From the IMG/VR virus record IMGVR_UViG_3300037672_000202, positions 1-41,461 of that record: a stretch of DNA of 41,461 nucleotides. One strand, written 5' to 3'. The translations under genes and the position numbers were made by a program. A model generated the notes under the pieces. The model ran no database searches and had not been told where the DNA came from. It saw only the letters and a program-made list of their open reading frames with translations. Numbering within the stretch: the first letter of the stretch is position 1; each line of letters begins with the position of its first letter. The stretch comes from a virus. This document shows, in pieces, positions 1-41,461 of this stretch.

Positions 1-3000
1 CAAACACTAATCAACTCCTAAATCACAACTATGTAACTGGTGATAAGGTTTATTGGGACAATTCAACCAATAGTGGTATCAGCACTGGTATCTACTTTGT
101 AACTGCTATCAACCAAACTGACTTCTACTTGTCATATAGTGGTTCTGATGTATTTGCTAAAAAATACATTGCTGTTAGGACTGATACTTCTGGACAGTTC
201 ATCTATAAGTCGGGATGGGAGAACAAAACTCTTAAAAACCAAAAAATTCTTAGAAAGTATCCTAATTACAAACAACAGACTTTATTCGACGATAAGAACC
301 AGAGACAAATTAATAACAGAGCAGTTGGACTGTTAGCAAACGGTGTTGAACTATTCCCTCCTACTGTTTTTGATGAACAGATCTTCCACGGTGACATCAC
401 AGAAGTTAAAGTCACTAATTCGGGTAAAGATTATGATGTTATCACAGGACCTCCACTCATCATCAACGATCAACAGGGAAGTGGTGCTTTTGCTCATGCT
501 AATGTCTCTGGATCATTCAGAGAGGTTAAACTAGTTACTCCTGGCATCGGATATCAGGAAAAACCTAAGATTACTGTTATCGGTGGTAACGGAACTGGTG
601 CCGTTCTTGAGTCTAACCTAGTCAGAGGTCGTATTGTAGCTAACTTCAAGGCTGATGGTACATCTGTTAATACATTTGACGAAAGTATCACCTTCCAAAA
701 GAGACATAACTTTGAATCTGGAGAAGGCATCATTTATGATGCAAGAGGTAACACTCCTATTGTCAATATCGTTGATGGTTCAACATATTATGCTGGTGTT
801 ATCGATGAGAAGACGGTTAAGTTACATAAAACACCTGAAGATGCAAAGGCAGGCATTAATACCGTAAATATTGGAAATATTAGTTTTGGTTTCCACAGTC
901 TTACGACGGTGCAAGCGAAAAACACAATTACTAGGATCTATGTAAAAAATTCTGGATCTGGTTACTCAAACAAGAAAGTCATCGTTCAAGGTAGACCAAC
1001 TAACGGTGATGCACAGTCAGGTATTAGCACATCAGACGATTATGTTCTTGCATTTAATCATAACTTCAATAATGGTGAAATTGTTGAGTATTCTTCGGAT
1101 GGAATTATTGCAAGTGGTCTTTCTACAACCACACAATATGCAGTTAAGGTAATTGACAATAATAGATTTAGATTATGTGATGTTGGAGTTACTACACAAA
1201 GAAATCTTACCAATTATAACAAAAACAAGCCAACTGTCATTCGTGGATTTGGTTCTGGTAAGCATACCTTCAAATATCCTCCCATTATTGTTAATGTTGA
1301 AAGTTTATCTGCTATCGGTAGTACAACTGCCATTCGACCTGAGTTTTCACCTTTGGTTCTTGGTGAAATCGAAAGTGTTTACCTAGAAGAGGGTGGTACT
1401 GGTTATGGTTGTACTAACATCATGGATTTCCACAGAAGACCCGATGTTGGTATCTCCACTGTTGTTTATCAAGCACTTCTCAAACCAATCATCATTGAAG
1501 GATCGATCGTAGACGTTCAAATCCTTGCTTCTGGTAAAGGATACCGTAAAGACTCTGATATCGTCATCTACAGTCCTACAGGCGACTTTGCAGACATCAG
1601 ACCAGTCATCACTGGTGATAAGATTACTGGTGTAAGAGTTCTCGACGGTGGTATCGGTTATAAATCAGGTGATACTACACTTGATCTACAAAACAGAGGT
1701 AAATCTGCAAAGTTCATTGCAAATGTTCGTGAATGGAAGATTAACCAAGTTCAGAAGAACGATGCCATTATTAGTGATGAAGATTCGCTACTTACTAAAC
1801 CAAGTACAAACCCTGCCTTCCAATTACAGACAATAGGCATCTATCCACCACAAAAACTTAGATTCCAGCTTGGAGACAATATCGATTCTGGTAATCTAGA
1901 GACTCCCAATGCTTTTCACTCCCCTATACTCGGTTTTGCTTACGACGGTAATCCAATTTATGGTCCTTATGGATATCAAACCCCAACTGGAGGAGCCGTT
2001 AGAAGATTGCAGTCAGGATACATTCTTGACACCACTCCGAGATCGGGTCTGAGACCTCCTGGCTTTGCCTTTGGGTATTTCACCAATGATTACCTCTTTG
2101 ACAACTCTGGAGACCTTGACGTGCATGGTGGGCGTTATTGTGTGACACCACAGTACCCCGATGGATCATATGCTTACTTCTACAGTGTAGATGTTGATTC
2201 TAGTGGAGTTGCTAAACCAAAATTCCCATATTTACTTGGTTCATCATTTAAGGACAGTCCAATCGAAGAAAACTTCACAACTTTCTTCAATCAAGACATT
2301 GATATTGCATCTAGAGAAATTACAAGAAACGTAGCACCATATTATCTCTCTTATGGTAATTCTGACTACGAATTGATTGATGATGTCAAGGATGCCCTAA
2401 AACAAGAATTTGAAGTCACCAAAACAAAGAGTTCTGGTATTTCTTCCGTAACTATCTTTTCTAGAGGTGATGGATACAAAGTTAATGATGTATTGGAACT
2501 TGATAATAGTGGAACTAACGGAACTGGAGCAAATATTGTTATTGGATCAGTTCTGGGTAAACCTGTCGATAAAGTGGAGATTGGAGTTACTACTTTCCGT
2601 GGAACTGAGTTAGTTAAGACCAAAGAAACGATTACTGGTGTAACAACTATACCTCATGAGATTGCAAGTGGTGAAACTGTAATTTTAAGTGGTATTAGCA
2701 CTGCGGACTTTACTGAGTTCAATGGTATCCGCAAAGTTAGCGTTATTACTAGAACATCTGGTCTTTCTCAATTCTTAGATAACGTTAATACCACTGGTGT
2801 TAGCACTGCCATCTTTGTTACTGATGTAAGAGGGTTTGAACCTGGCGATAGGATTGGTATTGGTACGGAGAACATGACAGTTACCAATATTGACTCAAGG
2901 TTCTCTAGATTGTTCGTAAACAGAGAAAACTACGTTGGTGCTGCAATGACCCACGCAGTTGGCACTAATAACATTGTTTTAAAACCAACTAAGTTCTCTT

Positions 3001-6000
3001 TCCCTGTTGGTAATTCAACTGTCACTAGATTTACCTTTGAGAACAGCACCACATACTTTAATCCACGAGAAACAGTCGGTGTTGGCTCTACAGGCACACA
3101 TTACAGTATTCCTCTTACAGGATTATCCACAGCTGTATCACAAACCATCGAAAACAGGTTTGTGCCTCAACAACGAATCTTTATTAAGGGACATACGTTC
3201 TTTACAGGTCAAGAGTTGACTTACAACATGGGTATTGGTGGAACATCTCTTGTATGGGCAAAAGTTTCTGCTGGTGCTACATCTGGTGTCGGAACCGAGG
3301 TTCTAGTTAACGATAGTAGTGTTTATGTAATTAACTTTGAACAAGACTACATTGGATTATCTACAACTGGTATTCCCACCACAGGTAATGCAATTTGGTT
3401 CTATGGTGTTGCTTCAAACGCTGGATTTGCACATTCCTTTACCACCAACTTCCCTAAAGTTACAAGTAAGGTAGAAAGGTTCTTTGGAGAAGTTGGAGTT
3501 AGTTCTGTACACGAATTATTGACTGGTGACATTATTACACTGGATGCACTTCCACAATCTGCTGAAACTGTTGAACTTAGGTATGATCCAGTTGTTGCTA
3601 AGATTACAACTGCAAAAGTTGGATTCTCCAAGTCTGATTTCACTGCGGACTTAAGAAGTTTCAATATCGCAGATGATGACTTCCAAAGTGGTGATAAAGT
3701 TGTTTATTACGATAATGGCAACACTATTGGTGGATTAGTACATAATGAGACTTACTTTGTGCTTAGAGAAGATATTGATAACATCAAACTCTGTAAATAC
3801 AAGTCTGATGTGTCTGAATCTAATCCTGTAGCGATTACAACTATAACAACGCCAACTTCAACCAATCCAAGTTTTATTGCTAAGGTTAATCCTCCATTAG
3901 AGTTCATAACTGGTAACATCATCACTTTTGATGTTTCGGATCAAAGTTTGTTGGATATGAAACTTGATTTCTTTGGAGATCTTAATTTCACTCAAAGGCT
4001 TGATGTTAGTGGAACTAATGATGATGGATTCAACATCATAAGAGATGGTATCTCTGGAAACGTCGGTTCTACAGTTAAGATAACAACAAACACTGATTGG
4101 CCTAAAAAGACCTTCTATGACTTGACTCCTGTTGTTCCTTCTGATGCTAGAAAGACATATGGATCTTCTGACACGGATGTTACAGGTAGAAACAACATAA
4201 CATTTAAAAATGTCGTTCTTAAGACTGATCATGAAATTATCAGAAAAGATGATAAGGCATTTACCTTTAACTTGAAGGAAAAACCAACTGCACCTCAAAG
4301 ACTCATATCCAGAGTTGGTGTAAGTACAATCACATATAGCACTGCTTCTAGTAATGCTAGAGGACCTATTAAATCTACCAAGATTAATTTTCCAGGCAAA
4401 GGATACACTATTCTTCCTAGAGTCATTGGTTTTGCTAGTACACAAGGTAAAGATGGTATTGTCAAAGTTTCATCTCCTGAGATTGGTCAAATTGACATTA
4501 TTGAAAGAATCAAAGATGGATTTGACTATCCTACTGATCCTACTCTACTTCCCTTCCTAAGCGTCCCTGCAATCGTTGATATCAGCGGTATTGCAAGAAT
4601 GGATGAGATTCAAGTGGTTGACGGTGGTACAAGATACAACCAACCTCCCACACTTGCAGTTCGTGGTAATAACAGAGTAAAAATTGTTGCGACTGTTAAA
4701 GGTGGATCAGTTGATAAAGTTGACATCTTAGAAAATGCTTTTGAATTCACTGAACCACTTAGTGTCATTACAACAAACAACTCCAATGGTTATGACATTG
4801 ATGCTATCACTCATAGTGGTACAAGTGTTACAGTTGAACTTCTTTTAGATCCACAGTTCAATCTTCCCGTAACAACAGGCTATGGATCTACAGATGTCAA
4901 GTTACCATTTAATGTTGGTGATAAGGTATTTGTTGAGAACTGTAGAATCAAACCAGCTTCACTTGCAAATGGAGAAGGTAACTTCAACTCTGATGTTTAT
5001 GACTTTGCGTTCTATACCGTAACTGGGATTAATACCACAAATTCAACTGTTACATTTGACATGGGAAATGCTCCTGGCATTTCTACGGTCACACTTGGTT
5101 CTTATGATGATGACTTCACTTTAGGATCTATTGTGAACTTCAATGATATGGCGAAGTTCAACATGACAATCATTGACGATGCTAAGTTCCTATCTGGTGA
5201 AAAAGTTACATCCAATAGATTTGAGGGATTTGTTGCAGAAGGTGGTTGGCAAGGTAAGATTAGTCAACTTAGATTGAGAGACACTATCGGAACTCTCAGA
5301 TCTGGTGACACATTAGTTGGTGAAGTTTCTGGTCTAAAAGGTAACGTAAGAGATGTAAACAGATTTAGTGTTAGAACAACTCTCGGCGTTACTAGAGATA
5401 AGGTTACTAAGAATGACATGAACATTGGAATCCTCAACGATTTCAGTCAAAGATTATCGGATAACTTCTACTTCCAAAAGTTCTCATACTCAATCAAGAG
5501 TAGACTTCCATATAACACATGGAAAGAGTCAGTAAGATCTATTGTTCATCCATCAGGATTCTTAGAGTTCTCGGACTTGATTATTGAAAGTGATTCTAAG
5601 AAAGATGCAACTACACTAGATCTTGTAAATGTTGGTATTGCTAAGTCCAACAATATGAAGGTTAAGGCTGTAGATACAAAGGTAGATCTCATCTTGAACA
5701 TTGATAATGAGATTTACTTGGGTAAGAGAACCAACTTTGCCATGGTAACTGAGGACGATCAGTTGGATAATGGTTCAATACAGAGAATCTTCTTCCCAGA
5801 AGGCAGACCAATTAAGAGTTTCATTATGAACAAGACTAACAAAGTCTTGAACTTAGATGATATCTCCGCTGGTTTTAATGGTACTCATAATAGATCAGGA
5901 ACACTAGTTGGTAGTAAACAGTTCTCACTCTCTGTTGGGGGTGAACCCGTATTCAAGAAGTCATACAATTCTGCGGCAACTGCTAATGTTGATCTTGCAT

Positions 6001-7196
6001 TAAATATCATTAGTATCCAGAATCATAACTTCCAAACTGGACAGACTGTAATTCTTGATACTCAAGGTGGTTCTAAGATTGGTATTGCAACTACATCTCA
6101 TACCACAGGAACTAAAGACATCATCATGGCTGCCAGATCATCTGGTATCGGTGGTAGTGCAATGTTTGAAAATGGATATAATGTTCAGATCCCAGGTCCT
6201 GTTACAGGAACCGCAGTCACTGCTAACCCACCAGGCGACTTGTTTAGGATCTATGGATTTGGAAATATTGATGGTGGATTGCCTGGCATCTCCACTAGAG
6301 GTCAAGATGCACGATTCCAAGTTAAGTTTGATTTTAATCAAACTACAGGACTGTGCATATCTACAGCAGTTACTTTGACTATTGGTGGTGCTGGATACTT
6401 TGTTGGAGACAATGTAAGTATTGCTGGAACTCATTTAGGTGGTGCAACCCCTGCTAATGATCTTACATTCCCAGTTACAAAAGTTACTGGTACAAGAACA
6501 GGTGTTCAGACATCGTATCTTAATGTTCCATCGACAAATGATGGAACTGGTTCTGGTGGCGTATTCAGTATCACTAGAGATGGTAACTTGGATGTTACTA
6601 ATATTGATGTTATAAATGGCGGTACTGGGTATGCCTCTACTAACGTTATCTCTATTGCTGGTACATATGTTGGTGGTAGTACACCTACTGATAATATCTT
6701 CTTAAGTCCAGTTGAACTTGGAACAGATGTAATGCCTAATGAATTGTTTGTTCAAAAGGTTGATGATGTTAAGTTCAGAATCTCTGGTTTATCTACATCA
6801 TTACCATTCCAATTTACAGGTCTAGGAACTGGAACTCACTTACTCAAGGTTGCTGATCCAAACAAACAGGCCTTGATTATGATTGATAATATTATTCAAA
6901 CTCCTATCAAGAACAAGAAATTGGGAGTACAGGTCTCTGTCCCAGTTGGAACAACTGATCAGGGTATTGCAATCGGTGTTGGTATTGGTTCTCTTTCTAA
7001 AGGAGACATCATCAGACTGGATGATGAATTGATTAAAATTAATCAAATTGGAGACACTACATTTGTGCAGTCAAGATCTGCATTGGCAAACAGTACAGTC
7101 GATACTGATTTCTATTATGATACTAAGAGAGTTAACTCAACCGTGACTAAATGTGGCAGCACATTTGCTACTCACGATGATAACCCTCCATATTAA
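1..7196 (+). CDS. Giant virion structural protein with YHYH domain (5' end outside window)
   Basis: The frame is open from base 3, so the true start lies upstream. A TTG at 129 is not the start: the codons before it encode the same type of sequence (for example VTGDKVYWDNSTNSGIS). About 2397 residues are visible. The protein is Gly/Thr/Ser/Asn-rich and predicted all-beta, with about a dozen 'GGxGY' hairpin repeats (near 405, 535, 950, 1390, 1530, 1650, 2460, 4395, 4620, 6385 and 6620) and repeated 'HNFxxGExVxY' units. At about 1910-2190 it carries a YHYH-family domain: a HSPILGFAYDGNPIYGPYG core, then DLDVHGGRY and YPDGSYAYF. Such giant beta-repeat proteins are typical of the tail/baseplate cluster of marine T4-like phages. 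A structural role is likely from context; the exact position in the virion is not known. A late promoter follows directly. Confidence 0.85.
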   Translation, partial: NTNQLLNHNYVTGDKVYWDNSTNSGISTGIYFVTAINQTDFYLSYSGSDVFAKKYIAVRTDTSGQFIYKSGWENKTLKNQKILRKYPNYKQQTLFDDKNQRQINNRAVGLLANGVELFPPTVFDEQIFHGDITEVKVTNSGKDYDVITGPPLIINDQQGSGAFAHANVSGSFREVKLVTPGIGYQEKPKITVIGGNGTGAVLESNLVRGRIVANFKADGTSVNTFDESITFQKRHNFESGEGIIYDARGNTPIVNIVDGSTYYAGVIDEKTVKLHKTPEDAKAGINTVNIGNISFGFHSLTTVQAKNTITRIYVKNSGSGYSNKKVIVQGRPTNGDAQSGISTSDDYVLAFNHNFNNGEIVEYSSDGIIASGLSTTTQYAVKVIDNNRFRLCDVGVTTQRNLTNYNKNKPTVIRGFGSGKHTFKYPPIIVNVESLSAIGSTTAIRPEFSPLVLGEIESVYLEEGGTGYGCTNIMDFHRRPDVGISTVVYQALLKPIIIEGSIVDVQILASGKGYRKDSDIVIYSPTGDFADIRPVITGDKITGVRVLDGGIGYKSGDTTLDLQNRGKSAKFIANVREWKINQVQKNDAIISDEDSLLTKPSTNPAFQLQTIGIYPPQKLRFQLGDNIDSGNLETPNAFHSPILGFAYDGNPIYGPYGYQTPTGGAVRRLQSGYILDTTPRSGLRPPGFAFGYFTNDYLFDNSGDLDVHGGRYCVTPQYPDGSYAYFYSVDVDSSGVAKPKFPYLLGSSFKDSPIEENFTTFFNQDIDIASREITRNVAPYYLSYGNSDYELIDDVKDALKQEFEVTKTKSSGISSVTIFSRGDGYKVNDVLELDNSGTNGTGANIVIGSVLGKPVDKVEIGVTTFRGTELVKTKETITGVTTIPHEIASGETVILSGISTADFTEFNGIRKVSVITRTSGLSQFLDNVNTTGVSTAIFVTDVRGFEPGDRIGIGTENMTVTNIDSRFSRLFVNRENYVGAAMTHAVGTNNIVLKPTKFSFPVGNSTVTRFTFENSTTYFNPRETVGVGSTGTHYSIPLTGLSTAVSQTIENRFVPQQRIFIKGHTFFTGQELTYNMGIGGTSLVWAKVSAGATSGVGTEVLVNDSSVYVINFEQDYIGLSTTGIPTTGNAIWFYGVASNAGFAHSFTTNFPKVTSKVERFFGEVGVSSVHELLTGDIITLDALPQSAETVELRYDPVVAKITTAKVGFSKSDFTADLRSFNIADDDFQSGDKVVYYDNGNTIGGLVHNETYFVLREDIDNIKLCKYKSDVSESNPVAITTITTPTSTNPSFIAKVNPPLEFITGNIITFDVSDQSLLDMKLDFFGDLNFTQRLDVSGTNDDGFNIIRDGISGNVGSTVKITTNTDWPKKTFYDLTPVVPSDARKTYGSSDTDVTGRNNITFKNVVLKTDHEIIRKDDKAFTFNLKEKPTAPQRLISRVGVSTITYSTASSNARGPIKSTKINFPGKGYTILPRVIGFASTQGKDGIVKVSSPEIGQIDIIERIKDGFDYPTDPTLLPFLSVPAIVDISGIARMDEIQVVDGGTRYNQPPTLAVRGNNRVKIVATVKGGSVDKVDILENAFEFTEPLSVITTNNSNGYDIDAITHSGTSVTVELLLDPQFNLPVTTGYGSTDVKLPFNVGDKVFVENCRIKPASLANGEGNFNSDVYDFAFYTVTGINTTNSTVTFDMGNAPGISTVTLGSYDDDFTLGSIVNFNDMAKFNMTIIDDAKFLSGEKVTSNRFEGFVAEGGWQGKISQLRLRDTIGTLRSGDTLVGEVSGLKGNVRDVNRFSVRTTLGVTRDKVTKNDMNIGILNDFSQRLSDNFYFQKFSYSIKSRLPYNTWKESVRSIVHPSGFLEFSDLIIESDSKKDATTLDLVNVGIAKSNNMKVKAVDTKVDLILNIDNEIYLGKRTNFAMVTEDDQLDNGSIQRIFFPEGRPIKSFIMNKTNKVLNLDDISAGFNGTHNRSGTLVGSKQFSLSVGGEPVFKKSYNSAATANVDLALNIISIQNHNFQTGQTVILDTQGGSKIGIATTSHTTGTKDIIMAARSSGIGGSAMFENGYNVQIPGPVTGTAVTANPPGDLFRIYGFGNIDGGLPGISTRGQDARFQVKFDFNQTTGLCISTAVTLTIGGAGYFVGDNVSIAGTHLGGATPANDLTFPVTKVTGTRTGVQTSYLNVPSTNDGTGSGGVFSITRDGNLDVTNIDVINGGTGYASTNVISIAGTYVGGSTPTDNIFLSPVELGTDVMPNELFVQKVDDVKFRISGLSTSLPFQFTGLGTGTHLLKVADPNKQALIMIDNIIQTPIKNKKLGVQVSVPVGTTDQGIAIGVGIGSLSKGDIIRLDDELIKINQIGDTTFVQSRSALANSTVDTDFYYDTKRVNSTVTKCGSTFATHDDNPPY

Positions 7197-7197
7197 C

Positions 7198-7205
7198 TAT
7201 AAATA
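7198..7205 (+). promoter_or_regulatory. T4-type late promoter (TATAAATA)
   Basis: Exact TATAAATA two bases after the stop codon of the preceding gene and 21 bases before the next ATG. In T4-like phages this -10-like box is read by the phage late sigma factor gp55 with gp33 and the sliding clamp. A perfect A5CGT5 palindrome lies just downstream at 7210-7221, and no good Shine-Dalgarno precedes the ATG at 7227. Confidence 0.75.
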
Positions 7206-7226
7206 AAGAAAAAACGTTTTTAAGTA

Positions 7227-8249
7227 ATGTCTAAACAAGGGATTAGTACTGGTTCGGCTCCTAATGATGGGACGGGCGATACCCTATTGGCAGGGACTAT
7301 TAAGATAAATGATAACTTCAACGAGCTATACGATATTTTCGGAGATGGTGCAAACCTTGTAAGTTTTGTTTCTTTCGCTAGTACCGCTGGGTATTCCACA
7401 AATGCTGGTATTGCATCGACATCTGTTCTTGCTGGTATGGCATCGAGCGTTACTGGTAATATTGATATCAACACAACTGGTGTTGTAACGTCAAGTTATG
7501 CAGATATTGGTAAGATAACAATTCAACAGCCTGGTGCGATCACAGATGGTCCTATTGAAGTTGGATTTGCTGCAACGATGTTCCGAATCAAAGCAGACGG
7601 TATGGTCGGCATTGGAACTTCATTACCTACATCACAACTAGAAGTTGCATCATTCTCAAATCAAAGACCAACTATCTGGGCAGTCGCAAAAGGCAATGGA
7701 CATGGATTGCGAGTATCCGATGCAGATATATCTGACAACAAATCTTTTGTAGTTACTAATGAAGCATATACTGGTATTGGTTCTACTGCTCCCAGATGTA
7801 GATTGGATGTACGAGGAGATATCCAAGTAAGTGGTGCAAGTACACTGATGGATCAGGTCAACTTTAACTCTGATATTACAGAGAAAGTTGTAGGAAACTT
7901 TAGTGATCAGTTGACTGTAAGTGCAGGCGGTACTTTCACATTTGACTTATCACAAGGAACAGTTGTTCTTGGTGGTATAACTACATCCGTTAGTTCTTGG
8001 AACTTTACTAATGTCAACTCTGATAATAGTAAAGCATCAACAGTTACACTCATCAACAACTCTGGAATTGGATACACATATGGTGACTCATGCAAAGTAA
8101 ACGGTGCATCAATCGCCAATGGTATTAAATGGGTTGGAGGCAACCCTCCGCCGTCTACGGCAAATGATGATATTTTAACCTTTAGTATAGTGCGTGATAG
8201 TACTGGTGTTACCAGAGTCTATTGCAGCAGTTCTATTAACATTATCTGA
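7227..8249 (+). CDS. Tail-fibre-like virion protein, 340 aa
   Basis: The N-terminus (residues about 6-36) has the pattern 'STGSAPNDGTGDTL...KINDNFNELY', a recurrent N-terminal segment of phage fibre and structural proteins, probably for attachment or trimerisation. Residues about 128-205 hold two 'GIGT/S-x-x-P-x-x-x-LxV' units (GIGTSLPTSQLEV and GIGSTAPRCRLDVRGDIQVSG), also a common fibre repeat. The C-terminal about 80 residues resemble a terminal domain shared by many marine phage structural proteins (KVNGASIANGIKWVGG, DILTFSIVRD). No enzyme motif is seen. A late promoter lies 21 bases upstream; the next gene starts 13 bases downstream after a GAGGAAG ribosome site. The family resemblance is from memory of sequence patterns; the precise role is unknown. 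Confidence 0.75.
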   Translation: MSKQGISTGSAPNDGTGDTLLAGTIKINDNFNELYDIFGDGANLVSFVSFASTAGYSTNAGIASTSVLAGMASSVTGNIDINTTGVVTSSYADIGKITIQQPGAITDGPIEVGFAATMFRIKADGMVGIGTSLPTSQLEVASFSNQRPTIWAVAKGNGHGLRVSDADISDNKSFVVTNEAYTGIGSTAPRCRLDVRGDIQVSGASTLMDQVNFNSDITEKVVGNFSDQLTVSAGGTFTFDLSQGTVVLGGITTSVSSWNFTNVNSDNSKASTVTLINNSGIGYTYGDSCKVNGASIANGIKWVGGNPPPSTANDDILTFSIVRDSTGVTRVYCSSSINII

Positions 8250-8262
8250 GGAAGACGATTAA

Positions 8263-11200
8263 ATGTCAACAAGAGTCACGCCAGGAGCAGGAGCTCTACT
8301 AAGACCGTCTTTTAACTCATTGTATGGAGTAGTCCAAGTTGAAGTTTTAGACGGTGGTGCAGGGTACGCTGCAACAGATCCTCCACAAATTACAATCGAC
8401 GGAACAACCACACCTTTAACAGAGGGTGTGTTCTTTCCTGTAATTAGTGGTGTTGGAACAATATCCTCCGTCATTATCTTTAATACTGGAGTAGGATACT
8501 ATCCAGTGTTCAGTACATCTACACAATCTCAGGTTGTTGTGGAAAGGGGTGCTTTTGGTACTATTTCTACCTCTCATGGTGTTGGTACTGCATATTCTGT
8601 TTTTACTGGTGACTATAACATCGTTGATGATAACATCTTCTTTACTGATGCACCATATGGTCAAGCAGGACCTATTGGATTAAAAACTAGTTCTTCTTTT
8701 TCTGGTAGATTATTCTCTAGAAAATTAGATCCATTCAATCCTAAAGATAAGAACGTAATTCTTGATGATATTTCTCTAGAATTTACAGGTATTGCAGGCA
8801 CACAGTTTGACTTGTCTGAAAACCTTGGTGTGGTCACTTCTTTATACAACAGTGTAAACACAGGTGTTGACATTAACAACAATCCGTTTATCTTGATTAA
8901 CAATGTTGTTCAAACGCCTGGTCTTGATTTTGAAGTTGTTGACAATGCAGATAATAAGATTAACTTCCTGAGTGGAGTTCCTAGAGCTGGAAGAATTAAT
9001 AAAGTTGGATTACAAACTGGTTCAGGATATTACTTACCCCTGAAAGCTGCAGCAAGAGTTGGTGTGGGATCAACAGGTAGTCTTCAGTTTATTCAACTAG
9101 AAGGAAAGGGTCAAGGATATAGAGAGTCCCCAGTGGTCACTGTAAGGGCTTCACAAGGTTTTGGTGCAAGTATTACTGCACAGATGGGTACATCTGCTGG
9201 ATCGGCAGTTGCCATCTCCACAGCGGATTACAACCAGTTTACAGGTATCTGTACATTTGTTACTGGTGGCACATCTCATGGATTTGTTGAAAATGATTTA
9301 GTTAGAATTACAGGTGCTGGATTTACATTTACTGCTATATCTGCACTGAGAAATATTAACACGTTTGGATATGATTATGTAACTGGTATTGCAACTGTTA
9401 GCGTATCAGGTGGTCACTATATTGGAACTGCAACTAACAGTGGTAAAAGCTTAGTTGTAAAACAAGTTCAAATTACAAATGGCATAACTACAACTCTATT
9501 CAGAGAAGACGCATATCCTATTGTAGAAGTAATTGATGCTAATAATGTATTGGTAGATTGTGGTGTCAGCACGCAACCACTGACCTATGTTAGCGGAGGA
9601 TTAGTGCAAGCAGGCGTTGATACCGCAATCATGGAAGGTAGAAACGTTATTGGTTTTGATGTTCTCAGTGGCCACACTACAAATACATTCAGAGCTTTTG
9701 TTGGTGTCTCTACATTTCCACATCAATATTTTGGTGGTGGTGTTGTAAACAGAGCCGAAGCGGGTATCGTTACCAACTTCACTATTGTTGAAGGAGGAAC
9801 AGGATTCTTTGCTCCTAAGACTGTTGGATTCCTTGAAGGAACTCCTGTAAATGGTATTACAACTGTTACTGCATTTGGTAACAAGAGTGGCGACGAAAAG
9901 AATATAAATGCAGTCGATTATGACGTTACTTCTGGTATCGCTACGATTACCTCAGCATCTGCTCATGGATTGACAACTTCTAATGTTGTTAAGTTAGCTG
10001 GTATTGCATTTAGTACTGGAATTGGTGATATTATATTCCCTTCAAATGTAAACAGATACTTTGGTGTTGTAGGTGTAACAAGTACACTTAATTTCCAAGT
10101 AAATATCGGTGTTGCAATGACAACCACTGGTATCCATACTGCGAATGTAGGTGCTGGTATTGGTTCATTCATACCTTACGAAGGTCATGGATTGGAGACT
10201 GATGATTTTGTGAACGTAACTGGTATTGCAATCACATTTGCAAGTGCTCCATCTGTTCGTGTTGGTGGTGCAGAATACGACCAAACATCTGGTATTGCAA
10301 CTATCTTTACTAGAGATAGACACAACCTTACAGAGGATGATTGTGTAATACTTTCTGGTATTGGATTTACTTGTGACTACGACCCTTCATTAGGTGTATC
10401 AACTGCTCAGTACAATAACGTAACAGGAATTATGACTGTTACTACTGCTGCACCTCATGGATACAAAGTGGCTAAGGATGTTATATTATCTGGTCTTGCA
10501 TTTACATGTTCATTAGACAATGGTTCTAGATTCCATTACTATCCAAGAAGTAGATCTACTGCATACGATACATCTCTACCTATTACTGGTTATGCTGGTA
10601 CTGCACTTTCAATAGATGTTGGTGCTGCACCTCCTAAAGATCAATATACTCACCTATTCTCAGAAGCAATCAATGGTGCTTTAGTTTACGGTGGTGACTA
10701 TGATCATACTTTTATTCGTGCAGTAGATGGCGCATTACTTACTGGAGGACCTTATACACACTCCTTCATCGGTGCAACTGCAACATCTACCTTCGCAGGC
10801 GGTGATTATGCACACACATATGTAAGTTCTGATGATAAGACTATTAAGACTGGTGGAGACTATGCACACATCTTTGATAGTGCTGTTACTGATGCAGTCA
10901 ATATTCTTGGTGGTGGATCGTTAACTCCTACTAATGCAGATTACACTCCCACTACTGGTTCATTAATTGTAACATCGGCTGGTCATGGTTTATCAGGACC
11001 TAGTCAACATTCACTTACAACTGCTAACTACAACCCGATTGTGGGTATCTTGACTATCACTGTTCCTACTCATGGATTCTCAAATGGTGATCAAGTTTTA
11101 ATTGCAAATGATTCTATAGGTTGGAAATGTTCACTTGATGGATTTACAACAACCAAATATTACCCACGAACTACTGATACTTTAAGCAATACTTGGGTTC

Positions 11201-14200
11201 CTATCAGTAACGTCACAGGAGACACTTTTGAAGTCTTTGCTGGTATCACAACTAGAATAGATTACACCGTGTCTGGGGCGGACTACACACCCTCTACAGG
11301 TATTATGACCATGAGTATTGGATCTCATGATCTAATATCGGGACAAACTTTCAAATTCAAACCAGAATCACTAGGATTTACTTGTGATGCTGACGGAAAC
11401 AGTCTTGTAAAATACTATCCAAGATCCAAAGATCCTACTTACGATACTGCTGTTCCTATTTTGGGTGTTGCTGGAACCACAATTACAACTCAAGTAGGTA
11501 TCACCACAGAGGTTAAGTACAATATTAGATTTGCTGCATACACTCCTCAGAGTGGTATCATGACTGTCTCTCTTGACAGACTTCATGACTTCCAAGTTGG
11601 AGAGTCAATCAAATTTAAGCCTGGATCTATCGTATTCAAATGTGACCAAGATTTTTATCAAACAAAACACTTCTATCCAAGACCAAGTGACCCATATTAC
11701 GAAAAAACTGTAACCTTAGTTGGTGCTGCTGGAACACTCTTTACTGTGAATGTAGGACCTACAACTTCATCACAGATGTACGCTTTTGTTCCCAATCAGG
11801 GTGTTGCGGTAGATGCTGTTATTGCTGGTGGTGCCTACCCATATAATTTGTCTGGCATTGGTACAGATGCAATGATCACTGGTGGTGGTGACTACACTCC
11901 ATACTGGTATCAAAATTCTACTACTGGTGCAATTCAAAGACCTACTCAAAAAGTTAGTGTTGTAACTGGTGGAATATCATTCAAGTGTGCTAAAGATAAT
12001 TATGCAACTGTTCACGCATATCCTCGTCCTACAGACCCTATCAACAACCTTAATGTTGGTATCGTTTCTGTAACAACTGACACTTTTGAAATAAGAGTCG
12101 GTGTATCTACAATCAGAGAACGTGGTATCTCCACATCAGTCTACAACCCTGCAACAGGTGAGTTGACAATGACAGTGGGTGCTGGACACTCTTATATCAA
12201 TGATTCGGCTCATACAATTTCGACGGCAACGTATAATTCTAGTACTGGTGTACTAGAACCAACCATATCTAATCATGGTTTTGTTGCTGGTGAATATGTC
12301 AAGTTTGATTTGGAATCAATTTCATTCAAGTGTGATCAAGATGGATATACTGCAACTAAGGCATATCCAAGATACTCTGATCCATTCTTGAATGAGTGGT
12401 TACCAATTTATCATGTTGGTGTAAATACATTCTCTGTAAATGTTGGTGTATCTACTATTGTAAATGCTTACTGGTTCCAGAGTGCAACCACTGGTGGTCT
12501 TAAGAAAGCTAGAAACACTGTTGGTATCAATACAGGTTCTATTATATTCACATGTGACAGAGACGATCATGCTACAGAACATGCTTATCCTCGTTCCTAC
12601 GATCCTATTGGTGGTAACGTTTCTGTGGGTATCGGTTCTACGTCAGCAACCACACTCACAATTAATGTTGGTGTATCCACAATCGTAAACTACGGTATTG
12701 CTACTGCTGCATATACACCTAACACAGGTATTATGACTGTGTTCTCCAACGTTCATGGTCTTAATGGTGCATACGACGATAAGAGAATTCAGTTTGCAAC
12801 CTACGATGCTGGTAGTGGTATTATGACAGTCACCACTAATCAATCTCATGGAATGATTACTGGTAATAGAGTCAACTTTAAGAGAGATTCTATCAGATTC
12901 AGATGTCTGATGAATCAGAGACAGAGCGTCAAGAGTTACCCAAGAGCAAAAGATCCATCAGATCAAAAGTGGTTATCTGTAACAGGTATTGATGAAACTA
13001 ACTTTAGTGTCAATGTAGGAACATCACCTCTTGTTTATCACGATCCTACAAGTGGATCTTATGATCCATTTACAGGGTTGATGACTGTAGATATTGGGTC
13101 TCATACACTGAAAAAAGGAACTGGTGTAAAACTCAAAACAAGGGGATTCAAATTCACTTGTGCCTTAGATAATCATGCGACAAATCACTTCTACCCAAGG
13201 GCAAGTGGTATATCTGGTCCAGATCCTGCTTATAACACTTCTGTTAAGATTACTTCTACAACAGATACTACTATCACTCTGGATGTAGGTAAATCATCTA
13301 ATCAAACAGAACACATCTTTGTTTCTGCTGGTACAAGTTCAGTTATCAGTGGCGGTAATTATATTCATACTTTTGAAAATGCAGACTTAGATTCACTGTT
13401 GATTGCAAGAGATACAGTTGGTCTTTCTACTAACTCTTACACATGGAGATGTGCTCAGGATAACTATGCAACTGATCACACATATCCTAGAACCACTGAT
13501 CCTATTCACGATGTAGAGGTTGGTATTGTTTCTTCAACTCTTGACACATTCACAATGAATGTTGGTATTACATCAAGAGTTAAGTTCAACATAAGTAACG
13601 CTACTTACGATCCTAATAGTGGATTGGTAACTATGACGACTGATTCGTCTCATGGATTGTCAACTACAACTTCTGTAGGTTTGGCGACAAATGGATTTGT
13701 GTACACATGCACAATGGATCAGAACTCTACTGAACACGCATATCCTCGTGTTACTGACCCTGCACACAATACATCTCTATATCCAACTGCTGTAACTGCA
13801 AACAACGTAACTGTAAACGTTGGAGTCTCTACTAGAGTAGAGTACAACATCAACCATGCAGATTATAATGATGTGGTAGGTATCATGACTATGTTCTTAC
13901 CTACTGCTCATGGTATTACAACCGCAGCTGGGGCTCCTAGAAATGTCAAGTTGAAGAATGAGTCGATATACTTCACATGTTCTAAGGACGGTTATGCAAC
14001 AGCGCATGTATATCCTAAAGGTGGTGATCCTTATTACAATGGTTCAATCGTTAATAGAGTTATTGATAATCAAAATATTGAGATTCAAGTAGGACCTTCA
14101 ACAACACCTAGTTTCTATAATGGTGGTGGTAAGATTCAAGGTGTTATTCTTGCACCTAGGCTTAGAAACAACTCTCCAAGTAGTGAGGACTTCGCAGCTG

Positions 14201-17200
14201 GCGGTACATTTGTTGATAAGATTATTGACGATCACACTTACGTTGTAAATGTTGGTATCTCAACAGTAGATCACAACTATGCAAGAGGTGGTATTTCACA
14301 ACAGGGTAAGAGAGTCGCTGCTTCTAATGAGATTGGATTCTCTGGATTTGATGTCATTGAAAAAATTGACGCTGGTAAGTTTAGAGTGAATGCTGGACTT
14401 ACAACTGAAATCGCACTCTTCAAGAGAGGCGGTAGAATTGACAAACCAGTATTCCTTGATATTACAGAACCAGCTGGATACTTTAATAGAGACTTAGAAT
14501 ACATTTCTGGTAATTCTGGACTCGGAACAAATGCAGTTGTTAACTTCCGTATTAATGTAGACGGAAACATTGGTGAATTTGAGCTTCGTGAAGAAGGTAC
14601 AGCATACAAAGTTGATGAGGTTCTAACTGTTTCTGGTATTGCAACTAACCCTAGAGTTGGTGTTTTAACTGAATTCCAATTAACAGTCCAAGAACTTGAG
14701 AATGATACATTCTCAGGATTCTATCCAGGCCAATTTATTCTGTTTGATGATATCGCTTCATTCTTCAATGGTTCTCGTACAAAGTTCACATTATCTGTTA
14801 CAACCAGTGGTGTTACTGAAATCTTAAGTCTTAAGACTCTGCCTGGTAGTGATATGGATATCACAAACAATATCTTTATCTACATCAATGATATTTTACA
14901 GACTCCACAGTCTTCTTATACATTTAAGGGTAGTAGAGTCATCTTCTCTGAAGCACCAAAACCAAATTCTAAATGTTCTGTATTCTACTTTAGAGGATCT
15001 GCGAGAGACGTTGAAACTGTTGAACCAGTTTCATCTGTTAAGGCTGGTGATATTGTTCAAATCAAAGAGAACAAACTCAACCCTGCTGACATTGATCAGT
15101 TTGCGAGAACAGGTAAGAGAATCGTTGCTTCCGATGTTCTTGAAACATTCTCTTACGATAGTATCGGTATTGACACTAACACCGCTGCAGAAAGACCACT
15201 TTCTTGGGAGAAGCAAAGACAAGATCAAATTCTCTCTGGTGTTCTAATCTCGAAAGCAAGACCAGGCTTGAAGAGTAAGGTTCTTCCTACAACTAGAATT
15301 ATTAAGAACGTTGGGGAGTTGGATGACAAAATTTATGTCAACAATGCTTTCCCTGTATTCAATGCGATTGATTTGTTAGTTCAATCTGAGAGAGATGTTC
15401 AAATCTTTGAGGATAGTGAGATCTCTCCAGGCGTTGTTACATCTATTGTTTCTACATCATCTAGTATATCTTCTTTAAATATAGTTGATGAAGGAACTGG
15501 ATATAAAATCTCAAATCCAACCGTTGCAATTTCCAGTGCATTGATTGAACGTAAAGATCCTATCTTTGCTTGGGAGTTTGATTCGATTACTGGTATTACA
15601 TCATCTATTGAGTTTAAATCGATCACCAAAGAAGATCCATATGTCGCTGTTGGTGCAAGTAGTTACTACATGAACACTAAGAGTGGAACATTCTGGGAGA
15701 GAGGTAGAATTGGATTTGGTGGAACTATCACATTCAATGGTGTGTCTGTTGGTAACAGTGCAACTGGTAATGTAAATGTTATGGCTGTGGGTGAGTTTGC
15801 ATCTATGGCAAGAGGAGTTTCAATCGGTAACAGTATCGGTTCATGGACTCCTATCAATCTACTAGAACAGAGACAAATACCTGCTATTGGTCAAGTTCAA
15901 ACACTAGACAGTACCTACACAGGACATTTCAATGATGTTATCTGGGAAGGAAGTAGAAACACATGGGTTGCTGTTGGTGCTGCTGGATCTATCTTTAGTG
16001 CAGTTGGTCTTACAACCGCAGATGCGTTCAGTCAATTCTCAGGAACATTACAAAATCTAAATGCGGTTTGTTATGGACAGTCAGAATATGTTGCCGTTGG
16101 TAATGGTGGTGTAATTCTTGCATCTAATGATGGAACAGGATGGGGAGATAAGACAAGTAATACTGTCTTTGACTTAAATGACATCATCTATGATGGTAAT
16201 AAATTCATCGTTGTAGGTGACAATGGTACTATTGGTATTTCAACCGATAAGAACTTCTGGCAACCTTGGAGTCAACAGTTGCCTGCTGGAACAGTTCACC
16301 CTGCTACCTTTGACTTTGCTAAGATTAAGTTCTTTGATAACTTCTATGTTGGTATTTCCACAGTTGGTGATCTTTATTATTCCTTTGACCTTGCAAACTG
16401 GAACAAGAGAGTTGTTACTCAACCTAATGAAATTCGTGATCTTGTTCAAACACCTTATGGTGATTTTGCAAGTACAAGAGTTATCGTTGTTGGTTCTGGA
16501 ACTACAAACTTCTATGCAGACCCAGTTATCAATAGAGCAACTGCAACTGCATCCGTAACCGCTGGTGTAATTACATCTATCAACATTACTGATGGTGGAT
16601 TCGGTTACAGAGTAGGAAGTAGTCCTCCAGTTATTGTACAGTCAGATGCAACTAAGAGAGAAGATTTATTCTCTGTTGATGCGGAAGGTGATTTTGGCGA
16701 CATTGTAGGAATAAATACATGGTTGCCAGGTTCTGCAAGTGTATTACCAAGATTGGCTTTTACTCTTAAGTCTCAGTTCAATGATAATACTAATTTGGGT
16801 TATGGATATTCCTCACTCAACTCTCTTGGAGTTAACTTCAGTGGACTTGAGAAGGGAGACTTCTTTACTATCTACGATAGTTCATTAGTTGTTGGCCACG
16901 CATTGACTGGTATAACAACCTCAAGTGGTGCAAATCAACCTGTCGGTATGGTAACTTCTGGTGATTATCTTGGTGGTGTGTTCAGAGTTGAACAGATCAC
17001 AACAGGTGATGCGATCTCTGGTTTGGTCACAGTTACATGTGCTTTCCAACCAGGTCCTACCCCTTACGGAAATAATACAATTCAAGTTGGTGTTGGCACA
17101 ACGGCAACTACTGATACTTTCTGGGGTAAATATAGTTGGGGTAAATTACTTGGATATCAGAATCGTGGTGCTGGTAATCCTACAAGTTTCCTTGTCAATC

Positions 17201-17265
17201 CTATGAATGGAAATGTTGGATTATCCACTGCTGCGGTGGTCTCCAGAAAGAAACCACTAACTTAA
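8263..17265 (+). CDS. Giant virion structural protein, 3000 aa, with YPR repeats and beta-propeller
   Basis: ATG preceded by GAGGAAG. Residues about 1-700 carry GGxGY hairpins (GGAGY, NTGVGY, GKGQGY) and an 'INNVVQTPGLDFEV' unit. Residues about 790-885 hold five tandem HTF repeats. Residues about 740-1940 hold 12 copies of a unit with the core F-x-C-x-x-D-x(4-6)-H/K-x-YPR-x-x-DP, spaced about 75-205 residues. At residues about 2205-2260 is another 'IYINDILQTP' unit. Residues about 2455-2745 contain seven 'YVAVG'-like strands with VGxxGxIxxSxDxxxW turns, read as a seven-bladed beta-propeller of BNR/Ycf48-like style. The C-terminus is again beta-rich. It lies between a fibre-like gene and the gp8-like gene, so it is probably a baseplate or peripheral tail component, perhaps glycan-binding. 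No T4 counterpart is recognised; by position it could stand in for gp7. Confidence 0.85.
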   Translation: MSTRVTPGAGALLRPSFNSLYGVVQVEVLDGGAGYAATDPPQITIDGTTTPLTEGVFFPVISGVGTISSVIIFNTGVGYYPVFSTSTQSQVVVERGAFGTISTSHGVGTAYSVFTGDYNIVDDNIFFTDAPYGQAGPIGLKTSSSFSGRLFSRKLDPFNPKDKNVILDDISLEFTGIAGTQFDLSENLGVVTSLYNSVNTGVDINNNPFILINNVVQTPGLDFEVVDNADNKINFLSGVPRAGRINKVGLQTGSGYYLPLKAAARVGVGSTGSLQFIQLEGKGQGYRESPVVTVRASQGFGASITAQMGTSAGSAVAISTADYNQFTGICTFVTGGTSHGFVENDLVRITGAGFTFTAISALRNINTFGYDYVTGIATVSVSGGHYIGTATNSGKSLVVKQVQITNGITTTLFREDAYPIVEVIDANNVLVDCGVSTQPLTYVSGGLVQAGVDTAIMEGRNVIGFDVLSGHTTNTFRAFVGVSTFPHQYFGGGVVNRAEAGIVTNFTIVEGGTGFFAPKTVGFLEGTPVNGITTVTAFGNKSGDEKNINAVDYDVTSGIATITSASAHGLTTSNVVKLAGIAFSTGIGDIIFPSNVNRYFGVVGVTSTLNFQVNIGVAMTTTGIHTANVGAGIGSFIPYEGHGLETDDFVNVTGIAITFASAPSVRVGGAEYDQTSGIATIFTRDRHNLTEDDCVILSGIGFTCDYDPSLGVSTAQYNNVTGIMTVTTAAPHGYKVAKDVILSGLAFTCSLDNGSRFHYYPRSRSTAYDTSLPITGYAGTALSIDVGAAPPKDQYTHLFSEAINGALVYGGDYDHTFIRAVDGALLTGGPYTHSFIGATATSTFAGGDYAHTYVSSDDKTIKTGGDYAHIFDSAVTDAVNILGGGSLTPTNADYTPTTGSLIVTSAGHGLSGPSQHSLTTANYNPIVGILTITVPTHGFSNGDQVLIANDSIGWKCSLDGFTTTKYYPRTTDTLSNTWVPISNVTGDTFEVFAGITTRIDYTVSGADYTPSTGIMTMSIGSHDLISGQTFKFKPESLGFTCDADGNSLVKYYPRSKDPTYDTAVPILGVAGTTITTQVGITTEVKYNIRFAAYTPQSGIMTVSLDRLHDFQVGESIKFKPGSIVFKCDQDFYQTKHFYPRPSDPYYEKTVTLVGAAGTLFTVNVGPTTSSQMYAFVPNQGVAVDAVIAGGAYPYNLSGIGTDAMITGGGDYTPYWYQNSTTGAIQRPTQKVSVVTGGISFKCAKDNYATVHAYPRPTDPINNLNVGIVSVTTDTFEIRVGVSTIRERGISTSVYNPATGELTMTVGAGHSYINDSAHTISTATYNSSTGVLEPTISNHGFVAGEYVKFDLESISFKCDQDGYTATKAYPRYSDPFLNEWLPIYHVGVNTFSVNVGVSTIVNAYWFQSATTGGLKKARNTVGINTGSIIFTCDRDDHATEHAYPRSYDPIGGNVSVGIGSTSATTLTINVGVSTIVNYGIATAAYTPNTGIMTVFSNVHGLNGAYDDKRIQFATYDAGSGIMTVTTNQSHGMITGNRVNFKRDSIRFRCLMNQRQSVKSYPRAKDPSDQKWLSVTGIDETNFSVNVGTSPLVYHDPTSGSYDPFTGLMTVDIGSHTLKKGTGVKLKTRGFKFTCALDNHATNHFYPRASGISGPDPAYNTSVKITSTTDTTITLDVGKSSNQTEHIFVSAGTSSVISGGNYIHTFENADLDSLLIARDTVGLSTNSYTWRCAQDNYATDHTYPRTTDPIHDVEVGIVSSTLDTFTMNVGITSRVKFNISNATYDPNSGLVTMTTDSSHGLSTTTSVGLATNGFVYTCTMDQNSTEHAYPRVTDPAHNTSLYPTAVTANNVTVNVGVSTRVEYNINHADYNDVVGIMTMFLPTAHGITTAAGAPRNVKLKNESIYFTCSKDGYATAHVYPKGGDPYYNGSIVNRVIDNQNIEIQVGPSTTPSFYNGGGKIQGVILAPRLRNNSPSSEDFAAGGTFVDKIIDDHTYVVNVGISTVDHNYARGGISQQGKRVAASNEIGFSGFDVIEKIDAGKFRVNAGLTTEIALFKRGGRIDKPVFLDITEPAGYFNRDLEYISGNSGLGTNAVVNFRINVDGNIGEFELREEGTAYKVDEVLTVSGIATNPRVGVLTEFQLTVQELENDTFSGFYPGQFILFDDIASFFNGSRTKFTLSVTTSGVTEILSLKTLPGSDMDITNNIFIYINDILQTPQSSYTFKGSRVIFSEAPKPNSKCSVFYFRGSARDVETVEPVSSVKAGDIVQIKENKLNPADIDQFARTGKRIVASDVLETFSYDSIGIDTNTAAERPLSWEKQRQDQILSGVLISKARPGLKSKVLPTTRIIKNVGELDDKIYVNNAFPVFNAIDLLVQSERDVQIFEDSEISPGVVTSIVSTSSSISSLNIVDEGTGYKISNPTVAISSALIERKDPIFAWEFDSITGITSSIEFKSITKEDPYVAVGASSYYMNTKSGTFWERGRIGFGGTITFNGVSVGNSATGNVNVMAVGEFASMARGVSIGNSIGSWTPINLLEQRQIPAIGQVQTLDSTYTGHFNDVIWEGSRNTWVAVGAAGSIFSAVGLTTADAFSQFSGTLQNLNAVCYGQSEYVAVGNGGVILASNDGTGWGDKTSNTVFDLNDIIYDGNKFIVVGDNGTIGISTDKNFWQPWSQQLPAGTVHPATFDFAKIKFFDNFYVGISTVGDLYYSFDLANWNKRVVTQPNEIRDLVQTPYGDFASTRVIVVGSGTTNFYADPVINRATATASVTAGVITSINITDGGFGYRVGSSPPVIVQSDATKREDLFSVDAEGDFGDIVGINTWLPGSASVLPRLAFTLKSQFNDNTNLGYGYSSLNSLGVNFSGLEKGDFFTIYDSSLVVGHALTGITTSSGANQPVGMVTSGDYLGGVFRVEQITTGDAISGLVTVTCAFQPGPTPYGNNTIQVGVGTTATTDTFWGKYSWGKLLGYQNRGAGNPTSFLVNPMNGNVGLSTAAVVSRKKPLT
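10385..14090 (+). repeat. Twelve-copy Cys/YPR protein repeat array
   Basis: Inside the 3000-residue gene. The conserved core is aromatic-x-Cys followed by an Asp/Asn-rich turn, then YPR (YPK in the last copy) and usually a DP. Cores begin near 10503, 11123, 11377, 11634, 11980, 12325, 12547, 12898, 13153, 13443, 13702 and 13972. Between cores lie 'Y-P-TGIMTVT...HGL' and 'INVGxST' segments. Copies have diverged in nucleotide sequence, so this is a protein repeat and not a DNA satellite. Each copy has a single conserved Cys. Confidence 0.8.
10639..10920 (+). repeat. Five tandem 18-19-residue 'HTF' protein repeats
   Basis: Inside the 3000-residue gene. Successive units begin QYTHLF, YDHTFI, YTHSFI, YAHTYV and YAHIFD and are joined by GGD/GGP. 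The same unit recurs singly near 13350 (NYIHTF) and twice in the fibre gene at about 35793-35905. It directly precedes a 'GG-S-TPT-A-Y-P' linker and the YPR repeats in both genes. Confidence 0.7.
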
Positions 17266-17267
17266 CC

Positions 17268-17275
17268 ACTAAATA
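17268..17275 (+). promoter_or_regulatory. Possible variant late promoter (ACTAAATA)
   Basis: ACTAAATA lies in the 34-base gap between the 3000-residue gene and the gp8-like gene, 24 bases before the ATG. It differs from TATAAATA at the first two bases. The same octamer occurs in another intergenic gap at 28720. It may be a weak late promoter or chance. Confidence 0.3.
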
Positions 17276-17299
17276 GACCTAAAGACTAGTTTTTTTAAA

Positions 17300-18895
17300 A
17301 TGCCTGCTATTATATCCGAACAGTTTAGGATTCTGAACGCCGAGACTTTTGTAAAAAGTTTTGTTGGAGTAGGATCTACTGTTAACAAATATTATGCGTT
17401 CATGGGATTACCCAATTCCGTTGAATCGAAGGCGGGCGGTACTGCCACATGGGCTACAAATACGCCAGCACCGTTGGATGGATTTGAGGAAGAGTATTCC
17501 ATCAAAGAATCTATCATTGCGATGAAAAAGGTGACTGATAAAGATGTTCGCAGACTTGTCAGAAAAGTTTCATGGGTGGCGGGTACTACATATGAAATGT
17601 ATAGACATGATTATAACATCTATAATCTGACACCTATTACTAGTCAAGGTAGTCTGTACGATGCAAATTACTACATAGTGAACGAAGACCTGAAAGTTTA
17701 CATCTGTCTACAAAATGGATCAGACCCAGAGAACCCGAAGGGTAGGCCTTCATATGACCAACCCACATTTGTTGACCTTGAGCCAAGAGCAGCTGGCACT
17801 AGTGGCGATGGTTATGTTTGGAAATATCTTTACACAATTAAACCTAGTGAAATTGTTAAATTTGACTCTATTGAATACATACCAGTGCCCGAAGACTGGG
17901 GCAAACAAGGCGAGACTGTCGCAACAAAAGCTAATTCTATAGATGGAAAGATTGAAGTGGTTGTGGTTGATAATAGAGGTTCTAACTACCAACCGATCTC
18001 AACATCCTTTGCAAATGTTCCCATTCTGGGAGATGGGGCAGGAGGAAAGGCTACTATTACGATTGACTCTTTCGGAAAAGTATCTGAAGTATTTGTTACT
18101 GATGGAGGAGAAGGATACACTCATGGATCCATCCAGTTTTTCCCAGGCGCTCCAGGCAGTCAGTCTGGCGGAGTACTTGCTAACCTTACCAATACAGGTA
18201 TCGGAACGACATCGGTAGCAGACTTTAGTGTCATCATTCCTCCGAAGGGTGGTCATGGACATGACATCTACAGGGAACTTGGTGCGTACAGAGCACTACT
18301 CTATTCTAGATTTGAAACTCTAGAAACTAACCCCGATATCATTGAGGGTAATGATTTTGCTAGGGTTGGACTAATAAAGAATCCCACCGTATTTGGCAGT
18401 AGCACAGAATTGCTAGACACTGCAATGGTGAGTGGATTAAAAGCTTTGAAACTTGGTGGTATGACTACTGCAACAACCTATGCTGTTGACTCTGAAATCA
18501 CACAGACGGTTGGTGTTGGTTCTACTGCGATTGGATATGTTGCTTCTTGGGATAAAGTTACTGGAGTGTTGAAGTATTATCAACCAATGGGTCTTGCTTC
18601 TAGTGAAACTGGATACAAGATTGTTCCATTTACTTCTATTCCTGATACAGGGTACGGTGTAACGATTAATGGATCATCAGTAAACGGTTCGTTGTTGTCT
18701 GTTGACACCTCATATAACGGTGTCAGTACCTCAATAAATAATAAGACCTACCAATTAGGTATGAGTTTTACTTCTGGTATTTCATCAGCGGAATTCAATA
18801 CCAAATCAGGTGAAATTATCTATATTGATAATCGGACTGCGATTCCTAGATCTGCAAGTCAGAAGGAAGACATCAAGATAGTACTGGAGTTCTAA
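17300..18895 (+). CDS. 8: Baseplate wedge subunit, T4 gp8-like, 531 aa
   Basis: Two stretches match T4 gp8 as I recall it: GDGYVWKYLYTI at residues about 170-181 (gp8 has GDGYVWEYLFEI), and the C-terminus GEIIYIDNRTAIPRS...EDIKIVLEF (gp8 ends GEMIYMENRPPI...EEINILFTF). In T4, gp8 is a dimeric wedge protein of the baseplate joining gp6, gp7 and gp10. This protein is about 200 residues longer than the 334 of T4 gp8. The extra middle part has an inserted GGEGY hairpin segment (residues about 255-300) and the motif GGHGHDIYRELGAYR (about 316-330), which I associate with marine T4-like gp8 homologues. ATG start with poor Shine-Dalgarno; the next gene starts 6 bases after the stop, so the two are probably co-translated. 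Confidence 0.75.
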   Translation: MPAIISEQFRILNAETFVKSFVGVGSTVNKYYAFMGLPNSVESKAGGTATWATNTPAPLDGFEEEYSIKESIIAMKKVTDKDVRRLVRKVSWVAGTTYEMYRHDYNIYNLTPITSQGSLYDANYYIVNEDLKVYICLQNGSDPENPKGRPSYDQPTFVDLEPRAAGTSGDGYVWKYLYTIKPSEIVKFDSIEYIPVPEDWGKQGETVATKANSIDGKIEVVVVDNRGSNYQPISTSFANVPILGDGAGGKATITIDSFGKVSEVFVTDGGEGYTHGSIQFFPGAPGSQSGGVLANLTNTGIGTTSVADFSVIIPPKGGHGHDIYRELGAYRALLYSRFETLETNPDIIEGNDFARVGLIKNPTVFGSSTELLDTAMVSGLKALKLGGMTTATTYAVDSEITQTVGVGSTAIGYVASWDKVTGVLKYYQPMGLASSETGYKIVPFTSIPDTGYGVTINGSSVNGSLLSVDTSYNGVSTSINNKTYQLGMSFTSGISSAEFNTKSGEIIYIDNRTAIPRSASQKEDIKIVLEF

Positions 18896-18901
18896 AGACA
18901 A

Positions 18902-21900
18902 ATGCCACAAAATACCAACTTAAATTCATCTCCATACTTCGATGATTTTAATGATTTAAAAAATTATCAAAGGGTACTATTCAAACCAGGCTTACCTGTA
19001 CAGTCTAGGGAACTCACAACACTTCAATCTATTCTACAGAATCAGGTTGAAAAATTTGGTAAGCACTTCTTCAAAGAAGGTTCTGTTGTTATACCAGGCC
19101 AGATTGCATACGATAACGAATACACTTGTGTTCAGATCGATGACAGTCACTTAGGTATCCCTGTTTCTGTCTACCTAGACAACTTGGTAGGTAAAAAAAT
19201 TAAAGGTGAGACTAGTGGTGTTACCGCTAAAGTAGAAACATATATTACAAATAGAACGTCAGTCAAAGGATCATATACTCTTTATATCAAGTATAACAGT
19301 TCTAGTGATACTGATTTTTCAAGAAAAACTTTTGCGGATGGTGAAAATCTTATATTAGAAGAGGATATGAATTATTCTCTGTCTAGTATCAGACAGGGAG
19401 CTAGTTTTGCAACAACACTTATATCAAATGCAGTTGCTACAGGTGCTGCAGCAAAGATTGCCCAAGGTGTCTATTTCCTCAGAGGTTTCTTTGTTACCGT
19501 TGGTGATGCTACAGTAGTCTTAGACCAATATAGCAATCAACCATCATATAGAATTGGTCTTTTAATCAAGGAAGAACTTGTAACTGCATCTGCATCAGAT
19601 AACGACTTGTATGACAATGCAAGAGGTTTCTCAAACTTTGCAGCGCCTGGTGCAGATAGATTCAAACTATCAACAACCTTAATCAAGAAGTCTCTCACAG
19701 ATTTGAATGATGAGAATTTCGTAGAATTGATGAGAGTTGTAGATGGCGTTCTACAAAAATTCGTAAAACCTGGCGCTGATAACTACAACTTGCTTCGTGA
19801 CGAACTTGCAAGAAGAACATATGATGAATCTGGTCACTACTATGTGAACCCATTCCCTCTCGCAGCTAAGGAGTGTCTTAATGACAGAGTAGGAAATGAT
19901 GGTGCATTTTATCCAAACCAATTAACTCAGCAGGGTAATGTTCCTACTGAGGATTTAATGTGCTTGTCTATCGGACCTGGCAAGGCATACGTCAAAGGAT
20001 ATGAGATTGAAACACTCAACACAACTACTGTTGATGTTCCTAAACCAAGAGATACTGCAAGGATTATCAATGAGTCTTTACCGTTTAGTGTTGGTAGACA
20101 AATTGAAGTAAACAACGTTTATGGTTCTCCTCTAATTGGTATCAGTACAAGTTCTTATGTAAAACTATTCAATGAAAGAACTTCTACTGTTGGTACATCA
20201 AATGGTGAACAGATAGGTGTTGCTAGAGTTTATGACATGAAGTTGAAGAATGTTGGATATGCAGACTCTTCTACCGTGTTTGAGACATCTCTATATGACA
20301 TTCAGACATTCACATACCTACAATTAAATACTGGGACAAGCGTACAATGCCCAACCTATGTTACAGGTCAAAATAGTAACGCTATAGGATACGCATATAC
20401 TTCTTCAAGTAATTCGACACAATTAACTTTATATCAAGTAAACGGACAATTCCAAGTTGGTGAAGAATTATTCTTCAATGGTTTTACTGCAAATAGAAGT
20501 GTTACTGAAGTAGAAGACTATGGTGTGGAGGATATCAAACAACTTGTTAGTAACGATCCTACAAACTATCCATTCACAGCTGATCCTGTTTTGGGATTAG
20601 GTCATTTGATTGCTCCAGTTGCAACACAGTTTACTGTTAGTGCAAAGTCTGGTGCTGCATCTACAATCACATCTCCTAGTGCCAGTTTTGTAAACTCTGG
20701 TATTAAGACTGGAGATATTATTCAGTATAGTATTTCAGGCAACTCCGTTCCTACATTCAGCAGAGTTACTGCTGCAACTGCTGTTGCTATCAGTCTTGAA
20801 GCGACTACAGATGTTGAGAACGTATGTTCTGGTACACTACCTACGTCAGCTGTATCTGCAAATGATCTATTTAAGGTCACTTTAGAAGTTCAAAACAACT
20901 CTAGTGCATTTTTATTCAGTGAACTAAGCAAACCTAATATTGCATCTGTTGACTTGAATGGTGCAGACATCATATTCAAGAAATCTTATAACGTTACAGT
21001 TTCAAGTAATGCTTTCAGTGGAACTCTAGAAACTGATGCTGATTTGACTCTCGAACCATTCGATGAAGAGGACTACAACCTCACATTTAAAACAACGGGT
21101 AAAGTTGAATCATTAACAGATCAAAAACTTACAGTTAGTGGTAGAACTGCTACTTTATCTGGATTAGACAATGCTTCTGGTCCTGCTGTATTGACCGTAA
21201 CTTGGAAGAAAGTAAATGTCAAACCAAAATCAAAGGTATTCAAGAGAGCAACAACATATACTTTAACCAACTCCTCAAAAACCCAGTCAGGCACTGGATT
21301 AATGAAGTTAAATGATGGTCTTACTTATGACACAACATTTGGTAATAGAGTTCAAGATGAAAGAATTTCTCTTGGAGTTTGTGATGTTGCAGAAGTTCTT
21401 GCTGTATTAGAATCTTCATCAGCTTCTGATCCTCAGTTCCCAATCTTACAACTTACTAATCTAAACTCCAATATTCTCAATGCTGTAGTTGGTGAGAATA
21501 TTGTTGGTAAGACATCTGGTGCATCTGCCGTATTTGTTACAACTAATGGATCTAATGAAGTAAGTTTTGTATCTCAAAACGAAAACGCTTTTGAGATTGG
21601 TGAAGAGATCGTATTTGAAGAAACTAAAGTTTCTGGTGTAGTTCAGACCTTTATTCCAGGCGACAGAGACATCAAGAATAACTATGAGTTCGATCCAGGC
21701 CAAAGATTGGACTATGTTGACTTCTCTGCACTTGTAAAGAAATCTGGTACGGAAGCACCTACTAGAAGAATTACTATTGTCTATAACAACTTTGTTATTG
21801 ATGCTTCAGATCCAGGCGACTTTGTAACTGTAAACTCTTACGAGAAAAAGTATTACAAAGGCGCACTACCTTTTATTGGAACAACTCCAATTTCTGATAT

Positions 21901-24900
21901 TATTGATTTAAGACCTAGAGTTGTATCTACTGTTGCTGGTAAGGCTCCTTGGGAGTTTGACGCTAGACAGTTTAATCCAGGCACATCGTCTTCTTCTCAT
22001 GTTCTTGCCAAAGATAAATCATTGAATTTATCTTACGAATATTATCTTGGAAGAATTGATAAGTTATTCTTAAGTAAAGAGGGTTTCTTCACTCTATCTC
22101 AAGGTGTTCCATCTGAGTTGCCAAAACTTCCAAACACCATTGATAATGCTTTAGAAGTTGCAACTATTGAACTTCCTCCATATCTTTACGATCCAGCAGA
22201 AGCAGAAATCACTATTGCTAGACACAAGCGATTCCAAATGAAGGATATCGCAAGTATTGAGAACAGAATTAAAAATATTGAATACTATACTTCACTTTCA
22301 CTCCTAGAAGTTGAGACTACAAACATGTCTCTTCGTGATCCACAAACAAATCTTGATAGATTCAAATCAGGATTCTTTGTTGATAACTTTAAATCTGTAA
22401 CTGGTGGTGATGTAGGTAACTCAGCATACAAGGCATCTGTTGATGCGGCAGAGGGAAGATTAAGACCTCAACACTATACAACATCTATTGACTTACTACT
22501 TGGATCAGAGGCGATTGTTGGTGCTGCAACATCTTCTAATCCTACTGCTGACTATAGGTTTGTTGAAGATCTTGGAGATTCAAACGTCAAGAGAATCGGT
22601 GACGTTGTATGTTTAAATTACAGTGACACAGTTTTCTTGGAGAACAAATTTGCAACTCGTATCGAGAATGTAAACCCATTTGCTGTTGTTAACTGGATTG
22701 GTCAGGTTGAATTAAATCCAGGCACTGATACATGGATTGAAACTAGAAGAACTGCTGCTACCTACGATATTGAAGGTAGTTTCAATTCTACAATGGGAAT
22801 CACTGGTGCGGATAGTAATACTGGACTATCACCTGTTGATTGGGGTTCATGGGAAACAACATGGACTGGACAAAGTTCATCAACTGGACCTACTCTTTTC
22901 AGGTCTAAGAAGTCTAAGAAAACTGGCAAAAAAAGAAGAAGAGGTAAATTCAGAAGAGGTCGTGGTATTCCCGTCACTACAACTACAAACTTTAGAGATA
23001 CAATTACAAAATTTAAAGAAAGGACAACCACAACTACTACAAATCAAACAAGACAAGGTATTCAGTTCCGTGTTGGTGAAAGATTTGATACTACAAGTCT
23101 TGGTGACAAGGTTGTAAACACAGAAGTGCTTGCTACAATGCGATCAAGAAACATTGAGTTTATCTGTAGAAGACTTAAACCAAACACAAGATTATATCCA
23201 TTCTTCGATAGTATCGACATGCAGAAGTATGTCATACCTAAACTTATCGAAATTACAATGATAAGTGGTACATTTGGTGCTGGCGAAGTTATTGAGGGAA
23301 GTCGTCCTAATACTAACAACGATGCAATTAGGTTTAGACTTGCAAATCAGAACCACAAATATGGTCCTTACAACAATCCTTCACAGGTTTACAAACAGAA
23401 TCCATATGACCCTGCTTCTAGTATTTCATCTACATACTCTTCTACCACAACATTATTAAACGTTGATACTGCATCCTTAGAACTTCAAGCTGCGTCTGGT
23501 TTCTATGGATACATCACTACTGGTATGAAGTTGATTGGACAATCTAGTGGTGCTATCGCAAGTGTAAATTCAATCAGATTGATTACTGATAAGGCAGGAG
23601 CATTACTTGGATCGTTGTTCTTACCTGATCCTACAGTTCCTTCTGCACCTTCATTTAACACTGGTACAAAGACATTTACATTATCTTCAAGTCTTACTAA
23701 CTCTACTATCTCTGGATTCACAGATAGTTCTGGTGAAGCAAACTTCACATCATCTGGTACACTTCAAACTGTAGAGGCATCTACTCTCAGAATGAGAAAT
23801 GCAGATGTTCAGAGAATACCTCAATCATCCGATAGAACTCTTAGTAGTACAAGTAGTAGACTTGTCGTTAAGAATACCTTCAAAAACAGATCTACATCTC
23901 AGACTAGATGGGTTGACCCTCTTGCACAATCGTTTGAAGTTCCTGATGTTAACGGTGTATTCCTCACTAAATGTGAAGTTTACTTCCGAGCAAAAGATAC
24001 GAATCAACTACCTGTTACCTTACAAGTAAGAACACTTCAAACTGGTTTGCCCACTCAAGAGATTTTACCATTTGGTGAGTCTATTCTTGATCCCGATGAA
24101 GTTGTTATCTCTGAGGATGGATCTAAAGCAACAACATTTACCTTCCCTGCACCTGTGTATTGTGAAGGTGGAGGAGAGTTTGCAATTGTTCTTCTATCTG
24201 CATCTAATGAATATTTTGTATTCATCTCTAGGATGGGTGAGGAAGACATAACTACGCTCAATGCTGATGACTCTGAAAAAATTATTGTTTCCCAACAACC
24301 TCTACTTGGTTCATTGTTCAAATCACAGAACGGTGCTACATGGGATCCAAGTCAGTTAGAAGATCTTAAGTTCAATCTATTCAGAGCAAACTTCACTTCA
24401 ACATCGGGTAGAGTCAACTTCTATAATCCAGATCTTGAAGTAGGAAACAGACAGATTGTTTCTCTTGCTAACAACCCTATTGATATGCTTTCATACAATG
24501 CAGTGATTGGTTTAGGTAAGAGTTTAACTGCTTCAGAACAGGCTGGATTGACAGAAGGAACTACAATTTACCAACAGGCAAATCCAAACTTTAGTGCAAA
24601 TCTAAACAAAGTTCTTGGTGCAATCGGTGTTGGTAGTGATCTAACAATTACAAGTGGTGGTAGTGGATTTTCTGCTACACCTGTTGTTTACTCTAATGTG
24701 CCTGTCGTTTCACAATTTGGTAAAGGAACTGGTGCAACTGTCAACTTGACAGTCGATAACAGAGTTGCTGTTGCTGCAACGGTTGCCATTGGTGGAACAG
24801 GATACTCTGCTGGTGATGTTCTTACTGTGTCTGCCACAAATACTGGTGGATTCGGAAAAGACTTGAGATTATCAATTCCAAATAACGTTGGTGTAATTAG

Positions 24901-26419
24901 TGCGTTCAATACTTTAGTTCTTGATAATATTCAAGGTATACCTAAAGTTGACTCCTCATCTGCTATCGTATATGTTGGCGGCAGTGGAACCAGTGTTGTA
25001 AATGGTGGTTCTATCCAATACTTACAAAATGTAACTGATGGATTACACTTCCGTGTTAGACATTCCAATCATGGTATGTACTCACAAGAAGACAATGTAA
25101 TCTTGAGTGGTGTTGAAGCAGATGTAAAACCAGAGAAATTGACATCTACCGTTAATTCTTCAAGTACAGAAGATATGACTGTCACTGCTGTTGGAATCTT
25201 CACGTCATTTGAGAACATTGAAGTCAACAGTTCTAACCCAGGCTATGTTAAGGTCGGAAATGAGATTATCAAATACACTGGTGTAACAACTACAACCTCA
25301 ACTCTTAATAACATCACTAGATCTATTGATGATAGTAAGGCTGGTGATTACAACATCAATGATAAGATTTACAAGTATGAATTGAATGGTGTCTCTCTTA
25401 GAAGAGTAAACACATCTCATAGTTTCATTCCTACTGACAATACCAAGTATCCTATTGACGTTGATCATTACTGGATTAAGGTTGGTCTCTCAAGTAGAGG
25501 TGTGGATAGAGCAACTGGAAATGCAAACGGATTCCCAGAACTATTCTTTAAAGAGAATAAGTCTGGTGGTAGTTACGACCAACAGTATGTACAGGTCGGT
25601 AACTTTGATGGACCTATGGCAACACAGAACATTGCATTTAATATTGTCAGACCTAATGTTGCAACTCTCTTACCAGAAGGAACTGATATCGATGCTAAGA
25701 TCCGAACATTCTCTGGAAATAGTCCCGATGGCAACTTGAAATCATTTGTGGATCAAGGTTACGAGTCTGTTTCACTACAGAGTAATAACGTATTATCTAC
25801 TCCTAGAATTGTTGCATCTAAGAATAACGAACTTGCAAAACTTACTGACTTCCCAGGCAGAAAGTCATTTACATTACAAGCAAATCTATCTACAGATGAT
25901 TCTAAAGTCAGTCCTATGATTGACTTAGATAGAGTTAACATGATCACAATCATGGATAGACTCAACTCTAAGATTGATAATTATGCAACTGATAGAAGAG
26001 TCAATTCACTTAATAATGATCCTAGTGCCGCAGTTTACTTATCTAAGGTTGTGAATCTTGAGAAGTCAGCTGATGGATTGAAGGTTATGTTTGATGCGTA
26101 CAAACATTCAACAAATGACATCAGAGTTCTATACAGGATATTCAGAATCGATGCTCCACCTGAGTATCAGTTGTTTGAACTATTCCCAGGCTTTGAAAAC
26201 TTGGATTCCAATGGAAATGTGATAGATCAGGCAAAAAATAACGGTAAACCCGATAGAAGAATCCTTGCATCTCAGACAGAAGATGACTACAAAGAGTATG
26301 AATTTAACGTGAAGAATCTTCCACAGTTCAATGGATTCCAAATTAAAATTATCATGTCAGGAACTAACTTCGCTTTTGTTCCCAAGATTCGTGATCTAAG
26401 AACTATTGCATCTATCTAA
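18902..26419 (+). CDS. DUF4815-type giant baseplate/tail protein, 2505 aa
   Basis: The N-terminal about 90 residues (YFDDFNDLKNYQRVLFKPG, QSRELTTLQSILQNQVEKFG, HFFKEGSVV) fit the DUF4815 family of phage tail/baseplate proteins. Residues about 1380-1450 carry a second recognisable stretch (VVNTEVLATMRSRNIEF, LKPNTRLYPFFD) common in phage structural proteins. A strongly basic patch spans residues about 1334-1355 (nt 22901-22966, KKSKKTGKKRRRGKFRRGRG) followed by a Thr-rich run. Residues about 1915-2000 hold GGSGF/GGTGY hairpins. The C-terminus NGFQIKIIMSGTNFAFVPKI is a beta-rich end seen in marine T4-like phages. It is placed right after gp8, where T4 has genes 9 and 10, so a baseplate-periphery or fibre-attachment role is inferred. 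The stop codon overlaps the next ATG (TAATG). Confidence 0.85.
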   Translation: MPQNTNLNSSPYFDDFNDLKNYQRVLFKPGLPVQSRELTTLQSILQNQVEKFGKHFFKEGSVVIPGQIAYDNEYTCVQIDDSHLGIPVSVYLDNLVGKKIKGETSGVTAKVETYITNRTSVKGSYTLYIKYNSSSDTDFSRKTFADGENLILEEDMNYSLSSIRQGASFATTLISNAVATGAAAKIAQGVYFLRGFFVTVGDATVVLDQYSNQPSYRIGLLIKEELVTASASDNDLYDNARGFSNFAAPGADRFKLSTTLIKKSLTDLNDENFVELMRVVDGVLQKFVKPGADNYNLLRDELARRTYDESGHYYVNPFPLAAKECLNDRVGNDGAFYPNQLTQQGNVPTEDLMCLSIGPGKAYVKGYEIETLNTTTVDVPKPRDTARIINESLPFSVGRQIEVNNVYGSPLIGISTSSYVKLFNERTSTVGTSNGEQIGVARVYDMKLKNVGYADSSTVFETSLYDIQTFTYLQLNTGTSVQCPTYVTGQNSNAIGYAYTSSSNSTQLTLYQVNGQFQVGEELFFNGFTANRSVTEVEDYGVEDIKQLVSNDPTNYPFTADPVLGLGHLIAPVATQFTVSAKSGAASTITSPSASFVNSGIKTGDIIQYSISGNSVPTFSRVTAATAVAISLEATTDVENVCSGTLPTSAVSANDLFKVTLEVQNNSSAFLFSELSKPNIASVDLNGADIIFKKSYNVTVSSNAFSGTLETDADLTLEPFDEEDYNLTFKTTGKVESLTDQKLTVSGRTATLSGLDNASGPAVLTVTWKKVNVKPKSKVFKRATTYTLTNSSKTQSGTGLMKLNDGLTYDTTFGNRVQDERISLGVCDVAEVLAVLESSSASDPQFPILQLTNLNSNILNAVVGENIVGKTSGASAVFVTTNGSNEVSFVSQNENAFEIGEEIVFEETKVSGVVQTFIPGDRDIKNNYEFDPGQRLDYVDFSALVKKSGTEAPTRRITIVYNNFVIDASDPGDFVTVNSYEKKYYKGALPFIGTTPISDIIDLRPRVVSTVAGKAPWEFDARQFNPGTSSSSHVLAKDKSLNLSYEYYLGRIDKLFLSKEGFFTLSQGVPSELPKLPNTIDNALEVATIELPPYLYDPAEAEITIARHKRFQMKDIASIENRIKNIEYYTSLSLLEVETTNMSLRDPQTNLDRFKSGFFVDNFKSVTGGDVGNSAYKASVDAAEGRLRPQHYTTSIDLLLGSEAIVGAATSSNPTADYRFVEDLGDSNVKRIGDVVCLNYSDTVFLENKFATRIENVNPFAVVNWIGQVELNPGTDTWIETRRTAATYDIEGSFNSTMGITGADSNTGLSPVDWGSWETTWTGQSSSTGPTLFRSKKSKKTGKKRRRGKFRRGRGIPVTTTTNFRDTITKFKERTTTTTTNQTRQGIQFRVGERFDTTSLGDKVVNTEVLATMRSRNIEFICRRLKPNTRLYPFFDSIDMQKYVIPKLIEITMISGTFGAGEVIEGSRPNTNNDAIRFRLANQNHKYGPYNNPSQVYKQNPYDPASSISSTYSSTTTLLNVDTASLELQAASGFYGYITTGMKLIGQSSGAIASVNSIRLITDKAGALLGSLFLPDPTVPSAPSFNTGTKTFTLSSSLTNSTISGFTDSSGEANFTSSGTLQTVEASTLRMRNADVQRIPQSSDRTLSSTSSRLVVKNTFKNRSTSQTRWVDPLAQSFEVPDVNGVFLTKCEVYFRAKDTNQLPVTLQVRTLQTGLPTQEILPFGESILDPDEVVISEDGSKATTFTFPAPVYCEGGGEFAIVLLSASNEYFVFISRMGEEDITTLNADDSEKIIVSQQPLLGSLFKSQNGATWDPSQLEDLKFNLFRANFTSTSGRVNFYNPDLEVGNRQIVSLANNPIDMLSYNAVIGLGKSLTASEQAGLTEGTTIYQQANPNFSANLNKVLGAIGVGSDLTITSGGSGFSATPVVYSNVPVVSQFGKGTGATVNLTVDNRVAVAATVAIGGTGYSAGDVLTVSATNTGGFGKDLRLSIPNNVGVISAFNTLVLDNIQGIPKVDSSSAIVYVGGSGTSVVNGGSIQYLQNVTDGLHFRVRHSNHGMYSQEDNVILSGVEADVKPEKLTSTVNSSSTEDMTVTAVGIFTSFENIEVNSSNPGYVKVGNEIIKYTGVTTTTSTLNNITRSIDDSKAGDYNINDKIYKYELNGVSLRRVNTSHSFIPTDNTKYPIDVDHYWIKVGLSSRGVDRATGNANGFPELFFKENKSGGSYDQQYVQVGNFDGPMATQNIAFNIVRPNVATLLPEGTDIDAKIRTFSGNSPDGNLKSFVDQGYESVSLQSNNVLSTPRIVASKNNELAKLTDFPGRKSFTLQANLSTDDSKVSPMIDLDRVNMITIMDRLNSKIDNYATDRRVNSLNNDPSAAVYLSKVVNLEKSADGLKVMFDAYKHSTNDIRVLYRIFRIDAPPEYQLFELFPGFENLDSNGNVIDQAKNNGKPDRRILASQTEDDYKEYEFNVKNLPQFNGFQIKIIMSGTNFAFVPKIRDLRTIASI

Positions 26420-26628
26420 TGAATAAAGTAAAAGTGAAAGATAGTAATTCTCTTTATCGAGATGAAGATAGTGGTGCAATTCTTAATTGCAATGATACTG
26501 CATACAATAACTACCTCAAATTAAAAGAGAGAAAGTTAGTAGAAGCAGAGGAAATGGATAAACTAAAGGATGATGTTGATGAACTAAAAGATATGATGAA
26601 ACTCATTTTGAGTAAATTAGATAAATAA
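26419..26628 (+). CDS. Small coiled-coil protein, 69 aa
   Basis: The ATG overlaps the stop of the preceding giant gene (TAATG), so translation is probably coupled. The N-terminal half (VKDSNSLYRDEDSGAILNCN) looks folded and short. The C-terminal half (residues about 34-69) has a heptad-like pattern of L/M/V with E, K and D (EEMDKLKDDVDELKDMMKLI), which indicates a coiled coil. No function is recognised. A small chaperone, spacer or minor tail component is possible given the setting. Confidence 0.75.
   Translation: MNKVKVKDSNSLYRDEDSGAILNCNDTAYNNYLKLKERKLVEAEEMDKLKDDVDELKDMMKLILSKLDK
26620..26627 (+). promoter_or_regulatory. Possible late promoter (GATAAATA)
   Basis: One mismatch to TATAAATA, overlapping the stop of the 69-residue gene and 22 bases before the next ATG. 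GATAAATA also occurs inside coding sequence (Asp-Lys-Tyr codons near 27535 and 34238), so it may be coincidental. Confidence 0.25.
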
Positions 26629-26648
26629 CTAAAACCTCCCTTTGACAG

Positions 26649-26984
26649 ATGACAGCAAGGAACATCAACTTAGTTTTAGATCAAGGTGTAGATTTTGAAG
26701 CAACATTTACTATCAGAAATGAAAATGCTTCCGCTTTAAATCTAACAGGATATAGTGGATCTGCTCAACTAAGAAAGCACCCTGAGGCATCTAAGTCCAC
26801 TCCTTTTGTGGTATCTTTCCCCAATAGGGTCAATGGACAGATCAAAGTTGCAATGGCATCTACTATTACTTCTGTAATAGAAGGAGGGAGATATGTGTAT
26901 GATCTTGTTTTAGAATCGCCCAATGCGTATAAGACTAGACCAATACAAGGAAACCTTCTTGTAATCCCAGGCGTAACACGATAA
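26649..26984 (+). CDS. Small Ig-like baseplate/tail protein, 111 aa
   Basis: The whole protein follows a pattern seen in many phage baseplate and tail proteins: 'LDQGVDFEATFTI..', 'LTGYSGSAQLRKHP', a central 'NGQIKVAMASTITSVIEGGRYVYDLVL' and 'IQGNLLVIPGVTR' at the end. This resembles the N-terminal Ig-like domain of the BppU type of baseplate upper proteins and stand-alone versions in T4-like marine phages. It probably is a small beta-sandwich adaptor in the tail. The ATG follows the previous gene by 20 bases, and its stop overlaps the next start (TAATG). The family assignment is by pattern and should be read as likely. Confidence 0.75.
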   Translation: MTARNINLVLDQGVDFEATFTIRNENASALNLTGYSGSAQLRKHPEASKSTPFVVSFPNRVNGQIKVAMASTITSVIEGGRYVYDLVLESPNAYKTRPIQGNLLVIPGVTR

Positions 26985-27658
26985 TGGCAGATTACTTAGT
27001 CACTCTTAACGATCCTGGCAGTTATAATGTCGGTGTAGACTATGAGGTTCCCTCAAAGTCGATCCAATATGGTAACATCATTATTGGTAAAACACCAGTA
27101 CAAGATGGTACTGAAACCACATTTAACTTAAATGATCAAGGAGCACCATATACTCCTAACAATAATCAACAACTTATTGTTACTAAAAATGGTTTGTTCT
27201 TAGATCCAGCAAATGATTATAATATTTCTGGTGACCAAGTTGTATTTACAACTCCACCAGCAGCAAACGACGATGTAGTAATTATTGCTCTTGCTGCAGC
27301 AGCTGATTTAACACGAACCGTAAACTATGTTATTGATAGCGGCAGTCTTCCAATGCAGCCTGGTGACAAAGGCAAAATCACAATAGATGTCACTGGACTT
27401 ATTGAAAACATCAGAGTCTTATCCGATCAGACTGGTGATATTGTTATTGAACTAGAAAAATGTACTTTCGCAGATTATCCGAATTTCACCAGTATTACTG
27501 GTGGTTCGAGAGTGCAATTATCCAATTCGGATAAATACTTTGATGATGTCCTAAATAATTGGACGACTACTATTGGAGCAGGGGATATTCTCCGTTTCAC
27601 TGTGGTAAGCGTGAACAATATTAGAAGGTTACTAATCTCTCTAAAATTAAAATTATAA
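26984..27658 (+). CDS. Virion structural protein, 224 aa, two beta domains
   Basis: Starts at an ATG overlapping the preceding stop. Residues about 38-108 form a unit 'VQDGTETTFNLND...LIVTKNGLFLDPANDYNISGDQVVFTTPP', a recurrent phage tail beta module of the same style as the INNVVQTP units in the 3000-residue protein. Residues about 125-224 ('GDKGKITIDVTGLIENIRVLSDQTGDIVIELEKC', 'NNWTTTIGAGDILRFTVVSV') match a C-terminal module I recognise from tail proteins of diverse phages and prophages. An adaptor or minor tail/fibre role is likely. A late promoter overlaps its stop codon. Confidence 0.75.
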   Translation: MADYLVTLNDPGSYNVGVDYEVPSKSIQYGNIIIGKTPVQDGTETTFNLNDQGAPYTPNNNQQLIVTKNGLFLDPANDYNISGDQVVFTTPPAANDDVVIIALAAAADLTRTVNYVIDSGSLPMQPGDKGKITIDVTGLIENIRVLSDQTGDIVIELEKCTFADYPNFTSITGGSRVQLSNSDKYFDDVLNNWTTTIGAGDILRFTVVSVNNIRRLLISLKLKL

Positions 27659-27661
27659 ATA
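27654..27661 (+). promoter_or_regulatory. T4-type late promoter (TATAAATA)
   Basis: Exact TATAAATA overlapping the TAA stop of the 224-residue gene, 43 bases before the next ATG. A GAGG ribosome site (in 'agaggtag') precedes that ATG by about 10 bases. Confidence 0.7.
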
Positions 27662-27704
27662 AGTATAGTTCTTAACGTTCTAAGACCCTAGAGGTAGTTT
27701 TTCA

Positions 27705-28712
27705 ATGGCATTACTCGTTCCTAATATTGGTGAAATTGAGTCGCTGCGTTATCTGATTGCTCAGAATAACTTTGTCGCAGATTTAGAAGATACATCACCC
27801 CGAAATCTTGTATTAAAACTTTTTACAAGTAACACGACCCCTGCTGAGGGCGATGTTCCTTCTGCAACTTCGTACTTTGAACCCTACATTGACGGAAACG
27901 TTAACGGTTATGGTACTACTGCAAATACTGGTTATCCAGTCTGTGTAAACAACAGAGGAGATCAGGATTATAACCAGCAGTATGGTATCCTGTTAAATGG
28001 ATCTAGGTGGGTTATCAAGAACGTTGGTAGTGGTACAACCGCTACATATCCAGAACAAACATTTACTTTCACTGGACCTGCTGGTAACATCTACGGTTAC
28101 TACGTCACTAGAGCAAATAACATGCCTGTCGCAGTACAGGGTGTTGTTCATGGTGCTGGTGTTGGTATCGGAACTACTGTTACTAAGGGTAACAACACAG
28201 ACCCAACTATCGGTGTTGTCGGTAACTCTTACCTTACAATCGACCCACAAGTTAGTATTGACGACTTAACACTTGGACAGTTCGTTGCTGGTAACTCTGG
28301 TGTCGCAACTAATACTAAGATTATCGGTATTGATAGAGCTTACAGAACGATCTACCTAGACAAACCTCTGGTTGATAACATTCAGGTTGCTACTGACCCA
28401 TCAGTCACATTCAGTTTCGGTAAGATTACGTTCGCCAACCACGGACTTAGAGCGGGTGATATCCTCTACGTTAACGCTGGTGCTGGTAACACAACTCTTG
28501 AGTCTAATGTTTACACTGTATTTGAAGTACCAAACGCAGATGAGTTTGTAACAACTCCATCTATGAGTGCTACATCTAACGGTGTGTTGGGATTAAATAC
28601 TGCAACTCTCTATAGTTCAATCATGTACGCTGAGAGATTCACAAACGGTCCTTACAACATCCAAAACAACGGAGACCAGATTAAGATTACTCTAAACGTC
28701 GCACTCGACTAA
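27705..28712 (+). CDS. Virion structural protein, 335 aa
   Basis: The N-terminus (VPNIGEIESLRYLIAQNNF, RNLVLKLFTSNTTPAEGD) and the central 'PEQTFTFTGPAGNIYGYYVTR' (residues about 117-137) follow a pattern of phage tail proteins that carry a short beta domain with a GxxYGYYVT strand. Residues about 150-290 have a Val/Gly/Thr-rich section. Codons use more C-ending forms (AAC, TAC) than the giant genes to the left, which may reflect high expression. The gene has its own late promoter and is followed by a hairpin terminator, so it can form a single-gene late unit. Exact role unknown; an abundant small tail or fibre protein is plausible. Confidence 0.75.
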   Translation: MALLVPNIGEIESLRYLIAQNNFVADLEDTSPRNLVLKLFTSNTTPAEGDVPSATSYFEPYIDGNVNGYGTTANTGYPVCVNNRGDQDYNQQYGILLNGSRWVIKNVGSGTTATYPEQTFTFTGPAGNIYGYYVTRANNMPVAVQGVVHGAGVGIGTTVTKGNNTDPTIGVVGNSYLTIDPQVSIDDLTLGQFVAGNSGVATNTKIIGIDRAYRTIYLDKPLVDNIQVATDPSVTFSFGKITFANHGLRAGDILYVNAGAGNTTLESNVYTVFEVPNADEFVTTPSMSATSNGVLGLNTATLYSSIMYAERFTNGPYNIQNNGDQIKITLNVALD

Positions 28713-28719
28713 TAGAAAC

Positions 28720-28727
28720 ACTAAATA
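28720..28727 (+). promoter_or_regulatory. Possible variant late promoter (ACTAAATA)
   Basis: Second occurrence of the octamer also found before the gp8-like gene. Here it lies 8 bases after a stop and just ahead of a terminator hairpin, so a transcript from it would have to pass the hairpin before the next gene. Weak candidate. Confidence 0.22.
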
Positions 28728-28737
28728 TCAATATGTG

Positions 28738-28770
28738 GACTCTGCTTTATAATTAAGGCAGGGTCTTTTT
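28738..28770 (+). terminator. Rho-independent terminator
   Basis: GACTCTGC (28738-28745) pairs with GCAGGGTC (28758-28765), with one T-G wobble and a 12-base AT loop, followed at once by five T. It ends the transcript of the 335-residue gene. Confidence 0.8.
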
Positions 28771-28774
28771 ATTT

Positions 28775-28780
28775 CGGGGG
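28775..28780 (+). promoter_or_regulatory. Ribosome binding site deciding a TTG start
   Basis: CGGGGG six bases before the TTG at 28787. No ATG or GTG lies between the in-frame stop at 28754 and this TTG, and the protein sequence runs from here, so the site supports TTG as the start. Confidence 0.5.
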
Positions 28781-28786
28781 AAACCT

Positions 28787-31700
28787 TTGACAGTATTTGT
28801 CTACGACAATACGAAGATAGATTTATTCACTACATTTGACGGTGGTAATATCACCGTCGCGTCAGTGGAGAATATTGACTATGGCGACATAAATCAACAT
28901 GTAGAACCCGAAAGAGACGAGAATTTCTTCTTTGTAAATGACCACGGACTCATCAACGATACATCAGATGTGCTACCGTTTGGTCCAATAAATGTAGTAG
29001 ACGGAAGAGACGAGTTTGGTAGATCAAGAACTCAGTGGATTCCAGAGAACGCAAATACAGTCCTATTCGATGTTAATGATTCTGCACTAGTATCTGCAGC
29101 AGTGCCTTGGGTTGGTACTGGTACTGTTCATGAATTTGGTAACGGTCTCGAAAGAGTCGTCATACCAGATCTTGGAGCAGCGGGAGCTGTCATCTTCATC
29201 CCATCTGGGACAGCAGAAGAATCTATATCTAGAGGAAATTACATAGGTGTTGGTGCGATTGCCAAGTCAGGGCTGTCTGCAAACGACCTAGACCAAGTTT
29301 ATTCTTATAATGGTAGTGGCTCTGTATCCGTAACTGGAGAACAACAGACTCCATACAACGAAGCCTACTTACCAATTATCAAAAACGCCTTTAGGGCGAA
29401 GGGTGGAGATACCCGACTATTTGATGTTGAGAAAGTCATATACAACTACGCCAGATCAGAGTCTGACGTATTCGAGAAAGAAGATAACGGCACAATTACA
29501 GTTAGAGAAGGAGCATCCTTCGATGATCTCAATGTCACATTTGACGAGGTTATCACAGATTCTCTTGCGAAGGAGAGATCATTCTCTGACGAAGATCAGG
29601 TAGCATTCGAGAGTTACGGAGGTATATTAGATACACCTACATCTGCTGAAGATTACGGTGTAATATTACAAAAATTACAAGGTGGGATCTTCTTCGACGA
29701 GTATCAGTCAACCTTTGTCAGGGGCCACGATCTATTTGTCAGGGGATACCACGGTTCTGGTACGTTCAAGAAAGAAGGAATTGCTGCAGAAGGATCACTC
29801 TTTGCATACTCTGGATCTGGTACAGGAACATTCTCTGGAACCAACTTCTTCAGTCAGGCTCCACAAAGTACAATCTTCGGTCTTGAGGGTGAAGTCGCCA
29901 TATCTGGTAGTGCAGATGAGGCATTTGTCCCTGCAACTGTTGATAACACAGTTCTCTTTGATATCTCTGGAACTGGTGCTGAAAGTAGAGTCTTACTTCC
30001 CGATACTAAAAAGGCACTTGTTAGACTTACTGGATCTGTTTCTGGTATCAAACTTGTTAAACAGGGAGACGAAGGAACAGTCCTCTTCAATACTTCTGGT
30101 TCGGCAACAGATGTTGTACTTGTCAAGGACTACGAGAATACAAATCTGTTTGATTTCTCTGGAGGGATGCAACAGGGTACACCTGTTTACACTCCTTCTT
30201 GGATATCGCCTCTTGGAGATCAAAAAACAGAAGAGCTCGATTGGGGTCTTATTACTGCTACTCCAACTCAATCTTACGAAGATTGGGGACCAATCAATAC
30301 AAACGACGAGACTATTCCCAAGTCGGCAGAAAACTGGGGATTCCTACTTCCAGACTTCAACTACGTTCAGATTGGTGGTCAACACTACCCCAACAGAGAA
30401 GTTACATTCTCTCTTGGAGAAACTTCACTTTCCAGACAGACTGTTGGATTTACAGGAACAGCAACCTTCTTACTTTCAGAAGATCTCGACGTTGCATCTG
30501 CAATTCAATACGAGAGTTCTGGAAAATCTGGTATTGCTACACACAATGCTGGTATATTCATATCTGGAGAACTATGGTTATCACAGGCTCCACAACATAC
30601 AGTATTTGGTGAAGAAGGTCAATTTACAATTAATGGTACTGGTAACGAGTCTATTACACCAGTCATACCAGAAGGATCTGGTACATTATTCAGTATCGGT
30701 GGTGCAGTTGAATCCAGTACCAAGGCATACTTACAGGGAGACTACTCATATCTTGGTGGTACTGCTGGTCAGGTATTTGCACCACATATCTCTGGTGTTG
30801 GTACAGGAACCTTCAGTCAGGGTAGAGAAGAGAATCAGACATACGCAAGAGTTATACAACACAAAGAAAACGAGTTTGGCGGAACATTATTCGTCAATGG
30901 TGCGGCATCTGGTGAGAAGAATACAGATTCTTACAATGAGTCTTCTATACTCTTTGGTACTGAGAACGAAAACTACGGTGGTATTCTTGGAGACCCAAGC
31001 TTTGGATTCGGACTCAACATACTTGGACAGGCTTCTGGTACTGAAACATTTGATGACGAACTCAACAGATACTCTCAAGACGTTCTCTTTAGTAACGGTG
31101 GTCTCACATACGACCAAGGATCTGGTGGTGTTGAGATATTACCTTCCTTCGATAAGACTAGTCAATATGGTATCGGATTTGATGACAACACTGTGTCTCA
31201 AGACTACGGTGAACTTGGCATCAGTTCTGTTGGCGGACCTGCATACGATCAATTCTTATATCCACACTACACTGGTTTCAATTCACAAGAAATCAATCAG
31301 GGTTACGAAGATGCTGGATTCATTACAGAGCCAGCACCAACAGAATCTCGTTTCCCATACGGAAAACTTGTATTCCCACAGATCTCGGACACGATTACTC
31401 AGTTCATCCCAAGTTGGGTTGGTTCTGGTTCACTTATCGTATCTGGTACTGGAGTCGAGAGAGTTGCAGTTGCAAGTAGTACAACATCTCTATTCGACTT
31501 CGTTAGTGGTGCAGAAGAAAGATACATTGCTCAGACTCCAGAAGGAACTGTTCTATTCGATATCTACGATACTGCAAACGAGAGTGTCACCAAAGACTTT
31601 GTTGGATCTGGAAATATCACCCTTCAACAAACTCAAGCTGTTGGGTTTACAACCTACAGAAGGATTATCGTTCCACCCGCTTCTGGTATTACTACATTCT

Positions 31701-33448
31701 CTGGAGCATCTATCGAGAGATCGAGCTTCGATCCTCCAGAAGGAACTTACCTACACATCTTTGGTGGTGGATATACAGATCTCAGTGCAGCCTTTGCTTC
31801 TCAATCTCAGAAGGCAACTCTACGACTCAGTGGAGAACTCAATCACCCACAAATCGACTTCACACCTCATTATGGTATCGAAAGGAACATTGGTATCGAA
31901 ACAGGTTTTACCTTCTTGCCTGGCGGTACTGGAGGAGAGTACGGAGATCCTGGCATTGTTACCACAAGGTTCGTACCCAAATATCCTACCTCTGGTATTA
32001 TCAGTCTTAACGGTAAGGCAATCGGTCGTACCAACGCTCCTATTCTTACTGATGGTACGATCTACATTCTCGGTATTGGTACTGAGGCCAATGGTCAAAT
32101 TGGTGATGATGGAATTGGCGATCTTAACGGTGTTGAGTTTGGTGCAAAAGAGAGATTTATCCCTGCAACAGAATTTGGTGCTGGATCTCTCCTATTCGAC
32201 TTCCAGACATCTGGTGCAGAAGCAAGACCAATTTCTGTATTTGGATACTATGGAGACGACAAAGATCCAGGCACATCTGGTGGTATCACTATTCGTCAGG
32301 AAGGTGGTATTCTCACAATCGAGAGAACATCTGTTCAAGCATCTGGCGGCGGCACATTTACTTACAGTGGTTCTGGTCAAGACGAAGCAACATCATCCGT
32401 CGAAGTTGGTTCTGGTTCTCTATTCGCAGTTGGTGGTATTGCAGAAGCAACAGCTGCTGCAGAACTTGTCGCTGGAACTTCTATATTCAACGGAACGGCA
32501 GAAGAATCCTTCTCTGCTCAGACTCCAGAAGATACTGCAACAATTACACTGTCTGGAGAAAGTGTTGCCTTCCGTCAACGCCAGTTCAACGGATCTGGAA
32601 CTCTTACACTCAGCAACGATCAAAGAGTTGTTACTGGTATCAGACTGTCTCCAACAGGTTCTGGTACATTCAGTATTCTTGGTGGTGCTGCAGAGGCAAC
32701 CGTCGAACCATCTGCTGCAAGATCAATTCTTACAGATATCACAGGTGTTGCAGAAACAAGATACTTCCAAGTATTCCAAGACTTCGTTCCATCTGGTACA
32801 TTCACATTATCTGGAGAACTTACACATCCAGACATCGATTACACTCCAGCTTTCACTGGTTCTGGTATTGTTACATTCTCTGGAAGTGCAAGAGAACAAG
32901 GATTCTTCAGAGAAATTGGTGTTGGTACTGCTACCTTCTCTGGTTCATCTATTGTCAGATTTACAGCGGACGATCTGGAAGGCACAGTCCTCTTCGATCT
33001 CAAGGGTGCATCTGCACTTACCGAAATCAATCAGGTTTACGGATACTATGGAGACGACAGAGATCCAGGCACATCTGGCATTACTACAATCTCTGGTGTT
33101 GGTGCTACAAAACAAATCCAAGTATTTGGATACTACGGAGACGACAAAGATCCAGGCACATCTGGAACATTTACATTCTCCAATACACCTCTTGTACACC
33201 CATTTGTCGATTTCACACCTTCGATTGGTATTGGTGTTGCAGTTCTTTACCAGACAAGTGGATCAGCTGTCGAATCCTTTACCTTTGCTGGGTACGAGAG
33301 TCAAGGAAGATTCAAAGGACTTGCTGGATCTAAGGAATCTCTCGCTCGGGCAACTTACGTTGGAATTGGTCAAGTTAACACCTTTGGTAATGCCGAAACA
33401 GAGTATGCGGTCATCGAAGAAGGTAGAACTTATGTTGTCATAATCTAA
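28787..33448 (+). CDS. Repeat-rich long fibre/structural protein, 1553 aa
   Basis: TTG start chosen because no other start lies after the upstream stop and a G-rich ribosome site precedes it. The first 550 residues hold 'DYG/DWGxI' units (IDYGDI, EDYGVI, LDWGLI, EDWGPI, ENWGFL). The rest is built from 20-25-residue beta repeats of the form 'GSGTxxFSGxAxEs' and 'EGTVLFDxSGxAxE', about two dozen copies. It also has three 'L-x-HPxxDFTP' units and three 'GYYGDDKDPGTSG' units. No Cys-rich or enzyme motif is seen. The regular strand-turn pattern suggests an elongated beta-solenoid or fibre shaft (inference). It lies between a terminator and a late promoter. Its +1 frame is open over 29682-33443, which is unusual. 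Confidence 0.85.
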   Translation: MTVFVYDNTKIDLFTTFDGGNITVASVENIDYGDINQHVEPERDENFFFVNDHGLINDTSDVLPFGPINVVDGRDEFGRSRTQWIPENANTVLFDVNDSALVSAAVPWVGTGTVHEFGNGLERVVIPDLGAAGAVIFIPSGTAEESISRGNYIGVGAIAKSGLSANDLDQVYSYNGSGSVSVTGEQQTPYNEAYLPIIKNAFRAKGGDTRLFDVEKVIYNYARSESDVFEKEDNGTITVREGASFDDLNVTFDEVITDSLAKERSFSDEDQVAFESYGGILDTPTSAEDYGVILQKLQGGIFFDEYQSTFVRGHDLFVRGYHGSGTFKKEGIAAEGSLFAYSGSGTGTFSGTNFFSQAPQSTIFGLEGEVAISGSADEAFVPATVDNTVLFDISGTGAESRVLLPDTKKALVRLTGSVSGIKLVKQGDEGTVLFNTSGSATDVVLVKDYENTNLFDFSGGMQQGTPVYTPSWISPLGDQKTEELDWGLITATPTQSYEDWGPINTNDETIPKSAENWGFLLPDFNYVQIGGQHYPNREVTFSLGETSLSRQTVGFTGTATFLLSEDLDVASAIQYESSGKSGIATHNAGIFISGELWLSQAPQHTVFGEEGQFTINGTGNESITPVIPEGSGTLFSIGGAVESSTKAYLQGDYSYLGGTAGQVFAPHISGVGTGTFSQGREENQTYARVIQHKENEFGGTLFVNGAASGEKNTDSYNESSILFGTENENYGGILGDPSFGFGLNILGQASGTETFDDELNRYSQDVLFSNGGLTYDQGSGGVEILPSFDKTSQYGIGFDDNTVSQDYGELGISSVGGPAYDQFLYPHYTGFNSQEINQGYEDAGFITEPAPTESRFPYGKLVFPQISDTITQFIPSWVGSGSLIVSGTGVERVAVASSTTSLFDFVSGAEERYIAQTPEGTVLFDIYDTANESVTKDFVGSGNITLQQTQAVGFTTYRRIIVPPASGITTFSGASIERSSFDPPEGTYLHIFGGGYTDLSAAFASQSQKATLRLSGELNHPQIDFTPHYGIERNIGIETGFTFLPGGTGGEYGDPGIVTTRFVPKYPTSGIISLNGKAIGRTNAPILTDGTIYILGIGTEANGQIGDDGIGDLNGVEFGAKERFIPATEFGAGSLLFDFQTSGAEARPISVFGYYGDDKDPGTSGGITIRQEGGILTIERTSVQASGGGTFTYSGSGQDEATSSVEVGSGSLFAVGGIAEATAAAELVAGTSIFNGTAEESFSAQTPEDTATITLSGESVAFRQRQFNGSGTLTLSNDQRVVTGIRLSPTGSGTFSILGGAAEATVEPSAARSILTDITGVAETRYFQVFQDFVPSGTFTLSGELTHPDIDYTPAFTGSGIVTFSGSAREQGFFREIGVGTATFSGSSIVRFTADDLEGTVLFDLKGASALTEINQVYGYYGDDRDPGTSGITTISGVGATKQIQVFGYYGDDKDPGTSGTFTFSNTPLVHPFVDFTPSIGIGVAVLYQTSGSAVESFTFAGYESQGRFKGLAGSKESLARATYVGIGQVNTFGNAETEYAVIEEGRTYVVII
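32238..33166 (+). repeat. Three near-identical GYYGDDKDPGTSG repeats
   Basis: Copies at 32238-32280, 33035-33078 and 33122-33166 within the 1553-residue gene. They are almost identical even in nucleotides, with only wobble changes, unlike most repeats here. The Asp-rich loop (GDDKDPG) could bind a metal ion such as calcium (inference). Confidence 0.7.
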
Positions 33449-33452
33449 ATCC

Positions 33453-33460
33453 TATAAATA
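33453..33460 (+). promoter_or_regulatory. T4-type late promoter (TATAAATA)
   Basis: Exact TATAAATA four bases after the stop of the 1553-residue gene and 33 bases before the next ATG. It would drive the two small tail genes and probably the fibre and Cys-rich genes, since no terminator is seen until 41365. Confidence 0.75.
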
Positions 33461-33493
33461 AATGGAGAAGCATAACTATTGGACATCTGATTC

Positions 33494-33952
33494 ATGACCA
33501 AGCAGGTTCAATTTAGAAAAGGAACTACAGCTGAACACTTTAACTTTACTGGAGCTCTAGCCGAGATAACAGTAGACACAGATAAGAATACGGCTGTTGT
33601 ACACGACGGGGCTACTCCTGGCGGATTTGAACTTGCTAGAGCAAGATGGACGTTTGTATCTGGAACTTATCCATTGAGTACAAACCAAAAATATACTGTT
33701 GATTCCCAAAATAGTCCTGATGGATTTGATCTTGCCATGCCAACTCCTCGTGCGGTTGGTGACTGGGTATGGATCGAAGATTTTGCTAACTTCTTTAGCA
33801 TTCATCCTATTAACGTTACATCAATATACAGTTTTGAAAACGGACATTTAGTTAAAGAATCTTCTCCTTTCATCATGGACGTTTCGGGTGCGTCAGTGAC
33901 TTTTATTTGGAATGGATCCCTTTGGAAAGTATTCAACAATAGGGCTAGTTAA
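33494..33952 (+). CDS. Tail protein with Mtd-type N-terminal domain, 152 aa
   Basis: Residues about 4-50 (QVQFRKGTTAEHFNFTGALAE, TVDTDKNTAVVHDG) match the N-terminal domain of phage major tropism determinants and many fibre proteins. That domain attaches the receptor-binding protein to the tail. The remainder (residues about 52-152) has 'TFVSGTYPLSTNQKYTVDS' and 'VTFIWNGSLWKVFNN', a small beta domain that often closes marine phage fibres. No C-type-lectin variable domain is present, so this is an adaptor-like short version and not a full tropism determinant. A late promoter lies upstream. The ribosome site is weak. The next ATG is 2 bases after the stop. Confidence 0.75.
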   Translation: MTKQVQFRKGTTAEHFNFTGALAEITVDTDKNTAVVHDGATPGGFELARARWTFVSGTYPLSTNQKYTVDSQNSPDGFDLAMPTPRAVGDWVWIEDFANFFSIHPINVTSIYSFENGHLVKESSPFIMDVSGASVTFIWNGSLWKVFNNRAS

Positions 33953-33954
33953 AA

Positions 33955-34359
33955 ATGGCACTTACGCTAAGTAATTCTATTTCTGGACAGTTTGACCCCT
34001 CCGAATCGTCGGGTTTTTTCGTGTATGCACTCAGAAGAGATGCAGAAGGGATGCTACTTTTTTCTAAAGTTAGTGCTGCTTCAACAGAATTAGGAGAATT
34101 CTATCGTAACGATGGAACTGCTATACCAGAATTCGGTGATGGTTTAGATTATGGTACTTACGATGTTGGTGTTGGTAAAACATCAGTTATTCGTAGTGAT
34201 ATCGCTACTGAGAAAAAACTCATAGATGATCCGAATGATAAATACCAACAGATTCGCTTTGATCGAAGAAACTTATACTATTACATAGACGATGATGGCT
34301 TTTTCGTTATAAGATTTAATGGTCCTAACTATGCTTATGAAAGCATCGGACCAACTTAA
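33955..34359 (+). CDS. Conserved-looking small tail protein, 134 aa, function unknown
   Basis: Starts 2 bases after the preceding stop, probably by coupling. Notable stretches are SGFFVYALRRDAEGMLLFSKV (residues about 19-39), YRNDGTAIPEFGDGLDYGTYD and a Tyr/Asp-rich end (RRNLYYYIDDDGFFVIRF). No signal peptide, membrane segment or enzyme motif. Its place between an Mtd-type protein and a large fibre suggests a connector or fibre accessory protein. I do not recognise a characterised family. Confidence 0.7.
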   Translation: MALTLSNSISGQFDPSESSGFFVYALRRDAEGMLLFSKVSAASTELGEFYRNDGTAIPEFGDGLDYGTYDVGVGKTSVIRSDIATEKKLIDDPNDKYQQIRFDRRNLYYYIDDDGFFVIRFNGPNYAYESIGPT

Positions 34360-34399
34360 TTAAAATCCCAAAACCCTCAGATAATTACACGGAGAAAAA

Positions 34400-37300
34400 A
34401 TGGCTGAGTTTAGACTTGGAAGAGTAAAATTCAACTGGACAGGTGATTGGACTACATCCAAAGCCTATTTGATTGACGATATCGCCAAGTTTGGTGGTAA
34501 CACTTATGTGGCGGTTATAAACCACACGTCAACAGGAAGCATCAGTGACTTTTACGCTAACGACCTTTCCAAATGGAACGTCCATATTGAAGGTCTAGAA
34601 CAAAAAGGACAGTGGGCTGCTGGAGTTTACTATCGTATCAACGATCTAGTAAAATACGGTAACGTTGTCTACAGAGTAACCACTGCTCACACATCAGAAG
34701 GAACCTTCATCGATAAGACGAAAGTTTCAGAATATGTAAAAGGATTCCAAAACGAAGGTGAGTGGGATCTAACTACCGAATATCAATCAGGTGACGTTGT
34801 AAACTACAACGGTTCATCCTATGTTGCGTTATCCACATCAACTGCTGGATTCCAACCTCCACAGTATTTGGGTGTTTCTACAGACCCAGCTGCAAGATGG
34901 AGCATCTTATCTGATGGTCTTGCTGGTGCGGCTTCAACATACCAAGAAGGTACTTACTTCAGAGGAGACTTAGTACAGTATGGTGGTAATATCTACCGTC
35001 ATAAAATCGGTATTACAACTAACGTTTCTCCATTACAGGTTGGTCTAGGATCAATCTTCCCACAATCTTACAACGGTACACAAGTATGGGATTTACTTGT
35101 TAAGGGATTTAATTTCAAAGGCGGTTTCTCCACTACCTTTGACTACCATCCAGGCCATGTTGCAAGATATGGTTCAGATTCTTATGTTTCTGTTGGTAAC
35201 TCTCACAAGAATGTTCTTCCTACTGCTGGTATTGGAACCTTCTGGGAAGTACTTGCATCAGGAGATTCATCCGCTGCTCTTAATACCAAAGGTGACGTAC
35301 TAAGTTACAACTCAGGTAATGTAAGAATCGGTATTGGTTCTACAGGTTATGCACTTGCAGTTCAGTCAAATGGAATGCCAGGCTACGAGATTGTAGGTAA
35401 CCAAACAAGAATTTACTACGTTGACTCCGAAGACGGATTAGACGGAAACAATGGTCTTGCACCTAACTTGGCGTTTAAGACTATTAAATCGGCTTGCCAA
35501 TCTGCTCGTCCTACAACAGATGTCACCAATATGGTGTATACCGCTTCCACTGGTGTGGCAACGGTTACTGCGCCTGGTCACGGTCTGTTAAACACTGGTA
35601 CGTTCGTTCAGTTACAAGACATCGAGTTTGAGTGTCTATCTGGAGGTAACGTATTCACCGTCTTGGGTATGACCTACAACGGTGCGGTTGGTCTTGCAAC
35701 GATCACTGCTATTGGTCTTGGTGGTGCTCCTGAAATTGGAATTGGTGCTACTGTTAGAATCAGAAACTTAAGTGTTCAATACACAGGTTCTGCACAGTTT
35801 GCTCACACCTTCAAAACCGCTGAGGCAAACGCCATCCAATCTGGTGGTGACTACGCTCACACATTCAACAGTTGCGCTGCAAACGGCGTTTCAATTGTTG
35901 GTGGATCTTCAGTAACACCTACAGGTGCTACATACGATCCTTCAAATGGTAACTTCACTATGACCCTTACTGGTCATAGTTTATCAACTTCTGATAAAGT
36001 TACCATTGGGGATAACGCATTTACGTTCACCTGTACGATGAACAACAATGCCACTCAGAAGACATATCCTAGACCTGGCAAAGACCCTGCAAGAGGACAA
36101 CAGTTATCAATTACAGGTACAACAACTGATACATTCACTGTAAACGTTGGATCTTCTCCAATCATCAATCATCAACCAACTGCGGTTTCTTATAACCAAG
36201 CAACTGGTGACATGGTTTGTACAATTGGTGCTCACTCATTAACAGTTGGTACTTCTGTAAAACTAGCGGAAGATGGTTTAACATTCCGTTGTTCAATGGA
36301 CGGATACACAACTGATCACGCTTATCCTCGTGCTGTTGCTGGAGATGGAAACCCAGACCCTGCATACAACACTGCTCTAAACATTACTTCTGTTACTACC
36401 AACACAATTACAATCAACGTTGGTACTGCATCTGATAACCAGACAATCACTGGTAAGTTCCCTGCTGTACATACTCAAGGTTCTTACGAATTCTTGGTTC
36501 AAGGTGTTCCTGACTCTAACTCAATCACTCTTAACGTAGGTGTTTCAACTACTGATTACCTCTATGTTTCTGGTGGTACTGCGTTCGTTGGTCTAACAAC
36601 AACCAAGTATCCTGATAAGGTCTCTAAGTCCTACTATGAGGTTCTTCAAGTTGATAACTCTGACTCATTCAAAGTTAACGTTGGTATCTCAACTATCAAC
36701 CACACATACGTTGAAGGCGGTAAGGTAACAGACCTAACACCTGCTATCTTGAAACTGTCTGCGTCTCAGTTCTACGAACAGTTACCAGTTACAGTTCCTC
36801 CTTTCACTTCGATTGTTGGTAACGCACTTAGAGGTTCACAGGTTCTTCCTAAAGAGGGAACATCTGATGACTCTACAACTCCTAACAACAGGAGTCACAT
36901 GTTTAAGATGTCTGATGCGACAACCATTCAGGCAATCTCCATGAAAGGAATGGAAGGATTCTACTATGATCCTAACGCTCCTTTAGAGTTAGACAATGCA
37001 AACTTAAGAACTGGTATCGGTACAACCGCTGCTGGTGTGTTCATCTCCTTGAACCCAGATTCACCTATCGATAACAAGTCACCTTACGTTAAGGACTGTA
37101 CTTGTTTCTCTGACCCTGCAACAGAAAGTGGCAGATTCGGTGGTGGTGGTGTTGGTGTATTCATCGATGGTGGTGTACACGACACAGGTGCAAAATCAAT
37201 GGTGTTCGATGCGTTTACGCACGTTGCATCTGACGGTGCTGGTTACATCCTTGATAAGGGTGCAATCGCTGAAATCGTTTCCTGTTTCACATACTACGCT

Positions 37301-38839
37301 AAGTGGGGTTACTACTCAGGTGGTGGATCAAGAATCAGGGGTGTTGGTGGAAACAACTCTTACGGAGACTACGGTGTTATCTCATCTGGTTTCTCAACTG
37401 ATGAAGTTCCGAGAACTGCAAAAGTCTTCGGTGACATGATGGAAGTTCAAGGTACAACTAAGTCTGGAACAGTGGCATTAGGTGCTACAATGTTCGGTCA
37501 GACATCTAAGGCAACTGGATGGTTCTTGAACGATCAGATCTCTGCTGATAAGATTTACTTCAAGTATCAGACTGGATACGGTAACGCTGGAATCGGAACC
37601 ACTGGTTTCGTAGACAGTGAGATCATCTGGTTCGGTGCTGGTGCAGAACAGAGTTCTGGTGTCGGTTCAATCACGGTCGGTGCAGCTGCATCTTCCACAA
37701 CTGGACAGAAAGGTACAATTCTAGAAGTTGACCAAACTTCTGCTACTCTATTAATCGGTGACGCTATCGGATTCCAGACATCACTATATGGTGCTGACGA
37801 TAGGTTCTACATTATTAACACAATTACGGGCGTGTCCGTTGCATCCACTTTCTATGAGTGGCAAGCAGGATCAGTCGCTGGTGTACAAACGGTATTCAGT
37901 AACCGTGCAACTCTGACGATCTCTCCTGAGAAGTCAAATGGAACATGGGATACTCGACACCTCGGTACTAATAATAGTTCCGATATTAAAATCAGAACAT
38001 TGTTCTCACAGGCAAGACTAACAGGACATGACTTCCTCGCAGTTGGTACTGGTAACAAGACTGAGACTGGATATCCAAACGTCAACTTGGCGAACGTTAT
38101 CCAAGGTCAAGAAACTAACGTGTTCGGACCTGGTAAGGTGTTCTTCGTATCTACCGACCAAGGTGGTAACTTCCGAGTTGGAGACTTCTTCTCCGTTGAC
38201 CAGTTGACTGGTCGTGCTACATTGGATGCTTCTGCGTTCAACCTTTCTGGTTTGACAGAATTGAGACTTGGTGCGATTGGTGGTCAGGTCGGTGAGGCGA
38301 TCAACGAATTCTCATCTGATGAGACACTCGCTGGTAACTCAAACACTGCTTGTCCAACTGAATTCGCAACTAAAGGTTTCTTAACCCGTGCGAAGATGGG
38401 AACCAAGGCAATGACACCTCCAGTTGGTACAACAGGTCAGAGACCTGGCGGTATCGACGATGAGTTCAACACTGGTTGCTTAAGATTCAACACTACCTTG
38501 GGTGCTCTTGAGTACTACAACGGTACTGCATGGATTCAGCCTGGTGTACCTCAGTACTCCACAGTTGCCTCAAGTGGATCTGTTGTTGCTGGAACTAAGT
38601 ACTTTGTTAACACAGGTGGCGGCCAGGTCACATTGACCTTGCCTGCAACACCTAACTTGGGTGATGAGGTCACTTTCATGGACGTTGCGAAGACGTTTGA
38701 TTCTAACGCACTAGTTTGTGCAAGAAACGGTAAGAACATCCAAGGTGATGCTTCTGACCTGACTGTTCAAACAGAAAGTGCCGCATTTACACTTATCTTC
38801 TCAGGTGATACATACGGTTGGAGAATCTTCTCCATCTAA
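34400..38839 (+). CDS. Multidomain tail fibre, 1479 aa, with sugar-binding-like repeats and beta-helix
   Basis: GGAG lies 8 bases before the ATG. Residues about 10-290 hold five repeats of the form 'KGxWxxxxxYxxGDxVxYxGxxYxxxxxHT', similar in pattern to CBM5/12 chitin/cellulose-binding modules. Residues about 336-368 (YYVDSEDGLDGNNG, AFKTIKSACQSARP) are a typical entry to a right-handed beta-helix. This continues only at about residue 780 (FYEQLPVTVPPFTSIVGNALRG). Between them lie two HTF repeats and two Cys/YPR repeats like those in the 3000-residue protein. The helix runs to about 1010. The C-terminal region (about 1280-1479) has FNTTLGALEYYNGTAWIQ and a beta tip domain. It is likely a host-binding fibre or spike, followed directly by the Cys-rich adhesin-like genes. 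Confidence 0.85.
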   Translation: MAEFRLGRVKFNWTGDWTTSKAYLIDDIAKFGGNTYVAVINHTSTGSISDFYANDLSKWNVHIEGLEQKGQWAAGVYYRINDLVKYGNVVYRVTTAHTSEGTFIDKTKVSEYVKGFQNEGEWDLTTEYQSGDVVNYNGSSYVALSTSTAGFQPPQYLGVSTDPAARWSILSDGLAGAASTYQEGTYFRGDLVQYGGNIYRHKIGITTNVSPLQVGLGSIFPQSYNGTQVWDLLVKGFNFKGGFSTTFDYHPGHVARYGSDSYVSVGNSHKNVLPTAGIGTFWEVLASGDSSAALNTKGDVLSYNSGNVRIGIGSTGYALAVQSNGMPGYEIVGNQTRIYYVDSEDGLDGNNGLAPNLAFKTIKSACQSARPTTDVTNMVYTASTGVATVTAPGHGLLNTGTFVQLQDIEFECLSGGNVFTVLGMTYNGAVGLATITAIGLGGAPEIGIGATVRIRNLSVQYTGSAQFAHTFKTAEANAIQSGGDYAHTFNSCAANGVSIVGGSSVTPTGATYDPSNGNFTMTLTGHSLSTSDKVTIGDNAFTFTCTMNNNATQKTYPRPGKDPARGQQLSITGTTTDTFTVNVGSSPIINHQPTAVSYNQATGDMVCTIGAHSLTVGTSVKLAEDGLTFRCSMDGYTTDHAYPRAVAGDGNPDPAYNTALNITSVTTNTITINVGTASDNQTITGKFPAVHTQGSYEFLVQGVPDSNSITLNVGVSTTDYLYVSGGTAFVGLTTTKYPDKVSKSYYEVLQVDNSDSFKVNVGISTINHTYVEGGKVTDLTPAILKLSASQFYEQLPVTVPPFTSIVGNALRGSQVLPKEGTSDDSTTPNNRSHMFKMSDATTIQAISMKGMEGFYYDPNAPLELDNANLRTGIGTTAAGVFISLNPDSPIDNKSPYVKDCTCFSDPATESGRFGGGGVGVFIDGGVHDTGAKSMVFDAFTHVASDGAGYILDKGAIAEIVSCFTYYAKWGYYSGGGSRIRGVGGNNSYGDYGVISSGFSTDEVPRTAKVFGDMMEVQGTTKSGTVALGATMFGQTSKATGWFLNDQISADKIYFKYQTGYGNAGIGTTGFVDSEIIWFGAGAEQSSGVGSITVGAAASSTTGQKGTILEVDQTSATLLIGDAIGFQTSLYGADDRFYIINTITGVSVASTFYEWQAGSVAGVQTVFSNRATLTISPEKSNGTWDTRHLGTNNSSDIKIRTLFSQARLTGHDFLAVGTGNKTETGYPNVNLANVIQGQETNVFGPGKVFFVSTDQGGNFRVGDFFSVDQLTGRATLDASAFNLSGLTELRLGAIGGQVGEAINEFSSDETLAGNSNTACPTEFATKGFLTRAKMGTKAMTPPVGTTGQRPGGIDDEFNTGCLRFNTTLGALEYYNGTAWIQPGVPQYSTVASSGSVVAGTKYFVNTGGGQVTLTLPATPNLGDEVTFMDVAKTFDSNALVCARNGKNIQGDASDLTVQTESAAFTLIFSGDTYGWRIFSI
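35515..36740 (+). repeat. Shared HTF + YPR module inserted in the beta-helix
   Basis: About 408 codons within the fibre gene. The order is two HTF units (about 35793-35890), a 'GGSSVTPTGATYDPSNG' linker, then two Cys/YPR cores (near 36028 and 36286). The 3000-residue gene shows the same order: HTF units, 'GGGSLTPTNADYTPTTG', YPR cores. The flanks join naturally as one beta-helix start, so this looks like a mobile protein module. Confidence 0.6.
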
Positions 38840-38890
38840 TGCTTGATTATCTACATTATTACTTTTATTCAACCCCTTTAAGGATCGTAA

Positions 38891-39676
38891 ATGGCCAACT
38901 ATAGATCATATAAAAAAGTAAGATCCGACCAAATCGCTTCGGGAACCATCCCAATCTCGAAGCTGGCGGCGGGTGGCACCCCTGACTATTGTGTCAAGAT
39001 GTTCTATGGACATCCATGTTATTGCACACCTGGCTGTTGCTGTAACTGGACTGTCCCAGCAGGTGTAGGTAAACTAACCCTAGAAATCTGGGGTGCTGGT
39101 GGTAACGGACATGGTGCATGTTCATGTAACAGATGTCATCACTATCAAGGTGCTGCTGGAGGTGCATACAATACTAAAACAATCAGTACCGCTGCTGGTT
39201 GCTCATATTCTGTATGTGCTGGTGGTGTTTACAGGTGCTGTTCAAGAGAGTGTAACGGATGTGATGGATGTTCTTCATACGTTAACGGTTACAACTTAAG
39301 TGGCTTCTGTGCCATTGGTGGTGCAAGAGGTTGTGCAAACCCCGACTGGTCAATTAGATGTACATCTAGACACTGGTGCTGTGCATCGCCTGGAACATGG
39401 GGTGGAGACTTCGCAATGGCTCCTCACCAAAAAGGTTGGTCAGGTCACTGGAACTGTCACTGTACTGGTGCGGTTACAAGTGAAGAAGGATCAGGAGCTC
39501 CGTTCCTATCAGCTGGAACCGAGGTGCAGCTGGAACAATGTTGGATGAGATGTGGTTGTTGGACTGCTCCTTATGCGACAGGTGGTCAAGGTGCTCAGAC
39601 TACATACTGCGGAAGTAGTTGTTGTGGTCAGGGCGGCCAAGGCGGCTCTGGTGTTGTACGAATTACCTACGTCTAG
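38891..39676 (+). CDS. Cys/Gly-rich adhesin-like protein, copy 1, 261 aa
   Basis: First of three tandem paralogues. AAGGA lies before the ATG. The N-terminus YRSYKKVRSDQIASGTIPISKL has the 'DQI-GTI--SKL' pattern common at fibre-tip protein starts. Residues about 54-75 (WTVPAGVGKLTLEIWGAGG) begin a glycine-rich domain of the type found in phage adhesins. The end GQGGQGGSGVVRITYV closes the domain. By hand count it has 29 Cys, in clusters such as HPCYCTPGCCCNW, CSCNRCHH, YRCCSRECNGCDGC and WMRCGCW. No signal peptide. Location after a large fibre suggests a receptor-binding tip, as gp38-type glycine-rich adhesins do in T-even phages (inference). The Cys could form disulfides outside the cell or bind metal. 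Confidence 0.8.
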   Translation: MANYRSYKKVRSDQIASGTIPISKLAAGGTPDYCVKMFYGHPCYCTPGCCCNWTVPAGVGKLTLEIWGAGGNGHGACSCNRCHHYQGAAGGAYNTKTISTAAGCSYSVCAGGVYRCCSRECNGCDGCSSYVNGYNLSGFCAIGGARGCANPDWSIRCTSRHWCCASPGTWGGDFAMAPHQKGWSGHWNCHCTGAVTSEEGSGAPFLSAGTEVQLEQCWMRCGCWTAPYATGGQGAQTTYCGSSCCGQGGQGGSGVVRITYV

Positions 39677-39688
39677 GATTAAACAAAA

Positions 39689-40483
39689 ATGGCAAGTTAT
39701 TCATCATACAAAAAAATCAGTGGAGATTCCTTAGAGGACAATAGCCTTGACGCTGGAAGTTTCAGTGGATCTCCTAACGAAAGTTACGGCGTAAAATGGG
39801 TATTCGGTACAAACTGCCGTTGTTCACCAGGCTGTTGCTGTAACTGGTCAGCCCCTACTGGGGTTGGAAACATGTGGATTCAGATGTGGGGTGCTGGAGG
39901 AAATGGTACTGGTGCATGTTCATGTAACAGATGTCAGCACTATCATGGTGCTTCTGGAGGATACTACAACTCCAAAATGATTACAACCAATGGTGGTTGT
40001 TCTTACAGTATTTGTGCGGCTGGTGTTTATCCATGTCTCTCTAGAGAGTGTTATGGATGTACAGGTTGTTCATCTTATGTAAATGGATACAACTTATCTA
40101 ACTTCTGTGCCAAAGGTGGAAACCGTGGAAACGCTAACCCAAGTTGGTCAACTGCTTGTAACGCACAAAATTGCTGTTGTTTAGGTCCTACTTCAAACAA
40201 CGGAGACTTCGGAATGGGCAACCAGACCAGTACTTGGTCTTCATCAAGACATGATACTTATAGAGGTTGGTGTCACTGTTACCACTATGGTCATAGACCT
40301 ACTTCTGCACCGTTGATTGGTACACAAGTTACTCAATCTATTAGAGAATGTTGGATTCGTTGTGGTTGCTGGATCGTACCTTACGGTCACGGCGGACAGA
40401 GCGCTATGACTACATATTGTGGTGGGTGCTGCGGACAAGGCGGTACTGGCGGTGGCGGTCTCGTCAAAATTACATACTTCTAA
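39689..40483 (+). CDS. Cys/Gly-rich adhesin-like protein, copy 2, 264 aa
   Basis: Second paralogue, 12 bases after the first, with a weak ribosome site. Same plan: SYSSYKKISGDSLEDNSLDAG, then WSAPTGVGNMWIQMWGAGG, the Cys clusters, SSYVNGYNLSNFCAKGG, and GQGGTGGGGLVKITYF at the end. Hand count 27 Cys. Relative to the flanking copies it lacks Cys at three places (DYC/NWC becomes SYG, YRCC becomes YPCL, RGC becomes RGN) and gains one (NCCC). It is the most diverged copy in the N-terminal segment and in the variable region about residues 165-215. Likely role as for copy 1; the three may be alternative or co-assembled tips. Confidence 0.8.
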   Translation: MASYSSYKKISGDSLEDNSLDAGSFSGSPNESYGVKWVFGTNCRCSPGCCCNWSAPTGVGNMWIQMWGAGGNGTGACSCNRCQHYHGASGGYYNSKMITTNGGCSYSICAAGVYPCLSRECYGCTGCSSYVNGYNLSNFCAKGGNRGNANPSWSTACNAQNCCCLGPTSNNGDFGMGNQTSTWSSSRHDTYRGWCHCYHYGHRPTSAPLIGTQVTQSIRECWIRCGCWIVPYGHGGQSAMTTYCGGCCGQGGTGGGGLVKITYF

Positions 40484-40492
40484 GGGGAAGAA

Positions 40493-41284
40493 ATGGCTAC
40501 TTACTCAAGTTATAAACAAATTAATGCCTCGACATTTGAGGATGGAAGTATTCCAGCATCAAAGGTTCAAGCGGGTTCTTTCTCAAACTGGTGTGTAAAA
40601 TGGGTCTATGGACATCCATGTTACTGTACACCTGGCTGTTGTTGCCTTTGGACAGTTCCAACGGGTGTAACACGAGCTACATTTGAGATATGGGGATCTG
40701 GAGGTAACGGACACGGTGCATGTTCATGTAACAGATGTCAAAACTGGCATGGTGCTGGAGGAGGGTACTATAATACTAAAACTATTAGTACTAAGTCTGG
40801 TTGCCAATACAGTGTCTGTGCTGCTGGTGTTTATAGATGTTGTTCTAGAGAGTGTACAGGATGTTGCGGATGTAACTCCTATGTAAATGGATATAACCTA
40901 TCTAACTTCTGTGCCTTAGGTGGTGTTAGAGGTTGTGCAACTGGTGACTGGTCTGCAAACTGTTATTCTGAATTCCATACTTGCTGTATGCAACCTGGCG
41001 CTCACGGAGGAGACTTCGGAATGGGCAACCACGGTGGTAACTCATACAGACCTGACGGATTCAACTGTCACTGTTACTATAACGAAGGTAGACCAACAGG
41101 TGCTCCATTCATCGGAACTCTTGGTGTTTCATATGGACAAAGACAGTGTTGGATGAGATGTGGTTGTTGGACAGTTCCCTATGGACACGGCGGACAAGGT
41201 GCAAACAGTAACTACTGTGGAAGTAGTTGTTGCGGACAGGGCGGTCAAGGTGGAGGAGGACTCGTTAAAATCACCTACGTCTAA
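40493..41284 (+). CDS. Cys/Gly-rich adhesin-like protein, copy 3, 263 aa
   Basis: Third paralogue, 9 bases after the second, with a good AAGGGGA ribosome site. It is closer to copy 1 than to copy 2 in the conserved parts (YGHPCYCTPGCCC, WTVPTGVTRATFEIWGSGG, YRCCSREC, CGSSCCGQGGQGG). Hand count 30 Cys, with an extra one in TGCCGC. The region about residues 145-215, between RGC and QCWMRCGCW, varies most among the copies and is a candidate receptor-contacting surface. A transcription terminator follows about 80 bases later. Role inferred as for copy 1. Confidence 0.8.
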   Translation: MATYSSYKQINASTFEDGSIPASKVQAGSFSNWCVKWVYGHPCYCTPGCCCLWTVPTGVTRATFEIWGSGGNGHGACSCNRCQNWHGAGGGYYNTKTISTKSGCQYSVCAAGVYRCCSRECTGCCGCNSYVNGYNLSNFCALGGVRGCATGDWSANCYSEFHTCCMQPGAHGGDFGMGNHGGNSYRPDGFNCHCYYNEGRPTGAPFIGTLGVSYGQRQCWMRCGCWTVPYGHGGQGANSNYCGSSCCGQGGQGGGGLVKITYV

Positions 41285-41285
41285 G

Positions 41286-41366
41286 ATTCTTTGCAGACAT
41301 TGTAAGAGAACTGCTACAAATAAAATACGTTGTTTAGGGATGTGCGTTGCAGATTCCGACTACTAG
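41286..41366 (+). CDS. Candidate Cys micro-peptide in the gap after copy 3
   Basis: In the gap after copy 3, in another frame (start of reading at the ATT at 41286, TAG at 41364-41366), the sequence encodes LCRHCKRTATNKIRC followed by LGMCVADSDY: Cys spacing C-x2-C-x9-C-x3-C, like a tiny zinc-binding finger. It fills the gap almost exactly to the terminator stem. No ATG, GTG or TTG start and no nearby ribosome site is seen, so it would need an ATT start or a frameshift from copy 3. It could be a decayed gene end. Weak but worth checking. Confidence 0.3.
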   Translation: MLCRHCKRTATNKIRCLGMCVADSDY

Positions 41367-41389
41367 AGGGTCTATGACCCTCTTTTTTT
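41365..41389 (+). terminator. Rho-independent terminator
   Basis: AGAGGGTC (41365-41372), loop TAT, GACCCTCT (41376-41383), then a run of T to 41389. A perfect 8-bp stem with a T tract. It ends the fibre/adhesin transcript. Confidence 0.9.
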
Positions 41390-41396
41390 ATAAATA
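41389..41396 (+). promoter_or_regulatory. T4-type late promoter (TATAAATA)
   Basis: Exact TATAAATA directly abutting the T tract of the terminator and 32 bases before the next ATG. Terminator and promoter together form a compact boundary between two late units. Confidence 0.8.
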
Positions 41397-41428
41397 GTGC
41401 CGAAGGAGTAAACCCGAAGAAATCCACA

Positions 41429-41461
41429 ATGGCAACAAAAATTATTTCACATAACTGGAAG
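41429..41461 (+). CDS. Start of next late gene (3' end outside window)
   Basis: ATG with 11 codons to the window edge, reading MATKIISHNWK. A late promoter lies 32 bases upstream. AAGGAG at 41403-41408 is rather far (about 20 bases) from the ATG. The short N-terminus is of the kind that opens tail/baseplate proteins in these phages, but 11 residues do not allow a family call. Confidence 0.55.
   Translation, partial: MATKIISHNWK

Follow-up and report, generated by a model that had tools for sequence, protein, structure and literature searches.

Three cysteine-rich genes after the tail fibre gene of a T4-like cyanophage most likely encode fibre-tip adhesins

Introduction

T-even relatives carry adhesins of the gp38 type, which are glycine-rich proteins of the fibre tip encoded after the fibre gene. 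In phage S16, the gp38 adhesin is a polyglycine-helix sandwich that forms a tip bound to the long tail fibre.

A cyanophage protein, Pam3 gp24, has been reported to resemble S16 gp38 (PMC9608196). According to the available text of that paper, gp24 was found in virions by mass spectrometry and is a homotrimer, a TNF-like and glycine-rich fibre with a head that is regarded as receptor-binding. Its N-terminal domain docks directly on the baseplate, and the distal ends of its loops are its variable part. The gene of its chaperone, gp25, lies next to it (PDB 7ypx, 7yfw). Cysteine-enriched virion proteins with disulfide networks are described for the Agrobacterium phage Milano; the available text gives a cysteine content of 2.1% in the structural proteins and places the disulfides in the sheath, the baseplate and the fibre attachment, with no tip head among them (PMC10811340). 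For marine phages, a proposal exists that their fibres contain iron (PMC11705849, available text).

Three neighbouring cyanophage genes, A, B and C, are compared here with these systems. The kind of protein is known, the glycine-rich tip protein, and what is new is its high cysteine content, about ten times the usual amount. No report of these cysteine-rich cyanophage proteins was found in the literature covered (open-licence PMC text; titles and beginnings of abstracts).

Results

The window, which is the whole stretch of DNA analysed, is 41,461 nucleotides long (IMG/VR record IMGVR_UViG_3300037672_000202, positions 1 to 41,461). It is a fragment of a marine T4-like cyanophage near S-SSM7. 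The features of the locus are as follows.

33453..33460, + strand: TATAAATA, presumably T4-late-promoter-like, 41 nt 5' of 33494, with no further exact match until 41389
33494..33952, + strand: 152-aa tail protein with an Mtd_N domain, upstream neighbour
33955..34359, + strand: 134-aa protein (T4-GC 295), conserved upstream neighbour
34400..38839, + strand: tail fibre gene, 1479 aa, directly upstream of copy A; phrog_9851 tail fiber; CBM_5_12 stretches; the S-SSM7 orthologue is annotated tail fiber
38891..39676, + strand: copy A, 261 aa with 29 Cys; putative tip protein of a cysteine-rich TNF-like/glycine-rich kind; phrog_4205; Pfam Gly_rich_2 at 31.7 bits (cut-off 24.3)
39689..40483, + strand: copy B, 264 aa, 27 Cys; phrog_4205; no Pfam match
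40493..41284, + strand: copy C, the modelled copy, 263 aa, 30 Cys; phrog_4205; no Pfam match; AF2 pLDDT 80.3, pTM 0.79; Pam3 gp24 at Z 16.9
40916..41143, + strand: variable segment of copy C, residues 142-217, from the entropy profile
41365..41383, + strand: terminator-like hairpin with T run 3' of copy C, a consensus match only
41389..41396, + strand: TATAAATA, 40 nt 5' of the chaperone gene
41429..41461, + strand: 5' end (33 bases) of the tail assembly chaperone gene (Phage_tail_APC); the remainder lies outside the window, at L012:8539-9324

The fibre gene and copy A are separated by 51 bases, A and B by 12 bases, and B and C by nine. The gene 3' of copy C encodes a tail assembly chaperone (PF16778, E 1.9e-10), and a TATAAATA-type site was present no more than 250 nt 3' of copy C in 73 of 74 loci. 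Terminator-like sites, defined by the consensus of a hairpin and T run, numbered three in 38700-41461 against 2.1 expected. The window chaperone gene shares phrog_9740 with the gene at the corresponding place in S-CAM1 and S-CAM3. The genes at this place in S-CAM1, S-CAM3 and P-SSM2 gave no match to PF16778, and that of P-SSM2 gave no PHROG match at E 0.01. The tail fibre is the probable carrier of the tip proteins.

Relatives were retrieved with seed patterns that contain cysteine at least in part; two of these retrievals comprised the best 80 of 178 and the best 80 of 208. A separate fibre census was seeded by the fibre N-terminus and comprised the best 80 of at least 580 candidates, ranked by likeness to the window fibre. 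In this census, 62 of the 80 loci were judgeable; 13 fibres ran off the contig end, three had less than 1.5 kb left and two had no fibre ORF. Several loci are near-copies of one virus, and L010-L012 equal the window where compared.

A sequence-only reading of the window had described three tandem paralogues of 261-264 codons with 27-30 cysteines. This was confirmed, with 29, 27 and 30 cysteines in A, B and C, respectively, and an identity to C of 64% (A) and 61% (B) that marks them as paralogues. Cysteine makes up 10-11% of the copies and 0-1.45% of the 13 other window ORFs counted. At a baseline rate of 1.03% (+ strand ORFs of the retrieved loci that lie outside the family and are no shorter than 200 aa), the binomial probability of such a content is 1.1e-18 for B, 5.9e-21 for A and 5.9e-22 for C. 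The glycine content is 17.0-18.6%. The same reading had placed the glycine at the ends of the proteins; the glycine-rich stretches do exist, but they are loops of the modelled fold, at about residues 68-92 and 231-256, and the first 33 residues hold two glycines. The region that holds the loops (residue 68 up to the last eight) contains about 12% cysteine and 19.5-23.3% glycine.

By entropy across 188 distinct sequences of the window lineage, residues 142-217 of copy C were second in variability to the N-terminal 33 residues, in agreement with the segment of about 145-215 named earlier. These residues are perhaps receptor-facing loops. Cysteine was the least variable residue class within the copies (mean 0.30 bits; tryptophan 0.31, glycine 0.52), and 19 cysteine columns were invariant. 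Loops L1, L2 and L6 of the modelled fold are conserved in the window lineage.

The AF2 model of copy C, compared with the PDB by Foldseek, had Pam3 gp24 as its top match (E 2.6e-6). VIA also ranked it first and aligned 191 residues of the two with a Z of 16.9, an rmsd of 3.1 and 16% identity, and the rows besides Pam3, the Bxb1 tail tip and ALK/LTK had a Z of 4.5 or less. Pam3 gp24 was likewise the best match of a model of a P-SSM2-type relative (Z 13.2, 199 aligned), although the alignment behind that model contained the three window copies and the two models are not fully independent. A TNF-like sandwich running into glycine-rich loops was present in both models, and the adjoining chaperone gene is arranged as in Pam3. 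The fold predicted for each head is a TNF-like jelly roll that carries glycine-rich loops, like that of Pam3 gp24, and by analogy with Pam3 the folding would probably be helped by the chaperone encoded next.

The likeness has its limits. One gene in Pam3 corresponds to two or three here. The long N-terminal helix of gp24, which serves docking and trimerisation, is not predicted in copy C, the first 30 residues of which are of low confidence; a helix is predicted at residues 5-34 of the P-SSM2-type relative. The 125-residue glycine-rich domain of Pam3 is 39% glycine, against the 19.5-23.3% given above, although the stretches are cut differently and ours includes strands. The distal loop ends vary in Pam3, whereas loops L1, L2 and L6 are conserved here, and the available text of PMC9608196 mentions neither cysteine nor disulfides, against 10-11% cysteine in the window copies. 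The likeness to S16 gp38 consists in a glycine-rich tip protein encoded after the fibre gene; however, no PDB chain was found by sequence at E ≤1, a 9-row profile giving no match and a 110-row profile one chance match (E 5.3), and the S16 entry was absent among the fold matches listed.

Because the copy C model matches Pam3 gp24 and a tail assembly chaperone gene follows, the three genes most likely encode fibre-tip adhesins. The predicted fold and the neighbouring chaperone gene support the earlier proposal that the genes downstream of the fibre gene encode a set of glycine-rich adhesins. A role outside the virion, for instance as a folding factor or as a protein acting on the host, is very improbable for the products. 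All relatives seen in annotated records are labelled hypothetical, and no virion proteome of a phage carrying these genes was found in open-licence PMC text (the phages named in the available text of PMC3037559 are S-SM1, S-PM2 and Syn9), which would leave room for such a role. However, phage fibre and tail-tip proteins came first in the PDB fold search, copy C modelled alone matched no non-virion enzyme, and the genes sit after a fibre gene and before a tail assembly chaperone gene.

A further reading, which we regard as improbable, is that virion proteins of the Pam3 gp24-type fold sit elsewhere than at the distal end of this fibre, with the baseplate as one such place. The N-terminal domain of Pam3 gp24 docks there directly, copy C lacks a predicted long N-terminal helix that could indicate its attachment, and other structural genes lie upstream. 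The frequent adjacency to this fibre type argues against such a placement and for the fibre tip, since 37 of the 62 judgeable loci, which were found from the fibre alone, have cysteine-rich genes directly behind the fibre; in Mosig, moreover, a cysteine-poor cousin stands directly after a related fibre.

The adhesin reading is also supported by PF21722 (Gly_rich_2), which copy A matched over the cut-off, as did the third copies of S-CAM1 and S-CAM3, and by the constant triplets described below. In contrast, B and C had no match at E 1, the P-SSM2 proteins had no match, and the other S-CAM copies were below the cut-off or without a match. The members of this family in Mosig, Syn9 (gp38, gp39) and two further loci (L283, L292) are cysteine-poor, unlike the window copies. 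Relatives with 6-12.6% cysteine, a range biased by seed patterns that partly contain cysteine, occupy the same slot in other cyanophages, and cysteine-poor cousins were found in Mosig and Syn9. As the Synechococcus phage Syn9 has cysteine-poor, glycine-rich proteins after its fibre genes, a high cysteine content is no general need for Synechococcus as a host genus. Relatives were also present in genome_contigs in at least two loci, in MAGs labelled Flavobacteriales and Actinomycetota; we suspect these two to be viral contigs in bins.

A second cysteine-rich head, without detectable similarity to the first, occupies the slot in a few phages (AG-345-P14, L272, L276, L201), and both kinds are present in L201. 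The proteins of L272 and L276 are identical. Two full matches to the second head, L305 and L306, share their contigs with L276 and L272, and a further eight matches were partial and lay in the linker region. Cysteine-rich upstream ORFs in four loci (L005, L057, L061, L078), considered as a further cysteine-rich fibre end, were rejected as wrong-frame readings; the overlapping open frame has no cysteine.

Three copies were present in 76 of the 77 retrieved IMG/VR loci of the window lineage. The copies group mainly by position in a quick tree with some long branches, in which this order is blurred for the deep members L082, L083 and L086. Near-identical tracts between copies of one genome (at least 93% in 75 nt) were found in 0 of 179 comparisons, and recent gene conversion was rejected at this threshold; the last loop tip does show a shared state. 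Taken together, these results do not support the idea that the copies are diversifying by duplication. A, B and C would be fixed, distinct subunits, and either an A:B:C heterotrimer or separate homotrimers could be present on the fibre.

The chance that the fibre carries one heterotrimeric A:B:C head, and not three homotrimers, appears somewhat less than even. The triplets are constant in the window lineage and three-copy sets occur in the S-CAM lineage; however, the P-SSM2-type loci carry two copies and are therefore ill-suited to an obligatory three-subunit tip, and the Pam3 counterpart, gp24, forms a homotrimer. In three of 25 family-less loci (L268, L281, L303), the same fibre type is followed by a tandem triple of other proteins, one triple being C1q-like under the Pfam cut-off (17.9 vs 23.7 bits), against 16 of the 25 in which the slot holds no pair of paralogues. 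At residues 241-249, A and C do not differ in 35 of 63 distinct loci, which exceeds all 35 other nine-residue segments, but branch length confounds the co-change of A and C at these residues (12 edges vs 6.7 expected), and other segments equal it.

Given the adhesin reading, the odds lean slightly towards cysteines that form disulfides after lysis, which we favour over metal. The low variability of cysteine and its 19 invariant columns support disulfides, and the networks in Milano virions are a precedent, although at 2.1% cysteine and outside any tip head. Cysteines would cross-link loops or subunits, and the bonds would arise after the virion has reached oxygenated seawater. Odd cysteine counts are frequent (34 of 62 copy A sequences have 29), and in such chains at least one cysteine has no partner within the chain. 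Paired cysteine loss was weak (p = 7e-4 for the two best pairs, uncorrected, among 16 variable columns) and, allowing for the many pairs, was rejected as a disulfide map.

The same tip adhesins might instead hold zinc or iron through cysteine and histidine, as a metal-thiolate tip that may engage host metal-uptake receptors; this seems rather unlikely. The proteins are made in a reducing cytoplasm, and this counts for metal, as do the odd cysteine counts, the proposal of iron in marine phage fibres, and the L012 record, in which two glutaredoxins but neither a thioredoxin nor DsbA were matched. At the position of Cys246, 56 of 188 sequences have histidine, which is better suited to a metal ligand, although heavy exchange of this kind is seen in one column only. 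Metallothionein-like proteins show dense CC, CxC and CxxC spacing. Here, CC, CxC, CxxC and CxxxC were not clearly above chance for the cysteine count (smallest of 12 p values 0.033, for CxC in copy B), which gives a metal-like spacing no clear support, and none of A, B and C matched a metal-binding family in Pfam. There was no match to a sulfhydryl oxidase in the L012 record; the control genomes were likewise without a match, and nothing follows from this.

Discussion

On the models and the gene order, we consider it probable that A, B and C are the distal receptor-binding heads of a cyanomyovirus tail fibre, with cysteines most likely present as disulfides. A widespread family, so far listed as unknown or hypothetical (phrog_4205, phrog_35878; phage records), would thereby gain a probable function and fold, and marine cyanophages a likely host-contact part. 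It also poses a chemical question, as about one residue in nine is cysteine in a protein made in a reducing cytoplasm and working in oxygenated seawater. The cysteine excess may lock the tip together or hold metal. Cultured phages allow direct testing, both cysteine-rich (S-SSM7, P-SSM2, S-CAM1) and cysteine-poor (Syn9, Mosig).

We suggest tentatively that a content of about 10% cysteine arose at least twice, in heads without detectable similarity, at the same fibre-tip slot. If true, the tip position itself would select for cysteine, and the tip would be built inside the reducing cell out of different subunits, then oxidation-cured or metal-loaded on release.

Cysteine-rich genes following the tail fibre gene

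The placement of three cysteine-rich ORFs 3' of the tail fibre gene (34400-38839) by the sequence-only reading was reproduced at the same coordinates:

38891-39676, + strand, copy A, 29 Cys
39689-40483, + strand, copy B, 27 Cys
40493-41284, + strand, copy C, 30 Cys

The intergenic gaps are 12 bases (A-B) and 9 bases (B-C). Cysteine accounts for 0-1.45% of residues in the 13 other window ORFs counted, and its excess in the three copies is 10- to 11-fold relative to a baseline of 1.03%, taken from the non-family + strand ORFs in the loci compared. An alignment of 188 distinct window-lineage sequences has 19 columns that are invariantly Cys and 3 more that are Cys in 97-99%; no residue class varies less than Cys. 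At the tip of the last loop (residues 241-249, copy C numbering), the copies of one genome often have a common state; copies A and C agree in 35 of 63 distinct loci, and the states seen include GRCC, GSSCC, ERCC and GSGHC.

Predicted fold and relation to Pam3 gp24

Structure prediction, which the sequence-only reading had called for, was run on copy C. The AlphaFold2 model (110 aligned sequences; mean pLDDT 80.3, pTM 0.79) had a phage fibre protein, that of cyanophage Pam3, as its top PDB match (Foldseek E 2.6e-6, TM-score 0.49). A model of L170, a P-SSM2-type relative, built from 62 aligned rows with the three window copies among them, led to the same best hit (Z 13.2). In a comparison with predicted viral structures, the S-CAM3 and P-SSM2 relatives came first; after them came many proteins whose names refer to a glycine-rich domain, together with phage tail proteins and some giant-virus proteins. 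The Pam3 report (PMC9608196) describes gp24 as trimeric, with a helical docking domain at the N-terminus, a TNF-like domain, and a glycine-rich domain whose six loops vary at the distal tip; mass spectrometry of the virions detected gp24 and not its chaperone, gp25. Copies A, B and C are most likely a cysteine-rich version, made of several subunits, of the Pam3 gp24 type of tail-fibre tip adhesin.

Genomic setting and the downstream gene

Over 99% of its length, the region 17300-41461 aligns at 87.5% identity with Synechococcus phage S-SSM7 (Kyanoviridae, Lipsvirus), where the orthologues of the three copies are SSSM7_114 to 116, labelled hypothetical. An ORF annotated in S-SSM7 in a different reading frame and overlapping copy C (SSSM7_117; L001:29726-30055) is probably not a gene. 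A 230,739-base IMG/VR contig, the source of locus L012, matches the window base for base across the 8,571 bases compared. Two glutaredoxin matches (L315, L316) and no thioredoxin or DsbA match were found in this 230.7-kb record.

Exact TATAAATA sites, which we take to be T4-late-promoter-like, occur four times in the window, all on the + strand and each 29-51 bases 5' of a gene start, a count that is not unusual for 41 kb (reached in 19 of 100 shuffles). The signals flanking the locus are:

33453, + strand, TATAAATA site 5' of the 152-aa and 134-aa genes, the tail fibre gene and copies A, B and C
41365, terminator-like hairpin, one of 3 such sites in the stretch searched (2.1 expected)
41389, + strand, TATAAATA site 5' of the gene following copy C

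A TATAAATA-type site lies within 250 bases 3' of copy C in 73 of 74 window-lineage loci, and in the 150 bases 5' of copy A in 2 of 76. Upstream, a large ORF at 28787-33448 has repeated YGYYGDDKDPGTSG-like stretches and, counted from 28856, is free of Cys.

Next after copy C lies a gene (L012:8539-9324, its first 33 bases being window 41429-41461) that hits the tail assembly chaperone family Phage_tail_APC with an E-value of 1.9e-10, as well as several tail fibre assembly PHROGs. The genes at this position in S-CAM1 and S-CAM3 share phrog_9740 with it; neither matched the Phage_tail_APC Pfam family. The P-SSM2 gene lying between that phage's two Cys-rich genes matched neither Phage_tail_APC nor phrog_9740. 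The chaperone gene of L012 is followed by L012:9387-10046 (SSSM7_119), which carries the label 'minor coat protein' in S-SSM7; it matches DUF6445 and, below the cut-off, 2OG-Fe(II) oxygenase.

Copy number and history

Three copies were present in 76 of 77 window-lineage IMG/VR loci, with the third copy of L016 cut by the contig end; in the sole exception, L074, the second of two copies runs off the contig. A tree of 155 rows (midpoint drawing) separated the window, S-CAM and P-SSM2 lineages (SH-aLRT 100, 93 and 95, respectively) and grouped the copies within each mainly by position, with the deep members L082, L083 and L086 having no clear placement. This constant copy number and grouping by position argue that the copies are old and stable within each lineage, and hence against copies that still diversify by duplication. 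It looks as if the window and S-CAM lineages each gained their three copies separately, or else the copies were homogenised early.

Family distribution and cysteine-poor relatives

A 13-member profile (E 1e-5) assigned 589 ORFs to the family in 218 of 221 sources (the window and fetched loci), with three copies in 157, two in 57 and one in 4. The 578 ORFs that were complete and >200 aa contain 6.05% to 12.6% Cys (median 10.2%), a range biased by most having been reached via family seeds. A 250-aa ORF with 27 Cys and no Pfam match (L224:3317-4066) falls below the family threshold and is perhaps a divergent member. Members on MAG contigs labelled Flavobacteriales and Actinomycetota (L318, L319) are perhaps on viral contigs binned with the MAGs.

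In a census of fibre genes, covering the best 80 of at least 580 candidates by likeness to the window fibre, 62 loci could be judged: 27 carried three family genes, 10 two, 2 a different Cys-rich gene and 23 none. The 25 loci lacking the family comprised 16 without paralogues, 6 with two interleaved pairs and 3 with tandem triples of other proteins directly 3' of the same fibre type:

L268:12424-14099
L303:5946-7715
L281:5386-7907

One of these triples is weakly C1q-like, below the cut-off. Three-copy tip sets may have arisen repeatedly.

The slot right after the fibre gene is also occupied by a second type of Cys-rich protein, or head (9-10% Cys):

AG-345-P14, 282 aa, 26 Cys
L272 and L276:13995-14834, 280 aa, 25 Cys
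L201:6665-7363, 232 aa, 24 Cys
L089:5117-5962

The first-family profile did not match those of AG-345-P14, L272, L276 or L201. Between L201 and L272, the second-head proteins share 50% identity across 202 residues. L201 carries both types, and comparison of its own two Cys-rich proteins revealed no significant similarity (best E 6.9); by eye, the start of its second-head protein resembles that of P-SSM2-type proteins. Judged by sequence comparison, the second head would be a separate family, with remote homology to the first possible.

Just 3' of the related fibre, Pelagibacter phage Mosig and the contigs L283 and L292 encode Cys-poor Gly_rich_2 proteins, with 4 Cys in 516 residues, 4 in 552 and 2 in 532, respectively. 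Downstream of its fibre genes, Synechococcus phage Syn9 encodes glycine-rich proteins that are low in Cys: gp36 with 8 in 316 residues, gp38 with 2 in 266 and gp39 with 7 in 392. Of these, gp38 and gp39 match Gly_rich_2 and gp36 does not. High Cys is therefore a trait that goes with lineage, on a tip scaffold shared more widely, and no rule for all picocyanobacterial phages. No Cys-rich gene was found 3' of the short fibre version of Synechococcus phage S-BM3.

Possible roles of the cysteines

From residue 68 to the last eight residues, copies A, B and C contain 11.6-12.7% Cys with 19.5-23.3% Gly, compared with 39% Gly in the more tightly cut glycine-rich domain of Pam3 gp24; we infer that Cys bonds may replace part of the glycine lattice. 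The cysteines may be engaged in disulfides or in metal bonds. Odd Cys counts and one Cys-His exchange lean towards metal, or towards bonds between chains, while the vicinal Cys spacing is near chance. Each has a precedent in published work: disulfide networks were demonstrated in phage Milano (PMC10811340), and iron has been proposed in the fibres of a marine phage (PMC11705849). The role of the cysteines is the interesting part of these probable tip proteins.
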